NCBI GenBank assembly: GCA_018389105.1
Contig: JACATO010001021.1
Location: 124,001-188,000, forward strand
DNA from: Nautilus pompilius
Taxonomy: Eukaryota > Mollusca > Cephalopoda > Nautilida > Nautilidae
Reading direction: 5' to 3'
Length of the DNA: 64,000 nt
Positions 1 to 64,000 of the stretch are shown here, piece after piece. The notes beneath the pieces were generated by a model, which worked only from the letters and a program-made list of their open reading frames with translations, was not told the origin of the DNA and did not search any database. Each line of letters begins with the position of its first letter. Position 1 is the stretch's first letter. The position numbers and the translations under genes are program-made.

Positions 1-335
1 GTTAAATCTCTCTTCACATTTACTGACGATAAGCCTAAGTATTGTCTTAATCCAGTGCAGTTGTCTAAGGATGCTACAGAGAGACTTCTGCTAATTTTGT
101 CTGTTTTTTAAACTCATATTAATTTCAGATTCACCAAAAGACTGTAGCTTTCACTAATGCTTCCGAAAGGCCATTGGAAAGTTATGCTTATATCCCAGAA
201 AATTGGCGTTACTATAGAAACTGACATTTTTACTCTCTTTGTGCTGAACGCTGATCTACATAATCCAGTGATTTATACAATGCTTAAAAAGAGTTCTCTG
301 CTTACTGCATACCCAATTATTATTACTTACTGTAC

Positions 336-473
336 CTGTCATGTTTCCATGACCAATTTCAGATGTTTTCAGCTTGTATGTGTCCTGAAGACGATACAGT
401 GCTTTTGCAGCTCCTATGAAATCCTCAAAATCTGGCATTTCCTTTGTATAGACTTTTAATTTCATAACCATAT
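336..473 (-). CDS. P4HA: P4HA paralogue exon 3
   Basis: Acceptor tttttag. The translation runs MVMKLKVYTKEMPDFEDF, IGAAKALYRLQDTYKL, then GHGNMTG. The donor at 330-335 (gtacag) keeps the family phase 1; an alternative gtaagt donor five bases further would end in phase 0. The phase-conserving exon is 24 bp shorter than its counterpart. Confidence 0.75.
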
Positions 474-3400
474 CTAAAAACAAATAAGTAAAATGAAACA
501 AGAAAGGGAAAAACTACTGGAGAATGGTTATGTGCGCTCTTTTAAACTATCAGTGCAGTAGGGATAGTACACTGGCTTGCATGTCAAGGAGGTTCAGACT
601 TCACATTGTAGGGCAACAGCTACAGACAGACAGATACCCCGCACAGAGAGGTCACAAGGAGAAACTAGTGATAACGGAGAAGAACGATAACACCAGTGGC
701 AACTTTATTAAAAAACAAACACAAAACATACAAAACAAAAAAAAAACCCAATGCAATATTTGTCTGACTCCCTTATCTTAACTTTAATATCGTCCACAAT
801 TAACAAGCAGATCATATTTATTGAATGTGAATGTCCATATAATTAAGAAAGAAAATAACCAGTTTAAGTCTGCTGAACTGAAACACAAATATGAAAGCAG
901 ACTTACCTTCCATCATATTTATTTTAAGCAGGTGGAAAGTCTTATTCCAGCCAAAGGTAAATTTTTTAATCAAGAGAAATGCATTTACTGGATTCCCAAG
1001 GTAGACACCTGGATTTCTGAGAGTAATTTTGCTGTGTCTTTCATAATTGTTTGCAACACTGGAAAAAAAAGCAACAAACAAAACAAATTCCTATAGATTG
1101 AATTCCTATTTAAAAATTAGTGTATGGTTAAAGTTAAGCAGAGTACAGGGTGAGCAAGTGATTGATTTTTTTAAATATCCAGAACCAGGTAGTGTGAATG
1201 TGTGCATATTGGAAGTCAGCTTTGGAAAAAAGACATGGTTTTTGCAGATTTGTGTAGTAAAGAACCAAAAGATGATGATGCAGTTAATGTCAGGCAGCAA
1301 AGTTTGTGAAGAACTAGAGCATCATCAGAATATATCAGCTGGCATCATGTAATAAGGAAATGCCAACTTCTAGCAGACCAGGGCCAGTCAACTTAGAAAT
1401 ATCAACAGAGACATCAGCTGCAACAAATCACTAAGATTGCTGGCACAGTAATCTGCTGGAAGATAGGCATCACAATGGAATAAATCCATTAAATACAATA
1501 AACCAGGTATCATCTCATTGAAACAGAGAATGTGGAATGCTTAGCACCCCGTCAACTTTGGACACATGAGACTGATTAATAAAAGAATGGAATCAAGAAA
1601 CTGTCTCTGTAGCTCCAGACATGTGTTTTGAGGAACGCATAAACAAAGTAGTGACATCTGCCCTTCATCCCCACTGCTTGAAGCAGAAAGCGAAAGTAGC
1701 CAAAAAGTAGTACCTGTTAAGAAAATAGTACTACTTATATCAATAATATTTGTATTCCTTTTTTGCCTCAATAACTCTGGAACAGAGAATAGAATTTGGA
1801 CACAAATTTGCAATATTAAGATTTTGAGTGTTTTACACATTTCTCCAAAATATTAAATTTGTGACATTACCAAAAACAAAAATTTTAAATAAATGAACAG
1901 TCCTTTCTCTAAATATTTCAATAAAATGCAGTATAATTTTTTTTTTAAAATTTCTCATGGAAATAACTTGTTTAGTTTTGAAATACATTCCAGGAAACCA
2001 AAACAGTTTTCAACAGATTTCAAATGTAAAAATTAATCATAATACAGGTTTGGTTTGACAGTCAATGATGGACCCGTCTGCTAGGAGTCTATTGTAGCAC
2101 CATAACCCTACCTGACCCGCCACAGTTGTTATAAACTGTTAGTCAGGATGACAAACGCTGTCACTGACATCAAAGGCTAATCTCCAACCATCAAATTGTT
2201 GATGGCTGAGGAGGATGGAAGTGATGAAAAAACTGTATTGTGGGACTGTTTTTGTGAACATTGCCGATTATGGTTCAGAGTGTTTCACTGGAGTTCTTAG
2301 TTCCAAGAGGCACATTTATGAATGCAGTACCTTCTATAACACACTGTAGAGAGGATGTTAATTCTGCTGCTATCATGGAATCACCAATTTTCTACCTGTT
2401 ATTCGGATAATTCAAGTAAATGGATCTGTGCACCTCCCAGCCATACAGGGAAAACTCATCTTTGAGAGGCCAGTGATTATGGTAAAACAAGGGCATGATT
2501 TCATGTGAGAACTCATACGATGTCCGGTGGACACCTGACTTTGCAAAAATAAAAAAGTTAGTCTGCCTATTGAGAAAGACCTGTTCTGAGTCACTTCAAA
2601 CAACCACGGATATGATTAATGGAAACCTTATGCTACATAGCTGATGGTATCACTGCTCAGAACCAAACAGAGGTGTAATACTTATAGGTGAGAAAGTGCC
2701 CACATTTGATTACCTTACCTCTATGCTCAACACTACAAAGGTGATAAATTATTCTTTTACCATTGTAAAAAAGTAGATCATAGAATTCTCCTTTGTTCTT
2801 CCTACAGTATAAGCCTAGTGTCTGAGGATTAGCATCATTTTAGTTGAAGGAATCAGTAGAAAAGACAAGGTGTTTTCTACCACCATTGAAAATGTTTTAT
2901 GTTAAAAGTATATAAAACCCTACACCCATTTTGAGGAAAGTATAAGGTATTTAAATGCTATGTGATACTACATTTACACATACAAAATAAGCTTTAAAGA
3001 AAAGACTGGAATCCTTTTTCCTAATGCAATATAAATAAATATTAGAAGTTATTTGACAGGAAAACTGGTTAATAACATATGGTCTGTACACAAAACAGAA
3101 GTTTTATTCAATTTTTATGGTTGAAAAGTTATTGTGTCTACATTGTACTTTGGTAGAAGAAGATGGCATCAGCAACATGTTGCTCAAAATATCCCATGCA
3201 TCCAAGTTGATAAACAAATGCTCATCACAGCATTGCTGCTCAGAAGTTCCAAGTGCTGACGGAGAGACCACATTTCTTTTAAATTCACTGATAGATTTTG
3301 TTATTTAATGGCAAGTGCACTGCTTGAGTCGAATTTTCATATTATTGGGAACGTGTTTCGCCACTGTTACTGACGCAAAACCTGTCGATTTATGGGAAGT

Positions 3401-4316
3401 TGGTTTTGATTTTTACTTATCGCTGTCAGTGGATATTTCTATGAGCTCACTTTTAGCAGTTCAATGACAGCTTGACAGATGCCGTGCATCGAGGAAATTT
3501 TTTTCATCTGTATTAGTTTGTAAGTTTTCAGTGAATATGTCACATTTTAGCAATTCGCAAAAAATTTTAAGAAAAGATGAAAATTCTTTAAGACGAGTGA
3601 GGTATATATTGAAAATATCTCTGAGGCACTGAGTTCAAACAAACTGGATCTTCAAATTAACAAAAAAGTAAAAGGAATTATGCACTTTGGATAAATAGTA
3701 AAGGAGAAAATTATGACAGAGTGTTTTTTTTACATATTCAGTAAGCTTTCATGGTTACCAGGGCAACCATACAAACAAAATGATGTGAATGCATGCATTT
3801 TGGGTTAAATTTCAAATGTATCATTTAAATATTTTTGCTACATTTGTTTGAAATGCCAGATTTTAGTGTCCCCTCAGAAGACCCCTTAAGAATTAAAAAA
3901 AAAACAACAAATGTCAAATAGCCAATCAGTTTTTGTATTACATAAGTGCTGCTATGGAGACACATCGGTAAGATATTATGGGCACTGCAATATCATTTCT
4001 ATTTTTATAATTAAAAAAAATTTTTTTAAAATTAAATGAGCAATTCATTTATTTTAAAAACTACTATACATGCATGTTAGTGGCTTGACTTAATTGTCTT
4101 AAATAATATCTATGCATACACCACAGTTAATTACCTTTTCAGAATGGCTAGCTTTTCCTCTTCTTTTTGAATATGTTTTCTTAATTCTCTCGCTATATTT
4201 CTTTCAGCATATAGTGTACGCTTTAAATGTACAATTGCAGTATAGAGTTCGCAGTGGCAAAGTTGAGTAAGAAGAGCTAAGAGCACACTTACTAAGTAAT
4301 AGGATTGTATCCTCAT
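336..4316 (-). CDS. P4HA: Second collagen prolyl 4-hydroxylase alpha gene, 5' part (runs off left edge)
   Basis: Three exons on the same strand as the complete P4HA gene and about 5.2 kb downstream of its stop. Exon 1 is 4135-4316, exon 2 is 907-1058, exon 3 ends near 336 and starts at 473. Exons 1 and 2 have exactly the lengths (182 and 152 bp) and phases of the complete gene. Exon 3 carries DFIGAAKALYRLQDTYKL. The N-terminal regions are clearly related but far from identical, so the duplication is old. The catalytic exons must lie left of the window, so activity cannot be judged. No frameshift or stop is seen in what is present. Confidence 0.85.
474..4134 (-). other. Introns 1 and 2 of the P4HA paralogue
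   Basis: About 430 bp and 3.1 kb of AT-rich intron flank exon 2. I see no convincing additional exon, RNA gene or intact mobile element. Confidence 0.6.
907..1058 (-). CDS. P4HA: P4HA paralogue exon 2
   Basis: AG plus T makes Ser, then VANNYERHSKITLRNPGVYL and GNPVNAFLLIKKFTFGWNK. The donor G|gtaagt is in phase 1. The length (152 bp) and GNPVNAFLL block match exon 2 of the complete gene. Confidence 0.85.
4135..4316 (-). CDS. P4HA: P4HA paralogue exon 1
   Basis: The ATG at 4316 (MRIQSYY) is preferred over an upstream in-frame Met because it aligns with MRIGFYC of the other copy and starts directly at a signal peptide. The exon continues ELYTAIVHLKRTLYAERN and ends GAAAAG|gtaatt-like in phase 2. 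It shares ELxTAxxHLxxxLxAE and EEKLxxL with the other gene. Confidence 0.82.
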
Positions 4317-4480
4317 ATTGTCAAGATAGGAGCAATCTGTAAGGCAGTCAGTAAGTATGAAAAAGCTGTGATAGACATTTATTTGCATAGTTAATGAATA
4401 ATTTACAAATCATTTGATATGTAATCTACTTGTATCAGCTTGCAATTTATGGGCAAAAGTTTCAGCTTCTCAAATAAATA

Positions 4481-4672
4481 TTCTCTCTCTCTCTCTCTCT
4501 CTCTCTCCATCTCTCTCTTTCCATGCATCCATCCATCTCTCTCTCTCTCTCCATCTCTCTCTTTCCATCCATCCATCCATCTCTCTCTCTCTCTCTTTCC
4601 ATGCATCCATCCATCTCTCTCTCTCTCTCTCCATCTCTCTCTTTCCATCCATCCATCTCTCTCTCCATGTTC
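4481..4672 (+). repeat. (TC)n with CATC/CATG interruptions
   Basis: TC runs alternate with CCATCTCTCTCTTTCCATGC and CCATCCATCCATC blocks, forming a loose tandem of about 50-60 bp. Confidence 0.9.
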
Positions 4673-4911
4673 TAGAAAGTACAAATGGAAATGGAAAAAA
4701 GAAATGCAGTGTGCATAAACAGTAAATAATGATTTAAAATGTAGATCAACTGTTTTCTTTTACATATTTTAATTCCTGAAATTAATATAATAATTTGAAG
4801 CTTGAATAAGTGAGCAATTATTGTATTTTGGCTTCTGGATTTTCATATTTTAAATTTAGAGGTATATTCACCACGGAAACATGAATGAAAGCAAAACATC
4901 CTACCCATATA

Positions 4912-4913
<2 letters not shown>

Positions 4914-4954
<41 letters not shown>
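4914..4954 (+). repeat. (TG)n microsatellite
   Basis: About 20 uninterrupted TG dinucleotides. Confidence 0.95.
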
Positions 4955-4955
<1 letters not shown>

Positions 4956-7355
4956 TTTGACTGTATAATTATATTATATAAAGAAAAACAATTCTATCTA
5001 CCATTTTATTCTCATTTAGGGGTTTCATTCTCAGATCTATCATTCATGCTGTCTTTATCGTAGGTTTGCTTTACAGAAATAAAAACAAGAAAAATTGATC
5101 TAACATTGATAGCTCTGCAGTAGAGTATAATGGAAACATCATCCATCTGAGGATGATGTTTGCCCATTGGCATTCCAATAATATAATTGTTTCTTCTTCT
5201 TATTTTCCTTTTTTAACACAGTTTTAAAAAATGTGTGCATGTCATCTTGTGATGATGGCTTAAGGCACTCATATTTCTCCATCCCTTTGTGTTGAAACTT
5301 AAATGAAGAGATTTTCTTTGCCAGCAGCATCATTTTGCTTTAAGGGAGAACAACACTGATGTGGTGCACAAAGCTGCCAATAAAAAAAGAAAAACAAATT
5401 TCTTTGATGTTCAAAACCAATATCCTTGAGATACTATTGCAGAGCCATAAGATTGATATTCTTCTCTAAATCTGAGAGTCTCACTGGCATTCCACGAAGC
5501 TTGACAGCTGTACACTACAAGAGAACAGAGAATATTATTTAATCTTTGTTATTCTATAAGATGCATAAATGGTCGACAGTACATCATACCAATACTATTT
5601 ACAATTAGTAGATAATAAGTTATTTGAATTACAACAGATCTGAAGATGCATCTTTTGTCCACATGTATAACAGTTCTGTTTGTATCCAAATGAAATAACT
5701 TTCTTTAAATCCTCATAAAGTTTTCTTTTGTACAGCTGCTTAGCTGCGAGTTCTGCTGATTTAACACCTGCACTGGTTCCACAAGCATCCCACTGTTTCC
5801 AGGTTATAGGTGCAGTGCAGACAAAAAAGAGGAGCAGTCAGTCACTATCCAATTGAGCTGACAAACAACAACATGAAATGAAAACAATTAGTAGTAAAAA
5901 TGAGAATTTATCAGAACGCTTCTGGGTGATCCAGCGATGATGGTCAGTGTTTATCATCATCATCACCACTGTGTGCCGTCGCCAATCTAAGGGTTGACGA
6001 TCTAGGATTATCTCCACGATCCACCAGGGGGTTTGCACATGCCCGCATGTGTGGTGGAGTCCCATAATTATTCTACATTGGATACTGGTGAAAGAGGAAT
6101 CAGCTCCCTTCTTCATAAACACCTACTGAAGGTTCTTACAAGTATCCCTGACCTTTATATGTGGGAGGAAGTCCACACTGCCAGCTGGTGAAGAATTCAT
6201 TTTCAGTTCTTGAGATGCCCTTCTAGGTCCACCTTTACTGGCAGCTGGTGCTACTGTGAAAGCATAGATAACCTACTCAGCAGAGTGCTGATGAGTTTCC
6301 GCGGCATGCGAAACTATCTCATCCTTTACTTCCTTTATTCATTATTCTTCATAAGCATCATCTTATTTATGTAGAAGAGCGAGTTCCAGTCAGTCAGCAA
6401 TGCATCTTTCTCAAAGAAGACTCCAACCTGGCAGTGCAGCGAGTGAGGCTAACACTATTGCCAGGGATAATAATTACATCAGCACATGATTTTCCATGGG
6501 GAGAGGCTGCTGTTGTAATAATCTGGTTCCCTTTAATGTCTGGAATATATGATGCAATACTGAAAAGTGCAATGTTTGTCTTCATTGCAGGTTTCCACTC
6601 AAATTATGACGACACTGATATGTTACGTCACGTGGAACAATATGGTGAACTATAATATTCATTTTGGATCAAGAAACAAATTGATGGCAGACTAGTAGTC
6701 TAACCAGAAGGGCACCAGCCCCCCCCTTTGGTTTAGTTAATTATCCTCTAATTAATCTGGGTCACATCTTTGTTGAAATCAATGGGGAACAAGATACAGT
6801 GGATACCAGCCAGAGTTCTTTTTTCCCCCTGTTACATAGTAAAATATCCTGTAAAACAATACAGTTTGTTATGGCTTCCTGTTTCATATTCTCCTCCTAA
6901 TGATTGGTTTAGCAGCAGAGCAAGAGCCATTCATGCTGCTGGCTGATTTGAAAACAGAATAGGTTTATCCACAGCAGCATTAATTTCATTTCTTCTTGGC
7001 CCTTAACCAGATGTCGCTCTTCCTTTTTCTTAGATACTTCAGTTTTCTCTTCTCCACTTTTAGTGAATGTTCGGTGATGGTTTTCACTTGCCAAGGGAAA
7101 AGGAGTTGTTACTGCATCACTGGTCAGAGACCACAACTAAAGTAATTTATTCAGCAGCTATTTACCTTTACTTGAAAAAAATATATCACATTTCAACCAT
7201 GCATGCGGACTCGCTATGGCTGTTGTTAGGGAGATGTTCCGATGTCCTAAAAACAAGAGATTGGTGTACCTAAGAAAGATTTTTACTGCAACACAAAACT
7301 GAAGAGAAAAGACATTTTTTAAATATAAATCACAAAGTTAGCAGTTATTATTTAC

Positions 7356-7356
7356 A

Positions 7357-7387
<31 letters not shown>
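7356..7387 (+). repeat. (ATT)n microsatellite
   Basis: About ten ATT triplets. Confidence 0.9.
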
Positions 7388-7389
<2 letters not shown>

Positions 7390-7668
7390 TTTTTGCTTTT
7401 AAATAAGTTTCATATAAATTTATTCTGCATAATTTTTTTTACATATTTTGTTGCTGCTGACTGATCTGACAACTTGGCTTAAATTCATACATTAATAATG
7501 ACAGTTATTGCTGACAACACTTTTTTTTTTTTTTTACATAAAATATGCAGATATTGGTTTTAAATGTGCGCTTACACATTTTTTCTTTTATGTCTACCTT
7601 TGGAAATCAATTTTACAGCAAGTTCAAAAATCATAATTTGTTCAACATGAATTTTAATACATAAGAAT

Positions 7669-7712
7669 ACTCTCTCTGTACTGACGGCATCTCTCTCTCT
7701 CTCTCTCTCTCG
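7669..7712 (-). repeat. Short (GA)n copy with CRE-like spacer
   Basis: The reverse complement reads (GA)n, then GATGCCGTCAGTACAGAGAG, the same spacer as the 26.8-kb array with one change in the palindrome. Confidence 0.7.
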
Positions 7713-9537
7713 AGCTGTTTTAATTTATAAATCAGACAGACCATTTTCAAGATTCACCAACCTTTCTAATGGTTTTTTTTGCTTTTAGAAACCAGAAAAA
7801 TGAAGTTTTCACATTTTGCAAGAGATGCTTAATAATGAATTAAGAAAACCTGATCAACCAGCCATCAAGATGAATTCTCTCACAAAAAGAATACAAACAG
7901 AAAATATGAGTTGGAACAGACTTAACTACATACCCTAACCCTTTAATGAAATCCTCCCTCCTTTTTTAATCTTTCACTCACTATAAAAGGAACTGGGAAG
8001 TTGATTTTAGTCAACAAGTCAGAGAAGTACTTATTCCCTCTTCAGTTTATTATTCTCTTTGTATACTTTCTTCCTGATTACAGACTGTTTTTTTAAGAAA
8101 AAATTCTATGGATAAATTAACTCCGATTAGTTATTCGTATCATAGAATTGGTCTCCATTTTGGTGCTTAAGGAATTTTGTGTACATGTGGTGTAAACTCA
8201 GAAGGAAGCTTGACTTCCTATTGTCTTTTTTGTTTCATTTTTGCATTATATAAACTCTGGGTAATTTTCTTAACACCAACTTTGTTTGTCCAACCCTCTC
8301 AAAATGAAAATTTGGATAATTTCCATATTGACCTTGAGAGCACGATATTGACCATAATTCTGCTTTACAGTAAAATCTGTGTAGTTTGCATGTATTATCT
8401 CCCCTTCTGACCTTGTTGATGTGTGGTGCTGCTGATGCCAGAGAATTTCTTTAGAGTAACTGCAATGAATGAACTGAATGCTGCAGCAAAAATCTGTGCA
8501 CTAGGTGCATCATCCATTGGCACTGCTTTATCATATGATGACAGCCCAGTATTGCAGTAAATGCCATCTATATTACTTGTATCATTAGAAAATGAATTTA
8601 AAATAGAACATCTTTGCAAATAAAGTTTTATTTCTTTTTGAAATAAATTAATAGCAAATGTAATTTTACTGAAACAAAAATGGTCAAGTATGATAAATGT
8701 ATGTAAATAAATAAATTAATTAAAATCCATTTAAATAATTATCTGACTAAATTAAAAAATAATGAATGTTTCCTTCCAAAATAAGATGAAAATTTTACAT
8801 ATTTAAACTGTTTATATTAAGTAATTTAACAAATTACATTCTTAGATATTTAAATCAAAGAAATAAATTTAAAAAAAAAGTTTTAATAAATGAATATAAA
8901 TATCTATCTTATTATTAATATCATATTTTTAAAAAACAGATAATACATTCAATGTGATTTTGATAGTTTGTAATTTGTGTTTCTATAGTGTATATTTGGC
9001 TTTTACTTAGTTTGGAGATATCTCAACTTTGACATTTGCTCTAAAAGTATGCAATGATAGTGACTTTGATATGTATCTGTTATCAGAAATCAAGACAGTA
9101 AATCTGTGGAATATTCTGGTGTTTTATTGTGCTGAACGCTATTAATACCAGGGTTCATACATAATGTTGGTGTTGAGCTTTCTTAATTCAATATTACAGA
9201 AAGCAGATGGAGATTTCATTTGAATCACCAACCTTAGAAAATATTAAATTAGTAAATGAAACATTTAATTTGAAAGAAACAACACTTTTTATAAGTTACA
9301 GGCATACCTCCTAAAGCGCTGTTTCCTTTAATGCTCTTCATCCTGGAGAAAAATTACTACCTGTTATTCCAACCTCCTATAGTGCTCCGTTTACCAAGAA
9401 TGCATCCTGAGCACTATAAGAGGTATTTAATTAATTATTGTTTTTTTCATTGCACTCAACACAAGTCAACAAATTGAATTTTGCAGCCAGCAGTAATCGC
9501 AACAGTTATAATGGCTGCTCTCATGAATTTGCAGCAT

Positions 9538-9705
9538 TTATTCCAGTCTATTCAGAGAACAAGGCCTGAGAAATTCTTGTCCCCATTCATGAATCCAAAG
9601 AGTCGTCACCCACTTTGCTCCTAGCAGGACTGGACAAGCTGCATGACGGGTAGCATAATTCTCTTTACCACTTCTGAGTAAGTTATGCCAGAAGAGTGCC
9701 ATCCC
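9538..9705 (-). CDS. P4HA: P4HA exon 13 (last; catalytic His and Lys)
   Basis: Begins GMALFWHNLLRSGKENY, then ATRHAACPVLLGAKW with the third iron ligand His and the 2-oxoglutarate Lys, then WIHEWGQEFLRPC and the stop. It ends NRLE, close to the family ending LSELE. The exon carries no ER-retention signal, as expected since PDI holds the complex in the ER. Confidence 0.93.
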   Translation of the reverse strand, partial: GMALFWHNLLRSGKENYATRHAACPVLLGAKWVTTLWIHEWGQEFLRPCSLNRLE

Positions 9706-12700
9706 CTGAAAATTAAATTGAAAAGAAGGAAACTCTGTGTTGGTAAATGCAGTGAGCGAAAACTTTTGTGATACTGGATTTGAGAAGAGATTGAAACCTA
9801 AATGTGATTTTTTTCTAAATCTATAAAAGATATACCAGTGCATCCTATGCTATACCAAATGAAGGTCTGTACAGTATGTATACAGTGCTTCATATCTAAA
9901 GAAAGGTAGGTTCATTATGCATCATCAGTTTAATTTGAGAGAATTCACCTTTTCTTCAAGATAAGACATTTTTTTTGTATAAGCTTCTGTGTTTTAAAAA
10001 AAACTTTTAATGCATCTGCCAAAGGTAAAACATTCCGTGAATTTACAACTCGCTGGCTGAAAAATAAGAATTTCTAACAGCTGACCGAACCTGCTGTTTG
10101 AAAAGTTGTAGCCAGTGACCCACATTAAGTGTAACTGTATTGGGCTGAAGCAGAGAACTCAGACATGTGGACTTGTTCTTTACCCCACAAATTCTGTAGA
10201 TTTCTCTCTATTTTTACCATAAAGAGACAACAGTCCAAAATAGGCAATCTGAATCATTAAAGAGATGCTTGTAACTTGCGTATAATTGAATTTATCATAA
10301 CAACTAAAAATACATCTTGTTACTTTGTCCCCCCCCCTCTACCTCTCATCTTTTATAGGTATATTAAGGGCTCCATGACTGTGGTCCTCTGCAAGCAGGA
10401 CAGGTAAAACTTTAAAAGTGACACCTGATTTGTTAATTAGCATCACGCAAAGACAAGAATAATAATCACAAATGACTGCCTTTTCCAAATCTCTCTTTTC
10501 CTCTAGGATCTTTTGATGATGCATTTGTTAATTAAACAAATTCATTCTAGAAAAAAAAAAATAAAGAGAACATTTAAAAAAAAAGAATTGATGCACTGGA
10601 TAAAGGTTTATAAAGGTTTCTAGAAAAGAAAGAGAAAGTATCTACTGATCACACCTTTTTAGGAAACACTTTAACTCCTAGACCTGGAAAAACAGTAGCG
10701 CCACCTGCCTCAACATCATTCATCTGAAAATTTTCAGAAAGTGTGAATAAACTTTTATGTAAAAAAAAAAAAAAAGAAGAAATTCACAAGGGCATTTGAT
10801 TCAATAGTAATTGCTTTAATATTAACAAAATCACTGGTATAATTTAATACATCTTTCAATGAAAAAAAACAAATGTAAATAATATAAATTCTACTAAATT
10901 CAAAGCAGGTATTGAAATGAAGAGGTGATTTTGGAAAGTGCAGCATTGACCAGCCAATGTGGCCCACCCATTAAGTTCCAATATACTACACAAAGCCTTC
11001 AAAATAAATGCATGATAGATGACCAACAACGAAACTTCTTTCACTATTCATATTATGAAACTATTTGTAAAACTAATCCTAAATACATGAAAGATGGAAA
11101 TTTGAAAAATGAACAGGTGTTATTTGCAACTATGAAAAATTTTCATCCACCAGAATATTCTAGAATTTTCCATTTTATTTTACATGATTCATAATCCTTC
11201 TGTTGTGTTCTGAAAACAGTCAGAATTTTCCTTTCAGTCCAGAAAAATTCTAAGAATTAATTTATTACTTTTCCATGCATAAGCATCAGCAGATTCAGTC
11301 AGTTTGGAAGTAATTTTTCAACAAATAATATTAACTTTGAATTATGAAACCATGGGTGGAAATTATGAGTAACTGCGATTGACGTCAGGTTGCTACACAT
11401 GTCAAAATGGGCCTGAAAAACTTTGGTCTTCTAGTAAGAACTGTCAGCAGAATTATTAGAATGATTAAGAAAACAACACATTTCTCCAAAGGAGAGAAAA
11501 AAGAAAAAAATGTAACCAAAGGAAGAACTGGCTTTAGCAAGGCTTCAAAAGAAGGATGAATTTGCCTCAAGTGGCACATCAGCTAGAGAATTGAGAAAAA
11601 ATATTGCTGAGGAGATATCAGATACATCTGTTAGAAGATATTTGGTAAACAATGAGCATAAATCACAGATATAAACTAAAAACCATGACACAGAGACAAA
11701 AGAGACTTCGATTTTACAAGAAATACCAAAATTAGCAAGTAGAAGATTGGGGGGAAATATTTGTAGACAAAAGTTTACTTAATCTTTCTTATTTTGGTAA
11801 ATTTGGTGCCTTTAAAGTTAGAAGAAAATCAGGTGAAAGATTTAAATCAAAGTATATTTTACCAATCCAGAAAGTGTCTACATCTGGGTCTATTTCTCCA
11901 CTAATGGTAAAGGAAATTTGATAATCATACCAAAAAGAAATTCGAATCTTTTTAAAACTGATTTTTATAAAATCTAAGAAACTCCATCCAGATGGTAATT
12001 TTTGATTTTTACAAGATCATTTCATAGGGAAGGATGTTTGAGGACTGGATTGGGAATTCTGTTGAGTTATATCCAATTGAGAACATATGGGCAGTGGTAG
12101 GGCAGTATATTCAAAAAATCATTTACGGAATTGAGAAAAATTGGCAAATTCCATTAAGGTGGCATGGGGGGAGTGGAATATTTCAACACACATTAGCTGA
12201 AACAATGCCAGGTAGAATGAAAGCAGTACTTGAAAACAAAGGTCACTGATCAAAACATTGACAAAAAGCAAGACATTTTAGTTTTAACATGTTAATAAAT
12301 ACTCGATGTTAAAAATAATGCATAAAACAATGAAAATCAGAGAGTGGGCCAAAATTACTGGCCGTGGCTGTGAAGCCTTTCAAGTTAAATGTCAGTGTAA
12401 CTGGTAAATTCTATAGAGAAAGATGGAAAAGATGCTGCATTGATTTTTGTGCAGCTGAGCACCTTGCTGATGGTTAATGCAGGCAAAGACCTATTGATAA
12501 TTATGGAAATGTTCCAACAATGCAATACTAACTTCCAAAACTAAACACATGCATCATCTAATTTTCTATATGGTGGGAAACATTTTCGATTATCAGTAGA
12601 TATAATTTGTTTTTTTACCCCCCCCTGATTTACCACAGTGCTCTGCTGTATAACCCATAATTAATTACTTCATGCTTCCTTGTAACAACTGAGTTGAAAA

Positions 12701-15700
12701 TAATTTATTTTCTCTGATTGCTACAAGATCTCAGCTGCTCTGTGCAAGACTCTGCTTTACTGTCCGTCAAGGGTTAGGGTTAGTTTTCTGATCACAAGGA
12801 GGTGGGAGCCATCACAGCTTATGCAGCCCTCCCAATTACACATTTCAGGTATTAAAGATGATTATATTAGTAAAAAGGAAAACTTGCACATAACTAATCT
12901 TTGCCAAAATTTTGGCTAATTTGTAATTAGGACTTATAGTATTACTAAATATAGACAACCGAACAAAATTCGAACCATGTCCACACTCTCACCTCCCCCT
13001 AATCATTTTGAAGACTTCTGTTGAATCCTTTAAAACCAAGTTCAAAAGACCAGCGGAATATGATCGTAAGGATGCGGTTTCCCTTTTTCTTTTACGTCAT
13101 CTAGTTATAAAAACTAAATGATTGCAGATTTCCACTCACTGTTGCTGCTGATGCAAGAGGTCTGTTATAGATGCCAAATGTATCAAATAGCCAGGCGAAT
13201 ACTCTTGAAAAATCAGAACAACTAGGATCTACCAACAGGGGCGGACTGAGCCATCGGTCAACCATCGGTCAATCGGGCACTCAGTCCGCCCCTGTCTACC
13301 AACGTCTTTCCTGAAAGTATGACACAAACGAACACACACTTACAAAACAGTCCTTTAATTAAAAAGGGCGGAAGGACAGTTGAAAATACGATCAGAACTT
13401 TTGTGAAACGCCATCAACTCACGTAAATCAAAAATGTAGCTATCCTGTTTCCGTCCATATTCTTTGCGCTCTGAAATAACAGAAATACGAGACTATCAGA
13501 ATTTGGAGGAGGGGGGGGCGCTTATTGTGAAACACTGAGAGTAAATCCAGCGTCACCAGACCTATTATGTTAAGTCCTTCTTGGCATGCCCCCTCCATTT
13601 TTCCTACCAAACATGGAAACCCTCAGAATATGACCGCATCTTTTGCCTATTGATGAAAATTAAAATAAACTTTAGAACATAATTCGAACCAAATGATAAT
13701 ACTAATAATAATTCCTGAGTGAAGATGCGAGCGGAGCACTACCGGCTCTGGCTGCTGTGGTCGTATCTAGATTTAGGCTGTTGGTTGATTATTGCTCAAT
13801 TGACCGCATTTACGCAAGTGAATTAAAATTCTAAAAAAAATTAAGTAGATACCAGTGAGCAGCATTTGTAGATACTATAATAATTTTCGAATGTTTAAAA
13901 ATTACGTCAAAGTTATTGTATAAACCTACAACAAAAAAATCGTAATGAAGTTCATAATGTCCACCTATCCCATAATTGGCCACCTGAAAGAAAAAACGAA
14001 AATTATTTAATACAATAGTTTTTAATTTCAAAGAAATTCAACAAAAACAAGTCACACACACACACACACACACCACACACACACACACACATATGGCCTG
14101 TTGTTGAGATCGGTGAATTATCGTCTAAATCTGTAGAAATGAAGTTTGAATGCTCGTTGAATTGTAAACTTTAAAGAGATCAGAACAGAGACTAAATTAA
14201 AGCCAAGTATAACCAATTAAACATCACCATTTAACTAAAAGCCTTTACTCGGTAATTCATTAAAATCGAAACATGGAAATAAATTTCGTGTTTTGTAATA
14301 ATTAAAAAAGAAACTTTAAAAAAAGTTTTATATTCTAAAAATCGAAAAAAATAAAAAGAGAAAAAACAAGGATAGGAAAATTTTAGAAAATATTTCGCTC
14401 CTCCTTTCTGCTAACTAACCGCAGATAGACTTTGTAGCCATGGAAACTAATGAACTCGCTGTGTACCTGTAGGCTTTCTGCTGAAGCTAAGTTCATTCCT
14501 GTAACACTTTTTATTCTGGAATAAATTGATGCAATTTTCGGGTGCTCGCCCTGATCCACCCAGGCGCTGAAAATTAGGGGAAAAATTTTTTAAAACTTTT
14601 ATAAAAAAGAGGGGAAATGTTCAACGTACTACATATCGTCATCAGGAAGGTCGAGACGACTGGTTGTTTTCCTCAACGAATGGGGATTGTGCAGGAAGAC
14701 CCCATAATAGCTCCTTATTTTTAGATGCGAGAGGAAAGCATGTCGGTTGATACGCCGAACTTGCCCCTCGATCCCCCAGTTCTTGTAGCGGCTACTGTTC
14801 CTGTCCTTACTGTACACGGGCTTCCGGATTAAAGTCAGGGGTTGGGAGGATATGGAGTCCCCCAACTTTTTTTTTACCCTTCCAAAAAATGGGTGCCTAA
14901 CAGGTTTCTTTTTTTTAAGACTTCACTTAAATATCGAACAAAGATCTCCTCGGTACCCCATGATCTGACGACCACTTTGAGTAATGAAGATACAGCAAAC
15001 TTACAAATACTGTCCAACAGACTCGGACATTTTACAAAAGCTCAGCCGGTGACCCCTGTATAAGGGGGACTGCGGCAAAGGAATCGAACAGACCTACCTT
15101 TTGTTGATCCTGTGTTCCGTTGGCTGCGTTTTCCCCGTCACCCCGCTGACGACAAACGACCTTTTCAACTGAAAGATTTTTTGAAAAATTGATAAATAGC
15201 TGCACATTTAATTCTTATTTATTTTAAAGCAACGCTATTCATTTTCAGAAGTAACGAATTAATGTCCCAATAAATACTGGGCGTAGGTATGATCTTGATA
15301 CCTCCTCTCACGGCTGCAAAGGCAGGGCCCCGCCAGGCATTAACAATAGGACTACGCTGGATCTTGACCGACCTCGGCGGGACACCGGAACACCATCTCT
15401 TACTTATATCTCACTGACTTACGCACGACTCCTGTAAATATTATGTCCCTCCCTAAAATAATCATTTCGGCCGGTAAACCTACATCTGCATATTTAGACC
15501 TCACGTGATCAGACGGATTCTTCTCGCGTCTCCCTAAGCTGCTAAAGTAAAGATGACTAGCGTGGAATCTGCAGTACCAAAACCAGCTCACTAAATGTTT
15601 ACGAACTTACATTCGGCGTTGCAAGGGTTTTCAGGACTTCGGTCTCTGAATCATACAAGACGTCGTAATAAATGACGATCCAGGGGTCTAAAAGAACATC

Positions 15701-18700
15701 TTCTTCCTTGACCGGAGCCAATTTTAGGAAAGGAGTTCTGTCGTGGACGTAACGGCATTTCAGCTTGTGAACGTCTTTAATTTTCTAAAGTGGATGGAAC
15801 AAGAAAGAAAAAAAAAGACAGAACAGATGGGAACCAAAAAAAAGGTGTAGCCAGAATACGGCAAGTGCAAATTTCTAATTTGTTACACTAAAGACAGTGA
15901 CGTGTTAACATCTTAAAAAAAAAATTAAAAAATAATAAGAAACGAATTTTGTGTTTTTAGGGTAATGACGCGATAACGAAACCTAGCAACCATCAGATCG
16001 TGGGTTCAGTACCAACTGAAATCACATCCTCAGATGGATCTTTCTATCTTTAGCCAGGATTCCTTTGAATGGCTCTAGCACAATCAAAAATGTAAAATGC
16101 TTGCTGCAGATTAACACGATTGCTCCCAAAAGCGGATCTTTTTTTCCAGCACCGAACACTGGTAATATTAGTAGGGAAGAAATCTGAGATGTATGTTTGT
16201 TAGGCACTACTAATAAGGAGGTGATGAGGAGATAAACTGTCAACTTTTTTGTAAACTGCTTTTGCTGTGTATTGCCAAAATAATTATCCACTGTACACTG
16301 GCATTGTGAGACCCTTAAATCAGTTAGATTATAATTATTAGTTTTAACCATAATATTGATAATAATCACGGAACTATATTTAATGATACCGGATCTGGGG
16401 AAGTATTATGGCTAATATTTCCAATTTCATGCTGGATTTTCACGTTTTTATGTGCCATAATAATTATTTAACAAGTATAATGCGATGTAGACCTTACATT
16501 AAATAAAATATTAAAATTCATTATATAAAAATTTTGTAGCTAGTAGACATATATAAAAATGTGGCCAGGGCTATACATGATCTAGATGGAGGTTGGGCAT
16601 GGTCATGTGGTAAGACTTTTGGACTGCTATGGTTGAGGATTTTGGTTTATCTCCCACTGGAAACTGACATAATTTGGATTCTTCCCTTAATATCCAGGCA
16701 AATGGGTTTCCTCTCACATCTGAAAATGCAGAGTTCTTGTAGGGCACTTTGAAGCAGAAGGCAGTGGCAACCCTCTAGAGGTACAATCTCATCACTAAAA
16801 ACTGTATCAGCCACTGTTGGATGTCAGGCATGCTTGGACAGATGAAGCTTGGTTTCTAGGTTGAAAGTTCCCATCAACTTATTTTATTCCACAAAATAGT
16901 TTATAGAGATGGTGAACAAATCACATGCAATGCTCCACACATCTAATAATGCCAAATAGAATATTATGGTACTTGCCTTTGAATTCTTTCCTCTACACAA
17001 CACTTCATATGAAAAATGGTCTGTGTTATTTCTTATCAAGTCAAGCCGTCTTAGGTTTGTGAATGGTATCTCTTTGTCACTATCCTCTGGTGAATTCTTC
17101 ATTTTTTCAGTGATGAGTTTTTCAAAATACACCTTGTTGGACTGGGCTCGCTGATGATTTGGATCTATATAGAAAAGAAAAACTTTTTGACACACTGTAC
17201 TATTTGTTCTAATATATAGCCTCCCAAATAGCGTATGTATTTTTATTTACAACATTAGGAAATAATATTAGTCCAGTAAAGATATGCAGTAATATTCGTT
17301 ATAAGGCAGGAAGTCACAGTTTTCATGTGGCCATTACCTTTAAAAACTGTTCATCTTTTGGTTTTGAACTATGATTAACATTTTTACTATACACAAACTG
17401 CTACTGTTTGTCTTAGACCCTAACAAGGAAGAAGCACTTCTTAATATTGAGCTCCAGCTTAATTATTTTAAGATTATGGCCATTTAATTTATTAGTTAAA
17501 TTACCTTTTTTTCTTTTGCTGCTGCATTTACTAAATAAAATCTACTAGCCACATACCACAAGTTTAGATGTTAACATCTATTGGACTTACTTGTGTTATA
17601 AGCAAAAAAACAATAGCTTTATGTTGGAAAAATCTCTTGGTCCTGAAAACAGACATCAATCCTAGAATTCTAAAACTTTCAGCAGATGGAATTAGCTACT
17701 ACCTCATTAGGATTTTCATTCAGTTTTCTCTCGAGCAAAGTGCCATCAGACTAAAAAAATTGTTAATGTTTTAGCTATTTTTAAGGTAAGTTAGCTTAAC
17801 AGGTGCCATAGGTAAAATGCTAGAACTTATCATTAAAGATAAACTCACAGATCACATGGTTTAGGAAAATGAGGGTACTGGAGTTGATGCCATTTACCAG
17901 GACTTTACTAAGCTCTTTGAAATGGCTCCATATAAATATTTAATTTAAAAAGAATTAAGGGCAGAGATATTGGTGAAAATTTGCTCATTTGGCTCAGATT
18001 ATTTGTTAAAAAGAAAGCAGCATGTTGCTTTAGCTAGTGCTATATATTCATTCATAAATTTTACCAGTAAAGTATTGCAGGGCTCTGCTGTGAGGCCTTT
18101 GATTCTTCTCCTATATGCAAATGATAATGATATTGGTTTGGTTAGCAAGATGAAGAGTTTTTCAGATAATTTCAGGGTTATATGATAGGTCCAGTACTAA
18201 CTTTTAAATTATAGTGTCTAACCAGACCACTGAATGGCAAATAAATTTTAACATTGACCATAACAATGATATGCAGCTTATAGTTTTATTAGGAAAACTG
18301 ATGAGGAAAAGGATTTGGATATGACTATTCAGTATACAGTACCCTGCTCTGTTAATTTGACAACCTCCAAAACCGAATGTATCTGGATGAAAGTTACATA
18401 TTTCAGATGTTTGTGCATGCATACACGTGTGTGTGTATGTGTGAGTGTGTGTGTGTGTGCACATCTAAGTGGACAGATAGCCAAGGTGCACTGCAACCTT
18501 GTGGAAGTATTGATCAATTTATCCCAGGTCATGTTATAGGCTATTCAAAATGTGCCCATTGCCATAGATCTTAACATTTCTAATATATCAGTGGCCAATA
18601 TTATCGCACCAGAAAAGTGACACCATAACAAGAACATGCCAATTATTCATTACATTCACACTCATCGCCAAGATTCTCTTGGTGACATCGCCTATGCAAC

Positions 18701-21700
18701 AAGCCAAAGAACAAACCAACGCTATCTTCACCGACTTGATCACGGAGGATACATGGTATGCAAGAGCATATTTCTGAGCAACAGGAGTAAAAAAATTTAA
18801 AGGTTTGGTCAGTTAACATCTGATGAGACCCTCAGGTGCTGATTGCACATACTTCTCTCCATCGTTACCAGTAATAAATTAATACAAGCAAATGTCATGG
18901 AAAAATGGACTCCCCTTGTGTTTACTGACCAAGTAAATACAACACTAGTTTCTAAGTAACCTATGTCTTTCACAGGCTGCATTTTAAAGTTTTGTATCCA
19001 TTATTTCTGGAACAATGATTTATTTGGATACCATTCCTTACCTGAACAACTCGATAACCTCAGGTATGCTGCATTTTGTTTTCTATCTAAATGGCAACAT
19101 GTGACAATTAAAAAAAAAATCTTTATTTTACATTAAACTGAAACATTTTCCCATGAGGCACATCAGTGAGTTTGATAAAAATAACCGTAACTTCATCTGA
19201 AGCCTTTTCAATCTCATACCTATAATTGTTGGTGATCAGTGATATAAAATAAAGAATTCAGAGTGGAATCCTAATGTACTTTTGGTAAATATTTTCAAAA
19301 CGAAAATCCTATCTATTAAGTGCACAACCTTTTTCTTTGTAAAGCTTTACACCTGTATAGACTATGAACTACCCATGTAAATGACTTAGGGAAATATCTT
19401 AAGAGTCTTGCTGAAACTCAAGGAATTTATCAATTTTATTTTTACTGGCCTTTGTCATTTTCAAAAGAAGTTGCATTACTCAGAAATGTCCACTCTCTTG
19501 TTTTTGCCGTTTCCTATACCTTTCAGAACTAAGCACCGTCCAACCAGCTTTCTTTTATACCAGCAAGGGGGGGGGGGAATTAAAATTCAAGGAATTCTTC
19601 TTGATTACTGTTTGCACTTGGATGTCAGATCTGACGAACTGTTTGCTGTTTTCCACAAGGATCTGCTTTGTTTCTAAATAGCTTGTGTCTCAGGGAGAGT
19701 ATTTTTCCAGCCATATCACTCTCTAGTTCTGGAGAGTCATACTCTTCCTTCTCCACTCAGTAACAGTTTATTAAAGTCGCCTGCAACCTGCTAACATTCA
19801 TTTTTAATAGGCAAACAACAACGAAAGACAAACAACGTTTTTAAAATGTCTGCAATAAAGAATCAGAACATCATTTCTGCATGGTGTTCACCTGAGCATT
19901 ACATTTTGTAGATAGTATAACATCATGTAAAATCCCCCCCTAAAAAAATGGTCTTGTGAGTAATTAAAGGTGATGTAGAGATGACTTTTCATCTAGAGTT
20001 GGCATTTAGCATTAAAGTAATGACAACAAACAGACAGAGAGACAGTCAAGCAGAAAAATGGTGGCTTACTTATGGAAAGAAGCTCATTCACCAAGGACAA
20101 AGCATGCCTGATATTTCCTTTCTGAAGGAAGAAAGAAAAATTTAAAAAAATTTTTTAAATATTGGTATCATATTTTGCTAGGCATAGGAAATGCCAATTT
20201 AAATGTTTAGCACTCATATAAATTATGTATTTACAAAATACATGGATTGGATACAGTAGGAAAATAAGAAATTTTTAGGTAATAAGTTATCTTCCATGCA
20301 TTATACTGAAAAATAATTGATTGGTTGATAGCTAAGTATATAACAAGTTTTATCCAATTTATAGCTGGTTCCATCTAAATCCACACCCTTCTGAGTATGG
20401 TGATGTTGCATTATGCCTTTTCCTCAAACAAATCAACACGTCTAGCACTGCTACACTTTACTACAGGCACAAGTTTGTGTTTCTGATATTTTTAAAAATT
20501 ATCTCTCTGATGTTGTTATTGTTTTTCTCTGTGTTTTTCTGTCCCCATTCCTGAGACGCAATACCAATCTCTTATCATACTGTTTTTATATATATGCCGA
20601 TTGCTTTAGCAGAAACTGTATTGTGCTATTAGAAAAACTTTGATGTAAAGCGCAAATCCTGATTTTACAACCAACAAACTTAATTATTGCATCTTTATAC
20701 AATTCTTACGGTAGTATACCAGGAAAAACTTTAGATAGAACAATATAATAATAACTATTTTTGCTGTCACATATGTGTTCCTTCTTAATGTACTATCATT
20801 CTCTGCTCAGAAGCCATGTTTCTCTTTTGTTGATAATTCCACATACTTTTCATGGAAAATAATGAGTTTTTGCCATTTGAAACCCTGCCTTTAGACTTAC
20901 CATCCATTCCCTGAAAACTGTTGGGTAATTAATTACCCTTTGTGACAATGCTATTAAAGAGAATTAACTAGTGGCTTCTTCTTTCAATGGGAACCCTTTT
21001 AAAATCTCTTCCGGCAGTCTCTGGATTGTCCCTTCATTTTTTTTTTTTTGGCATGCTAATTGCTTCCAAATTCTTGGCTCTATTGGTGTCAAATCATTTT
21101 AATAAAAATTCATCTGGTCTAGAGCATCTTTAAAAGTTGCCAATTTCTCACTCTTATAATATTTTCTATATCTAGAATATTTTTCTTCTTCCTTGAAGCC
21201 TCATTCTAGGAACATTGACAGTATATAATAACTTTACATTTTCAAATAGCCATCCTCCAACTGATTCTGAATACCTTTTCATGAAAGGCAAGAAATACAT
21301 TTCAGGTAACTGTATCTTTTTCTAAAAATTCATTTTCTTTCAGCAAAATCAAGTTTTCCCATATATATAATGCTTATCTTTGCTTATTTGATTGTGAACA
21401 GCACAACTGTTTATCTTAAACATTACAATTCTGTACCTTGTAAGTGGAGAAAGCCAGGTAATCTAAGATTACTTCCTTAGAAATGGTTTTAGTTGTTTCA
21501 TTTTCCCACTTTGCCAATGCCTCTTCCATCCAGAGAATGGTATGGTAGAAGTCCTCAGTATTGTAAGCCAGCTTGCCAATTTCATAGCAGTCTTCAGCTA
21601 CAAAATATAGACGAACAATCAGAAACACTATTAATTAGATACAATTATAAGAAAAGTTACAGGGTCTGGAAGCTTTTGAAAAAATTATATAAAACCTCTG

Positions 21701-24700
21701 CAAAAAAAAGCATAGTTTTTTTAAAATTAAAAATATGCCTTTTGTTTTTATCTTTCCTATACTGATGATTTTTAAAGGTGTATTAGGATCCAGTGGTCTA
21801 TATAAAAGTATAGACATCTTTAGCAGCATTCTGAATCACACACACACACACACACACACACACCACACACACACACACACACATCTATAGGAAGTTAAAT
21901 TATAATTTGTGCTGAATTAACCCTTGGCTGTCTGTAACTGAACACCAGTGTGACGAGAAGCTGAAACCATTGGTTTCCCAACCATGACTTCACACACCTA
22001 AGACCGTTTTGGTGTGCAGATAACCCATGACTGATTCATGAAACTGAACCAGGAGCGTTTCCGCTGGTGAATAATGATTTATTTATGTGCTGATGCTGGC
22101 CAGCAGGCTCAAAGAGGAAAAAAAAGATAAATATCTCCCTCTTTCCTGCACTGCTACTGACTTTTAAGGTTACCCTTGAAGCTATTACTCGTCTTGGTAG
22201 ATTTTCTTGGTACAGTTAAGAAAAACATATATGCGCTTGAAAAGGAATAAATATCTACCATCAAGAGACATCCCAACTTCTGTCAATGTCTGCTGTATTA
22301 GTACATATGTATTTTGATATAAAAAAATAATAAGAAAATATATTGTTGCTTTATTAATGAAAAAAAAAAAAAGTCAGCAGATATACACAAATGCAAGACT
22401 ATCAGTAGATGAAAAAAGATCAAGACTATTATAGAAAAAAAACAGTAGAATATTATAGGTTTTCAAATGAAACTTGGCCAGATACAATTACAATGATTTT
22501 ATTTTCAGCTGGGAATATATAAATGTAGTAGAAACCCCACTGGGAGCTAGATAACAGGGAACCTTCAAAGGAAGTACTTTCTTCAGATAAGTGTTTTGGC
22601 CTTTTAACTTCCTTACACTATAAGGGGACCAAACCATACCTGGGTCATCAATCCAGAAGCCTCTCTGTTCGGACACAATTGTAATGATTATACTCACAGC
22701 TGGGTTTTACTTTAATATCCCTGGTTTATAGATACATACTTATCCAAAGAACATGTTCATGTTCTGTGGATAGTTATGTGATGTTCCAAAAATTTGTATT
22801 ACTTCCAAATTCATAAATAGGTTTTTCAAGTAAATATGAACAATTCATACATTGGTCAATTAATTGGAAATCTAATTCATTAATTTTAAAAAAAAAAAGC
22901 AAAATTTTACAAACTGGAGAATGATTAACCAGATTATCAAACATAAAGTAAAAATTTATATTTTGTTGCCAAAATTGTCATTTGGTATATACTTTGAATA
23001 AACCGCACAGGTGTGGAGCCTTTATCTGAGAAAGGATATTAATTTATCACAGAGAGTTCAATGCATATTTATTGGATTATCTCCCCATCTGAAACATTTG
23101 GAATAATTAAATGGTTTCCTGATTACCTGTCTGTCTGTAGTCACTAACACTAAGGGTCATAATTAAAAATTAGCTAAAATTTCAGCACAGTTATTATGTA
23201 TTAGAAAATAATATTTTCTAGTAACATAACTGTTAATGAGCGGGATGGATATAAAATTGTTGTCAAGTGCAGTTAACTGTGATGGCATTAATTTCAATTC
23301 CAGGACTGCATAGATGGCCACTTGTCTTAGTGGGGTCTCAGTAACCACTGAACTAAAGCACTTAAAAAGAAAAATAATAACCTACTACTAACAGTGTATC
23401 GTATTTAAGACATAAACAAATTAAATTAAGTTGGCAGAAAACCTAAATTTCTGTGAGGAGAATATAACTGATAAAATGCTTGCAACTGTAGATGATAGTG
23501 TAAAATAGTTGCTGGCCAGATTCCGAAAACTTTAAACTGCAATTGACTTGTGCTTCAGACGATGTTCAACTGAAGCCCAGGGGAAGGAAGCTCGGATACC
23601 ATTACAGTCATGGTGTTTCAGCAAAGTTCAATTTTAAGAACATTTTTAGTACAGGTAAAAACACACCAGCTGTAGGCAACTCCACATCAATTTCTCTTTT
23701 AAAAATTTTGTGGAGGGTGGGGAATTTTGTTTTGTTTCTTCTCTTATAACAGTTGCAAGTTTTCCGAAGATAAATTTCTCTAGTCAAATTCTGTCTTGTT
23801 CCTTACTTAGATGCCAAATTCACCAGCATGGTCACATTATTTATTGATACCTACCGGAAAGTTCTTCTGATGCAGCACCTCGGATGTTTCCACGAGCAAT
23901 TTCTTCTGTTGTCAGCTGATATGTGTCTTGTAGGCGTAGAATGGCCTTAGCGGCTCCATAAAAATCATCAATACCAGGTAAGTTTTTTCTGTTAATTCGA
24001 GATCTCAAGCTGACACCTGGAAGAACAACAACAACAGAGTTGTCCAGAAATCCGAGATATCGGGGAACACAGAGTGAAGGATGCCCTGAGGAAAACGGAA
24101 GGCATTTTTTTTTCCCCTACAGCATTTTCTGAACCATCAGTTATCAGGGAAAATTTGTTTTCTTAAAAAAAAAAAATAAATAGATAAAAGGTAATCCAGG
24201 GTAGAACGTACTCACCATTTGTACTGTTGCTTTCTAGAAGCTGAGAAATCTTGTTCCAGTCCAGTGTCAGCCTTTTAACCAGCAAAAATGCATTTACTGG
24301 GTTTTCCAGCTGCTTGGTAGGATTTCTGAGATACTTATCAATGAGTCTTTCATATTTTCCAGTAATGCTAAAAGTGATTAAAGAAAGAAGGGAGAGGTGG
24401 CTATTAAAATATAGAATTTCCTTTTCTTTAGTAACTTTTAAAAAAAAGGTTTGTGTCAGATGCTGCTTTTGGCTTCAAAGATAAGATTACTAATTACAAA
24501 TTATCATTAAATGTATTTAGAATACTAATTAGATACTCTTGTATCAATGCTTCTCATACAAATACATTGTAGCCCCACCATCTTGCACAACTATAATATG
24601 CAGCCAAACACCATACAGCACTATCAGGCCCTTAGGAGTGAATTTGGAGGTGATAGGGCCTAATCTGCACCCTCCATAACCAGGGAAAGGTACTCACCTC

Positions 24701-26339
24701 CAAAATAGTTACCTAAACAATTAAATAATAAAAAACAGCATTGCTGAGCTGAAAATCCTCTACAAAATGGCAAAGGAAAACACTCAAAATTATAATAATG
24801 AACTAGCCAAAGGTTTATTTACTTTAAAAATTTTAATTAAAATTTGAACCAACTAAGACAAAGAAAACAGCCAAGAAAACGAGTAGTTCACAGTCCTTAC
24901 ACTAAGGTTTGATTGACAAACACTGCGAGTATCACAACAAGACGCAAGATCTTTTGATTCTGGACAATCATTGATCAGTATTGATAAACTGAAACTAATA
25001 ACATGGTTTCATTTTCAATTTTCAACTGGGTGTAACGACTCAAATGAAGGATTTGTTTTATAAAAGCAAAAGATTGAGTTTGCCACATTTCCTACAGGCA
25101 AGCATTTATCATATAGCCCACTACCATAACACAGTCTAATGTCTGTTCAGAAGGAAATAATAAAATCTAACATTTTCTGTTTGTCTGTGTATTTTATTTA
25201 AATGAAAGATTAGTAAAGTTTATTTATCTAATTATAATTATTTTTATTTCGTTTTGTAAGCTCTGTAAAAGGCTGTAAGAGGCAAAATCATCAAACTATG
25301 GAAATACTTTATATAAAAAGGTTGGTGAAAACAAGTACATTTTTTTTGCATTTTCAAATGTTTTTTTTTGGTAGGCTGTTTCAGAAAATAACAAATGTGT
25401 TTTTGCCTAGATTGATATCTAGATATTTTTGTGATAATAGAATTATAATTAAAGATTCCAAGTTCTAATCCCAGTAGAGACCAGTTTGGTTTGACATTAT
25501 TGTACCTTTATCACAGGGTTTCTTCTGATCCTTCTTCGCCAGCCAGTCGACCATGTGGGTTTTCTCCAAGCAAATACTCTGGCTTCCTTCTTTGTCTGAA
25601 AATCACCAGTTCTAGTGAGGTTTTCCAAATTCATCTGGTAACTCTGATCTGGCTTGCATCTTGACACTGATCAAGAGCTCCCAACCATACCTAGGTTATT
25701 ACTTCCTTGGATGCCAAGACTACCTTCTCCCTTCTAGCTCACTGGTGGGAGGCATCCTTTAATCTCAAAAGCCAGGACAGTGGCTTACTTAAAGAAAAGG
25801 ATAAATTTTTTACAAAATTTCACCATGACAAAAACTACCTACATCTCCTCTACTCATCTGGGTAATCAGTGTTAATGATGTAAACTGCAAGAAGTGATTA
25901 AATAGAATTGAGGCTTTTCAGTCTGATTACTGTTTGAATAAGTAAATGTTTAAGTAAACCAGCCAGTTAGCTATCTCAGACCCCAGATGTTATTTATTTA
26001 TTTTGAAAGGGTTCTATATAAACTATGAAAAGCCATCTGTCCAGCTTCTCTGCCTTACAATCTTACTTGGATGCCTTACACAGTCTTCCCATAAACAGGA
26101 TGCCGCTGATTTGTGTTAATTAATTATGTTTAGTGATAAAGTCATCACAGAGTTTACCTTCTCAAAGCTGTCAGCTTTTCTTCCTGGTATCGGACGGTTT
26201 CTTTCAGGAAGTCTACTACCTGCTTTTCAGCAAACAGCGCCTGTTCTAGATGGGCCAGTGCAGTAAAAAGTTCCATGCGGACAACTTGTACCACACAGGC
26301 AAAGAAAACAGACAAGAAACAATAGAACCCAATCCTCAT
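9538..26339 (-). CDS. P4HA: Collagen prolyl 4-hydroxylase subunit alpha (13 exons, complete)
   Basis: Thirteen exons, each with fitting acceptor, donor and phase, join into 526 residues (human P4HA1 is about 534). The enzyme hydroxylates X-Pro-Gly prolines of procollagen in the ER with Fe(II), 2-oxoglutarate and ascorbate, paired with protein disulfide isomerase. Visible: signal peptide (about 1-22), N-terminal dimerisation region with an NPVNAFLL block, TPR-type peptide-binding region (about 120-250), then the double-stranded beta-helix dioxygenase. Iron ligands appear as His427 and Asp429 (HYD) and His492 (RHAACP); Lys502 (AKW) fits the 2-oxoglutarate lysine ten residues later, as in human. 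The four family cysteines (EDC, LCRG, KCRY, AACP) are present. Odd points: a probable GC donor after exon 6, and a loop after HxD about six residues shorter than in human. A paralogue lies downstream in the same orientation. The product is certain as a family; the P4HA1/2/3 subtype is not resolved. Confidence 0.93.
10655..10723 (-). CDS. P4HA: P4HA exon 12
   Basis: Acceptor ttttcag, donor AAG|gtgtga. The 23 codons MNDVEAGGATVFPGLGVKVF plus PKK match MSDVSAGGATVFPEVGASVWPKK. Phase 0 on both sides. Confidence 0.9.
11370..12370 (+). mobile_element. Decayed Tc1/mariner transposon
   Basis: Conceptual translation across several frames gives Tc1 transposase landmarks in order: FVDKSLLNL-SYFGKFGAF with KVRRKSGERF near 11.76-11.83 kb (second catalytic region), FLQDHF near 12.01 kb, and ELYPIENIWAVVGQ at 12070-12108, the degenerate form of SPDLNPIENLW. 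The end resembles the usual PxRMxxVLxxKG tail. Multiple stops and shifts show it is dead. It sits in intron 11 of P4HA, opposite to the gene. Terminal repeats could not be fixed. Confidence 0.8.
13236..13294. mobile_element. 59-bp hAT-type micro-MITE with perfect target duplication
   Basis: Begins CAGGGGCGGACTGAG and ends with its exact inverse. It is flanked by identical 8-bp direct repeats tctaccaa at 13228-13235 and 13295-13302, the hAT-size duplication. The interior is a partial duplication of CCATCGGTCAA. It lies in intron 11 of P4HA. A 266-bp relative is at 35186. Confidence 0.9.
13423..13470 (-). CDS. P4HA: P4HA exon 11 (48-bp microexon)
   Basis: Acceptor tttcag, donor TAC|gtgagt. It encodes SAKNMDGNRIATFLIY, equivalent to the GTGNRIATWLFY strand. 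The part before GNR is about six residues shorter than in human P4HA, so the loop after HxD is trimmed. Confidence 0.87.
13930..13983 (-). CDS. P4HA: P4HA exon 10 (HxD iron-binding motif)
   Basis: Eighteen codons: VANYGIGGHYELHYDFFV, between cag and GTT|gtaggt. HYD supplies two of the three iron ligands. The family equivalent is VANYGVGGQYEPHFDF. Confidence 0.9.
14053..14091 (+). repeat. (CA)n microsatellite with one extra C
   Basis: CA run broken once by CACCACA. It lies in intron 9 of P4HA, about 70 bp from exon 10. Confidence 0.92.
14467..14566 (-). CDS. P4HA: P4HA exon 9
   Basis: AG plus C gives Ser. The exon reads AWVDQGEHPKIASIYSRIKS then VTGMNLASAESLQ, matching SAWLSGYENPVVSRINMRIQDLTGLDVSTAEELQ. 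The donor CAG|gtacac is in phase 0. Confidence 0.9.
14640..14840 (-). repeat. SINE-like copy (shared core)
   Basis: The reverse complement contains TTTCCTCTCGCATCTAAAAA, a diverged version of the core TTCCTCTCACATCTGAAAA found at 16.7 and 46.8 kb. The sequence 5' of it looks like a degenerate tRNA-type head. It lies in intron 8 of P4HA. Confidence 0.5.
15098..15168 (-). CDS. P4HA: P4HA exon 8
   Basis: Acceptor cag, donor AG|gtaggt (phase 0 in, 2 out). It encodes LKRSFVVSGVTGKTQPTEHR then INK, aligning with LRRATISNPITGDLETVHYRISK of human P4HA. Confidence 0.88.
15611..15784 (-). CDS. P4HA: P4HA exon 7
   Basis: Acceptor tttag, donor AAT|gtaagt, phase 0 on both sides, 58 codons. The translation KLKCRYVHDRTPFLKLAPVK aligns with the family segment KLFCRYHDGNRNPKFILAP, and the exon ends VLKTLATPN as the strand before the catalytic core (DLAKPRL). 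Confidence 0.9.
16561..16870 (+). repeat. SINE-like copy with conserved core
   Basis: The 5' part resembles a degenerate tRNA promoter (TGGTCATGTGGTAAGAC, later GGTTTATCTCC). It is followed by the core TTTCCTCTCACATCTGAAAA and GTTCTTGTAGGG, both present in the 46.7-kb copy. It lies in intron 6 of P4HA. Confidence 0.65.
16977..17164 (-). CDS. P4HA: P4HA exon 6 (linker to catalytic domain; GC donor)
   Basis: A from exon 5 plus AT makes Asn, and the exon continues PNHQRAQSNKVYFEKL to YEVLCRGKNSK. The next exon needs phase 0, which is met by AAAG|gcaagt, a full match to the GC-AG donor consensus. The nearby GT (gtacca) would leave phase 1 and shift the frame unless a weak alternative acceptor were used. 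Confidence 0.87.
17570..18560 (+). mobile_element. LINE (non-LTR retrotransposon) reverse transcriptase remnant
   Basis: Broken translation follows the order of a CR1/Jockey-like reverse transcriptase: IGKMLELIIKDKLTDHM near 17.81 kb, VDAIYQDFTKLFEMAP near 17.89 kb (YLDFSKAFDxVPH equivalent), then FTSKVLQGSAVRPLILLLYA with NDNDIG at 18.06-18.13 kb (the GVPQGSVLGPLLFLLYINDI block), and a WQINFN segment at 18.23 kb. Stops and shifts throughout, and the FADD aspartates are lost. It lies in intron 5 of P4HA. Confidence 0.78.
20070..20121 (-). CDS. P4HA: P4HA exon 5 (52-bp microexon of TPR region)
   Basis: This short exon begins after cag at 20122-20124 and ends at A|gtaagc. It encodes KGNIRHALSLVNELLSI, corresponding to human GDLDKALLLTKKLLEL. 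The phase (0 in, 1 out) fits its neighbours exactly. Confidence 0.87.
21437..21597 (-). CDS. P4HA: P4HA exon 4 (TPR peptide-binding domain)
   Basis: G plus CT completes Ala. The exon then reads EDCYEIGKLAYNTEDFYHT and ILWMEEALAKW, the best-conserved TPR helices of the family including the first structural cysteine. The donor AAG|gtacag is in phase 0. An N-glycosylation sequon NET lies in the exon. Confidence 0.92.
21837..21883 (+). repeat. (CA)n microsatellite with one extra C
   Basis: CA run broken once by CACCACA, the same interruption as at 14.07 kb. It lies in intron 3 of P4HA. Confidence 0.92.
23855..24016 (-). CDS. P4HA: P4HA exon 3 (start of peptide-binding domain)
   Basis: The exon lies between ag|GTGTC and CCG|gtaggt, phase 1 in and phase 1 out. 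The translation contains DDFYGAAKAILRLQDTYQL, the diagnostic GAAKALLRLQDTY region of the P4HA peptide-substrate-binding domain. Confidence 0.9.
24216..24367 (-). CDS. P4HA: P4HA exon 2
   Basis: The acceptor ag precedes CATTACTGG and the donor is G|gtgag. AG from exon 1 plus C makes Ser, and the reading continues ITGKYERLIDKYLRNP and then the family block ENPVNAFLLVKRL. It is 152 bp, identical in length to exon 2 of the paralogue, with a possible N-glycosylation sequon NST near its end. Confidence 0.88.
26158..26339 (-). CDS. P4HA: P4HA exon 1 (signal peptide, start codon)
   Basis: The ATG is at 26339 on the minus strand. The exon gives 60 residues: a hydrophobic signal peptide, then ELFTALAHLEQALFAEK, which matches the N-terminal helix of P4HA. 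The donor reads AG|gtaaac, leaving phase 2. Its 182-bp length equals exon 1 of the paralogue at 4135-4316. No 5' UTR exon or TATA box could be assigned upstream. Confidence 0.85.
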
Positions 26340-26765
26340 CCTTCAAAACTAAAAAAAAGTTGGCATTAGAGTTGTGCAGCAGCTTCACCTGAAGAGAAAG
26401 TAGATGACTGTGACAAATCACCTTGGTCACATGTGATTAATGACTTTCAGTGCAGCCTGAGAGATTATATCTGCATTCAGGTTATTTGGTCCAATCTAGA
26501 ATTTTTTTTTAGAGAGTCATTAAATTCATTTTGTTGTGGCATCTTTAAATGCTTACTTTATTAGCTTAGCAACTTTTGTAATGAATTCATTTTTTTGTTT
26601 TGTTTTGTTTTTTTAAAGGAAAAAAGTTAATGTTGTACAAATTTTTGTGAACATAATTTATGAAAATAATTTTGTCAGAAGATTTCAAATCTTCTGCAAC
26701 TCTATGGATGATAAAAATGATTTTCTATTTATAATGTGTTTATTGATTCTATACTCAAATATACT

Positions 26766-26829
26766 ACAGAGAGAGAGAGATGACGTCAGTACAGAGAGAG
26801 AGAGAGAGAGAGAGAGATGACATCAGTAC

Positions 26830-26866
<37 letters not shown>

Positions 26867-26915
26867 AGAGAGATGACGTCAGTATAGAGAGAGAGAGAGA
26901 GATGACGTCAGTCAG

Positions 26916-26951
<36 letters not shown>

Positions 26952-27062
26952 GTCAGTATAGAGAGAGAGAGAGAGAGAGAGAGAGATGAGTCAGAGAGAG
27001 AGAGAGAGAGAGAGAGATAGATGACATCAGTACAGAGAGAGAGAGAGAGATGACGTCAGTAT

Positions 27063-27093
<31 letters not shown>

Positions 27094-27096
27094 GTC

Positions 27097-27136
<40 letters not shown>

Positions 27137-27142
27137 GTCAGT

Positions 27143-27180
<38 letters not shown>

Positions 27181-27207
27181 GTCAGTACAGAGAGAGAGAG
27201 AGAGAGA
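26766..27207 (+). repeat. (GA)n array punctuated by TGACGTCAGT
   Basis: Runs of AGAGAG are interrupted about eleven times by GATGACGTCAGTA(C/T)AGAGA or near variants (gatgacatcag, gatgagtcag). Spacing is irregular. The interrupting octamer TGACGTCA is the palindromic CRE/ATF site. It lies in the interval between the P4HA and LPMO genes. Confidence 0.9.
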
Positions 27208-28146
27208 GCAAGAGACTTTCTCTTAAAACACAATCAATTTGCTAAGATCATTAAAAGATACTGTATGATCGCAGAAAATAATTGCTCACGTATGTGAAAG
27301 TGTATTTAATTTCTCATTATTCATTTTTTAAAAAAAAACAAACAGCATTATCGTTCATTTTATGGAAAAGAAACAAGATGGGAATGATATATTTAGCAAC
27401 AAATTTTCAGTATTTGTTTTCCTTCCCTATTATATTTCACCATTACAGAGAATCTTGGCAGAAATTATTTCCCATAATCGGTATCCTGTTTCATATTCCC
27501 ATTAAGTCTTGCTGGTAATTATCATTTAGTATGTAATCATATGGCATGTACATTTTTTGAAATGAGTTCCGGAAATTATTTTTCTTTACTGGCAGAATCC
27601 CATCAATTCTGTTAACTAATAAAAATGAACAAATGGTTTCTTAGGTTGCAGGCCCCAAGGCAGCACACTGGGCTTGACATTAAAGCAGCCCAAATCTAAA
27701 ATGGCCATATGCAAATGGTAGAATTTCATGCCCTCCAAACTCTCATCTGCTTGATATTTTTTTTTTTTTTGGAAGGTTTAGCCATGTAAGAATTTCCACA
27801 TTCGTGTAGTCGTGCAGTATATTAAATGTCTTTGAATTAATTTTCCACTTAAAAACTTAAAGAATAGCTCAATGCATGTCTAGCAATTTGAAGATATGGA
27901 AGACCCAGGGACAGTTATTACAGGAGCAAGCTGTTATAGCAACATTTAGTCCTTATTAAACATGTAGATGAGCAATATTCTATAATTAACATTTAACCCT
28001 TTGATTATAGAGTAAAAAGAAAACATGGCATTGGGCATAGTTTTATCTCTACGTCTAATAACTAGGCCCAATGGTCTCTCCCCTATAGTAATTAGGTTAG
28101 GAGAGAAGAAAAATCAAATGAAAGGTGGAAGGATAGAATTAAATAA

Positions 28147-28182
28147 ACACACGCACGCACGCGCGCGCACACACACACACAC
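28147..28182 (+). repeat. (CACG)/(CG)/(CA) mixed repeat
   Basis: Alternating purine-pyrimidine run CACGCACGCACGCGCGCGCA followed by CA; could adopt Z-DNA. Confidence 0.85.
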
Positions 28183-30738
28183 TCAATCATATATCTTTAT
28201 GAAGATAGAAATTCTCAGTAATATTTTATGGGAGAAGCTATAATATTGATTTTTTTCACGGTCTGGTTAAAAGAGCTTTGGACCCTGTTAACTTTAATGA
28301 CTATTATCAATAACTACCTCTAAAATCATTAATTTGACAGGCACTATGTTCTTCCAGACCATGAAATGTAAAACCAGAACCAATTTGTGTACTGTTCTGT
28401 ATTGATGGCATTTTAAATAGGTGTGCAATTACCAGGCTTTTATTAAAAAAGAAAAAAATGAAGCTGAGATACTGGGAAGGACTCAGCATAATGGAGGTAC
28501 AGATTCTGGAGATCTTAAGCAGACCAAATATTTAAATGTCTGTAGGGTAATTAAAACTGGATCTGTCTAGTTCAACTTTGTACACTTGCAAGAAATGTTT
28601 AACAGAGTAGACATATGAATGTGTGGACAATGCTGTAGCTTTCTGCCATAGATTAACCGACCTGTCTCGGTATTGGAAACCAGCAGAACTGGAGCAGATC
28701 ACAAGCCGTGTGAATGTCTGTCTCACGTGCTACTTGTACCATAATCTTGCTCCTTTGTAAGCATTCATTACTGCGTGATTGGAGATGGAAATTTTCGATC
28801 TGTCTAATTTCTATGACCCCCCCCCCCCCCATTTATGCTAGGGGACCCCAGAATCTGCTGCATCAGTAACTGCTAGCAATAACTTTACCCAAATGAAAAA
28901 AAAAAGATATAAAACAATTATTTAAAAATTTTAAAATATAGATAAATAATTAAATTTAAACAAATAAACTAAATATATAATAATAATAATAATGTCAAAT
29001 TTACAATGTTTAAATAAAAACAAAACAATAACCCTAAATACAACCAGCTGAACAGATATAATAAATGCCTAAACTTCCTAAAGAGTTAAGCAAGTGAGAA
29101 ATTGGAAGAAAAATTAGTAATGCATCCAGGAAACTCAGCTGATTTTACTTAATAGCTTTGTATTGACAGGGTGGATAGTTTAAGATGAACAACTGTCATT
29201 TTTTAAAAAAACTGGCAGATATGCTAAGTTGATGCAAATACAAATGAGACGTTCAGTCACCATAACACAACTTGTGAAAAGATGTTTATCTATTAACCCC
29301 CCTTCTGCCATGGTCCATTATCCTGTGGCAGGGTTACAAGATTTTAATTCTTACTTGAATCAACTTCCTGACCTTTTCTGAATTTTCACATCATTTTATC
29401 TTAAAAGCCCTTTTGCACTTCTACATCTGAAAAGAACTGCTGATAAAATAGCAGTGGCTAAAAACAAGAATCATACCTTTATATATATTCAGTCACCAGT
29501 TAAGGTTATATACCTTCTCCCTTCCTTCTTTTATTCTATAACCTTAAAAACAGATATTTGTGGCTTCTCTTATTAAAAATAAAATTAATCAATAGTAATA
29601 AAACTGCCCTTTTATTGTATAAAAATATTACCATTTTTTTTGGAAAAATGAATTGTTTTCGCCTTAGATAAGCTGAAAAACAGTGCTATTAGCTTAGTGA
29701 ATGGCACCTGCCTCTTGTGATACTGGAATGATTGAACTGTTATTTATTTAAAATGAATTTGAGCAGAATGACATGAGACCTGTCCATATTCAACACAGGT
29801 ATGGGTAATTTTAACACTGATAACCAAAAGCATTTTCCCCTAACTACACTTGTGTAAAACTCCTTTAAATGATCACTGCTTGACTGAAGATTCAATACAT
29901 AGACAATTCATTCCATAACCAAAAATCATTTTTTAAAAAAAAAATTATCTAAACTAACCAATGATTTCCAGAGAATTTTAGTAAAGGTACATTTTTAAAT
30001 TGTTTTATAAACCTGTTGTACACGTATGCGATGGCACTTCTGTTGGATGTACATCATATATATATGTTTAGGGTTAACTGAGACTAGTTGTTAAAGAGGA
30101 TTAAAGCCTTGCCCACATAATTGCTGGTGCTATAACAATTTACCTCCCATAACAACTACCCCTGGTAGTCTCCCTTGATGTTTGCTTGTGCATAGTTCTG
30201 CTGAACGGTACTTGTATTGGTTCTGATATCAATATCTATACTTTTTAGATATGGATGCATAGTTTTGATAATTCGAGCACTGAAATGAAATTGTGAACAT
30301 ACGTAAAATATATGCGTTGTGTGAACATTGGTTCTTGTTAGTGGATTTTAAACTGGTTTGAATTGCTGGCTCTTGGAATGAACTGACTGCAAGACTGTTG
30401 GATTCGGGACTGTGGATTCTATAAAAAAGGAAAACAGAACTGTACCCAAAATAGATTTTAATCAGAATATTCCAACAAATGCTTTTCTTTTTGTCTAATT
30501 TAAATGACTTCTAGTACATACAGCAAGATAAAAAAATTGATTCACAACAGAATGAAGTTTTATTTTCGTATATATTTTTTTCCTTTCCACCATTAGTTTC
30601 AAAATGGATGGATGTGGGTAGAAGATGATGATGATGATGTGCGGATCTTGTAAATAACTTTGTTCGATTTATAAACAAATGAATCTTGCCATTTGCTTAC
30701 TAGGGATGAAAAGAAAAATAAGAAAGAAAACAAACAGC

Positions 30739-31298
30739 TTAGGACAAGAAATAAAACAGATAATAAACGAATAGCAGACACACGGACTTGGTTTTAGAGT
30801 AAGGGTGTGTTAAAGGGGAGCCATTTGTGATGACGCTTTGAATGTATCTCCAGTACCAGTCCGGAATGTTCTTTTGCAGTTTCGGTTCTCTCATTTTAGG
30901 CTGGATCAAGTCAATTTCAGTGTCTGGATAGTAATCATAAGCATTGGCAGCTCTCTTGACTTTCTTGGCAACAGGCTGCATGGCCATCCTGGTTATTAAC
31001 CTCGAAGTCCCTCCATCCACGCCAGCTGGGTCCAGTAAGCTTTTCCTCCCCTTCTCGCCAACCACTCTTCCCGAACAGTTTGAAGGTGAGACGGCTCGGT
31101 CCACTTCAACTTTCACACATCGATGGAACCGGTCTCTGCGCTTCACCTTCAGCAGACATTTCGAAGTTGTCGCTGGTTCTTTTCCAATTAAAACACCAGG
31201 ATAATTTCCAATACTAACATCTGCACAACCATAAAACTGTTTCCAAACTCTGCATCTGGGACAGATTCTTCCACTAGATCTCCTGCCCCGGATTTCAC
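30739..31298 (-). CDS. AA15 LPMO last exon, form B (alternative tail)
   Basis: Acceptor gttttag at 31299 onwards, phase 1. It reads EIRGRRSSGRICPRCRVWKQ, then FYGCADVSIGNYPGVLIGKE. It is aligned without gaps to form A over the first 31 residues, with CxxC in the same place, so it is a duplicated exon. The tail is different and not lysine-repetitive (AYDYYPDTEIDL, IPDWYWRYIQSV), but WYWR resembles WWYRR in form A. It ends with a hydrophobic LLFVYYLFYFLS. The final residues may belong to the 3' UTR if a further splice exists. Confidence 0.82.
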
Positions 31299-34200
31299 CT
31301 AAAACAAATAGAAATATTTGACATCTATATATATTGTATATATGCTAACAGCCTAATTACTAACTAGATATGAAACATCGTACTCCAAATTTAAACACAT
31401 TAACTAAATTTTAATGCAAATAGTCACATATCCAGTTTCCTATGACAGATAGAAAATCTCTATGACTGAAAGGGTTGTTTTCAAACTTTTGCTGAGTAAT
31501 ACTTTTTCTTTCATTGAAATACCTTTGTTTATGCTTGATGAATTATACTACAGGTGAGTCTACATTTGTAGCTATCGAAGTAAATTGCACGTTATTGCAG
31601 AACCACAAAGTTATAATGAAGAAAGGGTACTTTGAGATTAATAATATAGATAAGTTATTAGAAATGACATTTGCATTTATAAAATAAGTTCTGTCTATTC
31701 AATTGCTGCCTGGTGGTCTGTGCTGTTTTAAGGTCATCAATACGAAAAAAATTGTTTATGTCTCTTTATTAATACAAGTTACTCGTCCATTTTCTGTTTG
31801 TATATGAAACCATATTTTTTGTTCAGATCTTTTACCGAAATCTAATGAATGAAACTGCATTTAACATCTTAGTTTTTTAGAGTTATTTCCCTTGGATTAT
31901 GTATTATATTAATCCCCCCTTTTTGGTTTTTAGATTTGTCTTTATTTTTAAAAAAATACTTTAAAAAAAATTTTTTTTTTACATAATTTCTTTCATTTTT
32001 AGGAAACAAAACAATGGCTTTATTTAAATAAAGCAATTAATAGATCTGAAGAATTTTGTTTTTTTTTTTTTTTTTCCTAATAGCTGGGAATCAATTGGAA
32101 TAAAGTATGCACCTGTACAAAACAGGTAAATTGATTATTGAAGATGGAATTTGAAACTGAAAAAAAGAGAGAGAGATAAACTAACAAAAAAATATTATGT
32201 AACTTTTCTTTTCTTTTGTACTAAATATTGATAGCATTTTTCAACAGAAAAAGTTTTTCACAATATTTTCTGACTTTGTGAAAATAGCACTGCTACTAGA
32301 GTAATGCTACCGCTTATCATAGAAATTTCCAGGTGTATCTATCACCACCTGAAAATGCTTCATCATCTTAGGAAAAAAAATTTTTTTTGACCTGTCATCA
32401 TCAACAGATTAGCACTGATAGAAGTGGACCAGTTTGATTTCATGAGTTTAATGTTTTCTTTATTAACATTAACCTTGACTTCACCCAGTACATGACGTGG
32501 AAGTATTCCAGATTGCTGACTGGAGCATGAATACAGCAACAAGGCAAGTTTACTGGAAGATCAATAAATGATAATTCCCAGGTTTGGGGGGGTGGGGAGG
32601 GGAGGGGAGGGGAGGGAGGGTTTGAAAAAAAAAGTCACAAAAATTTATGTCTAGAACTTAGTGTTTCTTCTGTTTGTTCTTTTTGACAAAATCGTAAAGG
32701 TGTTTAGAAATATATGTGTATAAGATTTTTTTTCTTTTTATAACAGAAGACTTCATTGCTAACAAGTTGATGCATAAACCTTGAGAGGGGATCTTCGACT
32801 TTACTTGCCAACCTACCAGCTGTTTTGGAAAGTTGATCGCTCATTGGCTTGTCTTTTCTTTCCTTTTAGAGTTCGCTTTCAGTGCTTGACAGTGCACACC
32901 AATTAAAGGCTAGCTTACCCGTAACAGACTCACTGCAGCTATACAAAACATGTGATATCGACCATAAATTCATTGCTCCGTTTTGTATATATATATTACT
33001 GTAAATGTGATTTCACGTCTTTTTTAAATAAAATTATTAAATCAAAATAAAAAGTGTTTTTTTTTGGCACAAACTTAAATTTTTCACAAATAATTTTAAA
33101 AGATTTTTTCCATTTTTAACACTATGTAATTAGACTGATTTTCTAATAAAGTAAAACGGAACGTGGGTACAGATCTAAATGACTTAGAGAGATTTTAATT
33201 TGTGTTACTAACTCATCTGAATGAATTAATAAATAATTTTTATTTAAAATATACAAAAGCTCTTCGAAGCATAATATTTGAGTTGTTACCAAGAACCAAC
33301 AACAGTGAGAAAAGAACGCTTGTAGCGTTATACTTATTACCTCCCTTAGATCATTTGAGTTCATGGTTGAAAACACATGAATAGATGCGAAAAAAAATGA
33401 ATTTACAAAATTAAAACGTATAGGTTTTTACTTTGTGATTTAATTTTTGTTGTTGTCTTGTGTTTCGTTTTGTTATTTGTTCTGCACGCGAACTAAATGT
33501 ACATTTTCGCTTCGTGTCCACCTGTGGAGACGCAACGGAACTAAAATGGCAGCCCGCCATTATTTGTAGTCGTAGCAAGTTCCTCCGGTAAAAAGCAGAG
33601 CCACGGACAAACAGATGGAACAGAGGTCGCCGGACAAAAGGTGGACCGCGGACTCGCTCAAAGACTTCAATCTCCTCCGGTACCACCAGGGATAACTTCC
33701 GATCGCCCTGCTTTTGATTTTCGGGCACTTCTTCCTGCGACCACGGACGACAACTCCGCCGGACTTCCGACATTTTTTTTTCCTCGGCCGCTTACGTCTC
33801 CGCGTCGGCTTCTTCTTCTTCTTCTTCGGCCGCTTACGTCTCGGTTTCAGTTTCTTCTTCTTCTTCTTCTTCGGCCGCTTACGTCCCGGCGTCAGCTTCT
33901 TTTTCTTCTTCCCCGCTACCTCCTCCTTACCACCGGTGGTAACGGTGGCCCCGCCCTTCTTTGACCCTTTGATTTTCTTCACGATCGGATACTTGGGCTT
34001 GCAGGTGTCGATCCTTACTGGTTTCTTGCCGACCTTGACCTTGGCGTATTTGCCGATGCTCACGTCGGCGCAGCCGTAGAACTGCTCCTGAGGCCCGCAG
34101 CCGACGCAGCTCGTCCCATTGGCTGCTGTACCCCAGCTGTTACCTGAAAGAGTCCGGAGGGGAATCGTTTATACAAAAGGCCTCACCTAGCGGATTTTAA

Positions 34201-37200
34201 ACCAAAAAAAAAAAAAAGGAGAAAAATCAAACATTATATATATTTATTCTTTAACGAATTTTGCTTTCTTTTCTTTCCAAGGTTTATGCTCCAACTCGCC
34301 AGCATCCACAGTCAGCACAACATCACTACCAGCTGCGTACAGCAAACAAAGAAAGATATTCAGACAGATCACAGAAAAATATTAAATATCCAGATTTTAG
34401 TTAAAGCTCCATTAAGGGTCAAGGGGCAGATCACTCGTGAATCCGCACCAAACAAGTGATGTGTAGGCACCGATTCCCAGGCCTCCCGTTTTCAAGCTCC
34501 CCTCCCCTAGTCTTCATATTACGTTTTGGGTTTGACTGACCAGAGAGCATTTTGCTTAAAACCTCTGTTTCCATACCCAGTTTTTAATGACCTTTCCTAA
34601 TATTGGGTGATAAAAATATTTAAAAAGAAACTATTACATCCTTACTTTCTTCACAACACGCGTCTGTCGTGTTTAGAGGTCAGAGTGACCCGAACCCTGT
34701 GTATGCCTGAATGTGTCTTATGTAAAATTATCTCTCACTTTTTAAAAATTATATTTTTCGTATAGTTTTGTTTTCGCAAATTAAAATCTAATTAATTGTT
34801 TATTATTTCTAGTTTCGAGAGATCATCGGTGTCTCGTTTTCCTTGATGTTACCGTAGCAGTATCTCTCTGGGTTTTGAGGTAAAATATGAATAATCGCAG
34901 GTGTTTTCCAGGTGGAGAAGTTTAGCAGAGGTGGAGAGAGAAATAGTGACGTTGGTGCGGAAGTATCAGAAATTGAAGGTATCGCTGATGATAACCCTGA
35001 CCTTCACCCTTTCTATAGTCTGAGGATTTAGATTGAAAATAAACTGTCATTCGATCTTTTCACGCCATCGACAATCGCCAGTGTCATTCTGGATGACCAG
35101 CTTGGAAGGCGGGATTGTTTTCAGCAAGAAATGGAGTGACCTCGCCTAGGGTTAGGGTTACTTTTATTGGCGGGTGTTTACAGGTCAGGGGCGGACTGAG
35201 AGTATTATAGGCCCTCGGGCATAACTGTTCACTGGGCCCCTTAGTGCTGATGTCAGAGGATACAAAGCACCAGATAAGGGGAGGGCGGTTTGGGGGTGTC
35301 AATTTCAAAAAAAATTAAAAAATTAGTTGTCTCAGACTGCATATTGAGTATATTGGAATATTCATTTAATAGAATTTATATGGGAATCTCTTGTAGCTAT
35401 GGGCCCTCCCTCGGGCAGTGCGCGATTGACCGATGGCTCAGTCCGCCCCTGTTACAGGTCCAACGGAGAAGCGAATGATGGCCTTTAGACTGCTGGAATT
35501 AGCCGGGCTCTATTTCCTGCCACCACGTGTCTCGAAGCATTCCACAAGATCGCTCGGCTGATTCGATTTGACAATCGTGAGTCCAGAGCCAGCCGGCGTA
35601 AAGGGGACAGAATGGCCGCCATTCAAGAAGTAAACGTTTTGCTGTTCACTCCAAGGTTAACTGTTACCATGGATGAATGTTTGGTGTCCCTAAAAGGGCA
35701 ATGTCCCCTTAGGAAATGCATGTTTAAAATTCCAGCACGGTGTGGCCTGAAGTTGTGGGTGGCCTGCGACGCCAAATCCATCTACGACCCGAATGTTGAC
35801 AAATTGCCTGGTGAAACCCCGGAACATAATCAGGGGATGCGTCTGGCACCGGATATGTCCTTCCAGGGGGTTTGAGGTCATAGCATAACGACGGACAATT
35901 TTTTTCCCATCGTATTGTCTTGGGGGTCGAACTTCTCAAGAGAAAAACTCACGATACTGGGGACGATTCGAAGAAATAAGCAGGAGATTTCGGATAATTT
36001 TTCATAAATCAAAATGTTCTTGTCATCAGCACGTCGCATAAAAATGCAACAGTGGACGGAGGAAACCAGAGGAAGTTCCGCATCATCCTTGAGTTGACTT
36101 CAACACTTCAAAGGAAGGTTCATAAACTGAAGACCACCGTAGTTCTAGAAGTTGGAGGTGTCGACATACTGAGCCTTTGTTCTGTGCAGGAATATCCATT
36201 CAGACTGGAACTCTACCAAACTTTGCGGACGCAGACCCTTTTTTGGAGACGTTGATAGTTACAATTAGGGGCATTAACCATTATTTTTTCGTCCTAGGCA
36301 TTGAAAATACATTTAAATGTTTTTGGTCATACTGACCTGAAATACAACTCATGTACTTAAATCCTTAACGCGATATGAAGGTTAACAGAAGTCCCAAGAT
36401 GGTAATTTGGTGTGCGTGTTTGGGACGGGGCATAGGGAGCGGTAGCTCACCAAAATCCCTTCGAACAGGTGCGAGACCACGAAGGCTCTGCCGAAAATAG
36501 GGGTTGCAGGAAGATTTAGTCTTCCGCTTGGCGGATTTCCCTTTGGTTTGGATAAAATAAATTCTTCTTGCGACATTGTTTTAGAATGCGCGAGTTTCTA
36601 AGACTGTTGCGAAAGACAGCATTTACCCCTCCACCGTCCCTCACTGATATTTGTCAGTAACATTTAAAAAATGACTGGAAAAAGACTAGAGAAATGAGAA
36701 ACAAGATAGGAAGTATCTAGAAATGACTAAAACAAAAGTTATTCTTGCTAGCATTCATTAATCTCCCACAACGATAAGGTTTTTATTACAAAGGAGAGAG
36801 ATGTAGTAGTAATAGATTCAGAAAGTTTAAATTTCAGACTTATCTCTCCAATAGTGGAACGCATTCTTTGTCTGAAATGGAATTACACAAAAAATATCTG
36901 ACCCTCGTGGGTCAAGTCTTGTTTGTATGTTTATTATATATATATTTATATATTGTCCGCCCACCAAAAAACAGGCATTCATCGTCGTCTACTCTTGAAA
37001 AAAGAGTTACTTCCCTTTGATTAGTTTGCGTTAAAGGTTTTGATATCTCTATGCTGATGTTGGGAACGAATAAATCTATTCTTGCTCTTCTCTCCTACAT
37101 CTTAAAAAAAAATCCAAGAAAACTTCCAAAGTCAGGATTTCTGTGGTAGGCGAATAGCTGATTACCGCATCTTGCTATCGGCTGAGGACATCAGGAGAAG

Positions 37201-37616
37201 GGGACCGACCAAGAAAGGTCAGGGAGAGATTTTTAATTCATTCTTTTTCACTATTATCTTCTTCACAAAATTATTATTCTGCTCTAATTAAGTTTCCTTT
37301 TAAAAAAAAAGATAAATAGGGTCCTATATATAATTAAATCTTTACTTCCTTTCATAACTAAAAAAAAAAATTGATGATTAAAATTTTTTTTTAAATTGCA
37401 GTATTTCTATTTCATCCTTTATCTCCATAGATGTATGAATGCAGATCCAAAAAGAAAAGAAAGAAGGGTTTCAAGGGGTTTCTGGGGAGTTTGAAATTCT
37501 GTCCTTTAACCAGACATTCATATAAGCACTAAGCCTTCGATGCAAACTGGTTTCTAAGGTAAGGAACTATCTAATTTTTACACGTAACTATTAACTAAAT
37601 ATCTTCCATACTACCA

Positions 37617-37663
<47 letters not shown>

Positions 37664-40600
37664 GGGGTGAAAAAGAGTATACCGGTGTTGTACTTCCAGC
37701 GGAGTACGCAGTAGGGACACTTCATACCCTTGGGCAGCTTGACCTTGAAGTGCAGCTTCACGTTCGACTTCTTGGTGAGGATATAGTACGTATCCTTCCC
37801 CGACTTCAGCTTCAGCTTCTCGAAGCACTTCTCCGGCTCCCTCTCGAACGCGTGACACTTGGGGCACACGAAGAACTGAAACCAGCCCATGTGGTTCGCG
37901 GTTATGTGGACGGTGATGCTGATCACCTGCCCGGGTTTGTACTTTTTGACCACGATTCCGTTCGCGTACTTGCCGCCGGGTTCGTTCTCCCTCGGCCCCT
38001 GGTAAGGATCCCCGCACACGCCGCACTTCCCACCCTGTTTTTCGTGCTGATTCTGGAAATAATAAAAAAGTCGGTCGAAAGGTGGCGTTATTTTGGCGAG
38101 GCGGACGGGCGAGGAGTTAGGAGGAAGGTTCTGCTGCCTGGATGTCTCGCCGGGTCGTGGAGTATCTTTTGACCTGCCCACGAAAAAATTGTCGTGTCCC
38201 CCTCTATCTTCGGGGTTTTTTTACATCCCCAGTTAAAGAACCAAGCGGAACACATCAGCTCACTTCCGCTTTGTTTAATTTAGTCTCTACAAAGGCGGAA
38301 AGCCGTCATGTCTTACCCAAATATCGCCTTTAGTATTTTTGGCCGTAGTTAACAAAGGTAATTTGTGAGTGCCTACAAGCATAAAGCCTTCGTTAATTTT
38401 AAAACAGGTGACCTACAGAGATCCGTCCTCCAACGTCTGACACCCAAACTAATATGTTTAATGGTTTAGTTTAATCCAAATCTTAAAGACTGAAATAATT
38501 CTAGCAAATGCTGCATTAACACTGGCGAATTTTAGTGCCATTTCCAGGATTCTTCATTTTACGTTTATGCACTTTAAATGTCGTTTATGGAAATACGAGA
38601 GAACCCAGCAGCACACTACCAGTGACTTGGTGATACGAAGTTGTCTTTTCCTTTTTAAAATTATCTTTGTCCCTTAAAAAAAATTAATCGCATATTGTAC
38701 TTTTATCCCCTTAGTTTTCTCTAAAAGTTTTTTTTTTTTTTTACCAAAACCAATAATGAAATCTAAATACCCAAAATCGACTCCTTTTCTTTCTTTCTTT
38801 TTTTTTTATTCTTTTGTGGTGCGTGTGAAAATTCTTTTATGTGTGTGTATCTCCGAGGAGAAGGGAATGGAGGGTGGTGGCCAAAGCCGTGTAGGGGCCG
38901 AAACCCGGTGTGGAGCAAGCTCCCGTTAAGGCCTAAAAGGCCGGGTTGAGGCGCCGAAGCACATCGTGTATCTGGCAGCCAGAGTTAGGGGCGCGAACGC
39001 CCCACTTTAGAGTGACCGCTTCCCCAGCCAAAAACCAATCTTGGGAAAAAAGGCCTCAGCTCGTCAAGTCCGAAAACCGGTGTCGATGCACCTAAACTTC
39101 CCAGCCAGATAGGCAGGCCAAAGGCAAAAGCGCCCTTCGCCTCCACTCTTTTCGGGCAGAGGACTTTCCGTCTACAAAAGCCACTAAGCAGAGTACTCGC
39201 CTCCCTACCCCCATAAGGTTGACCCCAAGTGACCTTGGTCTCCACCCCAAGTGGTAGGTTGACCACTTGCTGAACTTTCTCTTTCAACAATTCTACAAGA
39301 TACTTTTGGCCTAAAACTGATGCAGAGAATCGCCTGTACAACAAAAATATCACAAAAAATAGGTGACCGATGTATCAAGCTGAACTGGCTGACCGAGCCA
39401 TACTACCGTTTCAATGCTAAAATTACCAATCACGAATCAACGAAATACACATACATCTAACTGAATGTCTCAACACCGATACTCCAAACACCACCACGTG
39501 GTCCATTTTAGCTCTTTTTAAATGAAGGTAGGAAAAAGCAGTAACGTCAAATTTTTGCAGAAAGAAATGACACCATTTTGCGATAAGAAAATTAAGAAAT
39601 CAAACTATTTAGAAACCTGATCAATTAGAGACCAGTTTAAATTTTAAAAAGCAACAATAAAAGCTACTGTAAATCATCTATCATTTATTTTGGTAATGTT
39701 GAAATGAAAAGGAGCCTTAAAAAAATCTAGCGGTTCTGTCTGGTATTCTTCTACCCCCTTTTTTTTTTTTTATCTTTCCACAAATTCTACTGGAGAGAGT
39801 GGTCTCTAGAGGTTTTATGATTAAACTAGCAACCAAAAATGGTATTTCCGGCAGATAGATGTAAAGGATCATATAAGACACCGAGATCAGCGTATTCCAG
39901 ATGTTTAATAATTACTTAAGCAGTCTCAAATTCGTTAGCACAATTTATACTCAGTTGGCTTTTTATGATCTTATTGCACACTGGTCCTTCCCGCTCTGTT
40001 GTTGATCGCTTGCATTGAGAAGTGAAACGACGAATGGATGGGACCTTCTCTTCTCTTTTAAAAAATGCAGTCAGATCTGCAAGATAACCAGCCTATTTTC
40101 GCGAACTTACGTATACCCAGCTGAAATAAAATCTGGCGAGCCTTACGTCAGTAACAAAGGACTTACGGGACAGAAATAGTTTCAGCCAGGTGTCGGTAGT
40201 ATTACAGCTGTCGCAATTCTCAAGTTACAAAGGATAAAAGAATGAGGTGAGGAAAAGGAGGCGGCGAATCGGGGCTTATTTGTCGCCCAGTCTCTCATAC
40301 GTCCTTGCATAACTAATAGCTGACTTACACTGATGGTAAGAGTTTCTATCTGCAGCGCTGAGACAAAGACGGACGATGCTGATTTTCTTTTACGTTATTC
40401 TTCGTGACCAAAATACCGACACTCGGAAAATAAATCACATCTTTCCAAGCGACATCGACAACAAAACTCACTAACTTTCGATTTCCTTCTTAGCTTTCAC
40501 ATTTTCGGACACGCGCACGCAGTCCTGATTGCTTACATATTTATTTCCAATGTCGATAAAATTACACTGTTCGGTATATTTCCTGGGAGGTGCACTGACG

Positions 40601-41101
40601 TATTCTCGTGCTGTGTATTCTATTCTCCGACCAGGTTAAGCAGAATATAAAATAAACATCAAAATGCGTCATATGAAAAAAAACACAACCGAAAACGAAC
40701 GTTACAGTGTTCAATTCTGCAGTTTTACCCTAAATTCCAGCGAGACCGTAAAGTTCAATGGTAGAGTTATACCCTGAATTACTATGGGACACCTGTTAGC
40801 AGATTTTTCTGTGCAAAAATACAGTTCTACAATAAACTTAAATGCATTAAAAAAAACAACAGGTAATTTTTTTAAAAAGTGCAACCTTTTGGTGTAATAA
40901 TTTCCTTAGCGGAGAAAGGCGCGTACTTACTGATCTCCCTCCGCAGTACAGAGCGTTATCATCGTAATTTTTAGGGTTCTTGAAGCCGTATCTCCACATG
41001 CTAGACCGCGCTGGTGGTTTGATGAGTCTTCCGTGACTTAACACGAGGTGGATTAGACAGCAGAAGAATAAAAGCTGTTTAACATCTATCCGAGGAAACA
41101 T
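30739..41101 (-). CDS. AA15-type lytic polysaccharide monooxygenase with two alternative last exons
   Basis: A secreted copper enzyme that oxidatively cleaves polysaccharides; characterised AA15 members act on chitin and/or cellulose. Exon 1 gives the signal peptide (1-22) and the mature start HGRLIKPPARSSMWRYGF, whose His23 is the first histidine-brace residue. Exon 2 carries GGKCGVCGD, GGKYANGIV and ITANHMGWFQFF with His111 (mature 89), the second brace residue. The end of the domain (QFYGCADVSIG) is supplied by either of two homologous exons, at 33560-34143 or 30739-31298. Both start in phase 1 after a good acceptor and run to their own stops. Predicted products are 374 and 366 residues. 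CxxC pairs and spacing are family-like. Substrate cannot be told from sequence. Confidence 0.9.
31299..33559 (-). other. Segment between the two alternative LPMO last exons
   Basis: AT-rich, with poly-T/A runs (31.93-32.07 kb) and a G-rich tract at 32586-32621 (repeated GGGGAGG on the plus strand). For form A it lies beyond the stop (3' UTR and downstream); for form B it is intron. No further exon seen. Confidence 0.5.
32586..32621 (+). repeat. G-rich tract (GGGGAGG)n
   Basis: Runs of three or more G separated by single A or T, a potential G-quadruplex on the plus strand. It lies between the alternative LPMO exons. Confidence 0.6.
33560..34143 (-). CDS. AA15 LPMO last exon, form A (Lys/Arg-rich tail)
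   Basis: Starts G|GT in phase 1: NSWGTAANGTSCVGCGPQEQ, then FYGCADVSIGKYAK, finishing the LPMO fold. Phe202 aligns with the axial aromatic of related LPMOs. After a short linker comes an extremely basic tail of about 60 residues built of tandem repeats such as KRPKKKKKKKLKPRR, then SYPWWYRRRLKSL and a Cys-containing end. The last two segments could partly be read-through of an unrecognised intron. Confidence 0.85.
33778..33910 (-). repeat. Tandem minisatellite coding for the Lys/Arg tail
   Basis: About three units of 45-51 bp, each with CGGCCGCTTACGTC followed by a run of TTC triplets on the plus strand. On the minus strand these encode basic repeats (KRP followed by a lysine run). Confidence 0.8.
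35186..35451. mobile_element. 266-bp hAT-type MITE (same family as 13236)
   Basis: The inverted ends CAGGGGCGGACTGAG are perfect over 15 bp. Flanking 8-bp direct repeats ttacaggt lie at 35178-35185 and 35452-35459. The right end shares ATTGACCGATGGCTCAGTCC with the small copy. It lies in the LPMO intron. No coding capacity. Confidence 0.9.
35600..36330 (+). pseudogene. piggyBac-type transposase remnant
   Basis: The translation gives VTMDECLVSLKGQCPLRK (family IDEQMVPFKGR), GLKLWVACDAKSIY (second acidic residue) and, after one stop, GHSITTDNFF (third acidic residue, TDNFFTS), then a TILGTIRRNKQEI block. All three catalytic aspartates are therefore still visible, although the frame is interrupted. 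Similarity fades after 36.0 kb. It lies in the LPMO intron, opposite to the gene. No terminal repeats identified. Confidence 0.8.
37618..37664 (+). repeat. (TTA)n microsatellite beside LPMO exon 2
   Basis: About 15 triplets, 18 bp downstream of the exon 2 donor in gene direction. Confidence 0.95.
37683..38052 (-). CDS. AA15 LPMO exon 2 (core of catalytic domain)
   Basis: Acceptor tttccag, donor ACCG|gtatac (phase 0 in, 1 out), 370 bp. The translation begins NQHEKQGGKCGVCGDPY, contains the second copper ligand in TANHMGWF, and ends CPYCVLRWKYNTG, as in other AA15 proteins (CVLQWTYFTG). GC is far above that of the surrounding intron. A (TTA)n microsatellite follows directly downstream of the donor. 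Confidence 0.92.
38053..40930 (-). other. LPMO intron 1
   Basis: About 2.9 kb. It includes a GC-rich island at 38.86-39.36 kb with a 122-codon minus-strand open frame of no recognised family, probably repeat-derived. Around 39.46 kb is a segment similar to 43.5 kb. Nothing else supported. Confidence 0.5.
38860..39360 (-). other. GC-rich island with open frame, unknown
   Basis: Sharp rise in GC within an AT-rich intron. The minus-strand frame 38985-39353 contains GQKYLVELLKEKVQQVVNL and VETKVTWGQPYGGREAS and has no clean splice sites. It may be a fragment of a retroelement or gene inserted in the intron. I do not recognise it. Confidence 0.3.
40931..41101 (-). CDS. AA15 LPMO exon 1 (signal peptide, copper-binding N-terminal His)
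   Basis: The ATG at 41101 starts MFPRIDVKQLLFFCCLIHLV, then LSHGRLIKPPARSSMWRYGF. Cleavage before HGR is demanded by the family, because the N-terminal His amine and side chain bind copper. The exon ends LYCGGRS in phase 0 at TCA|gtaagt; 57 codons. Confidence 0.92.
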
Positions 41102-43000
41102 CCCCCCCCTTCGTAGAAACGGGTTGCAGTGACGCTAATGTTTCCAGTTAAATTCGCCGTTAAAGGAATCCATCGTGATCAAACCTGCGCCGCCGATTCC
41201 TTCTTTAAACTGATGTTTAGGTCTCTCCCTATTTTTTCCCTTATAGTTTGGAATGTTCTCTCGACGTGAACTATGCACAGGATCCGTCTAATGTTTTACC
41301 TAGGACGAGTTAGTTTGACAAAAGAAGTAAAACGTACAACAGTTTAAAAGTGTTCAAAAACTAACGTGAGGGATTCCGTTAAGGTCGCGTTTTCCGGTGA
41401 CGTTGCAAGAAATGATGAGAGTTCGGAATCTTCGGAACCTCTTCGCGTTTTCCGGTGACGTTGAAGCATATGGCGAGAGTTTGGAATCTTCTTTTGTCTG
41501 AATTTTGATCATTAAAGCTGTCATCAGCTCAATCAGCAATGGTTCTGCATGATTCGTCTTAGTTATAGGTTTTTCGATTAGATGCATTTAATTACTTCCC
41601 CCTCCTTCCCATAAAAATGTAGCCGAATCGCTTCCGGGGAACTTTGGCTACATACAACTGCACCCACTACCCATATCGTATAATATACCAGAACACGCGT
41701 CAATCGTACAACTGGCCACACGTCACAAAGCCGAAAGGGAGATAATTATTTTATCAAAGCTGTTTTTTTTTTTTTACTTATCCGCTTCTTTTAGCAAAAT
41801 ATGCGTTCATTTAAAGCGAGCGAAAACATTCCCGTTTCTTTTAACGAGCATGCGCAGAGAACTGGACGGAACCGGAGAGAGGCATTTGCTGTCCGCCACT
41901 GGCCTTCAACGAGTAGCAATCGCGCATTTTGTCGGGTTCAATTAAGACTCCGCCCGACGATCGATGTACGTGTAATGTGTGCGCGCGCGCACGAGCGTGT
42001 GTGTGTGAGAGAGAAAACAGGATTTAATACAAGGCAACTTTTTACCCCTAATGGCGACCTTCTACAGTGGGCATATGCGGTTAAACGTTCGTGTGATTTA
42101 GGAAACTGACGCCGGGGTCTTCTCTGGTCGAAGTGCCGCGCGGATTGTAAATGCTGTAAAATGGCCGCCCCACCCGTGTGTTTTTACGTGAACACTACAA
42201 ACTGGAAGATTGTGGATGATGCCATAAGGTCCCCCCCTTTTGCATTGTTTTTAAACGAATTCATCGAAGAATAAGTGAAGGGGAGCGTTGCTCACGGTCA
42301 CAGCTCCCGCCGGTGATCTAAATCCTAGTAATCCGTCACCCTGCACCGAAAGAGGATCTATCGGGACGTGCATCAGGCTTGGGTATAATTTATTGTACAA
42401 GACGCACGTTTGGCAGGTAATCGCGGCCGTCGTTATCCTCGGCTCCGATATACCCGGGGTCCTTTTCTTCCTTCAACGACGAGAGTCCCCCCAAAACCAG
42501 AACGTGTGCTGCGCCGACTTACCCGTTTTCTCCCACAACAAAGCCGCCGACACTCCGGGAATTAAGAGAATTTATACAGCGGCGTGTCGACGGAGACATT
42601 TGTGCAGAACTGGTTGGGGAGCGCATTGTGCGGGGGTCACACCTGACTGCTATAGTTGAAAGGGGGACGCGAGCCATTTATACAGCTTAACAATGAATGA
42701 TACGACGAGTAGACCCTGCCTGCCGCTCATGCCTCAACTCTGACGACCATTTCGCTTTCGCTCTCTTTCTCCTTCTCTGTACAATAGAGGCTTTCTTGTG
42801 TTAAATATACCATAATATTTGCTAAAGAATAAAAATCGTGTGGGGGAAATAGGGAGAGCTGGGGAATAGTTCAGCGAGTGTTTCTCTCCACCCTGCTCGA
42901 CTTCCCTCTCGCCCCCCCCGTCTCCTACTCCTCCTCCTTTACTCTCAGCAGTGTCGAGAAAATTTCGAGGCATCTGCCAACTACCGGCAGCCGGGCAGCT
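41102..43000. promoter_or_regulatory. Upstream region of the LPMO gene, CpG-rich in part
   Basis: Between the LPMO start (41101, minus) and a candidate exon on the plus strand at 43010. CpG content rises clearly from about 41.8 kb onward. No TATA box could be placed convincingly. A divergent promoter is possible but unproven. Confidence 0.3.
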
Positions 43001-43009
43001 GGTCGAGCG

Positions 43010-43097
43010 ATGGCTGATTCTGTAACTTCAAAGAGAGGAAAGGGGCAGGTGAAAACCCCGAAGTGGAGATATTTTGGCCGCTCATCACCTCGCGTTG
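43010..43097 (+). CDS. Candidate first coding exon, unknown gene
   Basis: ATG in a reasonable context (gcgATGg) within CpG-rich, pyrimidine-rich sequence. It opens MADSVTSKRGKGQVKTPKWR, then YFGRSSPRV, and ends at a strong donor TTG|gtatgt. If not spliced it stops within five codons. I do not recognise the protein and found no partner exon, so this rests on codon openness, CpG context and the donor only. Confidence 0.28.
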
Positions 43098-43639
43098 GTA
43101 TGTAAGCAAAATGCGGGTGCACGTCTAGGAAAAAATACGGCTGGCATGGCTACTGGTCATTGTTATGCTAAGGAGGGAGACGAAAGAACAGCAGAAAGTC
43201 GTCTCCCGGTCGTCCAGAGGAACAAAATCCAGTACAAAGGATAGTTTAACAACAAAGTTTCTGATAATATAATGTTATTTATTTACTCTGTTTTACGGAA
43301 ACGCCCGACATGCTAAATCTTACAGCCCCTAGGGAACCAGTTGGTGCCGGTCCCCTACTTTATCAGCCGTCTTCGTGTGGACCCCGTCGGTACTCTGGCG
43401 TGCTTGGTGTCGTAGGTTCCCCTTCCTAATTCCGTACAGCTTTAATACAATTTTCAAAGTTAAAAATATTAACCATACATTTTTCATGAATATTCCAATA
43501 TATGTCCTCATACCGACACTCCGGATAGCACCGCCCTCTGGTGTCTTTTTAAAGGGAACTTTCGAACTTAGAATAAAAGAAATAGTCAGTTTAAAAACGC
43601 GCGAGCGTTGGATAGTATCGCAATGTCCGACAAAAACAA

Positions 43640-43740
43640 CTCTGACGCAAAACAATGCACAACTATGACGTACACAAAGTCGTTTGTGGTCTTCTTGATA
43701 GAAGAGCCTCACCATGTCATTCGCGCATTAGAAAAGTATT
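43640..43740 (+). repeat. Dispersed repeat, copy 1
   Basis: GCACAACTATGACGTACACA, CTTCTTGATAGAAGAGCC, CATTCGCG: also found diverged at 63.42-63.50 kb. Confidence 0.55.
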
Positions 43741-44818
43741 GAAAGTTCACGTTTACTGAAGCCTTTGCAATTAATGAGAGGAAAGTTAGTGCAAAACCTG
43801 ATTGATATTAATTAGCGAGTAAATTAGGTTTTATTTATTTTATTTTAAGTTTGCGTGTTTCTTGAGATCACCAGATTTTCTGTAGAACTTTTTTTTATGT
43901 TTACTGAGACGTTTATTAATATATAATATATATTTTAAAAAAAGAAAAACGACTATACCACATCATCGATCACTCGTCGCGCTGTATCGCCAGTTTTCGC
44001 ATGTCGGTTCGGGTGTAGAAGGAATGTATTACTTGGGGCCGGATTACGTACCGGCGCATTTTTAAATGTGTCGGTATTGTCATCAGCAAGTCTTTTGAGG
44101 AGACGGACTTTGCTGGGTCGGCGCATAAAAGGGTTTTCCTCGACTCAAAAATATTTTAACAGAACGGAAGGGGTTAAGATTTGTTCTAGACCAGACCAAG
44201 AGAAGCAAAAATGACGACGCGACAGCTACTGGTTTGTTTTCTTTCACCTGGCAGATTAGCACCTAAACGGTGAAAATGGGTTTATCTCGAATGCTCGGGT
44301 GGTGTCGCGCTCTCGGCTTGGCTCCGACCGGAAATGAAAGCGACAAGAGACCGGACGGCGATGGTACTAACATCGGTTGGATTATTTCGGCACCGCCAGG
44401 CGTTCGAGGAGGTTACAATGGATGGGTGCCCCAATTGTAGGCTCACCAGTGGAATTTCAGGTATTCGTCTATAATCAACGTTCTAGCGCAGACTTATTGT
44501 AACCGGTTTTGTCAGGTGTGTATTTTCTAACAGTCACACGGTAATGAAGTGTAACATTAGGCGGTAATACATGAACCGACTGCATGAGCATATATAATGG
44601 TTCATTAATAATAATAGCATAATAAATGTACGCAAAACAAAGTCTAAAAGCTAAACAAAAACATGAAGTTTAGGAACGTATGATGCATTTCCACATTCAT
44701 TATCTTCACGCTGATAACGATTATCCAGATTGTATTGTATCTCTTACGTTTAATAGACTGACTTTTAATTTAGGTAAAGTCTGTGCTCTTTCGTTAGTTA
44801 TTTGGACAAACGTATCGG

Positions 44819-44819
<1 letters not shown>

Positions 44820-44897
<78 letters not shown>
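44820..44897 (+). repeat. (TC)n microsatellite, about 38 units
   Basis: The longest pure dinucleotide run in the window. Confidence 0.97.
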
Positions 44898-44900
<3 letters not shown>

Positions 44901-45072
44901 TCCATATCCTTTCTATCTCTCCGCCCTCTTATCATTACTTTTTCTCTCTTTCTCTCTTTTGCTCCCCATCTCTTCTGTCGTTTCCCCTCTCCTTTCCTCT
45001 TATCTCTTCTTTCTCTCTCTCTATCTCTCCCATCTTTTCTCCTCCTCCTCTGTCTCTCTATCTTCTCCCACC

Positions 45073-45114
<42 letters not shown>

Positions 45115-45115
45115 A
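44898..45115 (+). repeat. CT-rich tract ending in (CA)n
   Basis: Degenerate polypyrimidine, then TC and CA runs. Confidence 0.85.
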
Positions 45116-45779
45116 ATGGCAGAATGGATGCAAAGACAAACAAATTTCCTGGGGGGGGGGGGAACGAAGACTGAAGAATCTTTCGAACGGCGGCAATCAG
45201 ACGGCGTCATCGACACAAACCCAACCTACCTGTGATCTGCCTCATCACCTGCTCCGCCTTTGAATTTCTTTTGAGAACCGCGCTGTGTGTATATTCTCCG
45301 CTTCAAACCTCTCCCTTCAAACGCACGAGACGGTCGGCGAAGGCCTTTGCTTTTATTATTTTCTTTCTTCTTATTTTCCTTCTCTCTCGCCATTCGCCAC
45401 TAGCAGATGTTTTTTGTTTTTTTTCCCGGTCCGTACATAAATATCCGAGTGAAATGCAGCCACATGCGCCTCGGAAGGAAAAAGAAAACAAAAACAAAAA
45501 CCGATTACCCGTCAGCCCGGGTCTCGGGTGACGGGAAGTGGACAATGACAACGAGACTGCGAAATGCCGATAAATGGCTGCGGAGGCGTCGCACGCAAAG
45601 GAGCAGAGACTACAGGCATCTGAGCCTGCATGGGGCGTTTGATGTAGAGAAAACGTCGGCCAGCTCCCCTGCTCTGTTCGCCAGGCGTGGGGGAGCTTTC
45701 AAAAGGGCCACCGCTTCCATTGTGAAACATGCGCAGATATTATTTAAAAGAATTTTTATTCATTTATTTCTCGTTGTTC

Positions 45780-46065
45780 TCTCTCCAACCCCCTCTCTGC
45801 CTCTTTCCTTCCTCTACTTAGCTCCCTCCATCTCCTCTTTCCATCGCTCTCCCTCCCCTTTCTTCTCCCTCTCGCTCTTTTCTCCCTCCCCTCTCTCTGA
45901 TCTCTCCACCACTCTCCATTTTCTCCGTCCTCTATCTCCCCCTCTCCCTCTCCTTCTATCTCCCCCTCTCTCCTCTCTCCCTCCTGTCCCCCCTCTCGTC
46001 TTTCTACCCCTCCCTCTCTCTCCCTCCTCTATTTCTCCCCTCTCACCATCTCTCTCAGCTGCGCG
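45780..46065 (+). repeat. Polypyrimidine (CCCTCTCT) tract
   Basis: Almost purine-free plus strand, about 285 bp. Confidence 0.85.
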
Positions 46066-46654
46066 CTTGCAGAAGGGAGAGCGAGAGGATTCCGAATCCT
46101 GATGGAATGCGAACGTAAACCTGCCGCTAACAAAAGCGATCACAATGATTGCTGCGCCCCTCCCGTCTTTTTGTTAGGCTAGCGCACACCCGAGAGAGGA
46201 GACCATGAATCCACTGCCTGAAATCAACAACAACAACAGCAACAACAAATCATTCTATAAGCATCCAATTTATGTGTTGATAGAAAGGAGAAAAAACTAA
46301 GTTCAGTCGTTAATTTTTCATTTGTGGTTTGTTTACCGCATCTGTATTAATCGAACTGCTTCATTCCTTTGTCTCATGCCGGCGGTAATAGAAACCTTGC
46401 AGCCAGGGCCCTGTCTTACTCATTTACACTGGCGCTTATTTCGCCTGAGTGACACCAGACAGACAAGCAACAATAAAACCTCGTAGTTATGTTGACCTAA
46501 TTCTTATTACAGAAAAGAAATTAAAGCTGCTATGTCATTGCTGCGTTTTGATCAAGAGCCCAGAAAACGTTTCTGTTTCCGGTGGTTTCACCGGCCGCAA
46601 CAAAGTATGCATTTATTCCGACCTGTGCGGAAATCGGGTTCTAATTTCCAATAA

Positions 46655-46915
46655 AACAAGGGGGCGGCGTCCGGCGATTAGCCCAGCGGACTGATTGCTA
46701 GGACGCGGAGGTCGAATAACGGTCGGCACCTGCACGGTAGCGAGTATACCTCTGGGCACCCCCGGGGGAAATTCCTCTCACATCTGAAAAGGAAGGGTTC
46801 TTGTAGGGATTTTCGACTGTAATTTTGTCGGGTTGAGAAGTGGTCGGGCAAATCTCCACTCTCTCGCTCAGCACGCAGGAACCCAATCTCGTTCCCTAGG
46901 TTGTAGGTACCCTAT
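46655..46915 (+). repeat. SINE-like copy with conserved core (youngest-looking)
   Basis: A possible tRNA-like head (TTAGCCCAGCGGACTGATTG), then TTCCTCTCACATCTGAAAAG and GGGTTCTTGTAGGG. It shares its core with 16.7 and 14.7 kb. GC-rich relative to its surroundings. Confidence 0.65.
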
Positions 46916-49346
46916 CACGACGTGCCCCGCTGCAGTAAGATAACGGTAAATAAAAAGCGACTACCCGGGGTACGAGAATGAATCCGTCCTGAATGATTGT
47001 GACCCTGTCGATCAAAGGGTCAAGCGAGAAGAGCGATGATCCTATAAAGGGACAGATTAAAAGCTATGTCTTTAGCTCCTGCGGATAACTTCCAAACCGA
47101 AAAGGCGTATCACTGAAGATCTTTCCGGAAACGAGCCTGCGTCATTTCCGTTTCCGGAGCTTCATTCTGTAGGAGGCTGAATGGAGTCAAACTCTCAACG
47201 GAAACGGTTTTGTTTCTTCGTAAATTAGTATTTTGAACTTTTCCAGCTGCTCGAGAATAACTACTTTTATAAAAGCGCGTCTAATGGGCAATAAATAATC
47301 CTACTGTTTGAAAACCACCGACTTTCCACCAGGTGAGTTCATTCGGTTCGCACTTGGACAACTTCCTGATCTCTCTGTTTACAGCTGCACCTGAGAGATT
47401 AGCTCCTAGGTAGATCGGCAAAGTCGGGTCAGCCCTTATCTTCGCCCTTCACCCATTCAATATCTTGATAGACCAAACTTTATCGAGCGGATCACTGATA
47501 ATATCGCGATTAATTACGTCCGACTTTCGCGGCAAGTTGGCTGTAAATCCATGCTTAGCTGACTCGTCGACTATAGATGGCGGAACCGCTCGGACATTTT
47601 ACTTTGTCTTCGTCGTCGTCGTGCCTCGCTATTGTGCACCCGAAAAACAAAAGATGAAAAAGGCAGCAACAGTACAACAAGTCTTTTGACGTCACCCAAG
47701 AAGGCTTTTTAAAAATTATTGTAAGAACAAAGAAATTTTAAAATTATTATTCAGGTTTGGTTGCAGTCATCATTAATGTACAGTATTCATATTTCATACG
47801 ATCAAAGAGTTATGGAGAACTTTAAAACGTTTGAAAATTTATATATCTATATATGCTCAGTCTATCAGTTAGAATTCTACTTCAGACATATTTAAGATTT
47901 ACACTTTATCATTTTTTAAGAGTGTAAAACGCGTACAGCAAATCGAATACAAGCTGGGCCATTGTTCTTATTTGGAACGTTTTTTTTTTTAAACACAACT
48001 GCTGTACTCTGTCGATTTCCCCCTACATTGTTATATCAGCTTTATGAACTATTTTCTTGAATGCGAGGGATTTTCGTGTAGAAAGAACTGTCGATAAATA
48101 TTTGTTATCTAGATGTAACAATCACAACCTGTTACGATTCTAAATAATTTTTGAAAATTTTCTACAGGAAAGTACATCTTTAATCCGAGAACCAACTACC
48201 AAAAATTATCACGGAACACCTGTACACGTCCATGCCACAAACAACCGGGAGCATGTGTACGGAGATGGCTCACCTCGGAATGAAATTAAAAATGTCCAAA
48301 TGACAGATGGTACAGAAATCACCAGCAACTGGAGTACTGTCTCCAGACTGCAACTGTCTCATCAGCACCACCATCATCACGGAATCCGACGTAAAAGACT
48401 GTATCACCGTGTACACCCTGCAGTCCATTCACGATAGAAGCCCTGACAGAGATACAAAGGAACTAATAGGTCTGGATCCCGCAAACTGTGACAAACGGGC
48501 GCTGAACAGGCGGACAACTGGAAAAATCAGTAACCAGTCAGTCAGGTCAGCTCATCTCTTACCAAGAAGCAGAGACCCTCATCGAAAAGAAATACACAGC
48601 ATGCAAAAACTATCGGAACCGAGAAGAACAGCTTAAACGTCCAGATAGGGAACAACGATGTGATTATTATTCAGATTACGGACTGGCCACTGCAGATTCG
48701 AAGCCGGGCTGCTCACGTGACAACATTCGCTCTTATCACTATCCTAAATGGCAGTAAAACGATTTTTGTAGTGAATGGACGAGAGGATCGATCTCCTCTC
48801 TCACCACATGGAAAGTAAATGGAAAGCCAGCGTTTAAAATAAATCTTTAAAAGTTAAATCCCTCTATCTTTGGCAAATACATCATTTTATAACAGTGTTG
48901 TTAACATTTGAAATGAAACTCGCTCAGATTTATATAAAAGCCTTAATTAATAGCCGTATCCTTTTGGACTGAAATATAAAATTCGAGAACGGCTGCGAAT
49001 GGGGTCGCCTATCGTTGAAAGTAACGTAGTTTTTCAGCTTTCTTAGATACCTTTTAGACTTTGCAGTACAGGAGCAACAAGTACAAGACTCATTCATGTG
49101 TGACGTAGTTCTCGTCACAAAGGTAAGCGACTGGTGCAGAACTATGTGACCGGAAGTCCTTTTATCGCGCTGTCAGGCTGGCCTGCAAAAAAAAAAACCC
49201 CTAATGATAAACTTAATTTATTGGTGGGTGCTTTTTTTGTCCTTAGAAGAAGCAAAAACGCAAATAAGAGAGATGCTCAAGATTAGTGTAGAGGAAAAAG
49301 CGTCAGTTATCATTTGTCATTGTCAAAAAAAAAGATGGGGAGGATA

Positions 49347-49408
49347 ATAATAATAATAATAATAATAATATAATAATAATAATAATATAATAATAATAAT
49401 AATAATAA
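49347..49408 (+). repeat. (AAT)n microsatellite
   Basis: AAT triplets with two single-base phase slips. Confidence 0.92.
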
Positions 49409-51263
49409 ACTCTCCCACCCAGTCTTCTTTTTGTGTGTGTGCATTCTTTTGAATTAAATCATCTTGCGAAAAGATTTGACGCTTCGCTATGTCAAACAAT
49501 CGACAATAGAAACGCGGGCCTAAGACGGGTGATCCTCGCTCCCCTGATACACGCTGGCTGTTCGCGATCCGAACAAAACAATGAGAACAGATGAAGGGAG
49601 GATTTTATTATCGCAGTACAACATTAAAGGGCGGACATGAAAAGAAATTACTAGCCGGATTATTTTTTCTTACTAGTGAATGCCTTAAATATATATATAT
49701 ATTTATCTCTCACCTGTCTGAAATTTCTAAAAAAGTGCTTGATAACAGAGTGAGGTCACACACCAGCAGTTTACGGAGGAATAATAATAAAACAGGCTAT
49801 CTTCGTTACGTGAAAGCGAAATTCGGGCACCTATGCCGCTTACACCCAGAAAAAAGATCAAGGCCAATTTATTTGTATTCTACAATAAAGACAAATTTCC
49901 TTTTTGCTAAATAATATTGCGTTGTATTATTTAAAATTGGTGAACCTTTTTCTTTTAAATTTTAATTCTTATTTATTTTCAATGTGTACTCCAAACATTT
50001 GTTTGGTGAGGGATATGTACACAAATTAACTCTATTACGGCATAGTTTATAGCGGGGACAATAAAACAGAATTACCTTGCCTGTTAGACAGTTATAAGGC
50101 GGTAGCGATTCAGTGGTCGTTCACCGATAGGCTCAGTGGTACCGTGCTGTAGCTGTCTCGGTATCTGAGCAAGTCGTACCACTCCCCCCCCCACCGGATA
50201 CTTACCTCGGTTACGAGCTGTGGGAGACCGCGGCCGACTATAAATCGTTTTGCGAAGAGAGAGATAAAAAACCGAACACGTAGCGACCGGAATTCGAATT
50301 CAAACGCCCCCTTAAAACCGTAACAACCTACCGAACCACCGCGCGCTTCATGGAATCTTAATATCGTCTTAGCAGTAACCAGATGCCGCAGAGGTGGCAT
50401 CGGAACGGCCGGACACCTAAGTAATAATATCAGGAGAAGCTGCCACAGCCGTAACTCTAACCATATGCAATGTTTCGGAGACGGCGGCTACAAGAATTCA
50501 GTCTTTACAAAAGTAGAAGCAAAAAAACCAAGGAGAATTAGTTTAAAAATAATTTCAGGAGGTTTGGGGAATTTTAAAAAAACCTAAGAGAGCAGAACAA
50601 CAGTTATCGATTTTTATGAGCCCACATACACCTAAAAGCAACTAAAGTGTCGATTTCCAACAGTATCAAGCAAAACTGACCAAACCTGGACGGAAACAAA
50701 GAGAGCCCGCCGGCATTATGTAGATAAAATCTATAATTCCATTTGGCGGTGTTGGATAAAGCTTGGACTGTATTTGAAGATAACTGTAGTGGATATTTTT
50801 TTTTTTATTTTTAAAAAAAAAGTTCTATCATTTTAAAGATACCAAAGATAAAATTGTCCATTGTTAGAATCCTCAAACAAAAGAAAAGTATGTGCATCAA
50901 TAATATCTGAAAAACTCATTTAGATGGTTTTTTTTTTGTTCATTCATTTATTTAAAAGCGTTAGACGGATTATTTAAATCCCCCACAGTATATATGGATA
51001 TTTTTCTAAAAGAAATTTTGGCCTCTTATAAGTCCTATTAAGGGATTTCTACCTGTTCGTTGAAGATGAAGCGTTCTTCGACACCTTCACAGCGAGACGT
51101 AAAGCTTATATACGATAGCACGACCGTAACTGCCGTCTGTCTGTCACTGTTCTTAAAAGTTCTTTCTTTAACATTCTTATTTATTTCTCTGATGATGCTG
51201 TCCCCTTAGGGGATAAGAAGGACGAAAAAGAAAAGAAAACAGACCATAATCTGGTCTGAAATG

Positions 51264-51440
51264 TTTACCTTGAATACTCCAAGGTTCCCAGAGATCGCAA
51301 CACTCTATGCTGCTTTACTGAACTTACCCTGAATCACTGAAGACTGTGAAAGAGCATCTTCTTTGTTCAGAAAGATTCATACTGAGCTCAGGATGCTTTC
51401 ATACAATGCAAGATGAACTGTGCACCGTCTGCTTTAAAGT
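51264..51440 (+). pseudogene. hAT transposase C-terminal fragment
   Basis: Translation from 51264 gives FPEIATLYAALLNLP, then after one stop ITEDCERASSLFRKIHTELR and MLSYNAR. This is the hAT dimerisation domain pattern (FPxLxxLxxxLLxLPxSTxxxERxFSxLRxIKTxLRSxM). It is of the ZMYM/THAP9-like rather than the BED-finger type, so distinct from the element at 52 kb. Only the C-terminal end was found. Confidence 0.72.
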
Positions 51441-52499
51441 GGATAGATATCACACTAGAACTCGGGAAAACAGACAGGACGGCAGACATTGCTTACAGCA
51501 AAGACCATTCACAGACTTTTGACTTGATGAATAGTGATGCTGAAGAAGCGTGTTCGCTACTGATGAGGAACTTTGTAACAGTTCATTTTGAGTTGCATGA
51601 AAACAAGTGAATACCCAATAAATTGACAGAAAAGGTTACATTCTTCTGCATTTATTTTTGTGCTTTATTGTTTGTGAAATTTCTTCTCAGTTGTTGTATT
51701 GCCCTATGAGCGCAATCCGACATCCATATAGTTCAAGATCATAAAATACAGGTTTGAAAATGTAATACACAGGACATTCTCGAAAGAGGTTGACAGGTGT
51801 GTTACTCTGAGGTTTCCACACAAGATGAAAACTAGTCTTTTATTTTTGTGCGCTTATCTGGTGATATTTTTATGGGGTGGAGAAAGTGGATTCTCTAAGT
51901 CGTGTGCTCGCGTATGTGCTACTTTATACAGTAATACATTGACTTACAAGTGAACTATGAGACATCTCTTAGGGTCACCTACGTTGTAGATCAGTGGTTT
52001 CCAACCTTTATGGACTCGAGACCTGCGACCCCCTCCCCACTCCATAATAAATTTGCAGCCAATTTCATTGACAGAAGGGGACTGTTGCCAAAGCGGACGA
52101 TTGTGAGTAAGGGTGGAGGAGGGGTGAATTTTTAAAAAAAAACCTTTACGTACAGAACCAGAATTTCGTCTATCTTTAGACTAAAAAGAAAGAATAAGAA
52201 TAAACTTAATTTATATTAACTAAAGCTGAAGCTTAAAGCAGGAAGAACCATTAAAGCAAAATTGAAATTTAAAACTACAAAAAAATGTTTAATCAATACA
52301 AATTCAAATTAATATTATTGGAGAAAAATCAATGTAAATGTTCCCTGAAGTAAAAAGCAACAGAAGCAATATATTGTATATTACAGGCATGAGCAACCCG
52401 CGGCGCCCGACACCCGAATATGCGGCTCGTGGGGCTTTGGCAACGTAATTTTATTTTCCTATTTTTTTCACCAGGTGATCGTATAGCCAGCCACCTTCT

Positions 52500-52970
52500 C
52501 CCCCCCACGCAGGCTTGTCTCCCACGGCAGGTACTCCTCCCGGTCGCGTCACAGACCTCTGCGGTAACTCACACTGGCATCACAGCCCCGCCCTAATGGA
52601 AGCGCGGACAATGCACGCTGGCGACTGGAGCCCGGAACTGTAACTGTTACCTCACTAGGGGTGATGCAATCGAGCCGCGCTCCCATTGGCTAACGCCATT
52701 TGAGCCGGTGCCCGCCATTTCAAGTTAACCCACGGTAATCTGAAATCGACTTCATCCTATCTCCCGGTAATCCGAACGCGATTTGAAGTTAGCTTGGGGG
52801 GGGGTAAGGTGAAGCGGGAGTAATCCGAAATTGCTACACCGGCAGCTGAAAGACTCGGACCTCGACGCCTGCGAGGATCCACACGGCACGGACTAGACAG
52901 GGACTCAGGCCGGACGCGCACTAGCCAGCTCAGCTCTAGGCCAACTTGGGCACCAACAACCAGCAACGTT
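52500..52970. repeat. Left arm of GC-rich subterminal inverted repeat
   Basis: Reads for instance GGCTTGTCTCCCACGG, CAGACCTCTGCGGTAAC, CGCGCTCCCATTGGCTAACG. The same order occurs inverted at 55220-55570. It precedes the transposase start, so it probably includes its promoter. Confidence 0.82.
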
Positions 52971-53066
52971 GTGTCACGTTTCCGCAGCTAGGAGAGTGAC
53001 GATAGGGTGTATCATCACGTGTAGCAAATTCGTGTGCACATGTCAGGATTTTTCAGACCGTCAGAC

Positions 53067-54881
53067 ATGGCCTCAGAGAAGAAAAAGCGAAAAGTAGAAG
53101 ATGAATCACGCAAATTCAGCGACAGGTGGACCTCAGAGTATTTCTTCACCAGTGTTAAAGAGACTGCAGTATGCTTAATTTGCAATGAATCTGTGGCTGT
53201 CCTTAAAGAATATAATCTCAGGAGACATAATGCTACAAAGCATGCATCAAAATACGATACCTTTCAGGCCCAGATGCGGAAAGATAAGGTGCGGGAATTT
53301 GAAAAACGTCTTGCGGGCCAACAAAATCTCTTCAAGAAGGGCACTGCTGAGGCAGACATTTCGGTGCGTGCCGGTTATTTAGTCTCCAAAATCCTGGCAA
53401 AACGTATGAAGTCCTTTGGTGATGGCGAGATGGTGAATGAATGCCTTGAACCTGTGGCTGATATAGCATTTCCTGAGAAAGCTATTATTTCAAAAATTAG
53501 CCTGTCAAGGTTTACTGTGGGTAGGAGGGTTGATGACGTCAAAGAACATTGAAGACATCCTGAAATGCAGAGCATCAATTTTCACGTGGTTTTCCATAGC
53601 ATTGGACGAGAGCACTGATGTTTCTCATGTAACTCAACTGGTTGTCTTCATTCGAGGCATTGATACTGAATTTAACATAACCGAGGAGTTAGCGGGTATG
53701 GTGGGAATGATGGGCACAACAACCGGTGCGGATTTGAAAGAAGAGTTGATGAAAGTACTGAAGCGGTTGGGCTACCTTTAGGTAGGCTGAGTGGCATTGC
53801 AACTGATGGGGCCCCATCAATGGTTGGAAAGAACAACGGCTTGACAACTATCATCTCTCTAGAAGCTAGGGCTCTGACTGGTCGTGAGTTAATTTTATGT
53901 CACTGTTTGATGCATCAAGAGCACTTATGTGCAAAATCTTTGGGGATGGAAAATGTTGTTGCAGTTATTGTGAAGCTTGTGAATTTCATGACATCAAATG
54001 GATTGAATCATCGCCAATTCAGAGAGTTGCTGAGTGACATGGCATCTGATGATGGAGATGTGGTTTATTATGCTGAAGTGCGATGGCTAAGCCGCGGTCA
54101 GATGCTCAAGCGAGTTTATGATTTGAAGGAAGAAATTGAGCTCTTCTTAAATATGAAGGGAAAACCAGTGAAGGCATTTAGCGATCATGAGGGGATGTGC
54201 GATTTTGCATTTTTGATCGACCTTACTCAGCATTTCAGTGAACGGAATCTGAGGCTCCAAGGAAAGGATCAGCTCATCCACGCCATGTTTGACAAGAGCA
54301 AGGCGTTTGAATCCAAGTTGTCGCTGTGGGAATCACAACTTCGCTCCAATAACCTTGTTCATTTTGAAACGTTGAAGAAGGAGAATCCAGATGATTCTGA
54401 AAAATATGCAGAAGAGATTCGGCGACGCAAAGATAAATTTCACTTCCGTTTTCAAGACTTCAGAAGATGCGAGGATACCTTCAACATCATCCCCATTTCT
54501 TTCGATGTCAGTGCTGAAAGTGCACTTCCAGAGCTTCAAATGGAGCTTCTTGATCTTCAGTGTAGCACTGAACTGAGAGTCAAATTCTGCGATGTGCCGC
54601 TCCTTGACTTTTACAAACTCTACCTACCAGGGAAGAGTTTTCCCGAATTGTCAAACCATGCTTTGAAGGTGGTAAGCTTGTTCGGCAGCACTTACATCTG
54701 TGAGCACATTTTTTCAAAAATGCGGCAGCTGGAGAACAAGCATCGAAATCAGCTGGTAGGCGAATGGATGGAAAGCTTCTTGCGCATCGCAGCGTCTCAG
54801 ATCGAGCCGGACATAGAAAGACTTGTGAAAGAAAAAGAGTCAAGTGTCGCATTAAGCTACTTAAAAAAGTGGTATGAATAA
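53067..54881 (+). pseudogene. hAT transposase with BED zinc finger (GTF2IRD2/FAM200-like), two frameshifts
   Basis: Start chosen at MASEKKKRKVED. A BED finger follows: C36xxC39 and H54xxxxH59 in CLICNESVAVLKEYNLRRHN-ATKH. The RNase-H-like core includes SIALDESTDVSHVTQLVVF, ATDGAPSMVGKNNGL and CHCLMHQEHLCAKSL, then EVRWLSRGQMLKR. The end FGSTYICEHIFSKMRQLENK is the dimerisation helix. The frame shifts near 53525-53540 and shifts back near 53770-53780, and no other stops interrupt about 600 codons. The gene is thus nearly intact: either recently inactivated or broken by two sequence errors. The ends of the element lie on both sides. Confidence 0.9.
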
Positions 54882-55219
54882 AAATCGTCCTACAATATAT
54901 ATTTTCTTTATTTTAGCATAAAAATAACTTTTATATGTCATAAAAAGAGTGGTTATAGAGTATGTTGGTACTCACCAGGCTTAAAGCCTGCAACTCCGTA
55001 AGAAAAGATGTATGCGGCCCGCATCCAGAAAAGGTTGCTCATCAATGGACTATATTATATCAGAAAAAAAGATTTTTAGTACATTTCATCATACATTTAT
55101 TTAAAATTATTTTAGTGATTTTTCGGGGAACAACATTTGCACATGTAGTAAATTCAGAACAGCTAAACAGAAATCTACTGGTATCAGTGAACTCTACCTC
55201 TGATCAGAACAGCTGTGTG

Positions 55220-55570
55220 GTGTGTCGTGTTGGTGCCAAAGTTTGCCTAAAATCGAGCTGGCTAGTGTGCGTCCGGCCGAAGTCACAGTCCAGTCCTTGT
55301 AGCGTGCTCTGCCCCAGGCGTCGAGGTCCGAGTCTTTTAGCTGCAGGCCCCAATGGCGTTAGCCAATGGGAGCGCGGCGCGATTGCGTCAGTCCTACTGT
55401 GGTAACAGTTCGAGTTCCGGCCTTTGTCGCCAGGGTGTATTGTCCGTGTTTCTATGAGGGTGGCAGAGCGACGGGAAGCCGCGGGGTGGGGCCAGTGATG
55501 CAAGTGCGTTACCGCAGAGGCCTGTGATGCAACCAGGAGTGCCTACCGTGGGAGACAAGCCTTACACCTT
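55220..55570. repeat. Right arm of GC-rich subterminal inverted repeat
   Basis: The reverse complement runs GGCTTGTCTCCCACGG, CAGGCCTCTGCGGTAAC, CGCGCTCCCATTGGCTAACG, in step with the left arm at roughly 80 percent identity by eye. It lies outside the inner element's right end but inside the outer one. Confidence 0.82.
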
Positions 55571-55635
55571 CGGCGCTCGGCCTCCCATCGGTGACACCGG
55601 CGTATTGGACACAGGGTAGTTTTTGTATACTTTTC

Positions 55636-55672
55636 TCTGGAAAAAAGTGCGTCTTATAAGCCGGCAAATACG
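55636..55672 (+). repeat. Terminal-type motif AAAGTGCGTCTTATAAGCCG
   Basis: A sequence of the GTGCGTCTTATA...AATACGGTA type, which recurs at ends of dispersed repeats in many animal genomes. No partner copy found in the window. Confidence 0.35.
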
Positions 55673-55905
55673 GTACCTATAAACAAGACAAATACATACT
55701 CATGATGAACAGTTTCCTGACTCAATCATAAGACAATAATTGAAACTTTCAGGGTTCCGCGACCCCCCAGAAAACACTTCTCGACCCCCTTAGGGGGTCG
55801 CGATCCATTGGTTGGGAACCACTGGTGTAGATAATGAATAAGTTTTTTTTTTTAAATAAGAGAAAAATTGGTTGCTTTTTTCAAATTATCAAACTATTTA
55901 TTACA

Positions 55906-55924
55906 ATTCTTCTTCTTCTTCTTC

Positions 55925-55995
<71 letters not shown>
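55906..55995 (+). repeat. (TTC)n-(TTA)n compound microsatellite
   Basis: A short TTC run changes to about 23 TTA triplets. Confidence 0.95.
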
Positions 55996-56269
55996 GAGAA
56001 ATATGATTACAAACCGCCAATGAAGCACGGAATTTGGGGATAAACTTAGGAGAGAAATGAAACAACATGAGTACGAACAGCTAACTTAGCCACTGGGGAG
56101 GGAGCGGGGAAACAGGCCAGTTTTCTAACTCGTCATGCCGTTGATTCTGCCGTAGGGGACAGGAGCAGGGGGTGGGGGGTAAAAGAAATATCAAAATATT
56201 TTCCTATGTTTTCTTTATTCGTAGATTTTTTTCCAGCACTTTAACATCATTTAATAGTTTCACCTCTCT

Positions 56270-57310
56270 CTCTCTCTGTGTGCTGACGTCATATCTCTCC
56301 AACTGTCTGTCTGTTCTGACGTCATATCTTTCTATAATGACGTCATATCTCTCCAACTGTCTCTCTGTTCTGATGTCATATCTTTCTGTAGTGACGCCAT
56401 ATCTCTCCAACTGTCTCTCTGTTTTGACGTCATATCTCTCCAACTGTCTCTCTGTTCTGATGTCATATCTTTCTGTAGTGACGCCATATCTCTCCAACTG
56501 TCTCTCTGTTTTGACGTCATATCTTTCTATAATGACGTCATATCTCTCCAACCGTCTCTCTGTTCTGATGTTATATCTTTCTGTAGTGACGTCATATCTC
56601 TCCAACTGTCTCTCTGTTCTGATGTCATATCTTTCTGTAGTGACGCCATATCTCTCCAACTGTCTCTCTGTTTTGACGTCATATCTTTCTATAATGACGT
56701 CATATCTCTCCAACTGTCTCTCTGTTTTGACGTCATATCTTTCTATAATGACGTCATATCTCTCCAACTGTCTCTCTGTTTTGACGTCATATCTTTCTAT
56801 AATGACGTCATATCTCTCCAACCGTCTCTCTGTTCTGATGTTATATCTTTCTGTAGTGACGTCATATCTCTCCAACTGTCTCTCTGTTCTGATGTCATAT
56901 CTTTCTGTAGTGACGCCATATCTCTCCAACTGTCTCTCTGTTTTGACGTCATATCTTTCTATAATGACGTCATATCTCTCCAACTGTCTCTCTGTTCTGA
57001 TGTCATATCTTTCTGTAGTGACGCCATATCTCTCCAACTGTCTCTCTGTTTTGACGTCATATCTTTCTATAATGACGTCATATCTCTCCAACCGTCTCTC
57101 TGTTCTGATGTTATATCTTTCTGTAGTGACGTCATATCTCTCCAACTGTCTCTCTGTTCTGATGTCATATCTTTCTGTAGTGACGCCATATCTCTCCAAC
57201 TGTCTCTCTGTTTTGACGTCATATCTTTCTATAATGACGTCATATCTCTCCAACCGTCTCTCTGTTCTGATGTTATATCTTTCTGTAGTGACGTCATATC
57301 TCTCTCAAAA
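56270..57310 (+). repeat. 54-bp-period minisatellite built on TGACGTCA
   Basis: A 33-bp unit (TGACGTCATATCTCTCCAAC, then TGTCTCTCTGTTC) alternates with a 21-bp unit (TGACGTCATATCTTTCTATA plus A). This gives a 54-bp period with about 19 repeats and a visible higher-order pattern near 162 bp. Variants TGATGTCA, TGACGCCA and TGATGTTA occur in fixed places. Because 54 is a multiple of three, long stop-free frames exist on both strands; I take these as by-products, not genes. The first unit is preceded by a CT tract and GCTGACGTCA, matching the spacer family of 26.8 kb in reverse complement. Confidence 0.92.
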
Positions 57311-57921
57311 CTGTTGGTCTCGTTTTATATTATTATTTTTAGCCCCATTTTCATAGGGTTTCGGTTGCTCCTTTCTTAGGTTCGAACCTGAGAAATCAGG
57401 TACAATTACGCCTTGATGTCCCCGATCTTAACTAATCGTCGATCTTTACGCTCCACCAATTTTTTTTCTATTTTTACCCCACCCCCCTTATCCACAAACA
57501 AGATGGCTTAGTCACCTTGACGTGTACTGTTGTCGGTTTTTGTTGTTTTTTTTCCAAAAAAAGAGAAGAAATTCCAGGTCAACCCCCGATTAGTGCCTCA
57601 AATTCTCCAACCACAGACGCGGATACTAATCTCAAGGCTTCCGGGAACTCTATACATTTACTTATACTGATTTTTCTTTCCTTTCTTCTTCTTTCTCTCA
57701 TATAGCGAGTTGCCCGGGTCAGCCCTGACTAGATCTTAATCCCTGTTGTGTGTGCGTTTTTGTTTTTGCACGCAATAGATTTCTCCAAAGTTACGCGTAC
57801 TAGCTCAATCGATCCCTTTAAAAAAACAAAACAAAAGGAACAACAATAACTGAACCGTATTCTTTTTGTTTGTTTTGTTAGTCTCCCCCCCCCAGCCATT
57901 TCGTTCGGCACGAGACCGGTG

Positions 57922-58290
57922 ATGGAGACTAAACCGGACGTTGGTGGCGGTAAGTTTCGCTCGAGAGTGGGAGGGAGTGATGGCGGCGTGTATTCATCCT
58001 GTACCGGCACTGCGGGGTGCCACGTTTCGTTTAGAATGGATGCACGTCCCTGGAGAGCAACGACCCGAGGTGTAACTTTAAAGATGCGTAAGAGTTATAA
58101 GTTAGATAAACAAACCAGCCAGAAGATCACCAGTTGTGAACTGGTCATTCACGAGTCCAGATCTGAAGCCAACCCGACACCCGCAGGAAGGACGCACATG
58201 GAAATGTCGTACAGGTGTAAAGAACGCCGGCACGTTACCTGGCATCGGAGGGTAGAAATACACACACACACAAATATGACCACCATGTAA
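57922..58290 (+). other. Open frame in CpG-containing sequence, unknown
   Basis: ATG at 57922 (METKPDVGGG). A strong donor GGCG|gtaagt follows after 28 bases, so this could be a very short first coding exon; or the frame continues to 58290 and ends in simple-sequence Thr/His codons. No family recognised. Confidence 0.2.
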
Positions 58291-58580
58291 ACTATATTTG
58301 TTGATATGCAAATTATTAGATATTATTTTAGTATAAATGCCATCAGGCTAAAAGCAAAATGCCGTCTCTGTCCGGAATTTTAAATTAGAAAATACACCTC
58401 ATTTTCCATCGGTTCTTTTAAGAGAAGAGGAGAAACAGCAGAAGTTGTGTAAATTTCAGTTTTTTTTTTTAAAATGAAATAAGTTGAGACTGGTTGACGA
58501 TATATTATGGGTTCTTTAAATCCACCAAGAGAATTTACTGTTTTCCCTCTGTATTTGTATATATTACAATGCACATTGTT

Positions 58581-58600
58581 TTATATTATTATTATTATTA

Positions 58601-58679
<79 letters not shown>
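58581..58679 (+). repeat. (TTA)n-(GTA)n compound microsatellite
   Basis: TTA triplets change abruptly to about 15 GTA triplets. Confidence 0.95.
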
Positions 58680-59545
58680 CTGTATGTATGTGAATACAAC
58701 TTTCTGATGATGTCGTCAATTACTTACCGAAATCTAAAGTCAAAATTCGTCGTGTTCATCCTTCATTTTATTCCTTGGATTTGTTCCCCATTTCTGTGAA
58801 TTTTCTATACTCAAAACTCCTTTACAACGATTAAACTTTTCGGTGCATTTAAAAAGGGGACAGTAATGAGATCCAATGCCGTTATACTGCGAATCAATCA
58901 ATATTTAAATTCGTAAAGCATAAAACAGTTTATTTCAAAAAGATTCCATGCAGAGTTTGTAAACTAACTTTTAGCAGTGACAAACTGGTCGCTTGTGTGA
59001 TGATGGAGCTTTCCATCGTTAAGTTCGAAATTTTGCCTATATCGTGTTCACCTTTCTAATGCTTTGTTCGCACAAAGAATAGATAAATAAATATTATATA
59101 TAGTATTTCTCAGTGTGGTTTCTATCGCAACAGGTGCAGTTGTTTAATGGGTTGAAAACAAACAGGAAGATGTCACATTTCAGTCCAAATAAATCTCTGA
59201 GGACGAGAAGGGGCCGATCAACATCTTTTCCAGCATCAAAATTCAAAGAAAAAAAGAAGTTAATATTTGAATTTCTTTGTATCGCTGCTCCCCCCGTCCC
59301 TTTGTTCAAATTCGCCAACGTTTAAAGTTTTCTCCTGATAAATCTCGATCATATTTCTTTATTTCTTTCACGCCGGCCCTTACCGAACAGGTGTTTCCGA
59401 TACCTGCTTCCGCATCGGAGGCAACAGTCCGCGGAAACCGCACATTAACTGTGGGATTATCCACAATGGTGCTGAGATGATCGTAGATACAGGTTTAGAA
59501 TGAAAACAAAACAAAAAAGAAGCGAAATGCAGTTTAATTTTTAAA

Positions 59546-59590
59546 GGAAGAGAGAGAGAGAGAGAGAGAGAGAGTGAGAGAGAGAGAGCA
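59546..59590 (+). repeat. (GA)n microsatellite
   Basis: GA run with one GTGA interruption; no CRE spacer here. Confidence 0.9.
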
Positions 59591-59627
59591 AACAACGCTA
59601 ACTGTAGAATAGTTTACAGGTTTTTAA

Positions 59628-60116
59628 ATGAAAACCAGCAGGAAAAAAGTAATTGAATTGAAGAGGACAAAGATGGATACGGAAATGAAATCATTGGAGT
59701 GCTATCTATCAAGTACCGCACGTGTGGGTGGCATGAACCGAGAGGAACACTACGTAGAGTCCCCCCCCCAACAGCTACGTAAATCGCACAGGAAGGCATC
59801 AGGAATGTTGCTGCAGCAAGCTGGTATTGAGAATTCGAGGGGTTACCATAGCGTCGTCAGGCCACTGGATGAAGACAGAAAAAAATTACAGATGAGATAT
59901 TTGCGGCGATCCGTGAGGAAGGCGGCACCAGAAGAAAAATTCAGCAGATTTATCTACATTAATAGTGGGATGCATTTGTACGATAAACGTGAGAGAGTGG
60001 TGGTGGGTCGAAGTGGAGTCGATACACTACTAAACACTATAGCACGGGGACTCGTCAGGCCGGAGGAGTACATTTCGTCTCTGGAGACAATCACGAAAGC
60101 AATCAGTACCTTTTAA
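59628..60116 (+). CDS. 162-codon open frame, unknown
   Basis: MKTSRKKVIELKRTKMDTEM to ITKAISTF and stop. The composition is protein-like: mixed charge, including REEHYVESPPQQL and FSRFIYINSGMHLYDK. No low complexity apart from a C run at 59761. I recognise no domain. It could be a single-exon gene, the last exon of a plus-strand gene, or a transposon-derived frame. Left unassigned. Confidence 0.35.
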   Translation: MKTSRKKVIELKRTKMDTEMKSLECYLSSTARVGGMNREEHYVESPPQQLRKSHRKASGMLLQQAGIENSRGYHSVVRPLDEDRKKLQMRYLRRSVRKAAPEEKFSRFIYINSGMHLYDKRERVVVGRSGVDTLLNTIARGLVRPEEYISSLETITKAISTF

Positions 60117-61050
60117 ACCAGACAACGAAAAGGACAGTGGAGAGAAATCCACCAGGCCGAGTACTTTACCGCTGTTACGATCGATAGAACGCCCTGATCT
60201 TTTCAGGAAGTCGTGTCAATTTCTCAAACAGCTATAGCGCCCTTCCACGAGGCCTTAAACTACGATAAAGGTTCGTTACCCCATAGGAATTAGGGGGGAA
60301 TATAAGGTTTTTTTAGACCTTGTTTTAGGTCTGGATAAGGGATTTAAAAAAAAAATGACGATAAAACAACGAGGAAGCTATGTGGCTTGACTGCGGAAAA
60401 CAATTCTCTTACAGACCTTATATTCGCGCACGTGGCAATTTCCTAGCTCTGTACTGGAGTCGTTCACAGCATCTTTTCTCCATTCTCGAACTTTGCCCAT
60501 TTATTCCGCTATCAATGGCTGACTCTCGTTTTGTATATTTTACCCCCATTTTTTAAATATTGGTAATAACTTTAATTTAAATGAATGACTGCTCAGTCTA
60601 AACAACGTTACTTCTAGACACTGCGGAAGTCTCCTGGTACATTTTCAGCGTTTAAAACCGAGCGTGCAATGTATATTATCGACAGGGTTACTGCCTGCAC
60701 CATTCAAAATAATTCTAATTGTCTTTTGCTCGAGTATAATTAAATTACGACTATATCCGTGTTTAAGCCTTTGTTCTGTTTTTTTTTTCTTTCCATTAAT
60801 CATCTATGCACTTCTTTGTTAAAATATTAGTCAAAACCATACTTCAAATCGCGCGTTTATTAACGTTTACTACTTTATCTTATAGCTGGTCCTTACTGAC
60901 AAATTCCTGTACAGAGTCCTGAATATCAAAGCAACCCTTGGTTATTTTTCATATTGTCATAATGCATTTTGACACTGTAAATACGATGAACACGCCCTAT
61001 TTTTTTAAATACATAAGGAAACGTAATAATTTTGTCTACTATCGTATTTT

Positions 61051-61115
61051 TAGAGAGAGAGAGAGAGAGAGAGATTACGTCAGTGCATAGAGAGACATGA
61101 CGTCAGTAGATAGGG
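61051..61115 (+). repeat. Short (GA)n copy with two CRE-like spacers
   Basis: (GA)n followed by GATTACGTCAGTGCATAGAG and CATGACGTCAGTAGATAG: two spacer units of the family seen at 26.8 kb. Confidence 0.75.
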
Positions 61116-61794
61116 AAAGAAAGAATTTTTCGACGATACTTTGTTCTCCGCTGAAAATAAAACAACAAAACTAAAATTAGACCCCTTATCTTGATCTTTT
61201 TTTAAAAAGTTGGCAAAAAGAGAACAGATTCCTTCCCTTCCACCGCCCTTTCTTTCATTTGCTCTTTTCCGTATAAAAACGGCAACTTACTGGCTGTTCG
61301 AGACATTGTTGTTTTGCGCCCCCCCCCATTAGTGTAGACGCGATTGGACCATGGAGGAAGATCGCCACCGTCTTCACACCGTCTACTATTTGACGACAAA
61401 CGATGTTTAAGTTAGCCACCCGATGGGGAGGGACACCCTAGAAAGTTTCCCGACCAACAAACGGGATTTCTGCGCTCCCTCCAAAATACACCGTTTTTTT
61501 TTTTACCTATTAGAAGCTGCCATGTATAAAAAAACAGTTTTCCGTCACCGCTGTCGTTGTTGTGCGCCCCCCTTTACTTTTGTGATTTAGTCCGCCAGTC
61601 AAGTGCTCGTAGGGTGCGCGCGCGTTTGCATTGAGCCAGAAGTACTCTCCTCCTTCTCCTCCTCCTCTTCTTTTTTTAAAGATATTTAATTAGGCTCTGA
61701 TTTTCGCTCGTAGCTGGCAGACAATGGGCGACTCGAGTTGTTTGTGCCCCACTCTCTCGCGCCACCCTTTACAGCTGACACGGGAGGGGGAGGA

Positions 61795-61840
61795 GGCGGT
61801 ACATATAAACATCGCAGCACGGTCGCTACTCGACTGTTAA
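61795..61840 (+). promoter_or_regulatory. Candidate TATA promoter
   Basis: TATAAA at 61804-61809 in a CpG-rich block (61.6-62.1 kb), with GGGAGGGGGAGGAGGCGG just upstream as a GC-box-like element. Transcription would start near 61835, about 100 bases before the candidate ATG at 61935. Confidence 0.35.
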
Positions 61841-61934
61841 CGAAATTAATCCAACCAATCTCCCACCTCCGCGACGAGCTAATTAGCGAGCGGAGTAATA
61901 ATCGGCGGGGTTAACGTGCAGGGTGAACCTGCAA

Positions 61935-61995
61935 ATGTGTTTCCTGAAATGCTACAATGTGTACCCGCCCTTCGTGCAGAACCACGTTTTCAGAG
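61935..61995 (+). CDS. Candidate first coding exon, unknown gene
   Basis: ATG 100 bp downstream of the likely TATA start. It reads MCFLKCYNVYPPFVQNHVFR and then reaches the donor CAGAG|gtaccg in phase 1; unspliced it stops six codons later. The short peptide looks coding-like, but no following exon was identified before the window ends 2 kb later. Not recognised. Confidence 0.28.
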
Positions 61996-62881
61996 GTACC
62001 GGCACTGATGACTGAGCACGTCAAGGCGACATGCCTCTGAAATAGCAAGTCTTCACCGGCTTCCTCCCACATCTGAGCAATGAAGTAGCGGGGTTCGGCA
62101 GCAAAGGCACCAAGTGCCTGCTATTTTCGGTCCAAGACGCAACGACGAAGACACTGGTGTCTTTTTGTCGCCCGCGATGGGTCACAGCGACTTAGAGACA
62201 GGAGAAAGCTGTCCCACGTTCGGGGCTTAAAGTGGCCCCTTCCATGAAATAAAACAAACAAACAACAAAAAAAAGATGGTGGTTTATACCATGGATTTTA
62301 ATTGTGCGTGTGAGTGTGTGTCTGTCTCTCTGTCTGTGTGTTTCTGTGTATGTCAGTGTGTGTTTGTGTGTGTGTTCAGGGCGGACGAATCCGACGTATT
62401 TCTATCGCAATATATCTTGTTGGGTGGATCTATAATCATTCCCTCTAGCGGTTTCGAAAGGAAAGTTGCGGTGAAGTCTTGTGGTCGAGGGAAAGAACTT
62501 CGTCTTTTCTTCGGCCAATTACCTCCGCAAAACCCTCAACAAACAGAACTTTTAGCAGAAAAATCTCCGAGCGAGTTAAACGACAGAAAGCGGAGTAGGT
62601 GAAACAACTGAGACAGACCGGCCGACATGGTTTGCTTGTGTTTTCTTTTTTCTCATAAAAGAGGATCAAGTATTTATGAAGCAAAGTTTAAAATAAAACG
62701 TAACGCCATTCTACAGATTGTAGGATAGATATTATGGAGGTAATTGTTACGTATTTCGTTTAAAATTCGCGGAGAGCTTTTATTTTTCTATCCACCCACA
62801 AAAGACGTGACGTCACGACAGAACCGTTGGAAATAGTAAGCACAACTGTGAAATGAGGATATATAAGTGAAAGGTATCCTC

Positions 62882-62882
<1 letters not shown>

Positions 62883-62913
<31 letters not shown>
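62883..62913 (+). repeat. (TG)n microsatellite
   Basis: About 15 TG units. Confidence 0.93.
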
Positions 62914-62914
<1 letters not shown>

Positions 62915-63083
62915 TTAATGAATAGTCATGAATATTCTGATCACGTCATAACAATTACTCTCCAGTTTTGCATACAGGTGCTTGCGAAAAGATAAAGATA
63001 AATATGAATAAATTATTGTTTTTTTTTACGGAAACGAAAACAACAGGATATCGGCGGTAAATCAGTTTTCCAATGATAATGAA

Positions 63084-63104
63084 GAGAGAGAGAGAGAGAG
63101 AGAG
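63084..63104 (+). repeat. (GA)n microsatellite
   Basis: Ten GA units; no CRE spacer. Confidence 0.9.
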
Positions 63105-63250
63105 CATTGACACCGGACTATTTTATAAAATAAAAAGTCTCGACGGATGTTAAAAGTAAATTGCTTTTGAGTTTGTTCAGGTGGCAATCTATCAGCTCTC
63201 CGAAGGAAGTCACTGACGCCAGCCACATTTTTTGGTTAAAGGAAACAAAC

Positions 63251-63275
63251 AAATAAATAAATAAATAAATAAATA
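63251..63275 (+). repeat. (AAAT)n microsatellite
   Basis: About six AAAT units. Confidence 0.9.
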
Positions 63276-63414
63276 TAATAATAACAAGCAGAGAAATCCG
63301 AGATGACACCATACGATATTCTCGCCCCCCTCCGTACCGATCTAAACAGGTGATAGCTATAGAAAAAATGGTCGCTAGTTCAGGTGCGACGCCAGAAGCC
63401 CATACAGCACATTA

Positions 63415-63500
63415 GCACGCACAACTATGACGCGTAACAATGTTTGTAGACTTCTTGGCAGAAGAGCTATTTCATTGCTAATTTCGTTTTAGAACAGCGT
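63415..63500 (+). repeat. Dispersed repeat, copy 2
   Basis: GCACAACTATGACGCGTAAC, CTTCTTGGCAGAAGAGCT, ATTTCGTT: parallels copy 1 at 43.65 kb at roughly 70 percent. Confidence 0.55.
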
Positions 63501-64000
63501 CGCAGTTTAAATTTACCGAAAATCCCCAAAAATGTGCGATATTGTATAAGCAAGATTTTACAAAAGACAAAATAAATCTTTCTTTCTTTCTTTTTTAAAA
63601 GTTTTAGTTGTGGAACGGTGTTTCTTTGAAAAGTAGTGAAATCTGACCATCTAGCCATATTTCAGAAGTGGGATTTCTTTGAAATTCGAACTGGTAACGT
63701 TGACATTAGATGGAGGTGATTAACTAGATTAACCCGTGATGACCTACTGCGCAAAAACGTTATTCTGCGCCTTTTACCGCCGATTCTAACAGCAGGTCCG
63801 CACTGACGGGTCAGCGAAATTTGAATAAAATCTAAAAGCTAAAAATAAAAAGAATTTAATAATAATAATAAATTCTAATGTTTGATTATTTCGCTATGAT
63901 ATTTATCATAGGTATTTCGCTTGTTTGTTTTTAATATGCAAGTTATCTTTAGCCATACAAGTGTTAACCAAGCAGACTAGGAAGAAATCCATTTTTATAA

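Follow-up and report, generated by a model that had tools for sequence, protein, structure and literature searches.

Results

The window analysed here is the whole 64,000-nt stretch of Nautilus pompilius DNA (C976:124001-188000, 0 N bases), and on its minus strand lies an AA15 LPMO gene consisting of exons 1 and 2 and two homologous last exons, 3A and 3B. The coding part of exon 1 (40931..41101, minus strand) starts with the signal-like MFPRIDVKQLLFFCCLIHLVLS and continues as the mature chain HGRL..., which carries His1 of the histidine brace; it aligns to PDB 5MSZ starting at 5MSZ residue 1 and ends in phase 0 at the donor TCA|GTAAGT. Exon 2 (37683..38052, minus strand) encodes the AA15 domain core, including the second His of the brace (ANH), and ends in phase 1 at 37683 with the donor CCG|GTATAC.

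Last exon 3A (33560..34143, minus strand; stop 33562-33560) finishes the canonical AA15 domain (GNSWG...GCGPQEQFYGCADVSIG) and continues into a Lys/Arg-rich tail with a hydrophobic stretch near the C-terminus; about three tandem units of 42-45 bases (33780..33911, minus strand) encode the KRPKKKKKK-type basic part of this tail. Last exon 3B (30739..31298, minus strand; stop 30741-30739) finishes the same domain with GEIRGRRSSGRICPRCRVWKQFYGCADVSIG, after which comes a tail unlike that of 3A, ending in a 14-residue hydrophobic stretch. Both exons are entered in phase 1, restore the same frame and contain one stop each, and the spliced products (form A and form B) have lengths of 374 and 366 residues. 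The coordinates, phase and junctions proposed for the gene in an earlier note on this DNA (exon 2 ending at 37683 in phase 1, 3A starting at 34143 and 3B at 31298) are correct. Its term “mutually exclusive” would suit internal exons; 3A and 3B are homologous terminal exons sharing one phase, and because each of them ends in a stop, they are better called alternative last exons.

Candidate poly(A) signals AATAAA are found on the minus strand at 33239..33244 (about 315 bases past the 3A stop) and at 30559..30564 (about 175 bases past the 3B stop), although such hexamers are common here (11 AATAAA/ATTAAA between 33700 and 30000), which weakens both candidates. A perfect triplet array, (ATT)15, occupies 37619..37663, some 20 bases downstream from the weak donor of exon 2. 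Scans of the window with Rfam (gathering threshold) and for tRNAs gave no match.

Splice sites were scored by an approximate weight matrix that is not fitted to Nautilus pompilius. By this measure the 3A acceptor ranks 8th of the 3945 AGs on the strand and the 3B acceptor 306th; the description of both as consensus acceptors holds for 3A and fits 3B, which is moderate, less well. The donor of exon 2 ranks 544th among the 3431 GTs, which is weak, and it is also the weakest of the 13 donors scored in the family (-0.99 vs 2.18 to 8.66), which comprise the donor of this gene and those of 12 of 15 paralogs; C2238 and C355:1606k, where the alignments stopped short, and C123 were left out. A weak donor is expected at a regulated splice choice; here the observation concerns one gene only. 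Between 3A and 3B, there were 0 candidate open segments with a phase-1 donor above the score thresholds for an extra exon. The top-scoring acceptor in this interval (32156, with a GT 44 bases on) was set aside, since the segment breaks the 3B frame.

Comparison of the two last exons

As had been noted earlier, an ungapped alignment of 3A and 3B over their first 31 residues places CxxC and QFYGCADVSIG at matching positions; 16 of the 31 are identical, a score reached by 0 of 5000 shuffles. The tails had been described as wholly different after residue 31. The boundary lies further on: the ungapped homology covers 48 residues and runs to Cys228, so that Cys193, Cys196, Cys205 and Cys228 are all in register, and no significant similarity is present beyond it. 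The post-domain match, KY.KVKVGKKPVRIDTC in 3A against NY.GVLIGKEPATTSKC in 3B, has a score reached by 7 of 5000 shuffles. Homology of the far tails is not claimed, since after residue 231 the similarity is not significant (1017 of 5000 shuffles); the last 50 residues are borderline (278 of 5000). A suggestive P.WY.R motif lies 43 and 41 residues from the ends of 3A and 3B, respectively.

In QFYGCADVSIG, all 11 residues are the same and 10 of the 11 codons differ, all synonymously; over the 48 codons, pS is 0.96 and pN is 0.32. Because the residues are kept through such synonymous change, 3B looks old and constrained. Stop-free sequences were obtained in 0 of 2000 base shuffles of 3B (mean 10.9 stops) and in 3 of 2000 for 3A. 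The third-position G+C is 0.46 in 3B, 0.51 in exon 1, 0.73 in 3A and 0.85 in exon 2. With the Thermobia domestica protein TdAA15A (Td) as the reference, form A agrees with it and form B differs at 8 of 31 sites, while the reverse occurs at none (binomial P 0.008); the rim and the loop have thus changed on the B side, with the closing strand unchanged.

Upstream exons and the neighbouring gene

It can be proposed that 3B is part of a separate LPMO gene whose first exons were missed by the assembly or by our searches. Other AA15 genes do lie close together in this genome (for example, on contig C355), and the genome search counts given below are lower bounds. Such exons were looked for in the window and on the contig, this being the refuting case named in the earlier note, and were not found. 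In the window, tblastn at E up to 10 revealed no second exon 1 or 2, the other matches being at chance level (E >= 0.6). In the genome of the species (727.6 Mb, 2558 contigs), the LPMO_10 profile gave at least 15 matches, and the exon-2 query matched at least 16 places, two of them on C976: the studied gene and a neighbour, N, with exon 2 at C976 31225-30848, about 130 kb downstream. The exon-1 query matched at least 16 places at E up to 10 (the weakest on C2053, E 0.35, with a stop). Three of these are on C976, one being the studied gene at 165101 and the two others lying near 34 and 33 kb, each a short way upstream of exon 2 of N; no exon-1 match between those of the studied gene and of N was present among the matches, whose number is a lower bound. 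The 3B query matched 3B itself, the last exon of N, 3A and one place at E 9.9; within the same lower-bound counts, there was no second copy of 3B. Considering that no further exon 1 or 2 was found upstream of 3B on the contig, that the window contains no N and that 3B matched no second copy, we regard a separate gene as very unlikely. The proposal of one gene with two last exons is, on the contrary, well supported at the sequence level: 3B is in frame, old and constrained, and the exons 1 and 2 found ahead of it in the window and on the contig are solely those of this gene.

Protein, alignment and pattern searches revealed no AA15 relative from other species in the contigs available, which are viral and prokaryotic, so these misses say little. 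Two viral contigs with pattern matches were rejected: L001 reads by eye as an HNH-endonuclease-like frame, and the match in L002 covers only 12-15 residues (E 0.16-0.33).

The neighbour N bears on the origin of 3B. A, B and N have in common the pattern Y..V.[VI]G..P.....C after the domain, which by eye is lacking in the other fetched paralogs. In a tree from a short alignment (14 rows, 11 inner branches, one of them starred; C355:79k, C355:1606k and C123 left out), the three group at 87/94, which is below the bar for a starred branch; B is joined with N rather than with A at 89/79, also below this bar, with a very long B branch. With N as the reference over 47 sites, A agrees with N and B differs at 15, B agrees with N and A differs at none, and A agrees with B and N differs at one. 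Either B evolved fast after an exon duplication, or it split off before the duplication that produced the A and N genes.

The second possibility leads to a different explanation: 3B may be what is left of an older, third AA15 gene in the tandem, a last exon stranded when exons 1 and 2 were lost, and it would now be unspliced and slowly decaying. The 15 sites at which A and N agree against B, the absence of sites at which B and N agree against A, and the very long B branch are in line with it; so are the third-position G+C of 3B, which is unlike that of exon 2 and 3A, and its only moderate acceptor. However, synonymous sites are saturated, and yet nothing has broken the frame of 186 codons, and the acceptor, QFYGCADVSIG and the four cysteines in common with 3A are intact; a dead exon of such age should carry stops or frameshifts, which counts against this explanation. 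We consider it unlikely as a whole, although its part concerning the origin may be right even if 3B is now used by the studied gene.

AA15 paralogs in the genome

The stretches downstream of 14 paralogous exons 2, and of a fifteenth on C123, were inspected. In 13 of the 14, AG is found at the exact place and phase of the 3A and 3B acceptors; 12 of these read AG|GNAAC or AG|GNAAT, and C331 reads AG|CACAG. The remaining one is C355:1606k, for which the start of the last exon was not established. This shared start means that the closing strand and the whole tail are in one exon across the family. The tails are very diverse among the AA15 paralogs, and C355:79k is without the CxxC loop.

The search for a second last exon covered 10 kb downstream of each of the 14 paralogs, or 20 kb in four cases, and gave none at E up to 0.5; the stretch downstream of C355:1446k contains 2500 N. 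For the gene on C123, none was seen within 8 kb. As a control, the 3A query recovers 3B at E 3e-10 under the same settings, so a comparable pair would have been seen. The arrangement is, consequently, not general in the family, as judged from the examined stretches of the 15 paralogs.

Residues around the copper site

Both spliced forms match Pfam LPMO_10 over the full profile (1-183 of 183), with 72.9 bits for form A and 66.9 bits for form B against a cut-off of 23; the peptides of the last exons alone are below this cut-off. In the PDB, a cut-off of E 0.1 leaves a single match, the Thermobia domestica AA15 LPMO 5MSZ, over its residues 1 to 193 (175 bits for form A and 146 bits for form B). 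The key positions of TdAA15A and of the AA15 family are His1, His91, Ala89 and the axial Tyr184, and the rim of the flat surface carries Tyr24 and Tyr166 (PMC5823890, PMC9156745).

In form A, both histidines of the brace are present, His1 in HGRL, which corresponds to residue 1 of 5MSZ, and the second one in ANH, aligned to APH. The position Td24 is Tyr24 of the mature chain; cleavage of the signal exposing His1 is predicted from the hydrophobic start. The brace residues of form B come from exons 1 and 2, common to both forms, so the claim of the earlier note that the histidine brace is kept proved right. The same cannot be said of the axial side of the copper site, which had been expected to be swapped: the axial position Td184 is Phe202 in both forms. 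The changes are elsewhere. The rim position Td166 is Trp184 in form A and Arg184 in form B, and we do not claim that an aromatic residue at Td166, which form B is without, is strictly defining for AA15. Two residues before the axial one stands Glu182 in Td and Glu200 in form A, but Lys200 in form B; residues 181-200 carry a net charge of -1 in A against +6 in B.

Insect LPMO15-1 proteins carry Trp at Td166 and Phe at Td184 (PMC9156745), and because form A has the same pair, it looks like an ordinary, canonical LPMO. The residue ahead of the axial one deserves separate consideration. The second-sphere residues of ScLPMO10C are Arg212, Glu217 and Phe219 (PMC12703677), and a His155-Gln164-Tyr166 set is described for NcAA9C (PMC10472438); in both (Glu217/Phe219 and Gln164/Tyr166), an acid or amide stands two residues ahead of the axial aromatic. 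Judging by this spacing, residue 200 would be the spatial equivalent of the AA9/AA10 second-sphere residue. In SmAA10A that Glu is located elsewhere in the chain, and the spacing rule is not universal.

A reading of the paralogs by eye shows Glu two positions ahead of the axial residue in 13 of the 15, with Met and Thr in one paralog each, so Glu is not strictly defining; the rim residue is Trp in 12 of 14 and Phe in one, and in one it is not alignable. The Lys and Arg of form B are unusual, though the family is not uniform in these positions, and form B may be retuned or inactive.

This bears on the possibility that both forms are ordinary active secreted LPMOs differing in the tail and the axial environment. 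In its favour, neither form has lost the histidine brace, the axial Phe or the cysteines they share, and both are above the Pfam cut-off. However, the axial residue is identical in the two forms; the Arg of form B stands against an aromatic residue in 13 of 14 last exons of paralogs (the other is not alignable) and its Lys against Glu in 13 of 15 paralogs (the others have Met and Thr), both by eye; and Gln/Glu was found crucial for LPMO activity in mutational studies, which predate the discovery of the peroxygenase reaction (PMC10472438). We consider that both forms are ordinary active enzymes possible, but rather doubtful.

Tails and anchoring

The net charge of the tail is +58 over 163 residues in A and +14 over 155 in B; the basicity of the A tail is partly due to its tandem units. 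Near the end, both tails contain a 14-residue stretch with mean hydropathy above 2: the B tail ends with VCLLFVYYLFYFLS right at the stop, and in the A tail LCSICLSVALLFTG is followed by 7 further residues ending in DYK. N ends in LRLLILALGSVWLITGRGVGL. GPI anchors are reported for some AA15 proteins (PMC8615602), and a transmembrane span is predicted for insect group II (PMC9156745). Membrane anchoring of the products of forms A and B is plausible, with the charged end of A fitting a GPI signal less well. The expectation of “two secreted LPMOs” is uncertain on two grounds: form B may be without normal LPMO activity, and both tails have a hydrophobic stretch near the C-terminus.

Discussion

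We believe, with a probability of about 0.7, that the locus is one AA15 LPMO gene with two alternative last exons, of which A gives the canonical form and B a form altered at the rim and in the second sphere. The signal peptide, the histidine brace and the larger part of the fold would come from exons 1 and 2. The weak donor of exon 2 would be spliced either to 3A or, skipping 3A, to 3B; that both junctions are used is what we infer from the sequence. The last exon chosen would contribute the closing strand, in which the axial Phe lies, together with the complete C-terminal tail. In this scheme, form A would be the canonical enzyme. Form B would retain the brace (His1 and the second His) as well as the axial Phe and the four cysteines common with 3A, while its rim aromatic would be replaced by Arg and the putative copper second-sphere Glu by Lys. 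It is predicted to bind copper, and its contact with the substrate would be altered, as would its oxygenase activity, which is possibly lost. The products of both forms may be membrane-anchored through the hydrophobic stretch.

Animal genes are known to have alternative last exons and duplicated mutually exclusive exons, which are tandem, homologous and of the same phase, the choice altering a part of a domain. What differs here is that the swapped exon comprises the end of the LPMO catalytic domain and the entire tail.

The closest known protein is TdAA15A (PDB 5MSZ; Sabbadin et al. 2018, PMC5823890), which has the same domain from His1 to the closing strand. The brace His, the Ala of the A-x-H motif and Tyr24 are kept in the studied gene; in contrast to TdAA15A, with Tyr both in the axial position and as the second rim residue, here the axial residue is Phe in both forms and the rim has Trp (A) or Arg (B). 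The Thermobia domestica sequences are stated in PMC5823890 to consist of the catalytic domain only, and “splic” occurs 0 times in the main text of that paper. Insect LPMO15-1 (PMC9156745) resembles form A in the Trp at Td166 and the Phe at Td184, but has a Cys-rich C-terminal stretch. An Arg as in form B is not described in the examined parts of PMC9156745, where alternative splicing has one mention, in a reference title on chitin synthase 1.

Alternative splicing of fungal AA9 LPMO genes is already in print. The lpmoA gene of Gloeophyllum trabeum produces two AA9 enzymes by alternative splicing, the variant GtLPMO9A-2 containing a C-terminal region (cited in PMC8615602); unlike our case, this is a fungal AA9 gene, and the part of PMC8615602 concerned gives no hint of duplicated homologous last exons or of a swap near the copper. 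Two splice forms of one LPMO gene are also known for eglD/EGLD-AS of Aspergillus niger (AA9), both reported active with some differences (PMC11031446); it differs likewise in being a fungal AA9 gene, and in the portion of PMC11031446 consulted it is not described as having duplicated terminal exons. As to alternative last exons of an AA15 gene, no paper was recognised in a full-text literature search, which is weak evidence, as the search was mostly without subscription papers.

The observation bears on the use of AA15 LPMOs by animals beyond digestion. If the choice of the last exon changes residues near the copper, the gene offers a natural paired comparison, with the same brace and axial Phe and a different second sphere and rim. 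If our reading is true, one gene model per locus hides LPMO variants; if splicing goes to 3A alone, what remains is an ordinary AA15 gene accompanied by a stranded exon.

It is tempting to go further and to propose that splicing yields either a catalytic enzyme (A) or a copper protein tethered to the membrane (B), with the same brace and a charge-reversed second sphere and rim, the latter being retuned or non-catalytic, and that terminal-exon duplication around a shared core exon recurs in the subclade; we offer this proposal tentatively. Its second part is suggested by N: this gene has a pair of first exons, and in both the start is signal-like and the donor is GTAAGT. Together with the 3A/3B pair they indicate that terminal-exon duplication probably happened twice in the A/B/N subclade, at opposite ends of the gene. 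In the two first exons of N, 29 of the 35 mature residues are the same (pS 0.83, pN 0.10).

Paralogs of the LPMO gene

At the neighbouring AA15 gene on the same contig (JACATO010001021.1) of this genome, two homologous first exons (contig positions 34406-34242 and 32866-32690) were found vs. a single exon 2 (31225-30848), and both lie upstream of it. Each first exon has a signal-like start, the mature N-terminus HGRL and a GTAAGT donor; 29 of the 35 mature residues are identical between the two, with pS of 0.83 and pN of 0.10 for the pair.

In the last exon of another AA15 paralog (C901:71k), the tail is built from HPSKPTKK-type repeat units, which give way to the repeat read in another way (..DDMASIEAYEEG..), as though the frame changed partway along the array. 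This tail looks like a coding minisatellite.

Other features of the window

The top-scoring acceptor between the candidate last exons 3A and 3B of the LPMO gene (approximate weight matrix, not fitted to this species) opens the segment 32156-32113 on the minus strand, with a GT 44 bases past it. We rejected this segment as an added exon, considering that the frame of 3B would be lost.

A fragment matching DDE_Tnp_1_7 (piggyBac-type transposase) sits at 35489-35875 on the plus strand, antisense to the LPMO gene and within the intron that separates exon 2 from 3A. The plus-strand region 53025-54881 is a probable hAT-type transposon gene; its overlapping frames match the Spin-doc zinc finger and, weakly and below the cut-off, the hAT dimerisation region.

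Downstream of the LPMO gene and, like it, on the minus strand, two exon sets (256-1090 and 23841-24474) match P4Ha_N, the N-terminal region of the prolyl 4-hydroxylase alpha subunit, which suggests two genes in tandem. A minisatellite whose repeat unit measures about 54 bases (56204-57356; 16.5 copies within 56414-57304) keeps several frames open on both strands.
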